DNA of 64,000 nt, from positions 1 through 64,000 of the forward strand of contig KN832875.1 in assembly GCA_000827325.1 (NCBI GenBank), read 5' to 3'. Each line of letters starts with the position of its first letter. Positions within the stretch are counted from its first letter, which is position 1. The translations under genes were made by a program, and so were the position numbers. Origin of the DNA: Oidiodendron maius Zn. Lineage: Eukaryota > Ascomycota > Leotiomycetes > Myxotrichaceae. Below are positions 1-64,000 of this stretch, piece by piece. The notes beneath the pieces are model-generated. The model was not told where the DNA came from and searched no databases. It was given only the letters and a program-made list of their open reading frames with translations.

Positions 1-62
1 GCTTTGATGGCTTGTTTTATGACCGTACGGTCGGAGCTGGTGATGTCAAAGGTGTAGAATGG
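1..62 (-). other. possible partial exon at left window edge
   Basis: On the minus strand a TAG acceptor at about 63-64 is followed by an open, coding-looking stretch that runs off the window (PFYTFDITSSDRTVIKQAIK, 20 residues). The D(I/V)TSxD wording resembles the end of the beta-alpha unit of Rossmann-type short-chain dehydrogenases, but 20 residues are too few to assign. No start or donor can be seen. It may equally be chance. Confidence 0.22.
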
Positions 63-2449
63 CTACAGATCGACTGAATCTGGTGGCTCTCTGCGAGCAG
101 CAGTAGTATTTAACCTCGACTAACTACGAGGGCAAAGAAGAAGAAGAGTGAGTTTAATTGTAATGTGACAGCCTGGCTACTATAAGCTTCACGAAGGGAG
201 GCAGTGGCCAGTTAAGGTGCTGTATTGACGAAGACAATTAAACTAAGGAGAGAAAAGCTCTCTGGGCAAACGCTCAACTGTATAAATACTGCTCGGCCCG
301 GATTAAGCCTAGTGCCGAGGGGACGTAGCGAATCGCTGGCGGCCGCTCCGGCCTGCTAGTCCTAATCCGTCACGAATCCTCCTCAACCACCACGTCCGGA
401 TCCTGGCCGCTGCCAGCCTGGCAGAACCACCCCGTCCTAGCCTGGCTGGGCCGTCACAGATTTCAATGATTATATGACTGGCATGCTTTACTTCGACGTT
501 TTTAGGAGGCTTGCAATAGTGGTATCCAACACCTTATAGCTACAGCTTTCGATTTGATATATTATAGTATAGTAAATTAGGTGTGAAGGTACTTTTTGCG
601 TTAATCCGGACTTATAACTGTTGCATCGAGTGGGGCTTAGTGTAGGTGCACGTGATAGGCTTGTATTTTCAGGTAATGATACTCTATCTTTTATAAGGGT
701 GGGTTCAACCACTACCTTTATACTTCGTGATAGGACTAGAATTCCAAATACAGTCTCAAATAACTCAAATCAAGTGGTTTCAGCATCCTTAACATGTACT
801 CCTTCACACAGTCTATAATATTAGTATTCAGAGTTCAAGTATCATCATTTGAGTTGGTTTACTCAGCACCGAAACTGGACTAGCTTCCGGGATACCGCAA
901 CATTATCTGATCTTTGTGTGCCTCATAATACCACATCTTCGAACCTGTATTTGGCTATCCTTTGATCATAGTTTCTAAGACTATTGGTATATAAAATTCA
1001 GAGGATAGTGAGTCATGGGGATGTACTAAGACTATAATTTACATCATTGAAATTGGTGGTACCCCTTCTTACTGCAGCGCTGGCAACAATGATGATGGAC
1101 GATGATGGACCTGCAGATTGTAACTTAGGCAGCTGCAACTTCATGGGTAGGAAATTCAGCAGGAAATCCACACCAATTTGTGATTCGCCTCCGTCCGCGA
1201 TTTTATGATACGGCGGCACTACTATGTCCGCAACAGCAGCGAAATGGTTTATTTACGGCACGTTATCCAAACTCATAACCGCTCTTCGGATATCGCTCAA
1301 GTCGGCGAGGTCCATATTCAGGAACCGGATTCCAACGTCAGGGTTTGAAGTTCTGATTTTTTTCAGCGACGGGGTCGACTCGTGATTGGGATCTAGCAGA
1401 TAGGATGATAGGAGCTGGATTAGCGCTGCTCAGTTAGAGGCGAGTTCGATAGCGATGGACTCACTTGACACGCCGGTAACTATGTAAGCGGACAAGATGA
1501 GTCGATAGTGATACAAGATATGGATAGGCACATGGAATATCGATGCTTACTTGTCTTGCCAGCCAGGGACCTTTCATACTTCTCGAGAATGACCTCTGAG
1601 CGGAGGATTTCTTGCTGGGGAGAGATATTTTCTCGTAGCGGATATGATAATTATCAAGGAAAACAAGATATAAAGAACCTATATTTAAATTTTAATGTCA
1701 AGAAATAGGGAAAGAGAGGAGGGAGAGGGGAATATCTACTGTCTTCATGATATTTCATGGAGGTACGTAGCTAGTGCATCTTACGCTCTTGCAGGAAGAC
1801 CTAGCAGAACCGGCTTTCTGCTGACAGAAAACTACTGTAACTTCAAAGGGTCTTAACTTCTGTAGACCCCACTTTTAATGGCGATATGCTAGTCGAGATC
1901 AAATCACACAACAGGAAAGTAGTAGAACTGCTTCACCTTCTTTCGCGCTCCTAGAGTTAGCACGCCTTCTGTTGCACATCTGGCCACTCCTCAATGTATT
2001 GAACATTGATGGAGAGAAAACTTGAGTAGGGTAAGCCATCACGACGGAAGCCTGCAGGTTTATAAAGTTCTTTGTTTGAGCTATAGCGGGAGTCCAAGAC
2101 AAACTTACTAGCGGATTCAACCTTGTAAATGTACGTCTACCAAGGCTAAAAACGAGCAATCCGTAAATACCATTGGTAAATACAAAAGGCCTAGATAAAT
2201 AGGCAGAGAATGCAGGGAGACGTTAAGGTTAAGTTGAGAATCCTACGAGCTGGCCTTTATTGGAGCCGGGTCGCTTATTTAGGCGACTGTTAACCGCGCT
2301 TCAATCTGCAACAGCACCACCGCCACAAATTGTACATTCACGAGGTCCACGCGAACTTTCTAAATTACACGCTCCTTATGCATTCAATGACAATATGACT
2401 GTTCCTGTGAGACTTGAATAAGCCCCTTGCGCTTCTAAACTTACATAAG
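63..2449. other. intergenic, no supported gene
   Basis: About 2.4 kb with only short ORFs on both strands, none of which carries a motif I recognise and none of which can be extended by plausible splicing. The right end is presumably the promoter and leader of the Swa2-like gene that starts at 2450. I see no transposon ends or long repeats here. Confidence 0.6.
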
Positions 2450-5251
2450 ATGGATGATTTGAGCGGTCTAGACTGGTCTGCGAGCTCAAAGCCAGCGAGT
2501 AAAACACCAGCTGGCACTGGCAATTACTATCCTTCATTACGACCCACGCCTCCTCCTGCCCAGGCCCGGAATTCGCCCCTCTCTAATCAGATCTCTGCTG
2601 CATCCAAGCCTTCTGTTCCTGGGCTGCCGAAAGCCTCGACCCCAGATAGCTTTTCGAACCTAGTTTCTTTCGGCTCCTCCAAAACACAAACCTTGACACT
2701 TCAGGAACAGCAGGAGAAGTTGCAAGCAGAAAGGCGGAAAAAGGATGAGGAGAAAAGAAAACAATACGAGGCCCAATTTGGAAGCTCGCAATTCTGGGAT
2801 GGCTTGGGGAGTAGGAGCCAGTCTTCGACGCCACCGATAGCGCCTCGTGTAGCCCCTCCAGCTGCACTGCCTTTGCCTACAAGTTTCGCACGACCTGCTT
2901 CCCCATCTACGCGTGGCAGTAGCGTGAACAGCGTAGAGAATGATCTCTTTGCGGCATTCAATGCGGATACGAAAGTTGATCAGTCAAGCCACTATCCACC
3001 TCCATCGAGCACAAGCAGCAGCAGTAATCTAACGAACTTTCCAACAAATAAAGGGCCGGATTTAAGCAAGCCGCAGGTCTGGGAGCAGCCGTCAGGTTTA
3101 CTAGCAGAGTTTGGGGAAGATGATGACCCTTTCGGGCTAAGTGACCTGAAATCTCGCAGTTCGGCGGCACCGCCAATTGCTTCAGCAGATGATGACGATT
3201 TTTTGGGAGATCTTGGAAAGCCAGTCGAAGAGATCAGACGGCCTACCCCTTCTGAAAGAACACCACCTGCGGGGCCTGAATCTGAGGCTGCTTCCGCAGA
3301 TCCTTGGGATAAAGCTGTTGCGGAGCTCGTCGATATGGGGTTCTCAGTCGAGCAAGCTGGGCAAGCTTTGACTGAAAGTGGCTCGGGCCTAGATATTCAA
3401 GCAGCTGTAAGCTGGATCCTTAAAGATGCTCATATGCAAGCCAAGGCAAAGCAACAAAGTCGAAGTTCAAGTCGCAACAATATGCCATCGAATGGGGGGG
3501 TTAGAGCGGATTCCCGGGAGCCGCCGAACAGGGAGAAAACTCCGGCATGGATGCGAGACGAAGGACGTGATCGATCGCTGCCCCGGCATCCAGATAGCCA
3601 CTCGCCAGCTAATGGCGAGGTGGACTTTTCCAAAGCCGCTGCTGCTATGGGAAGCAACTTTTTGAAGACCGCAAATTCGCTGTGGAAAACATCTCAGAAA
3701 AAGGTGCAAAAGGCTGTCGCCGAATTTCAACAAGACTCAGATCCCGGTCAACCAAAATGGATGCGCGAAATTGCTGAAAGAGAGCAGACTCAGCCGACTG
3801 GGAAGCAGCAAGGGGGATCTCTTCAAGTTACCGATGAGGCACTTTTGCTTGAAGGTGGGGGGAAGCCTTCGAGGAAACCAAATATATCTGAGCCAAGAGT
3901 GGCACCCTTAAAGGCCTCCCGCGATCAATCCCCAAGCATGCGAGCGTCTGAGCAACCGAAGCTTGTCCCTCGATGGCAGCAAACTGCTCCCTCAGAGCCG
4001 AGATCGAGAATTAGCAAGCAGGACATTGAAGAACAATCGGCTCAAGCTTACGTTAGTCCGGCTCGACGAAAGAAAGTTACTCCCACACCCCAAGCTGAAT
4101 CATCCTTTGAGCAAGACCTCTTTACCTCGGCACTACAACCGAAACAACCACCCAGACCAGCGCCAACTCAAACATCCTCTCGTCCATCACCAAGAACTAC
4201 CCCAGCTCCATCGAAACCGGCAACTCCCATACCTGTTCGACCCAAAGCACCTCCGCGAAATATCCCACACTTGTCATCCATTGCTCACCAATCTTCAACA
4301 CAACACCGTCTTACGGGTACTAACCATTTTAAACGTGGTGATTATGCCTCTGCTCACCAATCCTACACCTCTTCTCTCTCCTCTCTTCCTGAATCGCATC
4401 CAATTGCCATCATCCTTCTATGTAACCGTGCACTCACATCTCTCAAGACTGGGGTACCTCGCGAGGCTGTATCCGATGCCGACACTGCGCTAAATCTCAT
4501 TGGGCCCGCGCGCGGAGATGAAGAAATCATAGATCTAGGACCTGGAGAAGGGGGTGGAAAGAAAGACATGAAAGAGTTCTGGGGTAAAGCATTGATGCGG
4601 AAAGCGGAGGCTTTGGAACAGATGGAAAAGTGGAAAGAAAGCGCTGAGGTATGGAAAATCTGTGTGGAAGCTGGGGTTGGAGGTGCCACAGCAGCCCAGG
4701 GTCGGACGCGTTGTGAGAAAGCTCTTGCACCTAAACCTTCGTCTGGAGTTGCTCGTCCGGCAGCGACGAAGCCGAAGCCAAAACCCAGATCAGCACTGCA
4801 AGATCTTGGCCAAGGAGAAGATAGTGCTGCAGTGGAAAGACTTAGAGCGGCAAACAAGGCTGCAGAAAAAGCTGACGACGAGAAATTCGCTCTCGCCGAT
4901 AAGGTAGATGAGAAGATTTCTCGTTGGCGAGACGGGAAAAGAGATAACTTGCGTGCATTGATTGGAAGTCTTGATTTGGTGATGTGGGAAGGGAGTGATT
5001 GGAAAAAGGTTGGCATGCACGAATTGGTAACAAATGGCAAGGTTAAGATAAATTACATGAAGGCGATTGGGAAGTGCCATCCTGATAAGGTACGAAAATT
5101 TCTCAGTTATATTATGAGATTCAAGTCGATACTGATTGTTTATGCGCAGTTGCCCCAGGATGCCAGTACAGAGACAACACTTATAGCTGCCACTGTATTC
5201 AGTACACTGAACGAGAGTTGGGATAAATTCAAGGAGCAGAATGGCTTATAG
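2450..5251 (+). CDS. swa2: auxilin-like clathrin-uncoating protein (UBA-TPR-J domain)
   Basis: Predicted Swa2/auxilin homologue, which recruits and stimulates Hsp70 to strip clathrin from vesicles in the cytosol. The ATG at 2450 begins MDDLSGLDW; the frame is open upstream only without an ATG. Exons are 2450-5089 and 5150-5251, giving 913 aa. A long Ser/Pro-rich, charged N-terminal half is typical of clathrin-binding regions; DPF- and DDD-type acidic stretches lie near residues 225-250. A UBA domain (VDMGFSVEQAGQAL) sits near 285-328, a TPR region (GTNHFKRGDYASAHQSY) near 620-690, and a C-terminal J domain with the HPDK motif ends the protein. The intron splits HPDK from LPQDAST; it is 60 nt with no stop, so retention would insert 20 residues next to the HPD motif. 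The domain order matches yeast Swa2. Confidence 0.9.
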   Translation: MDDLSGLDWSASSKPASKTPAGTGNYYPSLRPTPPPAQARNSPLSNQISAASKPSVPGLPKASTPDSFSNLVSFGSSKTQTLTLQEQQEKLQAERRKKDEEKRKQYEAQFGSSQFWDGLGSRSQSSTPPIAPRVAPPAALPLPTSFARPASPSTRGSSVNSVENDLFAAFNADTKVDQSSHYPPPSSTSSSSNLTNFPTNKGPDLSKPQVWEQPSGLLAEFGEDDDPFGLSDLKSRSSAAPPIASADDDDFLGDLGKPVEEIRRPTPSERTPPAGPESEAASADPWDKAVAELVDMGFSVEQAGQALTESGSGLDIQAAVSWILKDAHMQAKAKQQSRSSSRNNMPSNGGVRADSREPPNREKTPAWMRDEGRDRSLPRHPDSHSPANGEVDFSKAAAAMGSNFLKTANSLWKTSQKKVQKAVAEFQQDSDPGQPKWMREIAEREQTQPTGKQQGGSLQVTDEALLLEGGGKPSRKPNISEPRVAPLKASRDQSPSMRASEQPKLVPRWQQTAPSEPRSRISKQDIEEQSAQAYVSPARRKKVTPTPQAESSFEQDLFTSALQPKQPPRPAPTQTSSRPSPRTTPAPSKPATPIPVRPKAPPRNIPHLSSIAHQSSTQHRLTGTNHFKRGDYASAHQSYTSSLSSLPESHPIAIILLCNRALTSLKTGVPREAVSDADTALNLIGPARGDEEIIDLGPGEGGGKKDMKEFWGKALMRKAEALEQMEKWKESAEVWKICVEAGVGGATAAQGRTRCEKALAPKPSSGVARPAATKPKPKPRSALQDLGQGEDSAAVERLRAANKAAEKADDEKFALADKVDEKISRWRDGKRDNLRALIGSLDLVMWEGSDWKKVGMHELVTNGKVKINYMKAIGKCHPDKVRKFLSYIMRFKSILIVYAQLPQDASTETTLIAATVFSTLNESWDKFKEQNGL

Positions 5252-5622
5252 ATATTGTTGGCATGAACTACGTAGCCGAGATTATTTAGAAACAGATATA
5301 CATCTTGCAACGACATTTGCTGTAGACACACATGACTGCTGCTATCCTAACCACTCAATTGTTCAAGAGTGGTGACAATAAAATAAACATGAAAAACATG
5401 GGATCAAGTGCGCTTACACCGAAGATGGCCACCGACCTACTACTGTATCGTGAACACAGCCCACAAGGCTGATCTGCGACGTAATCTGACAAGCGGCCCA
5501 ACACCACAACCCATTCCACACGAGTAGCGCCACCTCTCCATGACTTTACGTTTCAGACTCATAATGAAATAGCAAGGCAGTAGACAGCTTGGAGCACCAC
5601 CCATCTTAAGCGACGAGCCAGG
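5252..5622. other. intergenic, promoter of the ferroportin-like gene
   Basis: Short spacer between two genes on the plus strand. It must hold the 3' end of the Swa2-like transcript and the promoter of the next gene. I see no distinct motif. Confidence 0.5.
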
Positions 5623-7587
5623 ATGTCCACGAGGAGGAGGGCGTCCGGAAGTTCTTCCACTGCGGGCGGCTTGTCGACTTTCAGCCCTTTAGTGAGCGAT
5701 GGCGACGAGATTCCTGAGGGACAACACCATGATAATGATGAGCTCGACGACCCAGAGTATTTTGAGTCTCTGGATGACAATGAACGGCCTGAGATGAATA
5801 GAGGAGAGCATAGAAAGGTGCTGGACGCCAAAAGTGGTAGAGCCAAGTGGTTCAGGATATATGTGCTGCATCTCCTTTTCATGTGGAACTTGAGGACATA
5901 CGAGTATGCCTCGGTGAGTTTAATTCCACAACGCCTCTCAAAACATATCGCTGATGAGACCAGATTGTCCTTGTGTCCACTGCCTTCCCGGATAGTCTTG
6001 CTCCAGCAGCCATACGGTATCTACCTTACTTCTCGACATATCTTCTTTGTGGCCACCTATGATCACGTGCTGACTTCTTAGGGGTGTTGCTTCCACTGTT
6101 CCAGCCCTGTTGTTCTCCTCCGCAGTGGGCAACTGGATTGACCGATCGCAATCGAGGCTGCAGCCACTGCTCACAAGCGTGTACTTGAGCCACGGGGCCA
6201 TCACCCTGTCATATCTAGCCTGGCTGCTGTGGCCAATCGTCCCATCTGATGGGTACGGTGACGAGAAGTCCGAAACCCACGTAACAGCCTGGAATGTCCC
6301 GAAGGCATTTCTATTCAGTCTAATTGTACTATTGGACATTATTCATGATATGAGCGCTATTGCCAACAGAGTCTCTCTCGAAAGGGACTGGATCCCAGTC
6401 CTCGCAGGACCGATCACCCCGGATGTCACGTATGGCCTGACGCAGGTCAATGCGGTCATGAAAAGGTTGGATCTAGTCTCGAAGTTGGTAGCTCCATCTA
6501 TTCTTCCGCTCATAATTGCTGTTTTCAACTTCCGCGAGGGTTGGATTCTGCTGCTTGCGGTGACGACGATCGTTTTCTTAATTATGCAGGTACGATCTAT
6601 GTATGTCGTCGCGAGAGAGAATCCTGAATTGCGAGCTGTGAAGAAGCCATCAGATGGAGTCTCTGCAGACGAGGGTTATGGTATAGGCGATCAATATGTC
6701 CATCTCAAATCAGGCTTTCGTTCTTGGCCTGGCATGACATATGCCGTAATGTTCAAGAATCCGGTAGCTCGATTGAGACATTACTTCTCGATGCCTATAT
6801 GGCCAGCCTCAATAGCTGAAGCACTCGCTCAGATGACAGTTCTGGCGTATTCATCTACACTAGTCACCTACCTCCTCGAAGTTGGCTTCTCGTTGAACGT
6901 TGTCACAGTAGCTAGAGCTTCTGGTACCATTATGGCTTTGGCTAGTACCATAATAGGTCCTATGGTCGTGAACCTTATTAGGAAGAGGAGGAGCCGGCAG
7001 TCATCTGATGGGAATAACACAGGCTATGATATCGAAGGAGCTGTAGTTCGAAGCGTTGGTGCATGGGGCATTACATCTCAAATTTTCTGCATGGTAGAAA
7101 TCTCTCCTGTCCTCTCACTTTATCAGTTTGCTAACTCTCATCCGAGATACCTGTGGTGCTTGTCCTATGGAACCTCTCTCTTAATCCTAATACCTCTCTG
7201 TCAGAGCCCAGCGATGATTTAACCCTCACTCCTCCGAATATCCTCCTTTCCCTCATCCTCTTCACCTTCCTCTCCCTCTCACGCATAGGCCATCTCCTCT
7301 TCGAGCTCATGGTTCAGGAGATCGCACAAGTCGAGATTCCCAGCGCCCAGCGATCTACCTTCGCTGGTACCGAACAGTCCTTCCGTTCCTTCTTTGAACT
7401 TTGTCATTGGGCCGCTACTATGATATGGAAGGCACCTAAAGATTTTAGATTCTTAGCTCTTGGAAGCTTGGTAGCACTTACCTCAAGTGCAATGATATTC
7501 GTTCTTTGGGCAAGGAGGCCAAGATATAGTGTAAATGTAGGCTATGAAGAGGTTCCTTTGGATGAGATAGAGGTGCATGCGGATTAG
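5623..7587 (+). CDS. ferroportin-like (SLC40) metal transporter
   Basis: Predicted membrane transporter of the ferroportin family, whose animal members export ferrous iron; the substrate in fungi is not certain. Four exons fit: 5623-5913, 5964-6016, 6082-7093 and 7147-7587 (598 aa). A hydrophilic N-terminal tail (about 80 aa) is followed by the family signature: an MWNLRTYEYAS segment, STAFPDSLAPAAIRG, then SSAVGNWIDRSQSR, and further on ANRVSLERDWIPVL and VNAVMKRLDLVSKLVAPS. Many hydrophobic segments consistent with about ten membrane spans follow. The last intron (53 nt, with GCTAAC before its acceptor) is required to reach the last hydrophobic segments and the SAQRSTFAGTEQSF stretch. I am sure of the family, not of the transported ion or the membrane. 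Confidence 0.88.
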
Positions 7588-8058
7588 CATAGATGGGACG
7601 GATCAGGCAGCTATGAAAACTTTGTAAGATTATTATATACAACAAATAACATATACTTACGACATCCCCCATGTAGATTGAAACAATTCCATACAACATT
7701 CCTTCCTCAGAATAGCGTATCCGAGCCGTCAATAACAACATGCCGCTCTGGAACGAAGCCACAGAGGTTTAAGCGACAAAGAGAGAAGAGAGACTCGTAC
7801 TTCTACTGATCTTGAAACGTGGTATACCCTTATAGTCGGCAACAGAAATATGCACAAAGCCAAAGCACTTGTGGGGAATTTTAGAATTTTTAGATCAATC
7901 TGTCTATTGGCCATCTAATTTCAAGATGAATATGCTACGCGCGACCCTGACCTAAACGCCACTGCACCTAACAAATAGTGTCTATCTCTACATACCGCGC
8001 CACAAAGTTGATTTTGCCAATCAATTTTTAGGAACCGAAGACTTGCCCCAGGGACAAA
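7588..8058. other. intergenic between convergent genes
   Basis: 3' flanks of the ferroportin-like gene (plus) and p47/Shp1 (minus). AT-rich stretches are compatible with polyadenylation signals for both. No gene is supported. Confidence 0.5.
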
Positions 8059-9404
8059 TTAGGTCCACTTCTGCACTGCAGTCCCGCCCCTTTTAAACTC
8101 CGCCATCTCACCTAACACCGAACTCTTATCCGTATGATCCTTATTTGGGAATGTCGTAGCAAGAATCCAAGGCCTTTGACTACTGCCCGGATAGGCCCGA
8201 TCAATAAAGCTATAGACGTCACCAATAGTATGGGTTGTGTTGAATCTTGCTGGCAATCTTGTGCCGTCGGCCAATTGAATTCTCAGCATAACCGTTGGTG
8301 CCGAAGAATCGACGTCAACTTCTGGCATCGACGAAGGAGGAGCGGCGGGTGCTGGGGCTGGCGCAATTCCAGATCGACCAGGTGTGGGGCTTCCGAGTCT
8401 TTGACCAGTGCCAGAAAAGGGCTTATATACCTTTGAAGGCGGTTTATAATCCTCGTCATGCTTGACAAGCTGAACATCAACTGGTTGGTCCGGACGCACA
8501 CCCATGAGATGGAGCGGCGCCCGGCCTTGACGGATCATGGCGAGGTCTGCAGCGTTCTGGGCATCATCAAATCTGCGCAGAGGACCGTCCTCAATGCTGA
8601 ATCCATCGTTCCATAAATGAAGTATGCGAGTTTGTGTTTCCAATGGCTCCGGTTCTCGAGCGTGTGGGTCGGGAACAGCTTGAGAGGGGGTGTCGTCGCC
8701 ACCAAGTGTCATGCCAGTTCCACGGAATCTAGAAGTCGAAGATGGCGCTGCAGATGGTTCACCTCCGGGTCTTGCGGCATTTCTGTACAATGTTAGAAGG
8801 AGCTAGATCGGTTGAGGGGAGGAACGTACGCTCTAGCCTTCTTAAGGATATCATTGACCAGGCTTCTTGGGTCGTTTTTGTTCGGAGGATCTTGAACAGC
8901 TAACCCCGACTTCTCGCCACCGGCAAATAGATCCCTTGGTTGCTCGTCAGGCTGATAATCCTCATCATCGGAGTCGTCATCGTCATCATGAGCGTGGCCG
9001 TGGCCTTGACCGCCGCTCGAGCTTTGATTTATGGAACCTAAAGTTGCGATGCCTCCTCGTTTGGGTGGAGGAGCAGATCTGGAGCTGGAGCCAACAGAAG
9101 GGATTGACTGTGGAGCTGGTCGGCCATCGAGAGTTCGTGGCCCGGTGTATGCTTCGTTCTCCTGCGCATCATCCTCACCTTCTTGAGCTCCTGCGATGCC
9201 TTCTTCTTGAGAAGTGTAGTATTCAGTAGCTGCACTAGAGAGATCCCATTGGTTTGCAGCTAGAAACTGCTGTGCCTGCGAGTCAAAATATTAGCATTGC
9301 ATGCAACTTAAGGGGGTGTGGGGGTTATAAACCTCAGCGGGGGAGGCTCCGGTGAGATCACAGAAGTCCGTGATGACTTGGTCGTGGCTGATATTGTCCG
9401 CCAT
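8059..9404 (-). CDS. shp1: Cdc48/p97 cofactor p47 (UBA-SEP-UBX)
   Basis: Predicted Shp1/p47 adaptor, which links the AAA ATPase Cdc48 to ubiquitinated substrates and to membrane fusion and phosphatase-1 assembly. Three exons on the minus strand: 9404-9333, 9275-8830 and 8782-8059 (413 aa). The first exon starts the N-terminal UBA domain (MADNISHDQVITDF), which continues after the intron (AQQFLAANQWDLSSA). A central acidic stretch of Asp residues follows. The SEP domain carries LWNDGFSIEDGPLRRF, near residues 220-290, and the C-terminal UBX domain carries VMLRIQLADGTRLPARFN and ends at about 410. The length matches the family. The gene is divergent from mim1 with a 346-bp shared upstream region. 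Confidence 0.93.
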
Positions 9405-9750
9405 ATTTGAGGTTTTCTTGATACAACGAGAGACACGAACAGAGATTATTTGTTCGCGAAGGAAGGTTGAAGAGTACTTAAAAGTGAAGGGAGTTTCTTT
9501 GGTTGCACTGACAAACAAATTCAATTATTGTCAAGGCAACTCTGGACGTCACCCCTCGCTGACTAATCACGAGATTTCTAAGGAGTTAAATCCTTAGTTC
9601 TGAGGCACAAAAGTCCGGTTCCGCAGATTTGCCGATCATGTTGAAAGCTTCAACCGCGACCTATCCTCCTCTTGACAGGTTCTGGTCTCCTACTTTCTCT
9701 TGGGGAGATTGTGAAGCCGTTAATTTTTTTAAGTCAACCAGACACCCGCC
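9405..9750. promoter_or_regulatory. shared upstream region of shp1 and mim1
   Basis: 346 bp between two divergent start codons. It must contain both promoters. I see no motif I would name. Confidence 0.45.
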
Positions 9751-10298
9751 ATGTCTTCCCACGATCGACCCAATCCCATGACGGATTCTTCGGTGACCAT
9801 CCCTTCCGATTCGGAACAGTATTCTGGCAACGACGAGATATCTATATCGCCCCCGTCCTCCTCGAGTCCGTCGCCGGTAGTCTTATATACTCCCCCGAGC
9901 CTGTGGGGCTTGATTCGCGGCGCAGCTATCAATCTAGTTTTACCATTCATCAATGGGCTTATGTTAGGATTCGGAGAGCTCTTTGCTCACGAGGCTGCCT
10001 TTAGGCTAGGGTGGGGAGGCACAAAGGTATTTGCCTTCTGGTCATTTATTCTTCATCTCTCTTTGGTTAGATGTGTCGTTAGAAGTAATGCCACTACCAT
10101 AAAGGAAACCTAGTTGGACCTTTGGCAGTGTCTCCTCCTCTCACATCTTTCTTGCTACGTACGATGCTCATACTATTCAATTAGGTTTTTCCGGTCTCAC
10201 GACGATCGCATTCGATTGGCCCAGGGATTGAAATACGAGAAGATCCTTTGGAGAGGAGGAGAAAAGAACAGTTGGATGGCATGACAAGTCTGGAGTGA
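9751..10298 (+). CDS. mim1: mitochondrial outer-membrane import protein Mim1 (Tom13 family)
   Basis: Mim1 forms the MIM complex in the mitochondrial outer membrane and inserts helical outer-membrane proteins, including TOM subunits. Two exons: 9751-10026 and 10185-10298 (129 aa). An acidic, Ser/Pro-rich cytosolic head is followed by the family core LRGAAINLVLP-type sequence, here WGLIRGAAINLVLPFINGLM, then GFGELFAHEAAFRLGW with the GxxxG-type membrane helix. The intron falls after GGTK. The second exon supplies VFPVSRRSHSIGPGIEIRED and a basic tail ending MTSLE, as in other fungal Tom13 proteins. Without this intron the ORF ends in unrelated sequence, so the splice is well supported. Confidence 0.93.
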
Positions 10299-10713
10299 GG
10301 AGGCTAAGAAATTATCCATGAGACAGGTGTTTGGAGTTTGACGCATTGCATTGGATTCCTCAAGTTCTGCAGCGTCGGAAGGCATAAAATGCGGATAGGC
10401 GTAGCTCTGAGAGGGCAGTCACTGCGAGAATATCGCCAATTGGGTTGTTAGATGAGTTTGTATTTATGTAGAGAGGTCGCGCAACTCAATGGATATTGGG
10501 CTGCTGCTCTAGTCATCTACAACTCTGCTTATTCTCACCTAGATAAATCTCCATAAAAATCGGAATATCCAATTCTATAAGCTTTGAATGCTTCGTCCAA
10601 CTGTAAAACCTTGGCCAGAATATCTATGGCGCTAGCAAGACATGGGGATCTTTACGCGACTTCGGATCTTCGAAATATTTTGCGATTCAGCTCCCAGCAT
10701 CAACTCCTTTAAA
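10299..10713. other. intergenic, promoter of oxa1
   Basis: 415 bp between mim1 and oxa1 on the same strand. No ORF or RNA gene is supported. Confidence 0.45.
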
Positions 10714-12351
10714 ATGATTCCGAGTAGAGGACTCCGCTGGTCACGGCAGACCATAACCATATGCCGAGGCCGCCTAGACCTATTATCTGTTAGACATGTG
10801 CGACTTTAATTCCTAATAATCTCCTCCCTTGCTGACCTCTCCAGCACTCTTCACTTATCCGAAATGCGCCGGTACGATCTGGTCCACTTCTCTCCAAGAA
10901 TGGCGCATGGTCTTCTAGGATATTCACCAGAAATTTATTATCGGAAACCCCTTTAATACACAGTGCTTCTGGCATCCGCTTTGCCTCTACTGCTCCTGTC
11001 ACTGCTGCCGCGAGCTCTACGGTGGTCCCTAACCCTCCTCCTGAGGCCAGCGCAGCGACCCCAACTGAAGTTTTACCCTCCTCTCTTGACGGCGCTACGG
11101 AAATTAGTACAGAATCACTCCTCGATATCCCTGCACATATTGGATACCTGAAATCTCTGGGGCTGGACTACGGATGGGGTCCTACAGCATGCATGGAGTG
11201 GCTTCTGGAGCATATTCATGTGTATGCTGGGACACCCTGGTGGGTCTCGATATCTTTGGCGGCAGTTGCTATCCGTGTCGTCCTATTCAAGTCCTTCATC
11301 AATGCAGCGGACAATGCGGCAAGAATGCAAGCCGTTAAACCCATCACCGATCCCTTAACCAAGAAAATGATGGCTGCGAGAGGCGATCAGGTTGAGGTAT
11401 TACAGTTGCGGGCAGAAATTCAGGCCATTAATAAGAGGGCGGGGATAAAGATTTGGCGAAGCATGGTGCCCATGGTTCAAATATTTACTGGATATGGAAC
11501 ATTTGTGTTACTGAGAGCTATGGCAAAGCTGCCTGTGCCTGGTATGGATAGTGGCGGTGCGCTCTGGTTTCATAACCTGACCATTCCTGACCCTTATTTC
11601 ATCCTCCCTGTTACTACTGCATTGGCCCTTCACTGGGTCCTGAGGGTATGTTGCATTTCCCCCAATCTAGGTTTTGCGAATTTGTGAAGCTTCTAACCTG
11701 TCTAACACCTCACAGAAAGGCGGGGAGACAGCTTCAACAACAGCATCGCCACGGGCCATGAAGATTATGCAAGTAGCTCTTCCCACCGTTACACTCGCGG
11801 TGACAGGGTTTATGCCAGCCGCTGTCCAAATCTCATTCTTGGTTTCGGGCATTCTATCGTTGATCCAGGCTTCGTTGTTTAGAAGGCCGGCATTCCGCTC
11901 ATTCTTCAAGATGTATCCACTTCCGGCGAGCAATGTCAGCAGCACCAGTACTCCGAGCCCTTACAAGGGAACGATGAATGTGCGGGCACCCCTCACGCAG
12001 AGTGAGCTCAACAGCACATACCAGCAAAGCCGGTCCTCGACAACCGCCACGACCTCGAGTAAGCAAGGGAAGCTTCGTAAGTTTGTGACAGGCACGGTTC
12101 AGGGGGCTGCCAAGGACATCAAAACCACATTCACAGACGCAAAGCAAAGCGCCGTAGAACTAGCTGGCAAATCAAAAGACTCCATAGCACAAAGACAGGC
12201 GAAGAATGATCGAGCAACCGCGGCCGCGTACGAGGAGAAGCGCCAGAAGGAAATTGAACAGGAGCGGTATGAGCGTGAGAATTATAGGAGAACGCGGAGA
12301 GCATACATGCAGCAACAAAAGCAAGAAAGACAAGAAAGGCAGTCGCGGTGA
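10714..12351 (+). CDS. oxa1: mitochondrial inner-membrane insertase Oxa1
   Basis: Oxa1 (YidC/Alb3 family) inserts mitochondrially encoded and some imported proteins into the inner membrane. Three exons fit: 10714-10788, 10845-11645 and 11716-12351. The first exon (MIPSRGLRWSRQ) starts a basic, Ser-rich mitochondrial presequence that continues as RNLLSETPLIHSASG. An alternative donor at 10798 is also in phase and would add three residues. The membrane core has WWVSISLAAVAIRVVLF, a QAINKRAGIKIWRSMVPM loop, FTGYGTFVLLRAM, and after the second intron MKIMQVALPTVTLAVTGFMP. The C-terminal 110 residues are hydrophilic, strongly charged and coiled-coil-like (KEIEQERYERENYRR), as expected for the ribosome-binding tail. 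The first exon is inferred from frame and presequence character only. Confidence 0.9.
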
Positions 12352-14114
12352 GAGAGGGAGAGGGAGATATCAAGTGTAACTATCTTTGTATAAGTAATGC
12401 ATTGTATGTATATTTAGAAGAATAAAAATAAAGGATACGGCATCTCCGCCTCTTATAGGCGTTCGCTTCTCTGTTCTACTTCCACCAGTGGATTGATACC
12501 AAGCTATAGCAATTGTGATGTTTCATTCATTGGCTGATGTATACATTGGCACGTGATATGAACTCTCCAGACCCATGACTGGAAGCTAGAGAAGATGGCT
12601 AGATGGAAGGGAGCAAGAAACGAAACCAAATCATAATATTAGAAGGGACTGAGCGATCAATGGATGCAAACCAATTTATTGACTACGACACAGGACTATA
12701 TTGTGCTGTGCTGTCTTTCGCCGAACACGACAAGATATCTTGTACCGAAATGCCTAGGCGGGATCGTGACGTTGCAATTGTCACGCGACGCAAGGCCAGA
12801 AGCCATGCCCATATCAGAGTCAGTTCATCTGGAAAGGCTTGGAAGCGTTTGGCACCCCCAGAATGCACGTCACAGCCAGCGTTTAGAATAAACTACGCAT
12901 TTCCATTCGCAGGCACCCTGGGAACCGCTGCCCCAGCGCACTGGCCCATCGTCAAACACAGCTGGACGGCAACGGGGGTTTCAGCTAGAGGACGATCCCT
13001 ACGGCTGTTGGCCACGACTGGTCTTTGCGACCCTTATTGAACCTCTCCTGAACACCCTTAAGGATATTGACCACGGGCAGGTTCTACCAAGCGGACTGCG
13101 CAGGTGATGTTGAACATCCGCCAAAGGGTAGTATGGTTCTGTGGTCAGGATGTCAGTGGAATTGTCACTGGCCAGCGTCAAGATGACAATATTTCCCAAC
13201 CCGACAAAAGAAGGAGGATTCACGACCTCCGCTCTTTATGCTGCCCCTCGATGAGGTGATGTTGCCCGGCCGCCACCCTGTTCCATCGCCTCAACTTTCC
13301 CCTTCCCCTCAAACGAAGCCGGCTACCCCTTTGCCCCCTTTTGCGCTCCTGCAATCTTCCAATCGCGAACTCAGCCGTCTCTATCTCCTATCTCCCCAGA
13401 GAATCAGAGAATCGAGAACGCAGTCTTTGGCGCGCACTAGCTGGGTACCCTGTTCTAATGGTATCGTGAGAGTCGCACTTCTCTTTTGGGCCTTCTACTT
13501 TCGCACTCGCCTTCCATTTCGTCCCTTACTTCTTCCGTTGCCTCTCTACTCTTCTCTCCTCTCTCTTCAATTCTCTGTTGACTTCTTTCTTGTCACAGGT
13601 TGGCATTCATTCCTTTCTTGCATATACACTCCTTTTTGCGACGTGCCTAGGTCACGATTTAACGTTCTTTTTTCTGGGAGGAAATTGGGTGGAAAGTGAA
13701 CTTTGGGAGCCTGTGCCAGTCGAGAAGGATTGACAACGAAGGACGGGAAGCAAACCACACATTCCCGGATTGGAAACCTGTATGTGTGGTGCACTGGATT
13801 ATCCCGGAAGCGCATTCTTGGTCTATAAAGTGGAAGCAATTTGGTGCTGTAGTTGGGTGCTGCAGTCGCCGCATCAACCAGAAGTTTGGGGAAGCCAATC
13901 GCACTATAGTATTTCCTCATATCATTAGAAACAGTCGAACCTCAGCCGGGTTATTTGTCCTAGCGAATCGTCTGGAATAGTGGAAGACATTGAAGTGAAT
14001 TATCTGGATCTGGTGTTCTTGGATGAGCCTTGAAATTGGTCCATTTACAGCGACTACGGGAGCTGTTGCGCTTTTACTCAATCTGCGCCTTCGTCAAAAG
14101 TCTAGCTGCCTAGC
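12352..14114. other. intergenic, long 5' region of the DUF1996 gene
   Basis: About 1.76 kb. Several ORFs of 60-153 codons exist but none shows a recognisable domain. 13250-13600 is strongly pyrimidine-rich on the plus strand, which is common in fungal promoters and long 5' leaders, so part of this may be leader of the gene at 14115. Confidence 0.5.
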
Positions 14115-15864
14115 ATGCGACGCTCTGGTTCGGCCTTTGCCTTAAAGACTGTCCTTGTCCTGGCTCTTGCCCGGAATGCATTTGCATTCTGGCGCATGCC
14201 ATGCCGGTCCCGATCTGGCTTGGCTCGCTTGGATCCTTTATTGTCCCCAGACGGTGTCTCTATACATGTTCATGCCATTCATGGCTCATCTGGTGAGTAA
14301 TCTTTTCAGCTACAAACCTATACATACAGCAGCCAGGGGTTGCACATATAAGAGTGGTTTCAATATACTTCCCAGGTTCAACTTGCTAACCACCTTCAAA
14401 ACTGTAGGCTTCTCTGAATCTTCTGGTAGCAGTGATCTTATTGCTGGTGAATGTACCTCTTGTCAGGTCTCTCAGGATAAGTCCGCTTATTGGACCCCTG
14501 CCCTTTACTTTCAGCATGCTACGACTGGTGAGTTTGAGCTAGTTCAACAAGTTGGTGGTATGCTTGCGTGAGTTTCCCTAATTTGTTTTTATCCTCCCTT
14601 CTCCATCTAAGAACTTATTCCGCCGACGCTCCTTCTACCGAGAAAAGGAGAGCGAGCATACGCCTTTACCATCAAGCATCTCATCCCACCCGCAGTTTAG
14701 GGATTAAAATAAGGCTGCCTAATCACCCTTGCTTACAATTGTCAGATACTACCTTCTTTATCCCAACGCTGGCGAGACAATCGTTGAACCTTTCCCTACC
14801 GGTTTCTCTATGATTGCAGGCGATACATACCAACGCAACTTCACCTACCCAGTTCCAGACATTCCGAAGTCCAATTGGAACGTAGCACCTTACAATACGC
14901 AAGAGTTCCTTCGTCAAGCCGCTCTTGGATTCAACTGCCTCGATTATTCCAAGGACCCTGAAGGATCTCTCTTTCGCCACTTCCTACCTGACAAGGCGTA
15001 CCTTGATGCCAACTGCACAGACGGCATCCGCTTGGAGCTTATGTTTCCTAGTTGCTGGAATGGATCAACAAACTCTCTCGACTATAAATCCCATGTCGCA
15101 TACCCTTCCGAGGTTATGACGGGCGATTGTCCTCCTGAATATCCCAAACGTCTAGTTTCTCTGTTTTACGAGACTATCTGGAATACTTATGAGTTTGTGG
15201 GTGTCGATGGTCAATTCATGATTTCTAATGGTGACCCTACTGGTAGGCTCAAGTTCTTCTATTCGCCTTCGATCACTAACATAGCGTAGGCTATGGTTAC
15301 CATGGCGATTTCATTATGGGATGGGACGAGGACTTTCTCCGTTCCGCTGTAAACACCTGTACTAATCTCTCTGGCGAGATTACCGACTGCCCTCTGTTTA
15401 CCATTCAAGATCCCTCTGTCTACGGCAATTGTAACATCACTGAGCCCGCCGCATTAGTCTCGGAGAATGTTCTCAACCCTGTTGGTTCATTGCCTGGAAA
15501 TGTACCTATTGCCTCTGGTCCAGCATATGCAAAGCTTGCCGCTGCTCCTTCTGAAGCAGCCAAGCCTGCAGTTCCGGCCAAAGCTATCCCTGCCCCGACC
15601 ACCGCTGCAGCAGCTTCCGATTCCAGTACGACGACCAAGACCACGACCACAACTTCAATTTCGACGGTCACCGTGGCTCCTCCACCTCTTCCCACCCCTA
15701 GTGTTTCGTACTATAGCACTGAGTATCATACTACTGGCCAGATTGTACACGAGGTCCTATGGGTCGAAGATGTGGTTACGGTAACTGAGCAAGTCACTGC
15801 CGCCATGGGTCTCTATGCTCGCGACCACGTGCATAGACATCGGCAGTTCAATCATCACAACTGA
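14115..15864 (+). CDS. secreted DUF1996 protein
   Basis: Predicted extracellular protein of the fungal DUF1996 family; the biochemical function is unknown. Four exons: 14115-14292, 14408-14567, 14746-15242 and 15290-15864 (469 aa), all phases consistent. An N-terminal hydrophobic stretch (ALKTVLVLALARNAFA) is a likely signal peptide. The domain opens with DPLLSPDGVSIHVHAIHGSS and continues with CTSCQVSQDKSAYWTPALYF, a Tyr/Trp- and Cys-rich core, YPSEVMTGDCPPEYPKRL and GYHGDFIMGWDEDFL. The tail is an Ala/Pro/Ser/Thr-rich linker (TTTKTTTTTSISTV) likely to be O-glycosylated, ending in a basic His-rich peptide. No carbohydrate-binding WSC module is visible. Confidence 0.88.
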
Positions 15865-16383
15865 GAAACGTGGCGGAGTTGAAAATGCCTAACTGTGCAT
15901 AAGCTAATAGGTTCAGATTTTTGTGGCTTGTAATCGGATGCATGTTGAATTCTTGAGGATCGTGTAATTTTGTTTCGTTTGCATCTCGTCTACCCGCTTG
16001 CTTGCATGATGGTTGAATATCAGAGATCGGTATGAGGTTGCATCTGCATTGCCGTATGAACTATGTGTGTGTAGTTCTCATGTGTAGATACCTGTATAAT
16101 TTTGCTTAAATATTCTTGACTTAAATCGGGGCAAAACCAGCCTGCTTATACCTGTAGTCTTTTTGGCACTTCCTGGGTTCCTTCTCGTTCGCGGATGAAG
16201 GTAGAAGCGCTTGATGTGCAATTTATCCGGATTTGATTAAACGTACTTGATCACTAAAATTCGAGCAGGTAGGTATGCAATAATGATATTTTAGTTCTGA
16301 ACCCCTGGGTATTTTTCCATCAACGCCATATATCTATAATCCAATCTATGCTCCAGCAATTGCTATATATGCGATTCATATAC
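15865..16383. other. intergenic between convergent genes
   Basis: 519 bp of 3' flank for the DUF1996 gene and gtr1. It is TG/AT-rich and holds no supported gene. Confidence 0.5.
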
Positions 16384-17646
16384 TTAGGCAGCCACCTCTC
16401 CGGTGGCTCCACGATCCGTACCTCTCTTGGCTGGAGAATCCAGTTCTTCGAACTGCTGACGGGCGATATAGCAGTTCTCCATGGCGGAATTGAATCTCTC
16501 TTCGCCTGGGGGCAGAATGACGGCCAAATAGGTATTAGTGGTGAATTTAATGATGAACATGGAGAAAATATTGAGCTTGAGTTCGAAGAGAGAGAATTGT
16601 TCGGCTGATTTAGGAGTACCAGTATAGCGACTAGTGCTCTGCTTAAAGTTTTTGATAATGTTGCTGAGGCGCTCGAAACGATCAGTGGTAGGATTCTGGC
16701 CGCCGACGTCTGAGCACCAGCTAGAGACTACTAAGAAGGATGAGCGCTCGAACAATAAGACTTCCTCTGCCATTATTATCTTTCCTAGCGAACCCAGGTG
16801 CTTCTCGATTTGATCTAAGTTAGGAACCAAGTCGTGGATAATCTCTGCCCAAGCCTTGTATAGTGACTGGTCCCAAATGGAGGTAGCGAAAGGGATAGGG
16901 CTGAAGGAGTCAGACTTCGCTTCAATAAGGGAGACACGATCACTGTATATCTCTTCGCGCTGATTTGGGACAACGAGGTCCATCTTGTGGACGAGGATGT
17001 ATACACTCGCAGTTGGAGAAAATTGGCTGAGAGCGCCGATGATAGAGCGGTATGTTAAGAGGTCTCGGTCGAAGTCTCTGGATTCGATATCAAAGACGTA
17101 TATAAGTACACCGACGTTCGAGAAGACATGCTGGCGTTGTTGAGAGAGGTAATTTTCCATAAATGCATCTTGGCTACGGGGATTAGCGGCCATCTCCTAA
17201 GATGTTGGCATTGAAGGGATATTTAACAGGAGAATCAATTTAAGGCAATAAATGGTAGCCATAACTGAAATCTCAGCAGCGAGAAGTCCAAGTGCATGAT
17301 ACTATGTCAAAAGTCCAAGATACCAGCACTAAAGGCACGAGCCCAAATTTGGAGACTGCATATCGGGCGAAACATGGAAAAAAAGATCTTACCCTCCACA
17401 GTCCCAAAGGTTGAGAGTTAAATTGCCCAAGAATTTGACGTGGCTAAGGTCTACATCAATCGTCGCTCCCAATCGCCTAGTGTCTTTGGCCACATAGTTG
17501 CTGAAGATGATGCTTCGCATGGAGCTCTTGCCAGAGCCCGACTTGCCCATTAACAGGACCTTCTTCTTCTTCTGCTTCCGCGGCTCGGAGACGGGTGAGG
17601 AGGCCGCGCCGTCATCATGAATGCTCAGGTTGCTCATATGCTCCAT
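16384..17646 (-). CDS. gtr1: Rag-type GTPase Gtr1
   Basis: Gtr1 (RagA/B) forms a heterodimer with Gtr2 on the vacuole and signals amino-acid supply to TORC1. Two exons on the minus strand: 17646-17393 and 17173-16384 (347 aa). The P-loop GKSGSGKS lies at residues 34-41, after a basic KKKK patch; switch I includes [15 protein letters not shown]; the DxxG-type motif is WDCGGQ, split by the intron; and HKMD replaces the usual NKxD, as is normal for RagA/Gtr1. The C-terminal roadblock-like half ([13 protein letters not shown]-type, then SMFIIKFT) is present. The 219-nt intron is long for this window. Acidic and basic tails flank the core. The family call is firm. Confidence 0.92.
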
Positions 17647-19658
17647 GTTGGTAGTCGTGAGCAGAATCTTAGGCTGATTGTGTATGTGGTCGTCCGAACT
17701 GGACCCGCAGTACTGTACCGTATCCCGACGTCAATCCAATTTGATTAGATAGACAATCACGTGGAAGAACAGCCCTTTGTTTAAAATGGCAGGCGGTAAG
17801 ATGCCTCACTGAATTCTGCCGGAATCTCGCTTACTTCCATTCCCCCTTTGAAACGTCCTCTCCACCCTTTTGATTTCCAAGAAACAACTATCCTTCTCAG
17901 AGCAGTAGAAACACTAACGATTATTATGTTCCATGGCAACTCCATTAAAGCAACGCAATTCCTCCTGATGGGTACAGCTGCAACTCCTTCCCAGTGATAT
18001 CCGCGGGGTCGGCTCCAGCTACTACAGCTATTTCCTCTCTAGCCACCAGATTCCTCTCTAAGGCATCCTGCTTTGGTGGAGCTCTCCAACCGGCCTAACT
18101 CTGCGACACTGCCGATAATTCTGGGAGGGAGCGGGTAAATAGAGATGGAAGCGCCTGGAGTTTGCGTGGTGCTGCTGAGTTTGGGATCAGGAACAGCTGC
18201 CCCAATATAGACAGTAGGGGTGGCCATAAATAATATGTTACTCATTCACTCCTAACCCTAAATGTTCTTTACCTCTCTCACATGGCTATCAATGGCCAAT
18301 ATCTAAATAGTATTTAGGATAACTACACATGCAAAACTTTTAATTCCTGATCGTCATGGGTTACAAACATTGGTAAAGTCACATGCTTCTATAGTATATT
18401 CTGAAGAGCCATCTTTACCACTTTGCGTACCACGAAGTTCTAGTTGACATATACTATTAAATAATATGAGAAGAAGACTTGTAATTCAGGAAGACGGGTT
18501 GGAGTTTAGAATACTAAGTTGTAAGTGCGACTTTATAAAGATTTCCAAGTCCTTAATGTTATGAAGACCGTTTCCTATATTCCCGTCACTATTTTCTTAA
18601 CATCTATTTCTAACAGATATTTTCTATTGAGAGCCCCTAGATGGTGCTAAATCTTGATATATGAGCAAACTTGCTTCCTTTTATATCCATCACACAACAT
18701 CAATATTGCTTTACCATGTCGCCCAAGGAGAAACTGCCTGCCTGTCAATATCTCTCCATCTGTAAGTTTAATTCTTGTAATGTAGCCATTTATCTCCCTT
18801 TACGCATAGAAGTAATTACTCAATTAGATATATCAGTATCAAAATCTATATTGTCCGGACCACTAGCCATAAAATGATTGTATTAAATAGAATCTACTTT
18901 TGACTTTGGCCATAGAACCACATCTTACTCCTGACATAAAGGGCATTTTTAATCGCCATATATGTCTATCCTGTATCCTCTCTAGACACCTTTCTCTGCC
19001 ATCTCGTACACTAACTGATGTTGGAATAACTAGTGCCAAGTCGGAATCTCAAAAAATGACAACGTCTTTCTACAGACACCAGTTTCCATCTGCAAATCGC
19101 ATGCCAGAATACCATTCTATTTTATATCTTGTAAATATGTACTACTCATATTGCTTCTCTTCTTTGTGAAATGCGAGACGCATTCTCGTTTGCTCAATGG
19201 CCTCCGTGTTGCGATGACCTAGTAGAAAGACTTCAAATATGAACTGTACTTGCATGCGTATCATGCTCTTTGCAATTTTTAATTATCAGCTTATCTTATT
19301 ACTAGATTGCCTATCTAGATGATGTTTATTTGCATGCCTGTGCGAGGCACTGCAAGGTTCTGTGTTGATAAAGGAAATCCATTCTTCTCTTTAGCGTTTG
19401 AGCACAGGTTTTCAGGTCAAAGGTTCACTATTATTATATCCTTTTGCTCTAGGTTTGCTTAATCAATTCACTACTTCAGTCACTGTGAGATAGCAACTCG
19501 TTAACTGGTTTCGATCTATCCTTTAGTTTGACACGCTTCTCGTTCACCCTGGAGAAACTGTCACAACATAAGCCATTACGAAGCAACGCCTTCACGGTTT
19601 GGTTCTTTGCTAATAATTTGTCTCGTACAAGTTCTCAGCCTTACTTCATTGATCAGCC
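17647..19658. other. intergenic, no supported gene
   Basis: About 2 kb between divergent gtr1 and the SET/MYND gene. 18250-19650 is AT-rich with scattered stops in all frames. A short minus-strand ORF at 18039-18245 has no recognisable domain. I looked for transposon ends and tRNA A/B boxes and found none. Confidence 0.5.
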
Positions 19659-22053
19659 ATGGTCCTAATACCAGCGTCCACTCAGCCTTCCAGGGGCGGA
19701 AGGAGAGCACCGGCGGATCCTATTTCCACCCCGCGCCAGACTTCTCTCTCAGGGACCCAATTCTCCTCATCTTCAGATCTGGAAGAAACAAAAACTGTCG
19801 TTGACTCTCACCCCGCGCTGATTAAAGAGCACAGCCACGTTCAATCAAAGAACAAGATCGCTGACGGTCTTGCATCCCTTTACGATGAACCTAACGCGGA
19901 GATTTGCGGGTTTGTGTGTGAGAAAAAGACTATAAATGAGAACTCAAAAATCAAACATGAATGTCCTACTGCGATTGAAAGCACTCCTGCGGATAAATTG
20001 CCCAGCACAACAAATAACGTTCCCGTTGAGGCTGCGCAAATATTAGATAAAGCAGGCTACGCTAGCAGCCTTGCCCTAACTCCTCATACCTTTATAATTG
20101 AGGAGATTTATCTGAGGCTAGTTGAGCGATGTGTCACAGTATCATATGAATGGATAGGCTCCGGCCCGTTCAAGATCAAAGATGGACTGAAGCTTCAAAG
20201 AAAAGTATGTAGCTTAGCTTTCACTTGGATACGGTCCAAAGATGTCTCCTTGGTGCATGCAATCAACTAACATGGTTATATAGGGCGAGCTGAAGGGAAT
20301 TATTGAGTACCGTAACGCCCTTGTTCACGACTTAATTGATTCGCCTTACCACCCTGAACTCTACATTAACCTCAGCGGTGTCGACAACAAGCTTGGGTTT
20401 TGTGACATCGGTGCTGCTAATGCTCATCGAGCACTTGTCTTGGTTAGAGCAGGGCTTAATATTGATAAAAGCACATTTCCAAAGAGCCTGGGCTCTGACG
20501 TCCGTAGATGCATGGCATCTCGCACTGCTGGGAATGATCTCTCGGTCATTAGCGAACTGCGCCTGCTGCATGTCAGGGCTTTCCATGAACTTCTACTCAA
20601 TTTACTAGACTCAGGAGCGTTCTGGGAGGGTTTGCAGGTAGCAAAGGAGGCTCTGAGGCTTTTCCCAAAAGATAAGGGCCTCATCGAGACTGAATTCAGC
20701 TTGAAAGAGGCTTTTATCGGCAAATGCAGAGCTACGGAAGCGATTGATGGAGAAACGGTGCAAATCGAGGACATTGAGGCTATCGCAGATCATAATCGCC
20801 AAGGAAGCGTATACCAGAAGCTTTATCCTTGGCTTGACAAGACACTTTATTCCAGACCTGAGGCCGTGGTCAAGGAGGTGAACCGCACCTTTGGAGCTGT
20901 CAACTGCGAAGTAAGACGAGTTAATTTTGGAGGAGAGCTTGGGAGGGCGAAGAAGAAGACAAAAAGTCAGGATACTGGACCTCTTGGGGTTTTTGCTACT
21001 AAGAATATACGCCAAGGAGAGCTACTTATGGTAGACAAGGGCTTTATGACGATGTCGGATGTTCCTTCGAGTCATGTCGTTCATTGCGATGCCTGCCATG
21101 CCTCCCTTCTTGCACCATATGTGCATCCCTCCAGCATCATTAAACCAAGTTGCTGCGGGAAGGTTGCTTACTGCAGCAAGGAGTGCTATGAGGCTGCTTC
21201 AAAAGGCTACCATAGTATAGTATGTGGAAAAGATGTCGACTGGCTATATCAAGACGCCAAAGGCAAGTACAGCAAAAGAGCGGCAAGGGGACATTTGCTG
21301 GGACTCCTATTTCTCCGTCTTATGTCCATCGTCCTCTTCGACAGATGTTCCCAAGAAGCAGCAGGGCAAAAGCCTCCTCACCCACTTCAACATCCTCTTA
21401 TTGTACGCATGACCGCCAACTACCCTCCGCCATCCGCACTTCATCAAAAGCACTGTTCGCCTTGGATATATTCCGATAGCGTCGTTGCGACCTATCGCAT
21501 TCTTAAGGAGCTTGGTGTGAACGTTTTCACAACCCCTGAATTTGAACCGGCAATCATTCAAACGATCTGCTGGCGTCTATTAAATAATTCCAATTCGTCA
21601 ATTATCAATCTCTCACCTGATGGTGCTCTGAACAAATCTTCCTCTACAACGCTCAAGTGCAGCCGAAACGACAAAGAGGAAGTGCACATGATGTCTCTGG
21701 GTTCCAATTATCTCTTCTTCAACCACAGTTGCGAGCCGAATGTCGACTGGCATGGCTCAAACCCAAATCCATGGGTCGGGATCTCTTATCTCACGGGCTT
21801 CGATGGCGAGATCCTGAAACCTGGCTGTGGAGCTATTTGGTGCCGTGCCATTCGAGATGTGAAAAAGGACGAGCAACTCAAAATTAGCTATGTTGGCGAT
21901 GCAGCTGGAGAGGACGAAACAGGTAGGAAGAAGAAGCGTTACATGCTTGAGAAATGGTTTGATGGAGGCTGTGGCTGCAGAATTTGCGAGCGTGAAGATG
22001 AAGAGGATGGCCATGATAATGGTCAGAACGAAGAAGACAACGGGGATAAGTGA
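19659..22053 (+). CDS. SET-domain protein with MYND-like zinc finger
   Basis: Predicted lysine methyltransferase-like protein of the SET/MYND type; the substrate is unknown. Two exons: 19659-20204 and 20284-22053 (771 aa). The N-terminal 180 residues are Ser/Thr-rich and probably disordered. A helical, TPR-like region follows (AFHELLLNLLDSGAFWEGLQ and neighbours). The SET domain begins at GPLGVFATKNIRQGELL; it is interrupted by a Cys/His cluster near 448-495 (HCDACHASL, CCGKVAYCSKECY, HSIVCG) that matches a MYND-like zinc finger. NHSCEPN near residue 660 is the cofactor-binding motif, and ISYVGD plus a post-SET CGCRICE follow. All catalytic motifs look intact. The Glu/Asp/Asn-rich tail is low complexity. 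Confidence 0.85.
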
Positions 22054-22341
22054 GTTGATAGGACTTTTTACGCCGATGCACGAGCTCATCTGATAGTCTG
22101 CACGCGGTGATACAAATGCATGGGACAAAATAGGACGCGTATTGAGATTCGCTCGGAATCTTTAGTTTTGCGTTGATTTATGATAGGCAGACAGAAACCA
22201 TCAACTATGTAGTCCCCTTAAACTACCAAAAATCAAGATCGTTCAATTTAAAATCAGTGACATCTTGACTCTGCCGTAATATTTTTTTTTCCAAATATTT
22301 AAGCTCCATACCACAAAATTTTGTGATTGGAGATGTTTAGT

Positions 22342-24414
22342 TTAATATGATGGCTGCCCATTGTTTGGGGTATTAGGTTGCTTTCCTAATCTCCTCCAGT
22401 ATTCTCCTACTCTCGTATTTTCCCTCTTTCCATCCCGGAACTCTTGACACCGCTGTAGACTTAAGCCCTTGAACTTTAGCTCCATCTCCTGGCTCTCCTC
22501 GCTAAGATTCTTTGTCCATGATCGCGAGATATTGCAGAGATCACTTGCACGCAGTGCCCACACATTGCGCAATTGCAGCCCAATGTGGGCCTTCTGCTGA
22601 GCAGTCACAGTATGCTTCCATGCGCGAGTTAAATTGACGTAGGCAGGGTTCTTATCTAGACCAGGTGGAAAATTCCATTGGTAGGGGAATCGGTAGGTTG
22701 GGCCTAGTTTCGGTGGAGGTCCAGAGCGCTTCTCTATGCCGTGAAGCTCTCTTGATTGCAAGGCATCATTATCTGCTAGTGGGGCCTCGAGCTGTGAGTT
22801 GAGCTTAAGTTCGTACTCAACGGCATCTTTTAACCGCCTGTATTGTTTCCTGCTCAAATGCGTTGTTTCGCTGACAAATTCAAGGTAATCAGATATATCC
22901 TCGGGACTGAATGGTATTCCAAGGCTATCTCTAGGCTGATTGACATAATTATTCACAGGAGCCATGGGGAACCATTCGCTATGGATTAAAACGCGATTAG
23001 ATTGTGGGTCTCTCTTCGATTGCGAGTGCGCCACGCTCGTTGTATTAACCGGTGCCGTTTCATTATAAGCTTTATATGTCCCGTTATGGCTATGTGTCTT
23101 TTGTTGATATTCTTGGACGCGACGGATAATCATTTCCTGTACGCTGGAACCCATAGAGTAGACTGCAGTATTGATTTCGGCAGCGATGATAGTTTTGAGT
23201 AGGTCCGAAAGCCACGAGCGTTTGGACAGATTGTAAACTGGTTCTTTATTAGAATGGTTAGAAAGAGCAGTATCAGTAGAACCAGTGTCATGCAAGAGCC
23301 ATTCAATATCGTCGGGTGATAGATCTGGATGTTCCGCAATAAATTCTCTAACACTGCCGGGCGTAAGCTGATATGCATGAAAATTGAACTTATCAACCCT
23401 GTTGTCAGACTCAAATTGCGGACCACCTTCCTGCCAAGCGCTCGAGTTATATCGATACCTGTCCTCTGCTTTGGAGATACAACGTTCCCAGCGTCTACGA
23501 CCTTCTAGCTGAATGGTTTCAAATAAATCCCAACATATCTCCCTCATGCGTTCCACATGTCGGCCATTATATTGAGTCCTATTAAGCGACTGGAAATGGC
23601 ACGCAGACATAAGTGTATGATAAGGGGCCACCTTAACATAGACAAGATGCTCTGCCAGGACACGTAATTGCCGAAGGATATTCAGGCAGCGGGATATCGT
23701 AGGCGAAATGGCGTCAGAGTAGCCGGTGTCCAAAGGTTTACTATGGGTGGCGTTGTCTAGAAGAGGACTTTCAGTGGGTTGACCGTTTTGGGATATACGA
23801 GATGGTGCGTCTTTGGACAATGTCAAAGTTGTGATTGATGACTCGTCTGAAGTGCAAGGCTTCCAATCATATTGAATAAATGGAATAACAATGTATGCAG
23901 GCTCAGAGTTATATATCGGCTGTGAATTGATCATAGCTTGCGGACGGGAGAGAGTACCTGCACTGATAGTCGGACGAAGCGTACGAGGGAGCTTAACAAC
24001 GGGTCCGCGTTCCAGACGGAGCCTTTCAATCCGGTAAGGATTATACCTGTAGCTTGTTCTTCTGGCCAGCGACCCAGGGATAAAAGTCGAGGAGTCAATA
24101 CCATGAGCGTGTTCAATATCTGAAGGCGCCATCGCGGCCATCGAGAAATCTCCATCAGTTTGAATGACTGGGAAATCTTCTAAGTTACCGAACTGGGAAC
24201 GGATAGGTGCGCCGTCGTGTCCTGATTCGCGACTAGATTGGCTAGGAATGACAATGCCGTTCGAAGTGACCTCAATGGTAATAGGCTTGAGAGCATCCTC
24301 ATCCTCCGTTTTCGACGTTGTGGTCGGAGATATAGATGACAACAAAAGTGGACTAGCATATGCGTAAAGTTTATAACATGCAATGACGAACAGACGGAGG
24401 TATGTGCCCTTCAT
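22342..24414 (-). CDS. secreted or membrane-anchored orphan protein, 690 aa
   Basis: A single long open frame with an ATG at 24414. I do not recognise a domain. The first 25 residues (MKGTYLRLFVIACYKLYAYA) form a signal peptide or signal anchor. The rest is hydrophilic with many potential N-glycosylation sites (NST, NGT, NTT and similar) and dibasic KR positions, suggesting secretion and possible Kex2 processing (LARRTSY, LSKRSW, EKRSGPPPK). Residues about 250-340 contain a Cys-containing helical stretch (CLNILRQLRVLAEHLVYVK). No membrane segment is visible after the N-terminus. Such long secreted proteins are often lineage-restricted in plant- or soil-associated ascomycetes; that is inference. 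No intron is needed. Confidence 0.7.
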   Translation of the reverse strand: MKGTYLRLFVIACYKLYAYASPLLLSSISPTTTSKTEDEDALKPITIEVTSNGIVIPSQSSRESGHDGAPIRSQFGNLEDFPVIQTDGDFSMAAMAPSDIEHAHGIDSSTFIPGSLARRTSYRYNPYRIERLRLERGPVVKLPRTLRPTISAGTLSRPQAMINSQPIYNSEPAYIVIPFIQYDWKPCTSDESSITTLTLSKDAPSRISQNGQPTESPLLDNATHSKPLDTGYSDAISPTISRCLNILRQLRVLAEHLVYVKVAPYHTLMSACHFQSLNRTQYNGRHVERMREICWDLFETIQLEGRRRWERCISKAEDRYRYNSSAWQEGGPQFESDNRVDKFNFHAYQLTPGSVREFIAEHPDLSPDDIEWLLHDTGSTDTALSNHSNKEPVYNLSKRSWLSDLLKTIIAAEINTAVYSMGSSVQEMIIRRVQEYQQKTHSHNGTYKAYNETAPVNTTSVAHSQSKRDPQSNRVLIHSEWFPMAPVNNYVNQPRDSLGIPFSPEDISDYLEFVSETTHLSRKQYRRLKDAVEYELKLNSQLEAPLADNDALQSRELHGIEKRSGPPPKLGPTYRFPYQWNFPPGLDKNPAYVNLTRAWKHTVTAQQKAHIGLQLRNVWALRASDLCNISRSWTKNLSEESQEMELKFKGLSLQRCQEFRDGKRENTRVGEYWRRLGKQPNTPNNGQPSY

Positions 24415-24923
24415 TTCGCCGTAAAGTGATTAGATTTGGCCGTCTATAAAAAGCATATAGCATGAAGCAGCATGAGGCAAAGCCGCTGCCGCGAGGTGCA
24501 ATCGATTAGATTTGGATTGTCAAATGGATCGCATATTATGTTGATGTTTGGGAGGTGAGAAAAGTGACAGGCTGGGAGAAGAGTCTCAAATGACTAGCGA
24601 GACTCAACAGTACGGTTTTGCAACTATTCCCACATACCACATAGACTCTGCGCGGAAGATAAGGCAAATCGAGTTGTGGGGTGTATAATCCCTTCTCCAG
24701 CCAGTCAGACAGAACGATTTCAGACCGGACCCAAGGGTTAAAGGGTGCTATTCTCGGCGATGATAGCAAGACTTTTAGATCAACACCTAGCCTAGATCGT
24801 GTTGAAATATATAAGTCATCACTCGTCTTTGTAGGTACTTCGCCCCATATGCGTGTATTTAATTTTGTGGGGGCAATCCGCCGGGAATACATACATTATT
24901 GTACAATACAACGCTTTTCGCAC
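24415..24923. other. intergenic, upstream region of the secreted orphan
   Basis: 509 bp between the start of the orphan gene and the stop of the SF3a60 gene, both on the minus strand. A minus-strand ORF at 24536-24892 shows no domain and is not supported as a gene. Confidence 0.45.
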
Positions 24924-26469
24924 CTAGAGTAAGCCCTGCTTCTGCAGGTCCAGATATACCTTTTCCGGCATGACATTGCCTTCCGCATCCTCCATTTGGA
25001 CTATGCCACCGTCATCAGTCTTGGCCTTTTTCTTATCACTCTGGATCTTGTCCCAGAGCTTCACCGCATCCTCTATGCCCGTGATTTCCCTGAACAGTGT
25101 GGTATTCGTGATACCCAAACACTTCAGGCCGTAGATATGACGCGCCTCATTGAAATGTTTGTCAAAAGCTCGCCGCCCTCTGTATACGAAGTTCCCGCAA
25201 ATCTCGCACGCGAATTCAACCCCAAGACCATGTAGTTTGTACAACCAGAAGGGAATGGGTTTTCCATCCCATGCTAGCGGTAACTTCAGTGGATTGTAAA
25301 TCTTCTCATCATCGTCGGACTCGCTTTCAGAGTCACCGTGCTTAGGTGCGGAAGCTGAAGTTTCTGCAAATCTCGCGTCCAGCTCTAATTGCCGCTCTCG
25401 GTCAGTCATGCCTTGTCTTCGCTCGACATTGACCTTTGTATCACTTCTCTCCTGCGACATGGCAGCAGCAAGTCGTCTAACCCTAGTCTCGCGCTCTGCT
25501 ATCGCGCGTTCTTTTAATCGCCTAGTGCTCGAGCCTCTATTTGATGGCCTATTCGCCTCTGCGGCGGATTCGGCTTCCCGGGCTTTCCTTAATTCCGCTG
25601 CTTTGATGTGTTTCTTGCCACTCAAATGGCCGCTATACACGTTTTCGTTCTTGAATTCCTTCTCACAATCTGCACACCAGATCGCTCCAGCCACAGGACC
25701 ATCGGCGGGGCCAGCCTCAAGTTTCCATCCAGGTACGTCGTTCTCGCTCCAAGCTTTCTCGAAATCTTCGTCAAAGCTTTTGAATAGCTTATCTAAATTT
25801 TCAAGGGGTCTTGTCCGTCGCATGAAATTCTGGAGATATTCTGCTAATTGCCCAACATAGGAGAAATATTGATCTGTCATCTTGTCTGGCCGCTTGATAT
25901 TGCATTGTGGAGGAGTGAATATGTCGAATGCATCGAGGAACTGAAGGTATGTAAGACGCTTTATACCAGGGAGGTTAAGATATAGCTCGTGAATTATGGT
26001 AAGGTCGAAATATCTCCCATATTCTTCCTCACCGGTAAACATGTTATCGATCTCAGACGTAACGACCTCCCCTTCACCGGGCACCCTCATCTTGTATGCC
26101 CTTTCCAGGTTCTCAACGGGCTCATTGGGGTATTTTTGATGAAATGACTTGATCTCTGCTAGCTGTTTGTAGAATTCTTCGAGAGGTTCGCCTGTCGAAA
26201 TCGACTGGATTTCCTTGCCACGCTCGCCATCTGCGTCTCCGTAGATCTCGAGAAGCCGCTTGGATTGATTATGGATCCGGTCCAGGAAGCTGGCCACTTG
26301 GTGGTCTCGATTGAGTCTCTCTCTGGCCTAGATAAGTCCTGTTAGGAGTGCTTTCTACAGGTATGTACAGGAAACTTGCCTGTCGCGGTTCTGTTGCGAT
26401 TCGATCGCTGATGCCCTGTTCCAACCTCTCGAGATCCTCATGGAGAAACCTCTGCTCTTCTAATACCAT
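24924..26469 (-). CDS. sap61: splicing factor 3a subunit 3 (SF3a60/Prp9)
   Basis: SF3a60 is part of the U2 snRNP and helps bring U2 to the branch site. Two exons on the minus strand: 26469-26380 and 26327-24924 (497 aa). The start MVLEEQRFLHEDLERLEQGI matches the family; a further in-frame ATG upstream (26523) is less likely. The body has KRLLEIYGDADGERGKEIQ, YGRYFDLTIIHELYLNLPG, a C2H2-type matrin finger (WCADCEKEFKNENVYSGH, then KKH) near 245-275 and the C-terminal finger (FACEICGNFVYRGRRAFDKH). Phase 0 joining of EPRQ to ARERLN requires a GC-AG intron, see findings. The gene is divergent from fal1. Confidence 0.93.
26328..26379 (-). other. GC-AG intron of the SF3a60 gene
   Basis: On the minus strand the exon ends ..CGACAG and the 52-nt intron begins GCAAGT, the strong consensus for GC donors, and ends CTAG. 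A CCTAAC branch site lies about 20 nt before the acceptor. Using the nearest in-phase GT (gtagaa) would leave a 31-nt intron, shorter than any other here, so the GC donor is preferred. Confidence 0.75.
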
Positions 26470-26776
26470 GGCAGCGGCAGTAGCAGTAAATATGTGAGAA
26501 AGGTGGTTAAAAAAATTGAACAAGTGACTCTTAAGACTAGCAATTGAAATATCTTCGTGAATTTGGATGAGGCTCTGAATGATATGGACGGTAATTTTTC
26601 TGCCTTCCTTCCAATCATTGCGCCTCTCAGCCGCGTCACGTGAAATAGTTCAGCCCGAAAATCTTCCTGCGAAGCTCCCATCTCAAGGTAACTTCTACAA
26701 CTCAAGACAATCATTCCCTTCCTCCTTAGCAGCTTATCAACACCACAACCACATACTTTCCAGGAGAACTACAGTC
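26470..26776. promoter_or_regulatory. shared upstream region of sap61 and fal1
   Basis: 307 bp separate two divergent start codons of RNA-processing genes. Both promoters must be here. A TCACGTGA-like E-box palindrome (gtcacgtgaa at 26635-26644) is visible. Confidence 0.5.
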
Positions 26777-28079
26777 ATGGCAGAAGGCGGGATTGATCGT
26801 AAAGCGGATGAGAGGATGGAGTTTACCACCTCAAAGGATGTCACAGTTGCCCCAACTTTCCAGGTAGGTCCAGGTGCAGAGAGACGGGGACAAAACTGAT
26901 CTTGGTGTGTTGAGCAGGACATGCACCTGAAAGAAAATCTGCTTCGTGGTATCTACGCCTATGGCTATGAATCCCCATCCGCTGTCCAATCTCGTGCGAT
27001 CGTCCAGATCTGCAAAGGCCGCGACACTATCGCGCAGGCGCAATCAGGTACTGGTAAGACTGCAACTTTCTCGATCAGCATGCTCCAAGTCATCGACACT
27101 GCGGTCCGCGAGACGCAAGCCCTAGTTTTATCCCCGACACGTGAACTGGCAACCCAAATTCAGTCCGTGGTTATGGCGCTCGGTGACTACATGAACGTCC
27201 AATGCCATGCTTGCATTGGAGGCACAAATGTGGGAGAGGATATCCGCAAACTCGACTATGGCCAGCACATTGTTTCAGGAACGCCAGGCAGAGTTGCTGA
27301 TATGATCCGTCGACGAAATCTTAGAACTCGCCATATAAAGATGCTTGTTCTTGATGAGGCCGATGAATTGCTCAACCGTGGATTCAGAGAGCAGATCTAC
27401 GATGTATACCGATACTTGCCACCGGCAACACAAGTCGTCGTTGTCTCCGCCACCTTACCGTATGATGTTCTCGACATGACGACCAAATTCATGACAGATC
27501 CAGTCCGTATCTTGGTCAAGCGTGACGAGTTGACTTTGGAAGGACTGAAGCAATATTTCATTGCAGTTGAGAAGGAAGAGTGGAAGTTTGATACTCTCTG
27601 CGATCTCTATGACACACTTACTATTACTCAGGCAGTTATCTTCTGTAACACGCGCAGGAAGGTAGATTGGTTGACTGACAAGATGCGTGAGGCCAACTTC
27701 ACAGTGTCTTCGATGCATGGAGAGATGCCACAAAAAGAGAGAGATAGCATCATGCAAGACTTCCGTCAGGGTAACTCGAGAGTTCTGATCTCTACAGATG
27801 TCTGGGCTCGAGGCATCGATGTTCAGCAGGTATCCTTGGTAATAAACTACGATCTACCAAGCAATCGTGAAAACTACATTCATCGCATTGGTCGAAGTGG
27901 CAGATTCGGACGGAAAGGCGTTGCTATTAACTTTGTGACGAGTGAAGATGTTAGGATCTTGAGAGATATTGAGTGTAAGTTCCTCTGAAACTGTTACAGA
28001 AGACCACTAACCGTACTTAGTATACTATTCGACTCAAATCGACGAGATGCCTATGAACGTTGCCGACTTGCTTGGATAG
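26777..28079 (+). CDS. fal1: DEAD-box RNA helicase Fal1 (eIF4A3)
   Basis: Fal1/eIF4A3 is a nuclear DEAD-box ATPase: 18S rRNA maturation in yeast, exon-junction complex core in many eukaryotes. Three exons: 26777-26863, 26918-27974 and 28021-28079 (400 aa). Motifs in order: Q-motif region PSAVQSRAI, Walker [27 protein letters not shown], then [19 protein letters not shown] and [13 protein letters not shown]. The third exon supplies [17 protein letters not shown], the standard end. The N-terminal phrase [16 protein letters not shown] and the ARGIDVQQV wording favour Fal1/eIF4A3 over translation eIF4A. Whether this fungus uses it in an exon-junction complex cannot be told from sequence. Confidence 0.95.
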
Positions 28080-28596
28080 GTACTCGGTTTGGAAAGCATC
28101 GGTATATCAGAATACCTGACGCCGAAAGGGGGCGCCAGTCACTAAGCTGCGTGGGAGGAAAGGGAAATTATCGCAAAGGTAAAGAACTTACATCTGAGCT
28201 TGAAGCTGTATTTTTGCTAATATAGAAGTCTCATACATCAGAACCCCAAATTAAAATTGAATCGCATTGTAGTACTCGTCTATTGACCCAAAGCGGGGAT
28301 AAATAGCCTACACGCCCGTATTTACGGCTGTGGGTGGCATCAACAATCCAAGAAACTTTACATGTTCTCTTATTCGCTCTACTCTTGACAGCGGAGACTG
28401 AATTGTCTCTGCCAATTGCCAGTGAAATACGACTGCATATGCAGTGCAGCTTAAGCGGTCCACAAACAAAACCCCCCACCCACCCCATCCACTAAAATTC
28501 GAGTGGAACCACGTACGGCGCATCTTGTCTTGTGATAAGCTCTGAGCTTTAATACTGAGCTCCCGACATGGCCAGGTTGTGCTACCAGAGTGCAGG
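28080..28596. other. intergenic
   Basis: 517 bp between two plus-strand genes. Overlapping minus-strand ORFs at 28231-28616 have no recognisable domain. Confidence 0.45.
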
Positions 28597-29902
28597 ATGA
28601 CTTCGACAACAAACACTGTGTCTGATTACCGGTCTCGATTTAAAGAGTTGCAGGTGTCGGAAGACAAGAAAGATACTTTAATAGAAGTACGTGTGAGTGC
28701 CACAGAGACGATGGATTGGTAACTCATCATGCGTCTGCAGGATCTGCTAGCAACCTTGGACTCTCTTACCGGCCATCATCATGAGTTAAAATCAGATCTT
28801 GATACGGAGCGCGAAGCACGTCGACGCCTCCAGCGAACATTGCGTGGCACACAACCAGGTCAACAACGCTTCGCGCTTCTAATAATCCATCTCGATGCTG
28901 ACGCATTCATTGTAATTGCCCTGTTTACAATCCCATCCTTCTCTTCTGACGCCAAACAGTTTGAAGACAACTGGGTCCGCGAGCCGGCTGAGGGAGGCGA
29001 GAGCATGGTTTCCACCCTCCAAGAAAAGACTCTCGAGTATATCGCTTCCCTCACTGGCGACAGCACCGGGATCGAGGTGATAGTTAAGATTTATGGTGAC
29101 TTGTTCCAGCTATGGCAGCGATACGAAGAAGCAGGCTCAAACCTGGGATCCAGTGACTTGACGAGATTCTTTTCGCACTTCAATAGGTGTGAGCCTCTGG
29201 TAGATTTCATGGATATCGGGCCTCGAAAGGAAAGCATCGAGAAGAAGTTGTGTGGTATGCCTCTCACCCAAGTTGCCTTTCGTCGAGGAGGCAGTTGGAG
29301 CATTTCACGATCTGACAAAGATAACAGGCGTCTTGGCTTACTACCTCCCGGACGATAGATGCGAGCATATCATCCTAGCAGTTCCCTATACCAGCATCGA
29401 TCCCATCCTCTCCGAACAAGCCTCATTGCTTTCATCCCCCAGCAGCCCAGATCGCATAACCATCATCCCGCAGCGTTTCATCTCGACCCGCCTGCGCAAG
29501 TCTTACGACTCTCTCCCATACCCGACGACCACCATCTTCGATGCCCTTTTCACCGAGCCCCCACATCCTAAAGTTCGCAAGAAACATACTCGCTCCCCAC
29601 CCCCTTCTGCGCCTATACCTCCGCCCGCCGCCAATGTCCCGAGAGTCAGGATAAGGGGCGGTCAGGCTAAGATCCGGGAGCGTAGCGTGAGCCCCCCTAG
29701 ACCTGGGCCATTGTTAAGAGCACCTTCTCCGCCTATGGCATTTGGCCACTCTGCAGCCAGTCCACCTGGGCTAGGGTTGACGATGGGGACAGGTATGATA
29801 GGACCAGTCAAGTGGGGTCCGATGCAGCTTGCGAGGATGCCACCACCCTTTCAGAGAGGCGTAATGGAAGGCGCGGGGATACCGAGTTTGCGGTGGCCGT
29901 GA
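28597..29902 (+). CDS. DUF7923-type protein related to fungal CCCH zinc-finger proteins
   Basis: Probably a member of the fungal family whose core (now called DUF7923) often precedes CCCH fingers; function unknown. A five-exon... four-intron model is not needed: exons 28597-28686, 28741-28911, 28960-29254 and 29295-29902 give 387 aa. The N-terminus (SRFKELQVSEDKKDTLIEDL) is coiled-coil-like. The core has FALLIIHLDADAFI joined to FEDNWVREPAEGGESM, matching the family pattern of hydrophobic strand, acidic pair, then GG; VIVKIYGDLFQLWQRY and DFMDIGPRKESIEKKL follow. The last intron is only 40 nt and is the weakest junction; a frameshift is the alternative. The tail is Pro-rich with basic RSP patches and no CCCH finger, unlike many relatives. 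Confidence 0.62.
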
Positions 29903-30467
29903 GGATGGGAGCCGGCTGAGGTATACCCTAGGTGATGGGAGCATGGAGAAGAGAGTCAAGTTTATCGCATAGAGTGTGCCCATATATGTTTGTCTTCATA
30001 CCCTGGGTATGCTTGCATCTGGGAACACATCATTGCCCAATAGAAACCATATTCTCTGAATCCACACTTCATATCTGGGCACTTCGTTTTCGTACCGTCT
30101 CTTCACTCTGCTTCGAGATACTGGGACCCGCAAACCTTAATTCCCACCAGTCAGCTGTATTGTATCAGCACTTGCTTCACCAGCTTTCCCCATATTGCTG
30201 ACTAATAAGCGATCGACAGGTCCATCGGGGTCCAGCTCCCAGCCTCAGCTCGACTGACGCTCGACCTCGGCATCTTGTGCTGTTAAAGTGTACTTTACAT
30301 TCAGACCGCCGGGCTTCGGCGGCGGAGCATTAACAGTAACGTTCTCGCACGACAACTCCTTTCCCCTTTACATCCCTCATTCTGCTTCTCCACTACTCCA
30401 GAATCTTGCCGGAAAGAATTATAACTCCTCGCCGCACGCGACTGTAAACCCTCAAACCACCTTCACA
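29903..30467. other. intergenic, promoter of the hydrolase gene
   Basis: 565 bp. The pyrimidine-rich stretch before 30468 looks like promoter and leader. The frame of the hydrolase is open upstream to about 30288 but the ATG at 30468 is the first with a good context (cacaATGGTT). Confidence 0.5.
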
Positions 30468-31580
30468 ATGGTTGCCCCGCTCATCACGCGCCAGCCTTTC
30501 AAAACCCTCTTCATCCTCCTGTCGTCCCTCTACACCGGCATCCGCATTCCCTTCTGGATCGTCTACTTCATCCCGTCCTTCCTGCGCCAGCATCCGCAAT
30601 GGTCGTACAGACAGGCGCTGGGCGTGCGTATTGTCTCCGCCTTCTTGAAGACTCTTTCCCAGGCCGAGCACGGCAAAGCGACCCCTCTAAAGGGTAATGC
30701 CTCGAAGGGCTGGGTCGTCATACAACCAGCGAGGGCAGCTGCGTATACCGGAGTCGTGTCTAAGGACAAGCAGACCAAGCCTCAGCCTCTTGGCGGGACA
30801 TGGTACCCAGAGACGCTGAAAAAGTACACGGGAGGAGATATTGTGCTACATATCCACGGTGGTGCCTTTGTGGTTGGTGACGGCAGACAAGGTGACTCGG
30901 GCTTCACTGCCAAGATGATCTTAAAACATACCAGCGCTACACATGCCTTCTTCCCGCAATACCGACTCTCTTCCAACGGGGCACGCTTCCCTGCTGCGCT
31001 CCAGGATGTCATCTCGTCCTACTGCTACCTGACCGAGACCCTGGAAATCCCCGCAGACAAGATCACGATATCCGGCGACAGCGCCGGTGCCAATCTCTCC
31101 ATGTCTCTCCTCAGATACATTGCCGACGAGCCCGAAGCCAAGCTCCCAGGTGTAGGTTGCGCATGGCTATGGTCACCTTGGGTCGATCCAGGAAAGAGCT
31201 TGATCACCGACTCCCCGTACTTCTCGTCTAACCGCCACACCGACTACTTGAACGATGAATTTGGGTCCTGGGGCGCAAGGACATATTCTCCACGCCCAGA
31301 GACCGGAATAGCCCTGAGCCACCCTAATATTTGCTTCATCGGGACTGCTTTCGCGACGCAGACCCCGCTCTTCTTCTCTATTGGTGAGTGCGAGGCGCTG
31401 TGTGCTGATATGACCAGGGTGTATCAGGAATTCAAGGCCATACCGGGGAATAAGGTTGAATTGCAAGTCCAGAGTAAAGCAGTGCACGACATTGTTCTGG
31501 TTGGGCAAATAGTTGGTTTCGAGAACGAGGCGGCTGTGGCGGCTGTGGCGGCGAACAAGTTCCTCGAGAGCTGTAAATGA
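30468..31580 (+). CDS. alpha/beta hydrolase, HSL-like esterase
   Basis: Predicted esterase or lipase-like hydrolase; the substrate is unknown. A single exon, 370 aa. Residues about 10-40 form a hydrophobic segment (TLFILLSSLYTGIRIPFWIV), so the enzyme is probably membrane-anchored. The oxyanion motif HGGAF lies near 130, and the nucleophile elbow GDSAG places the catalytic Ser near 205. The His is in VHDIVL near the C-terminus. The acid position, normally Asp in a GDREVL-like loop, reads GECEALCAD, so Glu or the nearby Asp must serve; this is a small departure. Related proteins are annotated as steryl acetyl hydrolases or arylacetamide deacetylases, but I cannot choose between these. Confidence 0.85.
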   Translation: MVAPLITRQPFKTLFILLSSLYTGIRIPFWIVYFIPSFLRQHPQWSYRQALGVRIVSAFLKTLSQAEHGKATPLKGNASKGWVVIQPARAAAYTGVVSKDKQTKPQPLGGTWYPETLKKYTGGDIVLHIHGGAFVVGDGRQGDSGFTAKMILKHTSATHAFFPQYRLSSNGARFPAALQDVISSYCYLTETLEIPADKITISGDSAGANLSMSLLRYIADEPEAKLPGVGCAWLWSPWVDPGKSLITDSPYFSSNRHTDYLNDEFGSWGARTYSPRPETGIALSHPNICFIGTAFATQTPLFFSIGECEALCADMTRVYQEFKAIPGNKVELQVQSKAVHDIVLVGQIVGFENEAAVAAVAANKFLESCK

Positions 31581-31693
31581 TTTGTCAATGTTTGCGACCC
31601 GGTTATCAGCTTGAATAACATGCTCATTAGGGCTGTCGAACCATAATGTAGGGTGTATTGGGGTAGTTGTTACATTAAGGGAAATAAAACGTT

Positions 31694-32863
31694 TCATGGT
31701 TGTGATGTTGCATTTTCCACCCGTATTTCCGGCCCACCTGCTGAAAGCTGTTGTTGCTTCTTCTCAGCCAGTTTCTGCCTTTGCTCATTCCGTTTTTCGA
31801 TAGTAGTATTGATATTATAATGAGAGTTTCGAATGTCTCTAAACAGGTCCCCAGCCACTATGTTCCTCATGGGCGTCTTGAAGTCGCCAGTGATAGTTGT
31901 AGTTAACTTATCCGTATCCACTGGCACTGGGGAGTGGGCGCGCAGAACAAAGACGATGGAATATCTATACTTGCAAGCCGGAGGCTCGCCGGATTCATTG
32001 GCCTGGGCTGGTGGATCAGTATATGACCGAACGAGATGAGGGCCGGGAGTGTAGCGGCTATTTGATAGTAGTTGAAGCTGGCGTCCGACAAGGATACTAC
32101 CGGCAGGGCGATTGTAGCTTCTCTCAATCGGGAACCATCCCTTTGCATGACGGTCGAAGACTTCCAGACCGGGTGAGTCGCCAATGACAAGACTGAGCAA
32201 ACCAAGGTCCTTATGAGCTGTATACACGGTTAGAGCAAAGCCAAGAGTGTCAAAACTTCCAGACGTACGTTCGGCGACAATTTTTGACTCCTGTCCTTCA
32301 AAACCTTCATACCTAAAGATCCGTAGCATCGTAGCAGTTCTCTCTGGACCTAACTCAATACAAGGATCTGAGAAGACGGTTAGAGCTTCAGCAGGCAAGC
32401 CAAGACTTCTCGCGAGAAGCCCCAGCAACTGGTTCAGATATTCGCCAGCAATCCTCCAGTAGGTTGATGCAGCCTCTTTGAACTCTTCTGGGGTATTATC
32501 CAGAGTCCTGAGGGTGATGAATTCTTTTTCACCTTCCACGCGGCTCCACCCTTCCTCGCTGCCTTTTGCCGTTTTAAACCCATCTTTGTACGAGACTGGA
32601 CGATCAAAGAATGCCTTACCAGCCATGAAAAGAGCCTCTGAGCTTTTGTAGAGGCTATCGTTCAGGCCATCATAAGTGACTGTGCTCCATCCTTGATCGG
32701 AGAGGGCAAATTGGTGTTCAAGAAGGATCTTGGGAAGGTCTAAAGGCCTCAAAGGCGGCAGCGATAGTGCCGGAGTAATCGATGGGGCATGATCGTCCTT
32801 TGGCTTTTCGAGAGTTTCAAGTCTCTCTGGTTTCTTTTGCTTCCGCCACTTTATGCAGAGCAT
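31694..32863 (-). CDS. 2-oxoglutarate/Fe(II)-dependent oxygenase-like protein
   Basis: Isopenicillin-N-synthase-like 2OG-Fe(II) oxygenase; reaction unknown. The ATG is at 32863; the frame upstream lacks an ATG. Two exons, 32863-32269 and 32217-31694, give 372 aa after removal of a 51-nt stop-free intron (32218-32268). Splicing creates AEPHKDLGLLSLVIGD, the expected metal-binding HxD motif. The distal His is in PGPHLVR and the 2OG-binding Arg-x-Ser is in YRYSIVF, all in the usual order. The N-terminal DIOX-like region begins PLRPLDLPKILLEHQFALSD. It lies tail-to-tail with the esterase gene, 113 bp apart. No biosynthetic cluster is evident. Confidence 0.83.
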   Translation of the reverse strand: MLCIKWRKQKKPERLETLEKPKDDHAPSITPALSLPPLRPLDLPKILLEHQFALSDQGWSTVTYDGLNDSLYKSSEALFMAGKAFFDRPVSYKDGFKTAKGSEEGWSRVEGEKEFITLRTLDNTPEEFKEAASTYWRIAGEYLNQLLGLLARSLGLPAEALTVFSDPCIELGPERTATMLRIFRYEGFEGQESKIVAERTSGSFDTLGFALTVYTAHKDLGLLSLVIGDSPGLEVFDRHAKGWFPIERSYNRPAGSILVGRQLQLLSNSRYTPGPHLVRSYTDPPAQANESGEPPACKYRYSIVFVLRAHSPVPVDTDKLTTTITGDFKTPMRNIVAGDLFRDIRNSHYNINTTIEKRNEQRQKLAEKKQQQLSAGGPEIRVENATSQP

Positions 32864-33210
32864 TCTTTCAAAGATAATCTTTATATTCTTCAAAGTGGGG
32901 GGAAGGGTGAATTCAAAATTCTGACGCCTTTGAGTCCATCCGAGAACAGGCGTAAAGATTTAAGCTGAGTGAGGCTGCGCTCCGGGATTACTAAGTAGAC
33001 GTTTGCCGCGCCACCCGTCGATTGGCAAGGTAACTGGAATCAGCAGTTTCGCAATATTGCCAAACCAAAATGAGATATTGAATGGAAACAAGGGGGAGCA
33101 AAATGTTGAGTATTTCCAATGGATATGCTTAATCGTAACGATGTACCGAGTTTATAGCTACAGCGTGACGAAGATCGGATATCTACAGTTTTCTGGTCTT
33201 TTGCTTCTAT
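32864..33210. other. intergenic, promoter of the oxygenase
   Basis: 347 bp between two minus-strand genes. No supported gene. Confidence 0.45.
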
Positions 33211-34053
33211 TTAACAAGCATCAATCCAATCGCTCAAGTCCATATCCTTCAAGATCGTACTGAACCCCGCTACTGTTTTATCATCACAATATGTCGCCTT
33301 CTGGGCTGGGGTAACATTCGGTGCCGAATCCGGGTACTCGATATGGAAGACTGGCTTGCCGTTCTCGATAAAAGGCTGAAAAGTGTCGCACTCATCGTAC
33401 TGCTCACACTGCTCGTTAACACTCCACTGCATAAGTGGCAGTACGTTGTTGATAATCTCTCCTGCATTCTTCAGGCCGACACTCATACCAAGGGCAGTTG
33501 CGCCATTAGCTAAGAAAGTCACATAGTCGACGGCATCAGCCTTTGTGAGGCCTAGGCCGTTCTTGTTGTTATACGCATCAACATTATCTGGATCAACGCC
33601 ATCGCATCCTTTACTCTTGGCTAGCTGCAGCCGGGCAGTCATTATATTTCGGACATTCTCCGATTTAGTGTTCACCCAATACTCTCCAGGCCAGCCGTCC
33701 AGAGCGTCCCCGTAATCACTCTTCGTAAAGTTTTTGGCGTCGGGCCTCCAGTCCTCATAACTACCGGCGGAAAAGTAGCATATAACCTTGCGCCCTAGGT
33801 TGTGGAGTTCCTCTATGGTGGATATTGGGTTATCGAACATATCAATGTCATAGACTGGAGCATCGTACGAAGTCGAATTCAAAGGGTACTCAAGAACGAT
33901 CTGCCAGCTTGAACCGGCAGTCGGTTGCCAGACTGCAGTAGTCGACGTAGCCGCAGGTTCCGCCGTGACCGGAGTGCAGCCATCAGCGAATGCTGAGCTT
34001 AGGAGAGAGAAGGAGCACAAGGCATAGAGATAGGCTTGTGCTGTTGGAAACAT
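33211..34053 (-). CDS. secreted GH114 glycosidase-like protein
   Basis: Predicted secreted endo-alpha-1,4-polygalactosaminidase of glycoside hydrolase family 114, enzymes that cleave galactosaminogalactan-type polymers. A single exon, 280 aa, starting at the ATG at 34053 (MFPTAQAYLYALCSFSLLSS) with a clear signal peptide. The TIM-barrel-like core has WQIVLEYPLN, YDIDMFDN, VICYFSAGSYEDWRPD, WPGEYWVNT, KGCDGVDPDNVDAYNN and VGLKNAGEI, which are the family landmarks; the Asp and Glu residues in these strands are the likely catalytic acids. Two Cys pairs near the C-terminus (CEQYDEC) suggest disulphides. Confidence in family is high, in the exact substrate moderate. Confidence 0.9.
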   Translation of the reverse strand: MFPTAQAYLYALCSFSLLSSAFADGCTPVTAEPAATSTTAVWQPTAGSSWQIVLEYPLNSTSYDAPVYDIDMFDNPISTIEELHNLGRKVICYFSAGSYEDWRPDAKNFTKSDYGDALDGWPGEYWVNTKSENVRNIMTARLQLAKSKGCDGVDPDNVDAYNNKNGLGLTKADAVDYVTFLANGATALGMSVGLKNAGEIINNVLPLMQWSVNEQCEQYDECDTFQPFIENGKPVFHIEYPDSAPNVTPAQKATYCDDKTVAGFSTILKDMDLSDWIDAC

Positions 34054-34841
34054 ATTGAAAGCGAGTAGAAGGCTGATGAATGATAGACTCAACTCAACTT
34101 GACAGAAAGAATAAATAGGCTTTACTCAATGAACACACTGCGCTCATTTTACCTCGAGACTCTGTCTGTGTATATATATCTCGATGTGCCAAGGCGGCGT
34201 AAATAGTGATTGCAGGGCCATACCGCCGAGATAATTAGCTTGCGGTATTTGACATGTTTCGAAAAGTCCCATACGGCTTGTGCAGAGTAAGGCGAGAATT
34301 TGAGCTGTGGCACAGCCCGTTTTGCGAATCATTAAGGGGCGTCCTTGGCGAGGAGGCAGCCATATTTACAGTACCATCAGCACTAAAGTTCAGCTATTCG
34401 CGTAAAGATTATCGTTACGAATAATACATTTTACGTAGGGGCTATATCGCTCAAAATATTGGGGGCTCCTTCAATATCGTGCTGCTAGGTCCCATCTCAT
34501 CGGTATAGGATGTGAAAGCCCTATAATTCAAGTAAACTGGGTAATTTTGAGAGCAAAATAGCATGGGAATGTGAGAATTCTGATGGATACACTCATTCTT
34601 AGAATATTCAATAGCAACCACTGTATCAATATCATGGCACACAAGTTACATCTTATCTCAGTTCTCAATTGTTTTGTTCTGAAATGGCCTGAAGTGGCTG
34701 CTGAAATGCAGCTGTTGTGGTACTTTGCCGTGTGCCAAACCGAGACGCCATTAGTATCCTTATGCACCGAAATATTCACCCTGCTGAGACTTATTTAACA
34801 AAAGCTCTCCCATTAACCATTGATATTGTCACTACAGGCAT
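34054..34841. other. intergenic, no supported gene
   Basis: 788 bp upstream of the GH114 gene. Several short overlapping ORFs on both strands, none with a domain. AT-rich. Confidence 0.5.
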
Positions 34842-36094
34842 TTATTCGCCCCACTTCTTGGCCACAAGACCCTCAGGCGGCTGTGTCTCAACCGGGCCTT
34901 TCTTGACATCTGCCCAGTTTGTGCTTAGCGCTGTGCCGTTGCTCTCCTGGTAACTTTTGATCATTGCGCGTCTGGTGTCCGGATCAGCGTCCTTATAAAG
35001 CTTTTTGAAGAATCCCCCCATCGGGTCTCCATCGTCGTCGTCGTCATCATCACCTAGAGATCCATCTTTCTTCTCTGCCTCCAATGCTGCAGATGCGAGA
35101 CTGTCCCAGTTCTTTGGTCCGGTACGAGAGGATGTTGGGTATGAAGGAATCTTTGACTGCTCCGTGTTGAGAACACCCTCTGGGATGGTAGGCTTGCTGG
35201 CGGTGTTAGAAATAGACGATGTGATGGCTTCGGTGCCTTCCAGGTCACTCCACTTCAGCCCAGGTACAGATTTGTGTAAATTAATTTCGATCTTTTGTGG
35301 AGTGATTCTGAATTCGCTGGATGCGGGATCAATCTTTGAGAAGAGAGGAGTGACCGTGTAATCGTAAGCGCCCGAATTTCCAGTTGGAAATCGCACCTCG
35401 AGCTGTGAATTGTTAGCCGTGACATATAATAAGGAATGTACATCAAACTTACGCTGCCTTCTTCAATCACAACCTCTGCTTTGTCCTTAGGAATACCCTT
35501 TGCAAAAATCACGATCGTGACTTTGGCACTTGACTGATACCATTCATGTCGGATCTTCTCTTTTGGCGTTTGCGATAGCGCCATCGTAATAGGAGCAGAC
35601 TTGGGCTCATCAGCAGGCTCCCCAACCTGTGTATTATTCTTATCATCACCACTAATCTCTATAACAGGATCTGGAGTCTCCTTCACGATGCATGCTATGG
35701 CATTAGAGTGTCCTTCCTTCTCAGCCCTCTCATAATCGTTTGCAACCTTCGCCTGCCAGATTCCTAGGCCTTTCTCTTTTTCATTCAGCTTGCGGCACCA
35801 TGTCAAGCACAGTCTAGCATCGCCATATCGCTTCAACCCATGTAATGCTACAGCACGTCGGAATTGTGCCGTGGCCATCAGCTCCCGCCGAGCTCGCTGT
35901 GTCGCTATAATGACGGCATTGTCGGCATCTGCAAGGGCGAGCTCATGCTTGCCTAGTCGCTGGTATGCGATAGAGCGGTTGATAAGCCACAGCGGACTCT
36001 TCGCTGTCTTGAGGGCTGCTGTGTACTGTACAACCGCTACCTCATAGTCACGATTCGCGATGGCTTCTTGGCCTTTGGCCGCCTGGGTCGTCAT
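34842..36094 (-). CDS. sgt1: Hsp90 co-chaperone Sgt1
   Basis: Sgt1 links Hsp90 and Skp1 and is needed for kinetochore and SCF ubiquitin-ligase assembly. Two exons on the minus strand: 36094-35453 and 35402-34842 (400 aa). An N-terminal TPR domain spans about 1-120 (GQEAIANRDYEVAVVQYTAA, LINRSIAYQRLGKHELAL). The CS domain starts at KIRHEWYQSSAKVTIVIF near 185 and continues across the intron (LEVRFPTGNSGAYDYTV). The C-terminal SGS domain contains GGFFKKLYKDADPDTRRAM and ends in AKKWGE. An Asp run (GDDDDDDDGDP) precedes it. Domain order and length match the fungal family. Confidence 0.95.
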
Positions 36095-36477
36095 CTTGTT
36101 GGCTGTATTTCAGGGCACGGAGGATGGGATGGTCTTGGTTGGGTTTTGCAGAAAACAGCGTTCCAAAATAATGCGCTTTGCGATTTGTAGACGTTCAGAT
36201 CGAATAATGAACGGCAAATGGGAATATTCGAGAAGCTCAGCCTTGCTGGTGGAGCTTCAGGCGGCCACGGATTATCATATTTCCGGCCTCCTCCTGACCT
36301 GCCAGTATTATCCATATTTGTGAGTTCACTTTATAACTTGTATCTGAAGGAGGCTTTAGCAGTATGGAATGTAATATTTTGACGTTTTGCACAATATAAC
36401 ACTGCATCGATTTACAGACCTTATCTAAGCATGTTAATTTACCCTGAACTTATCACATCTATAGTTGTCCCCGTCTA
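36095..36477. other. intergenic
   Basis: 383 bp between the sgt1 start and the glucosidase II stop, both minus strand. No gene supported. Confidence 0.45.
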
Positions 36478-39451
36478 CTAAATCTCATCTCGAACATGGC
36501 TAAGACTGTTGAAATCAATCCGCCAGTCCTCTACAACCTTCACGCCCGGCTTCTTCACTGTGGCCCACGCAGCCGTAGGCCCTTCCGCTGCATGACATTC
36601 GATCTCCACTCCTCCCTTTAATGTCGATTTTCCAGTCCAAGATGCCGGGATGCCAACGAGAATTATCCTCTCTACCGCTACATCTTTCATGGTTTTGAGG
36701 AATTTATCGGTAAGCTTGCCCTTTGTCGCAATATTCTTGCTCTCTAGAACGTTGTTGGAGAATTCGAAGGTGCGATGAATATATGCACCCTGCTCATATT
36801 CAAAGGAGTCGCCATCGTCAACATAAAGCTCGCCTTTTGCCATCCCTACTTTTCCCAAGACAATGACTAATGTATAAGGGTCAAATCTCATCAGCCCACT
36901 GCTGCGCCTAGGTCGATCCTTTCTTGGGAAGATGTGACCTCCTTGCATTAACAGTGGGATCTTATCCAATGGGGCCGAAATAGTGTGTTTTCCCTTGCCA
37001 CTGTATAGTGTATAGTCGAAATAGTCAAAGTAAAGTTCATCATCTGGCAAATACATCTCCACACTTTCTGCACCTTCGGTAACGACTGGGTGTGCAAGAA
37101 GGCCAGTAGATCCAACAAAGAATTGGTCGTCAACTGCGAAGCCTTGTTCATCGGATGGATATTCGAAATAATGTGGTCTGATGATCGGGGTACCATCCAC
37201 ACTTGCCTGATGGAAAGCCGTGTACCATGTGGGTAAGAGTGCATATCGTAGTCTTAAAGCACGAGTGATGATTCCAGTATACGGCTCGCCAGCTAGATAC
37301 GGCTCACGACGGCGCGTATCAATATGTGCGTGTCCGCGATAGAATGGGTAGAAGGCTCCTGCTTGGTACCAGCGGGTCAAGAGGTCTTTCTCTGGGTTAC
37401 CGAAGAAACCTCCTACATCTGCACCAGCAAAGGGATATCCGGCAATTCCATTGTTGAGAATCATAGGAAAGCTGGCAGCGAGATGGTCCCAGCTCGCTTG
37501 GTTATCACCAGTCCACATAGCGCCCAGGCGTTGAGAGCCAGCATAGTAGGAACGGGTAAGGATGAAAGGACGGCGAAGCTCGCCCTTCTTGCGGGATAAA
37601 AGTGCTTGGTAGGTTGCATTGTGGAATGTCATCCCGTTGATATTGTGTACGTCTCTGTGTTCCCAATTACCATGGTGCAGATTGTCTTTCGGCATGGTGG
37701 TCTCCGGCCCATTAAAGACTGAGGGCTCGTTCATGTCGTTCCAGATAAAGACATTTTCTGCGGATCCTTTGAACGCGGTGTATTGGAAGAGGGTTTTCCA
37801 CCACTCAATGGCGGCGGGGTTAAAGCAATCAACCCAGTAGGAGGAGCCTGGCCAACACCACCCCTCATAGGCATTACCTTCTTTATTGTGCACAGCAAGG
37901 TCTTTCTTCGTCAGCTCATCAACGATGTGATAGCCATCCTTCTTCTTGATGTGGGGATCAATAATGGCCACAAGCTTCCGTTCAGACTCATCTAATTGCT
38001 TCAGCATTCCAATGGGGTCAGGGAAAGTAAGAGGATCCCAAGTGAAATACTTTTTGTCATCCGTATACTCGATGTCGAGCCAGATCACATCATAGGGGAT
38101 CTGATACTTGGTCATTTTTCGGTCAACGTCCTTGACGTCCTCGTCCGTGTTGTAGTTCCAACGACACTGATGATAAGTAATCGAAAACTCTTGTGGTAGT
38201 TGACTGAAGCCGGTAAGCTCGCCGTAAGCTTTAGTGATGTCTTTTGGTGTTGGCCCAAGGAATATGAAAACATCAAGAAGACCGCTCTCTGAGAACCAGT
38301 GAGTCTTGGTATCCATCTTTGAGCCAAGACCAAGACTTAATGGGTTATGAGCTTCCTTTTCTTTGATTATATCAATCCAAGTTTCGGCAGCGTTCAACCA
38401 GAACACGCCGACGGTGGAATCTTTCTTATGAGCTTGCATAAATGGAATCGATCCATAGAGTGTCATGGGGCTATCCATAATATACTCGAAAACATCGGCG
38501 TTGTACAGGCGATAAGGATCAGCATGGTTTCCACTTCCACCTCGGGTTTGTTTCAGCGACAAGGGCCCAGCATGTTCTGGGATGCCGTAAACATGGTCAT
38601 ATCCAGGGAACGTGATATCAAGGGCAATGCTCTCCGGTCCCCTTGGCTTAGAATCTGTATTTCCGCCGAAGGTTTCGTCCCACCATGTGCTTTCATCCTC
38701 GCCTGTTTGGACTTCAGCTGGAAGCTCCTCTCCCTCCTTTTGCTCTGGCTCTGCCTTTTCGATCTTTGGTCGCCAATGCTCCATATTTAGTAGACCCCGG
38801 TCGTTCAATTTGACCTGTGTAGCGCCATCCCTTGCAAAATCAATGGAGAATGGAGAGAATTTCACAATAGCTGCGAACTTTCCGTTCGGCCCATATTTTA
38901 CAGTGGTCTTTCCGACATCTCTCTCTTCCTTGGCAGTGAGGCTCAGGCTGAGTCCCCCAATAATAACCAAGGACTCAACCTCGTTATAGCGTTCCTTCCT
39001 AGCCATACTGTCATGTCTGAGTTCAATTTCGCCTTTTTGTCTCTTCTCCTCGTCCACCACTACTCTCGCAGATCCAGATTCTAGGAAAGAGATAGTAATC
39101 GGTAGCCTGACCGTCTCACCAGCTGCATCTATGGTTTTGAGGATCGTCCCTCGCAATTGGCCCTGCTCCCAACTTAAGGAGTCGGGTTCAATTCGATACG
39201 GTGATTCGAAGCTTGCTCCGACTTGGCCAGCATGGTCGGCATATGCACGGTTCCGCTTACAAAATCCGGTCTGATCACATGTTTTGAAGTTTTCGTACTT
39301 AACAGCAGCTACAAGTTTAAGTGTGAGTGGAGAATTGGACGGGTAAGGAGAGCGTCAACTGCTTACCTGTGGGAGCAATGAGACAAGTCAAGCCGGAAAG
39401 CAAAGCAACGCATGCCGTCCATTGCGAGGACGGCTTTAAGGAAAGATGCAT
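36478..39451 (-). CDS. gls2: glucosidase II alpha subunit (GH31)
   Basis: Glucosidase II trims the inner glucoses from N-glycans in the endoplasmic reticulum and controls the calnexin cycle. Two exons on the minus strand: 39451-39367 and 39308-36478 (971 aa). The first exon encodes a signal peptide (WTACVALLSGLTCLIAPT). After the intron comes VKYENFKTCDQTGFCKRNRA, the typical start of the mature protein. Further landmarks are GYDHVYGIPEHAG, FHQCRWNYN-type sequence (ITYHQCRWNYN), IWLDIEYTDDKKYFTWD, and the GH31 nucleophile motif WNDMNEPSVF, followed by WTGDNQASWDHL and FAGADVGGFFGNP. The protein lacks an HDEL signal, as expected because the beta subunit provides retention. Length is normal. 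Confidence 0.96.
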
Positions 39452-39856
39452 GGCAGGTGCACTATGCCAAGAATAAGAGATTCAGGACATCCAAGCAGAG
39501 TTGCTCTCTTCCAGAATTGGAATTCAAAGTATTGTTTATGGAATCTATTTCCAGCTGTCCTCTCACGCTTCCAATGACGGACTAGTGGCTTAGGCGCCCA
39601 AATTTCAAGGCGTCAACATTCGCCACATTCGCCACATTCTATGCCTTGTATATCAGGTTACAAAATCCCGACTATAAGCAAGCGCGAACCCCACCAGAGA
39701 AGCCACACAAGCCCCGCCAACAGGTTGAAATTCTTAATGTCCGAGCAACAAAACCGTGATCCTCCCATCTACAAACACCTGAGCCCTAAGACTCAGGCCT
39801 TCCTTCGTGCATCCGCCCCGCAGAGATTCCAATCAGCAAGACTCAACGACGACACC
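39452..39856. promoter_or_regulatory. shared upstream region of gls2 and ndk1
   Basis: 405 bp between divergent starts. It contains a short 9-bp tandem repeat (ACATTCGCC, about 2.7 copies, 39616-39639). An ATG at 39641 opens a frame that is continuous with the kinase start at 39857, see findings. Confidence 0.5.
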
Positions 39857-40636
39857 ATGTCTGACGAACAAACGTACGTCTTCCTCTGGCCAATTCGATC
39901 AACTACAAATAGGCGGTGAAACTTATGGTCAACAGCTTCATTGCCATTAAGCCTGACGGCGTCCAGGTATGTGCTTGACTTCATTGCTGAATATGAGAAA
40001 GGAGATGTTAATTGGCATCATAGCGTGGACTCATTGGTCCCATAATCTCTCGATTCGAGACCCGCGGGTGCGTTTCACCGGTAGCGTCCTAAGATCGCGG
40101 ACATCACTGACAAGTGAATAGCTACAAGCTTGCTGCCATTAAGCTCATCAGCCCTTCTAAGGAGCATCTTGAGAAGCACTGTGAGTTAAAAGTCCACTAT
40201 CACAATCAATGATATTTGCTGACCAAACTGCCAGATGAGGATCTCTCCTCCAAGCCTTTCTTCCCAGGACTCATCAAGTGTACGCCTCAATTGTCCACAC
40301 CTGCCGATCCCTCTGACAATATATAGATATGAGCAGCGGCCCTATCTGCGCCATGGTCTGGGAAGGCCGTGATGCCGTCAAGACTGGTCGTGGTATGTAC
40401 CTCGTTCATTTCTGCTCACTCCCGTTGACACTCTCACAGCCCTTCTTGGTGCTACTAACCCTCTGGCATCCGCTCCTGGCACAATAAGAGGCGATTACGC
40501 TATTGATATAGGTCGGAATATATGCCACGGCTCGGACAGCATTGAGAATGCCAAGAAGGAAATTGCTTTATGGTTCAAGGAGGGCGATATTGTGGAATGG
40601 AAATCTGCCCATCATGACTGGATCTATGAGAAGTAG
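39857..40636 (+). CDS. ndk1: nucleoside diphosphate kinase
   Basis: NDPK transfers the gamma phosphate of ATP to other nucleoside diphosphates through a phospho-His intermediate. Seven exons: 39857-39873, 39936-39966, 40024-40067, 40122-40180, 40235-40279, 40327-40392 and 40440-40636; together 152 aa, the standard length. The protein reads [19 protein letters not shown], then [37 protein letters not shown] and RNICHGSDS, where His117 is the catalytic residue, and ends [12 protein letters not shown]. Six introns in 0.8 kb, with a 17-nt first exon, make it the most finely split gene here. A frame open from ATG 39641 could encode a 72-aa N-terminal extension. A decayed copy of its 3' end lies at 44309-44417. 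Confidence 0.96.
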
Positions 40637-40974
40637 AGAAAGAGAAGAATGAGGAACATGACAAGCAAATAAGCATATCATGTTGAATAAATCCCCTCAA
40701 GTTCACTAGTCAAAGACTCTCGCTCAATGCAAGCTTTCAATTCTCCTATCTCCCCACGTTCATATTGTTTTGAATACAGGCCATGATTATAATTTACGTG
40801 ATTGCACTCACAATAATGCTCTATCTGCTAATTGGGATAAGTACATAAGCCTGCTGCGTGTCAGAGATCAACAAACCATAGTGGGAGGCCATAAAACAGC
40901 ATGCTAGTTCTTGAAAGGCAATAACTGATGGGATTTGAAGTCTGAAATAGCACAAAGCGGCTCTGGTAACAATA
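40637..40974. other. 3' flank of ndk1 and left edge of the recombinase locus
   Basis: 338 bp without a supported gene. If the recombinase locus is a mobile element, its left end should lie here, but I find no clear inverted or direct repeat shared with the right side. Confidence 0.4.
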
Positions 40975-43900
40975 TCAGCCCTGAAATTTAATAATTACTT
41001 CCCACACCAGGAAATAGACACCCCCCATTCGTAACCTCTTCGTACACGTTTTATCTCCCGGCATAACCCGACTCTCTCCTATCGAAGCATCGGGCCAATA
41101 ACAGAATGCTCGTAATCGATCAGCTGTTTTTTTTGGCGTGCTGACTTGCTCCGCAGTTAAAGTTGTGTTGGCGCTCTTTTCTCTGAGTGGCAGCGTAGGT
41201 CCTAAAGATTGACAAATCGGCATTGCCGATTTGTCTTTCATTTTCTCGGGCAACTGACCACTCTGGGAAACAACGGGTTTCAGCTTGTCATATACCTTGG
41301 TTCGAACCTTGACTACTTCCCTGCCTTGATCATCTTGCTCAATTCTTCTCTTGGCTCTGCCTCTCCCAGATGCTTCAGGTCCCCATTTCAAGACCGTAAT
41401 GCACTTTTTGGATGCGCACCCAAGCCTCTGTTGGAGTCATAGCTTGCTCGTACTGATACAGTGGGTGGTGTGCTCACCAGCAGAGGATGCTAGACAATGT
41501 ATTAAATCATCTGAGGTGAGGTATCGAAAATGCGTATGCATGTGGTGCAATTTCCCTTCTCCGAGGCGTAACCAACCGGTCTTCCGCATTGATCGCCTCG
41601 TTGTGGAGGCTAAAGACACAATGCGCTGGTAAGAACTCCTGTTCGCGATGACCAGTGTGACTTAAGCCAATGTACACTCCTGCATAGCCGTAATCCTGAA
41701 CCGCTTGAATTGCTTGACCATGATGAGCAGCAAAGTGGGCCAGTCTCCTTGGCGTGGACTTGATTTCAAAAATGTTCTTGTGGCAATAATGGCACCAAAA
41801 GTACATACAGATCGACGATGTCCAAAGCATAATCTGGTGAGTACAGTAAATATATTGGCATAGTTCTCCTTGGGAAGAGAATATTACGTTGCAACCATCC
41901 CAGAAGCATTTGTACCTAGGAGAGTTATTATGTTTATGAAAATGCTTTTGGCGTTCTTGGGGGGTTGCATTCGTAAGGTCGACTTTGCAGGCTTTTGATT
42001 TGACTGTTGGTATCAAAGTACATTTTGTCGGCAGATTTGCAGAGTAGTCATCCCACAGTTTGTCTGCTTGGGTCTTTGCTTGAGATTGAAGACACTGGTA
42101 TACGTGCGTATAGGCGGTGTCGATTGACAGCTGATCCCCACAGACTACACATCTCGATGCATCATGGGGAGAAATCCAGTGTGCTGGAAGGTCTCTCATA
42201 TGGTGCTCGTTCGACAAAAGTTCCAGAAGTAGTGCCATTGCTGTGCTGGAAGTGACATCTTCATTCTTGGCCACCATATCGTATTTCTTTTTGAGGTGGA
42301 CATAGTCATACGAAAATGCCGTCGTTTAAGTTGAGTGCAACCCAATCGTCCCTGCCATTGAATCTAACAAGTTTCTAAAAATGTTGTGTTTCCGCACTTG
42401 CTGATTGAGCGCCTCTTGAACCGCATCTTCCACGTCGCAATTTGTAGTGTCGTCAGACAGTGCAGCTATCAAGCTTGTGGCTTGGTCTGCCGTAAGCTGC
42501 CCAATATCCTCAACTCGATCTTTAAGAAATAACTAATGATCCTCCTCTGATCCTGTATCCTCCTCAGCTCCTGCATCCAAAGCCCGATAGTTGTCCATAA
42601 TCGGCAGCATCGATTCTGGTTGTTCGAAACTATCGCTCATTCCAACATTCACGGGTTTTGCGGCAGTCAACTCGCGAACAGCCTCCTCTCGAAAGGCTCG
42701 GAATCTCAGTTCTGCTAGTCGTTTCCATTTCCAATTCTTGCTGGCCATGAGAGCTTCATATCTTTGGAGTAGCTGTAATGCGATTGCTGATTGTTTGGCT
42801 GCTTTTCTAGTCTCTTGAGGGGATCCAAATTGATCAGGACATGCCCTTTTTGCCTCCTCGGATTCTTCCAAACTTCTATAAACTCCGGATGAGAGTTGAT
42901 TGCGGCCAGCTCTTTCGCTGGCAGAGTTACAGGGGCATTACTGCACTTCCCCAAATCCAGGCCAGAGAATGGCGTAAGATCGTATGGGGCTATACTATGA
43001 GCCAGCCCCTGAATGTCAGTGGTCGAAGTTTTAAATATGTACGCAGAAAACGCCTCGGAGTCCGTTTGTTGTCCCATCAGATTCCTAGCAGTATCCCGAT
43101 CCTTACAATGCTGTGCAAGAAGATATGCATCACCATGTCGTAACTGGTGCAACCCAGTCTTTTGGGCGAACCACGCAAGGCGAGACATATGCTGCACAAT
43201 CCTCTGCAATTGACAGTATGTCCACGGATCGGGATCTGTATATGGGGTTGTATTCTCGGCGGGGGAATCGACGACGTCCATTTGGGAGAGTTGAGACCTA
43301 AGAGGCAAAAATACAGAGAGTTCCATGCAAGATGATATTAGTAGTATTGGGCTTCCATACCGGCTCGGTTTGCAAGTGAGAATCTCATCCCAGGTGCGAA
43401 AGTCTCGAAAATAATCGTGATAGAGTGCCAGCACCACCAAAAGGCGGCACGAGTCTTGGAAGATTAAATGTGGAGGCAACAGATGGACAACGAAGCTTTT
43501 GAACCCGCCAGTGTTATACAAGTGCTTCTTCAGCCATTTTTCACAGCACAACAATGTGAATTGTGATGCCACCGGCGTCGTCGGATGGAAGCATGAAGAA
43601 TTGGAGATCCTGCCACTTCAGATACCGCCCTTTTCTTTTGAATCCGTATCTGTCGGAACAAATTCTCCAATCCTTGACGCGCCATCGACAAGGTTATTCA
43701 ATACGAGAGTTGTATTGAACATAGCTCGAACGCTTTTGAAGACCGAAATGCTGTTGAAGCTCCATACGGCTTCAATCAGTTGTTCTACATCAGCAGTGTA
43801 TGCGACTGGTTTCTCTTTGATCTCATGATTCAGTCTAAGTTCTCTAGAAAGATCGTTTCGAACCCAATATCGTGCTGATTTGATCAAGTCAGAGTCAAGA

Positions 43901-44308
43901 GTGCTGTTGAAATAACCAAAGGCGCTGGCTAATACGATAATGTAACGTTCAACTGTCCCAGTGGTGACTTTGGTAGTCTCGGTCATAGTTGATGGTTCAT
44001 GGCTTGCTGTGTACAGAGTCCCGACTGAAGTATCAGCGACCCAGAACAAGAATCGATGTAGAAGAAGTCGATCCGGACGAGGACCACCGGGCTTGAAATA
44101 GTCGGGACCCTCGAGGCGGCCAAGCTTTGTCTGAAAAAAATTCACACCACAATCGCATAACGGAGTCCGAATTTCGTAGCCATCGAAAAGTGTAAATCCT
44201 CCGTCCTCTCACATCAATATCATCCCGCTCCATCGGCCTCTGGTCTGGGTCTCGAGCATTTTCATTATCAGCATGCCGTTTTGCGCTGCTTTGATGCATT
44301 CCTTTCAC
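40975..44308 (-). pseudogene. decayed DUF3435/captain-like tyrosine recombinase with C-terminal zinc fingers
   Basis: Minus-strand fragments line up, in order, with the fungal DUF3435 (FluG-like) tyrosine recombinases, the family that includes Starship captains. From the 5' side: 44308-44206, 44207-43621 (TVERYIIVLASAFGYF, EIKEKPVAYTADVEQLIEAV, GASRIGEFVP with the first catalytic Arg near 43674), 43619-43560 in another frame (YLKWQDLQFFMLPSDDAGG), 43572-42860 (LHQLRHGDAYLL, giving an HxxR box near 43149, and EAFSAYIF with a candidate Tyr nucleophile near 43041), then 42871-41507 with a basic helix and three Cys/His clusters (CVVCGDQL, CFWDGCNVIF, CHYCHKNIF). At least four frame changes and in-frame stops (42533-42535, 42326-42328) break it, so it should be inactive. 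It could instead be a domesticated gene whose introns I misplace, but the stops argue against that. Confidence 0.72.
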
Positions 44309-44417
44309 TTAGTGGCTGATTAATGTTGGCAGGAGCCTGGCCTGGCTGGAACGTTTTGCCATGGGCTCTGACAGCGTCGAGAATGCTTAAGGAGAATTGC
44401 TCTCTGGTTTTTAAGGC
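44309..44417 (+). pseudogene. broken 3' fragment of a nucleoside diphosphate kinase gene
   Basis: The stretch 44348-44413 aligns base by base with the last ndk1 exon around the active-site His: GCCATGGGCTCTGACAGC here against GCCACGGCTCGGACAGC there, then GAGAATGC and AATTGCT..TGGTT in both. It is out of frame by several 1-nt indels. A weaker match (cttag then gctgattaat and tggca) upstream covers the start of that exon, with about 33 nt missing between. The sequence after the Trp-Phe codons no longer matches ndk1. It lies on the same strand as the intact gene, 3.7 kb away, on the far side of the recombinase relic. Confidence 0.65.
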
Positions 44418-44425
44418 CACATGCT

Positions 44426-44548
44426 TCTGGCCCTACTTCTTCTAGTCCTACCTCCCACCCTCCTACTTCTCGCCCTTCTACTTCTAGCCCCTCTGCTTCT
44501 GGTACTTCTACGTCTGGTCTTCCTACGTCTGGCCGCACTCGTGTCTGA
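44426..44548 (+). repeat. short Ser/Thr/Pro-coding minisatellite
   Basis: An imperfect repeat of about 12-15 bp built from cctacttct/ttctagccc units. In one plus-strand frame, reachable from the kinase fragment, it reads SGPTSSSPTSHPPTSRPSTS and further similar units up to a TGA at 44546-44548. The reverse strand gives an equally repetitive but meaningless frame. Confidence 0.6.
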
Positions 44549-44673
44549 ATTGAGAGGGCTAGTCAATATGTAGAGTACACCACGGCCACGAAGACGGCAT
44601 TTAAGTCACACGAGGGTTTATTTATTTTCTCAGTAAAACTTCGGAGATGACATTTTCCAATTATATGATAAGT

Positions 44674-45444
44674 TTAGGCGTCTTTCGCACCATTACCAGC
44701 ATTCTTCCCGACTGCTGCGCCTTTCCCCGCAGTAGCAGATTTCTGGGCTCTTCCAAAGACTTTACTAATAAATACCCGTGCTGTCCATGGTGTAGCCCAA
44801 ACACTGAATATAATTCTCACTGGCAACACAATCTTTGTAATCGCGTATGCTGTAGCTACCTCGATCAAGATCCTACTACCAGCTTCGCCAACATTCCATC
44901 TCCGCTCCAACTCCTCCACTTCTCCACTTGCACTCTGCTTTCCAGTTTCTGCAGGAGCTGGTTGCTTATCCAAGATTTCGATGGCCTCCTTGTTGAACCC
45001 AAACCAACCTTTCCTCGCAAAGTATCTACCGAACTTCGAGACGCCTTCGGAGAAATAAGATCCTTCGCCCAGGAACTAAGTGAAGCTCATTAGGAGGAAA
45101 TTTCCTAAAAGCTAAGAACCGTGTACTTATAGAGACATGAAATAAGGACATATACATACAGAAGGGAGCCATCCGCTCCAGTGGAACCACGCTGCCAGCC
45201 CTATAAGTGGCACAATCGCTGTGATCTCGTGCAGAATCAAGAACGCCACGATGTTAGAAACGGGCGCGTTCCGCAAACTCTCAGTATATGGGCGAAGGAA
45301 CCGAGGAACTCTACTCAACACTCGATCAATCCTAGCATCTGTACTTGCCTTGCTAGACTGAAATCGCTGCTGAATTGGTCGTCGGAATGGGGAGGGTCCA
45401 GCAAATGAGGGAAAAGGCTTCCGGCGAAGCGCACGGAAGAACAT
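44674..45444 (-). CDS. mitochondrial DUF1279 (FAM210-like) membrane protein
   Basis: Predicted mitochondrial inner-membrane protein of the DUF1279 family; relatives are linked to mitochondrial translation, but the function here is inferred only. Two exons on the minus strand: 45444-45160 and 45075-44674 (228 aa). The N-terminus (MFFRALRRKPFPSFAGPSPF, then RRPIQQRFQSS) is a strong mitochondrial presequence. The domain starts PYTESLRNAPVSNIVAFLIL and contains HEITAIVPLIGLAAWFHWSG, then after the intron FARKGWFGF and AITKIVLPVRIIFSVWATPW. The tail is Ala/Gly/Lys-rich. The domain is split by an 84-nt intron with CTTAG acceptor. Confidence 0.85.
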
Positions 45445-46989
45445 CACATTCTATTTCTGCTAGCTGGGACACAGCCGGAAATCAATGCGGCCACTAGAAG
45501 GGTGATGAGGAGTTGGTGAAGGAGAGGGAGGTGGGTTATGGGAGATTGAAGCTTTCAGGGCTCGGCTCAAGCTTACCTTACCCGAAGGTCATCATCCGAC
45601 ACACGGCAGGCTGATCATTCTGTTTCCTCTTCATTCCCTGTAGGCATTCGGACGTAGTGTTATTGCCTTGCGATAGTGTAGCGACGAAAGTCCTTCGGAG
45701 AAGGCTGGTTTACGTTCCAAGTTCAAGGCAGACCGCCTGGTTGTTGATCTTGTGCATTTTCTTGCACCAAGCTGTGGCACGTAGTAGTCCGCATGCCAGA
45801 GTCTTTTGCAGTTCGCAGAGGCTGCTACCTACCCAAGACGGTACAACAGTCTCGTAATCTTGCATGCAATTGTCTGCGTGAAAGAGGTTCAGGTTGGTGA
45901 AATGTCATGTTTTCTGGTCATCCAATGCGGCATTTCTTTCTAGCATTTCATGTCTCGAGATTAGCCTTCTATCATGAATCCAAGTCTCAAGTAGCGAATA
46001 TGTCTCTTCTCTCGAAAACTGGCCCAGAATCTGCCTTGACTGTCACTTAGTCCATCACAGTTCTGCATGCCTTTTATTTTACAAGGTATTAGCGCTCCTT
46101 ATATATGCCACCATTCCAATCAAAAGCAGGCTCTCTGAGGTAATTGATATTCAGGAGGAAATGCTCGGCATCACCACCTCGCTGTATATCATTCAGCGAT
46201 ATCCACTACACTTGATCGTCAACACCAGAGAATCATCTATCGCTGATAAAAGTCTGATCCCTTGCCTAACGGGATGCCCCTCTCATATTCTGAGATCGAG
46301 GCTTCTATCGAAAAGATCTGATACCCGCTAGAAATGCGGATGACCGAGCGTATAATTTTGAAACTTTCAAAAGGGCCAGAATGGAATGTGTCATTCCGGG
46401 ACTGAAAGATATTAACTCCCCAACTCGTTTTACTGTACACTTCATTGAATGGCACTTTCCTTTCCTTTCTTTTCCTCCTTCTGTACTTAGTGCTGAAACT
46501 AGTTTAAGGTAAACTAAGATACGGAGAAGATAGAGAATATGGTGCAAAAAGTTGCTCACTAAAGTCTCTTCAAGATAAGATCAAAGTCCATGAAGAGACT
46601 GAGACATGTCTTCAGCATGAACAAGAGGCCAAAAAGAGCGAGAGAAATATCATGGTAATAGGCGTGTGAATGGGTCCAAGCTTCTATTTCTAGCATCACT
46701 AATATGAGCTTCGAATAGGATCGCGAGAAACAGTTTGGAATCTTTTGCAACATATTAGTCTTTGCCACAGAACATTCCATTCTACTGACAAATACAAAGA
46801 ATATTCCGCCGTAGTGTTCAATTATTTGGTCTATGAGCTAGAAATAGCTGCTCGAAGGGTTCCAAAGGGCCTATCTTCGATCCCTGGGAGTAATGTTACA
46901 CCACCCCTTTCCTTCGGCAAACTCAATTAACGTAAACAGGCATGCGCATTATATTTATGTGCACAGCGTCGAATCCTGCCCGGGGATAC
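45445..46989. other. intergenic with possible decayed 5' part of the G-alpha gene
   Basis: About 1.5 kb. A weak plus-strand trace from roughly 46565 (EQEAKKSERNIMVIGV, later EYSAVVFNYLVYELEIAARR) resembles the N-terminal part of G-alpha proteins but has stops and no intact P-loop. The rest shows nothing I can support. Confidence 0.4.
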
Positions 46990-47517
46990 AGACATCCAAC
47001 ATTTGAATTCTTCTCAAACATATACAGCTGAGACTATTGTGGAGATCAATTCTACTATCTACAACCTCACACACTGCAATCGCCTTCCCTATTTGTGGAG
47101 AAGAAAATGGCATACCTATTTCAAAACCCTAACGGCAGTCGTCTTTCCCGTAGATCTCAGCAAACATGACCATTCAGTACACGAAGACCTGGTAAGTACC
47201 CAACCGCCTTCCAACTATCTTGATATGACCATGCTGGGCATGAAGTAATGGTGTTTGACTCTGTTATCAATTCCGATTACTTGAAACATTGCGAGACCCT
47301 TCTCTTCTTCGCCAAAGTCGACCTTCTCCAGGAGAAAGTTGAAGCTAGAGCGCAACCTATTAAAAGATGGTTTCCCTCTTACTAAGGCCGGAACTTGATA
47401 CGTAACACGGAATGAAGATGTATGCGGATCTTTTTCTGTGCGTGAACAAAGACCCGGAGAAGTGCCGAATTGCAGATAACACTAATGAGGATAGGAGGAT
47501 TCTTCGAAAAATGCTGT
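46990..47517 (+). pseudogene. decayed G-protein alpha subunit gene
   Basis: Plus-strand translations match the Ras-like half of heterotrimeric G-alpha subunits. IVEINSTIYNLT corresponds to the switch I/beta-2 region; RRKWHTYFKTLTAVVFPVDL and SKHDHSVHEDL match the RKKWIHCFE..TAVIF..ALSEYD stretch, but the DVGGQ box before it is destroyed. In a second frame from 47242, VMVFDSVINSDYLKHC and LLFFAKVDLLQEKV match the LFDSICNS..LFLNKIDLF region, with the NKxD motif changed to AKVD, then KRWFPSY and a TAA at 47383. A last weak trace (KMYADLFLCVNKDPEKC) lies beyond. Loss of the G3 box, a frame change and stops mark it as a pseudogene. No full G-alpha gene is in this window. Confidence 0.65.
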
Positions 47518-47682
47518 ATTGACGCTGCTATTTCTCAGAGAACTCCATAGGTCACTTGATGCTGCCCCGATCGTACGCGATATATTAAGATGCTACGGCC
47601 TTGCAGTCCTTGTTACAGTGCTATGCAGATTTCAATAAAGATGTGGTCCCTTTGGTAGATTTAACTTGAGCCTTATTATTTA

Positions 47683-48668
47683 TCAAGGTAGTTGTGCTCC
47701 TGAATACTTTCCAATCATTTCTTCTGCGCACATACTATCGTCACGAAGCACACCCGCCTTCTTCAACACGTCAATTGTCTTCTCGACAACAGAGATATTA
47801 GCTCCCTCTGTCCTACTCGCGAACCGCACCGTCTTTAGCCACTCCGCTGCGTCCTCCATGCTATAGTCTAACTCCGTCCCTATATACTCAATTGTCTCTT
47901 CATGGTGCTGATCTAGATATGCAACTCCTTTGTCAATCTTCTCAAACAAGTCGGTCAGTGTAGAATCCCTAGCTCCATTAATAGATTTCAGAAGTGCAGA
48001 TGAGGCAACAATCTGCCAACTTGACCACGGTGTGTATATCTCCCCTATCTTCTTGATCTCGCCATTATCATAATACCTCTTTGAAGTGAAATGTTCCCAC
48101 ATAAAAAAGTCGACCGTGCCGTCATTGACACCCTGCCGCAGCTTCTCGAATGTTTGTAGGGGAACGTTCTCGAAGGGAGGTGCAGAGGGCGATGAGAGCC
48201 ACCCCTGCAGGTCTGCTAGCACAAATCCCATCACATAACTGCCGGAACCAATGCGTGATACACCTATCTTTCCGTTCTTGAGGTCGGCAACAGAGGATAT
48301 TGGGCGTTTGGCGCCAGTTGATATAGCCCAGCCTGAACATATATTAGCTCACCTTGCATAATATGTCTGTCATAGTGATGTGAGTAGTTTAGAATGGGCG
48401 TACACAGAGGCGTTTCAACATATGTGCCAACAATCCGATATCCCCCATCGCCTTCAAGATCAGGCTTGCCCAGCCCCGCAACCCACCCCTCTGTTAGACC
48501 AATTCCAACATCTATTTCTCCTAAACGCAATGATGTGATCATATGGCCTGTACCGGATGGAAACGGGATTAACGTTGCAGCTAGACCGAAGTGCTTCTTT
48601 GCAAAGTGAAGTGGGGTTGAAAAGTGCTCCGGCACGAAGCCTACACGGAGGGGAGCCGTGCTGGTCAT
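47683..48668 (-). CDS. Ca3427-like protein with periplasmic-binding-protein type 2 fold
   Basis: Predicted solute-binding-like protein of the fungal Ca3427 group, related to bacterial nitrate/taurine/thiamine-precursor binding proteins (NMT1/THI5-like fold); ligand and role unknown. Two exons on the minus strand: 48668-48404 and 48332-47683 (304 aa). The start is MTSTAPLRVGFVPEHFSTPL with no signal peptide. Landmarks: SGTGHMITSLRLGEIDVGIG, TYVETPLCWAISTGAKRPIS (formed by the splice), GKIGVSRIGSGSYVMGFVLA, and FFMWEHFTSKRYYDNGEIKK. The 71-nt intron is chosen because it restores the conserved PLCWAISTG junction; the obvious GTGAGC donor further on would leave a 20-nt intron. The gene is divergent from ubc7, 254 bp apart. 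Confidence 0.85.
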
Positions 48669-48922
48669 GACGAAAATATCATGTATAATATTTTGCAGCA
48701 AGGAGTTCAGTAATCATCAGCTTTGTTATGAGAATAGACAAAGGAAAGAGATGTGAGGTGCTTACAAGCTTCCCATGATGATGTCGAGGCAGAATTTCTG
48801 GTGGGGCCGTCGCCTCTTTCCGCTCCGATACCGACGCCACTTCCTCCGGTTGACCCCTCTGTTCTTTGTATCGTCCCCCCGCATAACAAACACAAGTAAA
48901 GCACATCACACACCGAGTCAAC
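48669..48922. promoter_or_regulatory. shared upstream region of the Ca3427-like gene and ubc7
   Basis: 254 bp between divergent starts, pyrimidine-rich near ubc7. Both promoters must be here. Confidence 0.45.
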
Positions 48923-49479
48923 ATGGCGTCCACTACTGCCCAGCGCCGCCTCCTCCAAGAATACCGCGATCTCACAAATAACCCCCCAGAAGGAATCACT
49001 GCCGGCCCCGTGTCCGAAGACGATCTCCTCCACTGGGAAGCTCTTATCCAAGGCCCTGAGGGGACGCCCTTCGAGGGGGGCATCTTCCCGGCCGAGTTGA
49101 AATTTCCTAAGGACTACCCACTGGCGCCACCGTCTATGCGGTTCCTGGGCGAGGTGTGGCACCCGAACGGTAAGTCTGCCTGCCTCCGTCCCATCTCTGA
49201 GACGCATGCTAATCTTCCGAGCTAGTATACCCAAGTGGACTTGTGTGTATCTCGATCTTGCACCCCCCTGGAGACGATCCAAACCACTATGAACATGCAT
49301 CTGAGCGATGGTCACCAATTCAGAGCGTCGAGAAGATCTTGATTAGCGTGATGAGTATGCTAGCGGAGCCGAACGACGAGAGTCCTGCGAATGTGGAGGC
49401 GGCCAAGATGTGGAGGGAGCAGCGGCCAGAGTATGAGAAGAGAGTAAGGGAGGGATGTCGAAGAATGTTAGGCTTGTAA
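48923..49479 (+). CDS. ubc7: ubiquitin-conjugating enzyme Ubc7 (UBE2G2)
   Basis: Ubc7 is the E2 of ER-associated degradation, working with Hrd1/Doa10 ligases and Cue1. Two exons: 48923-49169 and 49226-49479 (166 aa). The protein starts [20 protein letters not shown]; the HPN motif in EVWHPN is followed across the intron by [12 protein letters not shown], with the active-site Cys. The 13-residue acidic loop typical of Ubc7/Cdc34 class E2s ([19 protein letters not shown]) follows. The C-terminus ([14 protein letters not shown]) matches the family. All catalytic features are intact. Confidence 0.95.
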
Positions 49480-49739
49480 AAATAGTCATGCGGATTTAAT
49501 GCGCGGACTCGGATGGATACAGAGGCAGCGTGGCCATCTGGCTACTAGTTCAAAGCGGCAAATACTTTCAGCGACGGCGTACAAATGGGACGGGATTTTT
49601 ACGGCGCCTGATTTGTAGGGAGAAATTCCTCTTGCTTCTTTGGCAATACACGTGTCAAGAAATTCTAGCAAAGTTGATTATACCCCATTCTGCTGTGAAA
49701 GTGTAAACTTGTATCCGGTCAAAAGCAACTGATGATGAT

Positions 49740-51290
49740 TTATGCCTCGTCTACCAATTTCATATCTAGCCAAGTCTCAAGTCCAGAGCTCCCATCGTTC
49801 AAGATCTGAATCTCAGCCTTGAAGTTCATCATAAGCATGATCTGTAATTCCTTTCTCCACTCTCCTCGTCCTTCTTGAAACACATTTCTTTCCAACATAC
49901 GTGTTGCAATCCTCCTATCCCTAGTGGACAACCTCAGCAAACCGACTTTGCCGGAGCCTTCACAGAAAAATATGTCTGCACTTCTCAGTCCAAGCCATCT
50001 GATTGAAGGCACAGTGAGGTTTTGATTCTGATGGGACAGATTTATTGAACCGTGTCTGTAGGTTGACATGATGCCGATTCCGTCAGGGTCAAAATCCACG
50101 AGGCAGAATATAGGAATTCCGGTGCAGCCTGTAGATAAGAGGTGAAGAAACTGGCGGGTTTGGATATCAGGATATCCCTTTGCCTTGAGATTGGTTAAAT
50201 ATCACCGCCATGAAGAACAGAAAGACGCACAGTAATAATGATTCCCTTCCCTGCAAGTGATGTATTCCAGTACTGAATGTTGGCCAAGGTTCGAAAAGTG
50301 GCCTAAAAATTGTTAGCAGGATAGTGGGCTGGAAAGCAAATACTAAAGCGGCACACCTCTTTTTCAATTACCAAGATCCACCTGGCATCTTTCAACTGGA
50401 AGGATTGGATGCCTTTGACGAGTGGGACTAAGATTCCCTCCCGCTCTGAACTATAATCAATCTCTGAATTATCCTTCCTCTTAACTATGAGTGAACCTGC
50501 AACCAGACCTTTGGCCGCAGCGACCTAATAGTCGAATAAGAATACATAGTCTTCATGCGGAAGAAGGAGACTTACAATATTTAATGCATCTCTCTCAACT
50601 TCCAACGTGTAGGCAAGATCTTCGACATATCGATCAACTACTGCCTGTTTCATGAAAAGTTCACGGTCTCGATAATAGATGTCTCTGAGAGAAGAGTGAG
50701 TGGCAGTCACAAATTTAGGAAAAGGAGGAATTATGGAGCGAAATATTCAGAGAGATATTTGTAGGAAGCAGATATGGAAAGAGAGAATTGTCTATTTTAA
50801 TGGTGGCTTGGGAGAAATGAGATTGCACTAGGAACCTTTTCGTAGCAATAATGCCGGTGGCCAAAGCCTCATGTGAGAGCTCAAGGATTCTGAGCAAGAC
50901 GGCTACGTCGATGAGCAGAATCCGGGGTCGTGTGGGTATAAGCTCACCAAATTTCCACGCTTCTTGGGGAGATTTACTCGGAAATCTAACCTTATAGAGG
51001 CGTTTGACAGCTCCATTTTGGGTGCCAATGTTTTGGTTTCCGACTTTTTGTCTGCTCCGCATGTGTATGACGAGCTCCTGCTTCTGATGCAAAATGCTGT
51101 CTGCAATAGAATGAAATATATCCTCAATTTTGGAGATCACGGCTCCCGCCTGATTCGAATTCTCAGGAAGCTCATTCGCAGCTCCTTCAAAATCTCGAGT
51201 TAGTGGGCAGTGCGGTAAGTTTTGTAGTAAATCTTCCCCTAAATCGGGCGGTGGACCATTCAGGATGTCCGAAAGAAGATCGAAATCCAT
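49740..51290 (-). CDS. spo11: meiotic DNA double-strand-break protein Spo11
   Basis: Spo11 is the topoisomerase VI-A-like transesterase that makes the breaks starting meiotic recombination. Six exons on the minus strand: 51290-50948, 50902-50836, 50684-50576, 50524-50357, 50302-50231 and 50183-49740 (400 aa). Landmarks: FPSKSPQEAWKFAVLLRILE, then RDIYYRDRELFMKQAVVDRY, with the catalytic Tyr near 141; AAKGLVAGSLIVKRK; the Toprim Glu in WILVIEKEATFRTL; AKGYPDIQTRQFL; and the Toprim VDFDPDGIGIMS. The end is ETWLDMKLVDEA. The start at 51290 is chosen because the open frame farther upstream overlaps the erg7 start. The first intron is 45 nt and stop-free. The gene looks functional, implying the species retains a meiotic gene. 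Confidence 0.92.
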
Positions 51291-51540
51291 TATGAAATCC
51301 AGCTGATATGTTTCGACCCTCCTCCTTCTGAGGCCCAGGAGCTTGGGATATTGCTCAGGTAGGGAGAGCAGAATCGGCAATGGTGTTCCTGCCTCAATCG
51401 TGAGGCGTCGAGAACACGGTATTTTATCCCTGCCCATATCCCTGCCCCTGGCATCGAACGATTTCCCCAGGCATTTTATTTCCCCTCGGAAATCTCTCAA
51501 TCTCTCCTCTTCACCACGGTCATACAAATACATTGCAGCC
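51291..51540. promoter_or_regulatory. shared upstream region of spo11 and erg7
   Basis: 250 bp between the divergent starts of a meiosis-specific gene and a constitutive sterol gene, so two very differently used promoters must share this space. The spo11-strand frame is open across it, probably by chance. Confidence 0.5.
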
Positions 51541-53900
51541 ATGGCTCGAACGAGGTCAATGGGGACTGCTGGGGTGGGCAATATCAATGGCAATAAGGCT
51601 GACCAAAAAGATACAATTTCATGCAATGGTCACAGGACGGAAGTTAGGAAACCTATACTGTCAGAGCGAACCGACTACACCAGATGGCGATTGCTGGACG
51701 AGAGGGGAAGACAAACTTGGCACTACCTTGAGGATGACGAGGACGCGAAGGAATGGCCACAATCTACTGCAGATAAGTACTTTCTGGGTCTACCATTGGT
51801 AAGAAGCATGCTTTGCCCCTGTTCAATAACGCAAACTGATTGTCTTAAAAGGATCTCCCAGACCTCCCTCCTGCTAGAACACCGCTTGAGTCAGTCAAGA
51901 ACGGCCTTGAGTTCTTTGAGCATCTTCAGCTGCCCCCAGGAAACTGGGGTTGTGAATATGGAGGCCCAATGTTTCTTCTCCCAGGACTCGTCACTACGTG
52001 GACCGTCACAAATACGCCTATCCCGGACCATATTGCGACAGAAATAAAGAACTACCTCTTTGCCCGCGCCCACCCTGAAGATGGTGGCTGGGGCTTACAC
52101 ATTGAAGGAGAGAGTACCGTCTTTGGAACCGCTATGAATTACACAGCGCTACGTCTTCTTGGAGTGGACGCTGAAGAGGAACATATGGTCAAAGCCCGGG
52201 GTACACTGCATAAGATGGGTGGTGCTAAGTACGCTCCACATTGGGCAAAATTCTGGCTCAGCTTGCTTGGTGTGTGCCAATGGGATATTGTCAACCCTGT
52301 TCCTCCTGAGTTATGGCTTCTCCCTGACTGGGTCCCCTTCGCGCCATGGCGGTGGTGGATCCACATGCGACAAGTCTTCCTGCCAATGTCATACGTCTGG
52401 TCGAAGCGTTGGACCTACCCCGAGACTCCAATTGTACATGCACTGCGCGAAGAACTGTTTGTTGAGCCCTACTACTCAATTAGTTGGGGCAGCAATCGCA
52501 ACAGCATTTATGAGAAGGACAATTACCATAAGAAGACCTGGCTTCTGAGAACCCTGTTTTGGCTTATTGCAAATGTTTATTATCCGTATATTAGACCTAA
52601 CTGGTTGGTGAAGAGGGCTGAAGACTGGGCCTACAAGCTTATTCAATTAGAGGACAAGAATACCGACTTCTCGAATCTGGGGCCAGTCAATGGACCTATG
52701 AATTTTCTGTGCTGCTACATTCAGGAAGGCCCAGGCGCATACTCTGTACAGCGTCATCGAGAACGGATGGCTGACTTCATGTGGGTAAAGCCTGAAGGCA
52801 TGCTGATGAATGGCACTAATGGTGTCCAATGCTGGGATACCTCATTCACGATCCAGGCTGTCACGGATGCCGGCCTCACTCAAGATCCGAAATATAAGAA
52901 AATGCTCACAAAGGCGCTGGAGTTTTTGGAAGATCAACAGATGAGAGAGAACGTTGACGATCAAGCTATGTGCTATCGCCAGCAGCGAAAGGGAGCTTGG
53001 GGGTTTAGTAACAAAGACCAGGGCTATGCTGTGAGCGACTGTATTTCAGAAGCTCTTAAGGCAGTCCTAGTTCTTCAACGAACGCCTGGCTTCCCGACGC
53101 TCATCGAAGACCAACGCATATTTGATGCTATTGACACTTTGCTCACATATCAAAATTCTTCCGGTGGATGCGCATCATACGAGCCCACTCGAGGGTCTGA
53201 AAAAATGGAATGGCTCAATGCTGCAGAGGTCTTCGGTCGAATCATGATTGAGTATGATTATCCGGAGTGCACAACGGCCGTTGTGACTGCACTCTCTCTG
53301 TTCTCTAAATACTATCCTGAATACCGAGCAACAGAAATCAAACCGTTTAAAGATCGGGCTATTGCTTATATCCGCAGAGCGCAATTCCCTGACGGCAGTT
53401 GGTATGGAAGCTGGGGAATTTGCTTCACATACGCAGGGATGTTTGCTTTGGAAAGTCTCGCCAGTATTGGAGAGTCCTATGAGAACAGTGAGCACGTACG
53501 AAAAGGCTGTGATTTCCTTGTTTCGAAACAGAGAGCCGATGGTGGTTGGTCGGAAAGTTACAAGGTCCGTAAATTGGCTGCATATATAAAGCATTCTAAC
53601 TCTCACTAGGGATGCGAGCAGTCGGTATACATTGAGCATCCTAGCGGCTCCCAAGTTGTTATGACTGCTTGGGCCTGCATCGGGCTAATAGAGTCTAATT
53701 ATCCAGATCGGGCAGTTATTGAGCGTGGTTTGAAACTCATCATGAGTCGACAACAGAAGAATGGCGAGTGGCTCCAGGAAGCCATTGAAGGCGTTTTCAA
53801 TAAAAGTTGCATGATTTCATACCCGAACTATAAGTTCATATTTCCTATCAAGGCGTTGGGCATGTTCGCTACAAAGTACGGAGATATCAAGTTGCTGTGA
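51541..53900 (+). CDS. erg7: lanosterol synthase (oxidosqualene cyclase)
   Basis: Erg7 cyclises 2,3-oxidosqualene to lanosterol in ergosterol synthesis, on lipid droplets or ER. Three exons: 51541-51798, 51852-53564 and 53610-53900 (753 aa, normal length). The protein shows [40 protein letters not shown], several QW-type repeats ([32 protein letters not shown]) and the catalytic Asp near residue 482 in [12 protein letters not shown]; the usual motif is DCTAE/DCTSE, so the Thr is replaced by Ile. The last exon has [12 protein letters not shown] and [20 protein letters not shown], the normal end. Other cyclase families (fusidane, protostadienol synthases) share motifs, but this wording fits lanosterol synthase. 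Confidence 0.94.
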
Positions 53901-54048
53901 AAGCTTTCTTGATCAATCAGGGCTTGAGGATAGAGGAATAAACGGAGTATAGAATCATTGGCTTTAATTTACTCCTGCCCCTACAAAGAGAAGATGCTGG
54001 CTCGCATAACATTAGGCAGCTAGCGAAATATAAGTTACATACAACATA

Positions 54049-54099
54049 ACGTGTATGTACAGTGAGTCGCTTAGGACAGTAAGCCGTTCATTTTCTATA
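54049..54099 (+). repeat. left terminal inverted repeat of the Fot1-like element
   Basis: About 50 bp. The outer 32 bases are identical to the reverse complement of the right end; the inner part differs by A/G exchanges and one indel. Confidence 0.9.
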
Positions 54100-54147
54100 A
54101 TTTCCCACCCTACTACACTTTACCCTACTTTTTCTCTACTGTACATT

Positions 54148-55797
54148 ATGGAATCAACTTCTAATGAACGCAAGGTTATCCTTACCCTCCAAGCCCTTAA
54201 ACATGACCCCTGTCTTAATGTTATATATACAGCCAAAATCTATAGTGCTCCACTTAGAACAGTCCTTGATCGATGTAGTGGCCGACTATTATGACGCGAT
54301 ATTCAACCCAAATCTCGAAAGCTTACTGATTTAGAAGAATCAGTGATTGTTCAATATATTCTTGACCTTGATTCCAAAGGGTTTCCACCTAGGCTTTGTG
54401 GTATAGAAGATATAGCTAATTATCTGCTTGCTGAACGAAATACAGGACGTGTCGGAATGCGCTAGGCTTCTCGCTTTATATAACGACAACTACAGCTTAC
54501 TATACGTTTTAATCGAAAATACGATTACTAGAGAGCTAAATACGAAGATCCGATTATAATTAGTGGCTGGTTTTCACTCCTCAAGAATATAATTATAAAG
54601 TATAGAATTATAGACACGGATATCTACAATTTTGACAAGACTGGGTTTATAATAGGCGTTATCTCAACAGCAATAGTGGTTATAAGCTTAGAGAGGTCTA
54701 GTAGAGCAAAGGCAAAGCAGCCTAGTAATCGCGAATAGGTTATAGTAATCCAGGCTATAGATACACTTAGCTGGTCACTACTGCTATTTGTAGTTGTAAA
54801 GGGTGTATATATCCTACTCTCCTAGTATAATGAGTTCAAATTACCAAAGGGTTGGAGGCTCTCTGTTAGTGATAATAGGTGGACTATAAATGAGATCGGC
54901 CTAGATTAGATCAAGTATTTTGAATTATATATATAGCCTCGAAAAGTAGGTAGATATCAACTCCTAATACTTGATGGCTATGAATCTTACTACTTAACTG
55001 AATTCAAGCTTTTCTGTCAGGACTACAATATCATTATACTTTATATGCCTCCTTATTCCTCTTATATTCTCTAGCTACTTGATGTAGGCTGTTTTAGTCC
55101 ATTAAAAAAGTTATATAGCAAGCAAATTGAGGGTTTAATGTATAGTGGTTAGACCTATATTATAAAGGAGGATTTCTTTCCAGTATTCCAGGTAGTATTC
55201 CAAGAGTCAATAACTATACAAAACATCCAGGGAGGCTTTAGAGGGACTGGAATTACACCTTTTAATCCTTAGTGAGTCCTAGACATCCTCCCTCCTTGTG
55301 CAAAAACGCTAACTCCTTCAAACTTATATCCTAGTATAGCCCAAACCTGGAACCCTAGGACTCTAAAGAATGCAACCAATGCCTCACGACAGTCTACCTT
55401 TATTAAAACCTGAATTAATTACCATCAGGGTAGCTCTCTAATATAGGCTATTGATACTATAGACCAATTTACTAAGGGTTCAGTGGCAATTATATATAAG
55501 GTAGCTCTATTGCAGTCATGGATTACTGAGCTAGAAGAGGCAAATAAGAGGCTTAGCAAGCATTACAAGCTAAAAAAAACCAGACTATAAAAAGGAGGAT
55601 TATTTTCTATAGAAGAGGTAGAGGAGTTAGTAGGTTGTATTAATGTAGATGGCCAGCAGAGTAAGGAAATAGGTAGTAGTGGTAGTCAAGGGCAAGGTAT
55701 ACAATCATATATTCGGTACTATAGTAATTGCGGCAAGACTAGACATAATATATATACCTGTCAAATAGTACTAGAGACCTCTAAGGAAGAGGATTGA
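54148..55797 (+). pseudogene. Fot1-like transposase, inactivated by in-frame stops
   Basis: The frame from ATG 54148 to TGA 55795-55797 (549 codons) stays in one phase but contains about fourteen internal TAG, TAA and TGA codons. Order of parts: an N-terminal psq/CENP-B-like helix-turn-helix (ALKHDPCLNVIYTAKIYSAP), a second DNA-binding region (LTDLEESVIVQYILDLDSKG, then FPPRLCGIEDIANYLL), and a DDE domain with NFDKTGF, LILDGYESY and MPPYSSYIL followed by LLDVGCFSPLK. A C-terminal CCHC-like knuckle reads SNCGKTRHNIYTC with its first Cys changed to Tyr. No frameshift is needed, so the decay is by substitution only, as RIP produces. Confidence 0.88.
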
Positions 55798-55858
55798 TAC
55801 ATTAATAATTAGTTTTAGGGTGTTGTAGTTGAATAATAATTAATCTTATACTAGGGTC

Positions 55859-55909
55859 ATAGAAAAGTGAATGGCTCACTGTCCTAAGCGACTCACTGTA
55901 CATACACGT
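55859..55909 (-). repeat. right terminal inverted repeat of the Fot1-like element
   Basis: Inverted copy of 54049-54099; its outer 32 bases match exactly. Followed by the TA duplication. Confidence 0.9.
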
Positions 55910-56055
55910 TATCCAAATATGAAGAATATTCCAGCAGTGTAATACCTCTATTGTCCAGGCAGCTCTGGTACAGGCAAATATACGAAAAAATTGGGTATAT
56001 TATAGTAAAAAAAATAGAATATGAATTTCTGATCCGGCGGTCAAAGCGTGCTATA

Positions 56056-56908
56056 CTAATGGCTCTCAACATGGCCCTCCTGACTATTCTCGTCACGGTC
56101 CTCTCTTCCATCCACCCAGCCTGGCACGACGGGAAGTCAGCATCGCCAGAGCAAATAAGAGCATTGAATTACCCGCTATAGGAGATATCCAAGTCATATT
56201 GTATCGGTTACATATAGGGCATTCTTACTAGTACAATTTAGGCATCGCTTTGCCTTTGCATTGATCCTCTTTCGACAGTACTTGCACTTCACCGTGTGCT
56301 TGATAATTGGATCCTCCGCAGCTAGCTCAGCTATGCTGGCAAGTGCGTATAGAGCAAGACCTACGCCAACAAAGTTAATAACTTTATTGACGAACGATCT
56401 AGTGAGTTATTAGTTAACCCTTGCATCGTCTACATATCTATCAGCAAGTGAGATTGTGCATACCCGTAGGCCATCACGACAGCACCGTCATCCAATGCCT
56501 GGGACATTGTGTTATATCCATGGCCATGAGTACCATTATGATAATTCTTGCCAGCTCTCAGGACAGCGAACTTCTCATCCATGTTCCTATTTATGAAAGG
56601 AAGAAGAGAGAGCGGCGGCAAGAGGATGTCCGAAACGAACGACGTGACGACCGACGTGAAAGCCGATGCCAATCTATACCATCATATAATCAGTTTCACT
56701 GCATTTTCTTTAATAATAACACTGAATTTATCCTATCAGGTTTGCAGAGGATCTACAAGACATACATCAGACCTACAGCTACCCCAATGACATTCTCCTG
56801 CAGCGCGAAGTCAGAGAATCCTTCCCAGAGCTTCTTGGCGCCCTTCTGTACGACTTCTCCAGCATCATTGAAGATCTCGCGACTGTCTTCGAGACGAATC
56901 CCAGGCAT
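56056..56908 (-). CDS. MscL-like mechanosensitive channel with C-terminal zinc ribbon
   Basis: Predicted member of the fungal MscL domain family; bacterial MscL is the large-conductance osmotic safety valve, the fungal role is unproven. Four exons on the minus strand: 56908-56766, 56673-56464, 56398-56229 and 56120-56056 (195 aa). The N-terminus (MPGIRLEDSREIFNDAGEVV) leads to a first membrane helix (NVIGVAVGLILASAFTSVVT) and SFVSDILLPPLSLLPFINRN; after the periplasm-like loop DDGAVVMAYGSFVNKVINF starts the second helix (VGVGLALYALASIAEL). The tail CKYCRKRINAKAKRCLNCTS has two CxxC pairs and ends WVDGREDRDENSQEGHVESH. The ends of introns 2 and 3 were chosen by frame and by the conserved CTSW(x)DGRE ending. 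Confidence 0.88.
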
Positions 56909-58544
56909 CGTAAGCAATTAGAAAATGTATTGTGGTTCTTCTGAGCCCAGGGTGATAGAAATGGAGTTGCTGCTATGAGGCAGGAGGATATGACGTCGAG
57001 ACAAGCGAAATGGACTAACCAGGGGATAAGCGAAACCAGGTCCCTTTTAAGGTGCCAAAAAAGTAGCTATTTTGGCAGTTGGACACAGATGACCTAATAA
57101 GAATGGAAGAATGTAGATAAGTTTGAGTTCTATACTCCTTGTTTATTCTCTTCCAAGTTCTCATGCTCCTTTCTAATCGCGCCTCTATTGTGTCGAGACC
57201 GACTATTTTAAACACCACAGCTCACATCAGCTGGATCGGGCCACCCATTAGGTACGATTTAGGTCGACAATGGTATAGATAATTTGAATGACTTAAACAT
57301 TAAGCGCTCAATCTGCATACAAGATGGCGACTAGAGTCATAAAAGTTCTACTAACATATTGGCTCCGTAAGAATAATTAGCCATGACAAAAGTTAGTCCT
57401 GTTAGGCGTAAATGGGCTAAAGGCTTGTAGGCTTGTATCCTTGCAAACTCTTTAAAAGCGATTCTCAATCCAAGTTATAGAAGCTTCTAATTTCTTCCCC
57501 ATCATAGAATTCCCTCGAAACGCAATTTGGTGCTAATCGTAATACCCTCGGGGTCCGTGCCTAGAATTTAATCGGATATTTGGAGATGTCACAGCCGCTA
57601 GAGGACTCCACTTCATATTATGAAATATTGTCAGATCTGTATTAATTCCACTCGTAGGATGAAAGTATTGAGGCTAAAAAAGGTTGCTTCTGATTCATTA
57701 TGTAGCTCTCTCGAAAGGAGTAGCATATTAAAGTGAATATCAACACACAAGCAATCACATGGAGGTGTGGGTCCGTTGAGGGCTCCAACTCTAGGCAGTC
57801 CCTCACAATGGAACCAGCAACGGCGGTGTACTACATCTGCATCAAACTGTAGTCTATCACAAGGCTGGGAAATATTAGGCACCGCCGGATTAATCCACAT
57901 GATGAGTAGACTTGGAACCAAGCCGAGGCAGGTAAGGAAAGTAAGGTCATTTGATATTTCGGGTAGAAATACATAGAAGTTATCACTTCGTACGTACGAT
58001 ATCATAAATATATCAGGTTTGCAAAAGGAGGGATATTAGACCCGCAGATTTGGTCTAGATGTGTTTGTGCAACTGTGGACAGGCGAGGAACCGGTACTTT
58101 GTTCTCACACCAAGGAGGACTTTATAATCCGGTTCTGCAAGATTTTTCATCGGATTAGGTGTTCCATATTATGAAACGGAATCAGTTCTCATCTTTAAAT
58201 ATATATTTCTTATTTCCTTTGGCATGGATTTCAGGCGGGAGAAACTTCCGTTCAATTCAAACCAGAGAGTCTACTTTCGAATACGCTTCCAAGATTACCG
58301 TGGAAGGAGAAAAAATCTCTACAACTACCGTCAAATACCATAGAGATGCTATCAGGTTGAGCTGTCACTCCTACCAGGGACCACGGGTGCTAGTTGCCTC
58401 TCTTTAACCCCGCCCCCTATCTCGAAGCGAGGTCCCACCACGACACGTGACAGCGATTTTCTGCAGAATTTCCGAGAACCAGAGCCATGAAATCTTCAAC
58501 CGTGAGGTCGCAATTTCAACTATACAAATAAGGAAAATCCAACA
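56909..58544. other. intergenic with a weak decayed coding trace
   Basis: About 1.6 kb. The minus-strand stretch 57631-58005 (LQFDADVVHRRCWFHCEG, then HFNMLLLSRELHNESEATFF) resembles the variable fungal 2EXR/F-box-associated proteins, in which a Cys-rich turn is followed by LLxVSRxxHxEAxxxFFSxN. It stops abruptly and has no convincing upstream exon, so it is at best a relic. The rest holds no supported feature; the right end is the promoter of yar1. Confidence 0.35.
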
Positions 58545-59220
58545 ATGCCAGCTACTCTATCTGAGGATGAGATCGATGATCTACTGTACTTCGCACGGAC
58601 GGGTGAAAACGAAGAGTTTAATATACTGAAGGAAGAGTTGTGCAAAAGGGAGAGCATCGGTTTAGTAGGATTACTGGAGAGCGCGCGAGATGAGATGAGT
58701 GGAAATGGAGTATTGCACATGGCGGGCGCAAATGGCCACAACGGTAAGCTTTCTCAAGGTACTTTGCCAGCAAGATATGCTAGGCTAACGTTTGAGGCCA
58801 GAGCTTCTGAAAATCCTCTGCTCAGAACTTTCGAAGCCAACCCCACAAAGCAATGTAATGTTGGCGATCATAAACGCTCAGAATCAGGCAGGAAACACAG
58901 CGCTGCACTGGGCTGCACTGAATGGACACTTAGAAGCTGTGAAAGTCTTGTTGGAACACGGCGGTGATCCCACAATCATGAATTCACGAGGACACGATGC
59001 CGTATACGAGGCAGAGCTAAACGATAAACGAGAAGTTGTCGAATGGGTGCTGAAGGAAGGTGGCGAAGGCTTAGAAGAGGGTGTGAGCGGAAAGACTGAA
59101 GATACTGTTGAAAACATGCTTCTAGATGAAGGGTGTGCGGATGAGCCCAACGAAGAGGATACCGAGCTGGGGAAGGGCCTGAAGGATTTGGATATAAAGG
59201 GAGACACGACAAGCGATTGA
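58545..59220 (+). CDS. yar1: ankyrin-repeat protein Yar1
   Basis: Probable Yar1, the dedicated chaperone of ribosomal protein Rps3/uS3 in 40S assembly. Two exons: 58545-58743 and 58802-59220 (205 aa, close to the 200 aa of yeast Yar1). The N-terminal helices (MPATLSEDEIDDLLYFARTG) lead to ankyrin repeats: SGNGVLHMAGANGHNELLKI, spanning the intron, and NQAGNTALHWAALNGHLEAV, then HGGDPTIMNSRGHDAVYEAE. The C-terminus is strongly acidic (Glu/Asp-rich), as in Yar1. Size, acidic tail and repeat number support the name; other small ankyrin proteins remain possible. Confidence 0.8.
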
Positions 59221-59880
59221 AAGATAGGATTGGCTATACGCGAAACCTTTCGGATCCCAGGCACGGACATCGGTATATAGGCCTGAAGCGCATCGTAGCC
59301 TTCGGTGTTAAATTGGTACGAAGAACGCACTGCGCATTCGCAGTACAGCACGTGGCACAGGGCATGACCCCGCTATATGGTATCTACAGACACACTGCTC
59401 ATTTAGGATAAGCTCCTTGTATAGAGATAATAGCTTGGTCTGGGGAGCAGTCTCTCATGATACCGCACGCTGAACGCCCGGGGCTGGTTCGCGAGTGGAT
59501 TTGGTTGCTGAAGAGGTTACACGGGAGATGTCCGTCCCTGTCCTAATCACAAGAAAGATATCATATCATCCTATAATAGCAGAGAAATAGATCAGATTCG
59601 CATCCTATCCTTGATTCGGTATCACCGCTTGCAAAACAAATGCGTGAAGCAATTTCAGAATATTTTGCCCTGCCAGCCAATCCCATTCCAAATCAGTTGG
59701 TGACAGATTCCAACACCTGTTGAACCATACAACATTCCTTGAGAGGGAAAAAAAGAATCGTCCTAGAAAATAGAGACAAAGAAAAACAAATGTCGTTCAG
59801 GCTATGACATTAAAGATAAGCTCGGAGATATCTAGATAAACGTGAAAATAGAAGCACGCAAGCGCGTGATCAAATACGCT
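59221..59880. other. intergenic between convergent genes
   Basis: 660 bp of 3' flank for yar1 and the calmodulin-like gene. No supported gene. Confidence 0.5.
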
Positions 59881-60703
59881 TTATCCATTGACCATGAAAT
59901 GGACAAATTCTTCATCTGTGATAGACAGATGTTTATTAGTATATATGCTCGAAGCAAGACTGGAAATGCCGCGGTTGATGGGAAGAAGAATAACGCACAA
60001 TCAATCGTCCCGTCACCATTCTTGTCGACTTCTTTAATCATGCTATCCAGCTCGTCCTCTGTCAGAATCTCGCCAAAGGACTTCATGACCTTGCGCAGCT
60101 CTTCAAGGGAAATTGTTCCGCTGTTGTCCATATCAAACACTTTAAAAGCACTCTTCATCTCGGCCTCGAAATCCACGTCCTTTGTAGGCATAGTCATCAT
60201 CTTGCAGAATTCTAACCGAGTTAGCTTACATTGCAAAAGCCGATCGGATTGGGGGAGATAAATTTGAGATGGGAATGAGGGGGAAGACTTACCATCAAAG
60301 TCAATACTGCCATTGCGGTCAGTGTCCACTTCGTTTACCATGTCTTCAATCTCGGTCTTTGTTGGGTTTTGTCCAAGCGACTTCATGACTTCGTGCAGTT
60401 CGGAGATAGAGATAGTTCCTATTTGGGGTGGATTAGAGTGCTGCTACCTGCTTTTAAGACGAGCATTTTTGAGCGATGAGATACACACCATTGCCATCAG
60501 CATCCTTGGAGAATACGTTAGTCAGGGTTCCATTGCTCCGCACGGCGTAGTTCAACTCACAAACAGCGAGAATGCATGTCTATATGCGGCAATTTCTTCA
60601 GGGGTGGGTTGTGGCTATGGCAAGGGGATATCCAGTCAGTATTAAACTCTATGATGGCTATGAGCTACATCATTTGCATCCTTACATTAGCTTTGGACTC
60701 CAT
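59881..60703 (-). CDS. divergent calmodulin with four EF hands
   Basis: Calcium-sensor protein of the calmodulin family, 153 aa. Six exons on the minus strand: 60703-60686, 60614-60561, 60504-60489, 60418-60293, 60211-59999 and 59915-59881. The start is [20 protein letters not shown]. The four calcium loops read [36 protein letters not shown] and [12 protein letters not shown], each with Asp at position 1 and Glu at 12, so all can bind calcium. The central linker is [14 protein letters not shown] instead of the usual MARKMKDTDSEEEI, and the end is [10 protein letters not shown]. It is more diverged than the near-invariant fungal calmodulin, so it is probably a second, calmodulin-like gene. 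One exon is only 16 nt. Confidence 0.88.
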
Positions 60704-61614
60704 ATTGAAGAACGGCTCGAAAGGTTCGTTCTGTATTGCAAGTCATTAGGAAGCACTAGAAGTCGAGCAGGGCGAGTACTACGGAAATCTCTTCCTCAGT
60801 TCTCTCTCTTTGCAATGCACAAGAACCCTCGCAAGACAAATTGTGCGGGGCACAGGCACACGTGAGCGGGGTAGATAGTTCTGCTCGCGGCTCTGTATTC
60901 TCGACTAGAATCTTCAGGAGTTGACAATAGAACCCTGGAGAGTGCAACGGATTAGGGCGATGACTTGCAGTATAAAGGAAAGATATTACGGTGCGGCCGT
61001 GGAGAGCTCAAGGTTTGTGTGGGCTGTAGGCAGCTGTGCGGCTGAAGGGAATGAATGGGTTCCGCGACCGTGGATTAGCCGAAGCCGGAGAGCTATTGAT
61101 CACATGACGAGTGCCCAATCTCGTCTTATATAATAAGACTGTCTTCATCCTTGCGTATAAGGCATAAACACCCAGAACCTAATTTGGCTGATTGGTCCCG
61201 CTCTAGAGGGATACCTTCCCCAATAAGGCAAGTCGCTATGCCCACCCGGCGTGCCGATGAATGTCTCGTGCTGACAGCCCGCGCGGCTGTAACTATCTTC
61301 CTAAACCAGTAAAGTTGCCATAAACTTGATATGCGGCTAAACGTAGGCGCGGGAGCTTGGGCTTCCAACTCGAGATAAGCTTCAGGGCGACTTTTGACCT
61401 GACCAATGAACAGACTCGCCTAATTCTTCCGAACATCTAATTCAGGTCATCACCAACGCTGGGCCGAGCTTCCCCATGGATTTCCGTGCCAAGAAATCAG
61501 GAGGGATTTGCAGGCAAACACGCAGGATTCCGGGCGCAAGAGTATTAATATCAAGCACTCGCCCCGCATGGAGAAGCTATCACGACCCAGCGCTCGCTGC
61601 TTCCGACCTACACC
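60704..61614. promoter_or_regulatory. shared upstream region of the calmodulin-like and protease genes
   Basis: 911 bp between divergent starts. Short ORFs on both strands show no domain. Both promoters must lie here; I cannot name specific sites. Confidence 0.45.
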
Positions 61615-64000
61615 ATGTTGGCCTTTCAAGTTACATTTCTGGCAGCCATTGCGGCCCTTGCCAACGCTGCTCCGGCTCCAGCTCAGGTTCGACATGTTCT
61701 GCACGAAGAGCGGAAGACCACACCCTCCGACTGGGTCAAGGGCGCGCGTATCGAGGCTGATGCCGTGCTGCCAATCCGCATTGGCCTGACCCAGATGAAT
61801 CTTGACCGAGGAGAGGACTTCCTCAGAGAAATGTGAGTAGGAAATCCTTCAATGGCTCCGATGGCGGGCGTTTAGGCCATGAAGAATGATGAAAATCTCT
61901 ACAAAGGACTCAGTTAACATTGAACAGTTCTGACCTTTCGTCTTTAAAATATGGGCAATACTGGTCCGCAGATGAAGTTCATGACATGTTCGCCCCGCCT
62001 GAGGATACCGTGGCAGCGGTGAAAGGATGGCTCACATCCTCCGGCATCGATGCATCCCGCATCCTCCACTACGACAATAAGGGCTGGCTTGCTTTCGATG
62101 CCACCACAGAGGAAGCTGAGAGACTACTCAGCGCGGAGTTCCATGAGCACGAACACACTAAGAGTGCTAGTGTGAGAATTGGTTGTGATAAGTAAGAGCT
62201 TCAAATAAAAGATTTTAGTCTTGCTAATATTTTCAGATACCACGTCCCGGAGCACCTGGTTTCCCATATCGATTACATTACTCCCGGAGTCAAGCTAACA
62301 CCAGTTGTCAAGAGAGCTGTCAAGAATAAGCGCTCAACGAGCTACAAGAAGACCACCGTCAATCGCCTTTCTTCCAACGCCGCCCCGATCGACGGCTTCC
62401 CTTGGGACTTCAAGCCCGCTGCCGCTGCGCAGCTCCCAGCAGACATCCAAGGCTGTGGCCGGAACATGACTCCTCCTTGCATCAAGGCAATGTATGGTAT
62501 TCCTAATGCCGACAAGGCCACGCCTGGAAATTCTCTTGGCCTATACGAGCAGGGTGACTACTTTGCCAAGTCGGATATTGATCTGTTCTATGCCCAATAT
62601 GCACCCCATATCCCTCAAGGCACTTATCCAATTCCTGCGCTGATCGATGGAGCCAACTTCTCTGTCCCTGCTGATAGCCCACTGAACACTGGCGAGTCGG
62701 ACATTGATATTGATATGGCGTAAGTTGATGAGCATTGCTTGCGTTCTGAGGAAATGCTGACGTGAATAGCTTTTCTCTCATATACCCCCAAACTGTCACG
62801 TTGTATCAGGTTGATGACCAACTCTATGAGCCAGAAGAAGTTGCCACTACCAATCTCTTCAACACCTTTTTAGACGCTCTTGATGGAGTAAGTATATTGG
62901 CTCCCATCACGCGACGTTACTAACTGGGAAAAGTCTTATTGTAACTACACTGCATTTGGTGAAACGGGAGACGACCCATCTATTGATCCCATCTCCCCAG
63001 ATCCTCGGCCAGGCGGCTACAAGGGTAAGCTTGCTGTTTCGGCTACTCATATCGACATTAACTCTTGACACAGGCCAACGTCAATGCGGTGTTTTCAAGC
63101 CCACCAATGTCATCAGCGCATCGTATGGGCAGGCTGAAGCTGATCTACCCATCAACTACTCAAAGCGCCAGTGCAATGAATTCATGAAGCTCGGTCTACA
63201 GGGCCACTCCATTTTGACGGCATCCGGAGACTATGGCGTATCCTCTTTCCCAGCCGAAGGTGTGAATGGGTGTCTTGGTCCGAAAGGCACCATCTTCAAC
63301 CCACAATACCCAGGCAACTGCCCTTACATCACGTCTGTTGGCGGTACCATGCTTTACGCTGACCAAACCGTCAAGAATGCCGAGAGCGTCATGCAAGTTG
63401 ATCTCGGTGGATCAGCAGTGAACTTCTCCTCCTCTGGTGGATTCTCAAACTATTATCCTCAACCATGGTACCAGAAGCTTGCAGTGGCAGAATACTTCGC
63501 CATTGCCAACCCACCATACCCGCATTACTCGGAGTTCGAAGTCGATTTGAACACTACCAAGGGCCTTTATAACAGAATCGGGAGAGGATACCCTGATGTC
63601 GCTGCAAATGGAGCTTTCTACCGCGCCTACCTCAATGGGATTGATGAGCACTGGTTTGGAGCCAGTCTGGCATCCCCATTGTTCGCCTCCGTCTTGACTC
63701 TGGTGCGTTCATATCCCGGTTCATAAATATCTCCAGATTGTACCAGCTACAATTTTAACTAATAATGCTTATTATAGATCAACGAAGAGCGATTTGCCAT
63801 TGGTAAAGGCCCAGTCGGCTTCGTCAACCCTATCCTTTACACCTTCCCGTGGGTTCTGAATGATATTACAAACGGAACTAATCTTGGATGCGGAACTCAG
63901 GGCTTCCATGCTGCTCGAGGGTAAGCCTTCCATTTCTCATTTCAAATTATAGATGTACTAATGGAACAACAGATGGGATCCAGCCACGGGTTTGGGCACG
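61615..64000 (+). CDS. secreted tripeptidyl-peptidase of the sedolisin family (S53), truncated by window end
   Basis: Predicted acidic serine-carboxyl protease, secreted to digest proteins to tripeptides. Exons visible: 61615-61832, 61928-62191, 62237-62719, 62770-62887, 62934-63024, 63074-63702, 63778-63920 and 63973 onward. The start MLAFQVTFLAAIAALANAAP is a signal peptide. The prodomain has LPIRIGLTQMNLDRGEDFL and YGQYWSADEVHDMFAP. In the mature part, GESDIDIDMA carries the catalytic Glu and Asp, TASGDYGVSS the oxyanion Asp, and GASLASPLFASV the catalytic Ser (usual motif GTSAxxP). RGWDPATGLG near the edge belongs to the calcium-binding end. The remaining C-terminus is outside the window. 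All catalytic residues are present. Confidence 0.93.

Follow-up and report, generated by a model that had tools for sequence, protein, structure and literature searches.

We find that, in Oidiodendron maius Zn, a decayed gene for a DUF3435 tyrosine recombinase is flanked on both sides, in direct orientation, by sequence from the final exon of the gene for nucleoside diphosphate kinase (NDK). The window analyzed here covers the initial 64 kb of contig C6, and the genome searched comprises 45.9 Mb in 58 contigs. The DUF3435 and FLILHELTA domains, together with AT-rich tracts that resemble the outcome of repeat-induced point mutation, would fit a fungus of the Pezizomycotina. The order of the locus is a whole NDK gene, the recombinase gene pointing toward NDK, a relic of the NDK 3' end and a gene of the FLILHELTA family, with the candidate target gene intact on one side and its putatively displaced 3' fragment, in the same orientation, on the other. 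In the reading that we prefer, and to which we give about an even chance of being right, a single-gene DUF3435 element integrated into the 3' exon of NDK, supplied a replacement 3' end and later died.

The DUF3435 assignment is near certain. The decayed gene occupies the minus strand from about 41,500 to 44,308, and its fragments, joined by X, matched the Pfam profile PF11917 with 37.6 bits (E 1.6e-9, profile positions 48-348 of 418), this being the sole Pfam match of the joined sequence. A first-pass annotation had read the motif order of a DUF3435 tyrosine recombinase from the minus strand and had proposed a search of the joined fragments against PF11917. The motifs it named were found and the score lies above the cut-off of 25.8 bits, in agreement with that reading. 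The best single fragment, the core at 42715-43617 (minus strand), scored just under the cut-off (24.6 bits, E 1.5e-5, profile 172-304; 23.6 bits in the genome-wide PF11917 search), and the other eight of the nine pseudogene fragments gave no DUF3435 match in Pfam on their own. GASRIGEFVP is found in the N-terminal part (43618-44308, minus strand, with a frame change near 44150), and HQLRHG and EAFSAYIF follow in the core fragment, giving the order candidate Arg, HxxR-like box and candidate Tyr along the frames. The Arg of GASRIGEFVP, a candidate box I Arg, occupies an invariant column in an alignment of four DUF3435 pieces, and the Tyr of SAYIF is likewise invariant among five DUF3435 pieces of the same genome. 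Arg, HQLRHG and Tyr may represent the catalytic residues, with the alignments covering the Arg and Tyr columns only. Neither the core fragment nor one further DUF3435 copy had a match among solved structures, and nine pattern matches in IMG/VR included no relative.

The C-terminal tail (41507-42325, minus strand) is an open frame without a Pfam match that contains three Cys/His clusters. These had been described as tail zinc fingers in the first-pass annotation; the clusters stand as a pattern, whereas no zinc-finger Pfam match was found for them up to E 10. One cluster matches a frame on contig C17 of the same genome (E 0.005), which by eye appears to encode a C2H2-like protein, and the second weak match of the tail besides itself is to a frame that shows no obvious connection (E 0.058). 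A 153-residue frame with no Pfam match (40975-41436, minus strand) lies in the interval from the NDK stop to the recombinase tail; it may form the terminal part of the recombinase or have nothing to do with it.

We examined six breaks in the recombinase gene, namely frame changes near 44150, 43628, 43552 and 42862 and the stops TAG 42533 and TAA 42326, the latter two lying in frame in the middle part (42326-42937, minus strand). An intron scan that required donor, branch and acceptor motifs returned a single candidate at 44150 and three more at 42862; introns lacking these motifs fall outside the scan. The full donor consensus is present in none of the four, and two of them are a multiple of three long and could therefore not change the frame. 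By eye, an intron at 44213-44127, which has no good branch site, could also serve at 44150. The motif scan gave no candidate at 43628, 43552, TAG 42533 or TAA 42326, and the secure lesions are therefore two frameshifts and two stops. On this count the gene carries at least four lesions, barring introns of other motif make-up, in line with the at least four frame changes and stops counted in the first-pass annotation. The stretch between 43628 and 43552 appears to be coding in its own shifted frame: the PF11917 score is 27.0 bits with this stretch in the shifted frame versus 21.3 bits with the uninterrupted one, and the frame excursion (43546-43632, minus strand) could be aligned with three other DUF3435 copies. 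Assembly error is an unlikely cause of the breaks, because the neighboring genes are intact (a 958-residue GH31 frame and the NDK gene, read by eye). Repeat-induced point mutation (RIP) was rejected as the cause of decay, the TA/AT ratio of the region being 0.59-0.60 with no RIP signature.

The working NDK gene (39857-40636, plus strand) is intact and has several short introns; its exons were read by eye, and its product aligns end to end with fungal NDK structures. PF00334 matches the last exon (40442-40636, plus strand) with 65 bits, and this one match in the genome search represents the only NDK found, the profile search returning no second NDK elsewhere in the genome. The last exon forms a direct repeat with a decayed 53-nt relic of itself (44357-44409, plus strand), which matches 40523-40575 with 43 identities in 55 columns (score 27) and is located upstream of the recombinase, at a distance of 58 bases from its first ATG, in direct orientation with NDK. 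The block 40975-44308 outlined by the first-pass annotation does contain the recombinase, but its right edge is incomplete, as the relic lies just outside.

We compared the relic score of 27 to several null distributions. None of 8000 dinucleotide shuffles reached it (maximum 19.5), 688 tiles of other DUF3435 loci gave at most 18.5, and the best unrelated tile among 510 from the window scored 20.5. When the scoring was varied over four schemes, no null value out of 1924 was at or above the relic in three of them; in the first of these three the best null value (26.0) is close to the observed 27.0, and in the fourth and laxest scheme two of 1924 are at or above it. A cheap-gap alignment was not significant (87 versus a null maximum of 102.5). 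When the 1.5 kb upstream and the 3.5 kb downstream of the recombinase were compared blindly, exactly the pair of NDK exon and relic was picked, with a score of 27 versus a maximum of 18 in 30 shuffles. A DNA search with the last NDK exon found only the exon itself, which places the relic below the sensitivity of this search. When translated, the relic falls into two frames and reaches 22.3 bits with tblastn (E 0.34), the same score as a chance match elsewhere in the window (22.3 bits, E 0.42). The tblastn match runs from 44313, and weaker NDK similarity may start about there.

At two sites the relic codes for Val (NVCHG and DSVENA, by eye) where the working NDK has Ile. All three fungal-like top structure matches (6joh, 6agy and 6xp4) have Val at both sites, and human NDK has Ile at the first. 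Since it keeps these Val codons, the relic is unlikely to have been copied recently from the present NDK gene. Its NDK homology stops about where the recombinase begins, no counterpart to the NDK end after LWF can be recognized in it, and the sequences that continue from the two exon copies do not resemble each other. For the earlier NDK exons, nothing in 43900-44330 or 40637-41600 scored higher than shuffled sequence. We saw no terminal repeat, and the alignments of NDK exon and relic show no exact attachment core; decay may have removed such a core.

On the other side of the relic lies the FLILHELTA-family gene (44674-45450, minus strand), which is convergent with NDK and matches PF10306 with 85.7 bits on the frame 45127-45450 and with 16.5 bits, below the cut-off, on 44674-45075. 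About 265 bases separate the relic from the FLILHELTA stop, a distance that would be plausible as the original convergent spacing of NDK and FLILHELTA. Directly beside the relic, Tandem Repeats Finder reported a 15-bp tandem repeat (44446-44532), across which one plus-strand frame stays open with a Ser/Thr/Pro-rich translation. Between recombinase tail and NDK there is no recognizable gene, and the recombinase sits at one edge. The Pfam scan for cargo covered 24 of 33 frames of at least 190 residues, and 20 ORFs scanned around the recombinase contained no transposon-type domain (E up to 0.001). The lack of visible cargo reported in the first-pass annotation thus holds among the flanking ORFs scanned, whereas its picture of a gene standing alone between two housekeeping genes was understated, since the insertion appears to run into the NDK coding sequence.

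An element that enters the NDK exon and brings a replacement 3' end would leave exactly the order that we observe. The element would be small, about 3.8 kb, with the DUF3435 (captain-type) tyrosine recombinase as its only visible gene. Its recombinase would insert a circular form into a highly conserved stretch in the last exon of the single-copy NDK. NDK would stay whole, because the element carries its own NDK 3' end, and the native 3' end would be pushed to the far side, beside the recombinase start, and decay there; the recombinase gene would later decay by frameshifts and stops. Here we infer the circular intermediate, the site-specific integration and the element origin of the working NDK 3' end, and we propose that the 3' part of the last exon, from about 40485-40523, is element-borne. 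Two fungal NDKs are identical over 26 of 26 residues in the proposed target stretch, and such conservation would suit a recombinase that encounters many different hosts. Over its last 18 compared residues, the working NDK matches 6joh at seven and 6agy at nine positions, and 6joh and 6agy match each other at 11; this divergence has the direction expected for a foreign end, with 18 residues being a small number. The recombinase has its start next to the relic and is directed inward, as a captain is when placed at its element's 5' end. Together, relic and exon would give both ends of an approximately 3.8-kb single-gene insertion, which favors a single-gene element. Entry into a second full NDK copy is not favored, because no earlier NDK exons were found in the stretch compared on the left. 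The first-pass annotation had offered a Crypton-like element, a captain left behind or a member of a non-mobile family; it missed the flanking NDK relic, which speaks for the single-gene option, and the Crypton family does not apply (see below).

The two exon copies could also stem from an old partial tandem duplication of NDK by ordinary rearrangement, between which a DUF3435 gene or a Starship fragment landed without any restoring role. Partial gene duplications are common, the Val states kept by the relic make it old, and the exact attachment core that integration might have left is not visible. In addition, solo DUF3435 genes are more usual than captains residing in elements (PMC12134995). 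Yet the relic lacks the earlier NDK exons, none of which turned up in the stretch compared on each flank, and it would be a coincidence that its homology ends about where the recombinase begins. We consider this history unlikely, if credible. It is still harder to see the gene as a captain left after the loss of a larger Starship, with the relic produced by the rearrangement that removed the cargo, and we regard this as rather improbable. Twelve other DUF3435 loci exist, nine of them in 7-8-kb stretches with a G+C content of at most 0.43 and TA/AT up to 1.51, which indicates that Starship-type elements have probably been present in this genome. The locus itself, however, has no RIP signature (TA/AT 0.59) and no transposon-type domain in the ORFs scanned around it, and a deletion that happens to stop right at the NDK 3' end would be required.

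A host gene with introns that is intact, or was so until recently, and that is related to captains but non-mobile would be compatible with two of the six breaks, for which introns can be drawn (the scan candidates at 42862 and 44150, and 44213-44127 by eye). This would leave two stops and two frameshifts without a candidate intron in the motif scan, and the excursion between the frameshifts looks coding by its profile score. Such a host gene is, in our estimate, very improbable.

We compared the proposed single-gene insertion into NDK to known mobile systems. Certain bacterial integrative elements and prophages integrate at the 3' end of a conserved gene, for which they supply a new end, leaving the same arrangement of whole gene, element and displaced 3' fragment in direct orientation. 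They are prokaryotic and use other recombinase families, and an exact attachment core is usually visible there. Starship captains belong to the same DUF3435 (PF11917) family as our recombinase, with which they share the aligned Arg and Tyr columns and the position at one edge, pointing inward; in Sanctuary the captain is about 350 bp from the element edge (PMC12506042). Starships range from 15 kb to about 700 kb (PMC12134995), whereas the NDK-adjacent element would span about 3.8 kb and has no visible cargo, and it appears to have inserted within a protein-coding exon without disrupting the gene. In Aspergillus fumigatus, 19 of 20 Starships have direct repeats of 2-12 bp (PMC12153272), while the NDK repeat is longer and degenerate. 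Starships in 5S rDNA (e.g. Osiris, of the Enterprise family) also target a conserved gene sequence, but they are predicted to fragment the targeted 5S copy (PMC12153272), in contrast to the whole NDK gene. In many Cryptons a tyrosine recombinase is likewise the only gene; a circular intermediate has been proposed for Cryptons, and they have short direct repeats (PMC3212892). Their recombinase family is a different one, Crypton and captain recombinases being very distantly related (PMC12134995), and fungal Cryptons carry a GCR1_C domain (PMC3212892). We rejected a Crypton on the basis of family, as only PF11917 matches the joined sequence; neither this sequence nor the nine fragments gave a GCR1_C match in Pfam up to E 10, and Cys/His clusters are found instead.

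It is conceivable, though we hold the idea only tentatively and below even chances, that some captain-type recombinases belong to small elements without cargo, which insert into conserved coding exons in essential fungal genes and rebuild the gene with a 3' end of their own, in what would be a parallel to some bacterial integrative elements. If so, such elements would be nearly invisible to searches for large insertions, and the last residues of a core metabolic enzyme would have been replaced by a mobile element. They could also explain some of the numerous orphan captain-like genes, of which 10,628 remained after 2,899 fungal genomes had been searched (PMC12289983) and for which the share due to missed element borders or pseudogenes is under question (PMC12134995). 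A case in which both ends are tied to one host exon makes this question testable. In the parts of the literature searched we found no DUF3435 element in NDK or restoring a coding gene, which is not proof of absence.

The genome search returned 22 DUF3435 pieces, one of which is the NDK-adjacent copy; the other 21 group into 12 loci (on C44, C37, C11, C29, C1 (two), C20, C25 (two), C28, C9 and C3). Many of these have stops and RIP-like composition, with TA/AT around them of 0.79-1.51 and at least 1.0 in nine of the 12, versus 0.59-0.60 for the NDK-adjacent copy. None of the pieces is close to that copy, and a second copy of the element was rejected, as a DNA search with 40640-44680 and a protein search with the core fragment, both of which score only the best candidates, found only the window itself. 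A gene-derived flanking repeat was shown at none of the 12 loci. Their flanking repeats exceed the best of 30 shuffles at three loci (C37, 28.0 versus 26.5; C9, 23.5 versus 20.5; C25b, 60 versus 38), all of lower G+C content (0.32-0.43), and do not exceed it at nine. The direct flanking similarity around the DUF3435 piece at 153-160 kb of C25 (60 versus a shuffle maximum of 38, 32% G+C) may reflect composition or a true repeat. The copies at 44.4-46.3 kb of C25 and 240-242 kb of C29 are the least damaged by eye.

Elsewhere in the window, one open frame of 586 residues (51849-53606, plus strand) encodes squalene-hopene cyclase domains. Fungal genes for cyclases of bacterial type are often regarded as acquired. 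Downstream of this frame lies an AT-rich, RIP-like tract (54001-56000) with a G+C content of 0.37 and a TA/AT ratio of 1.31.
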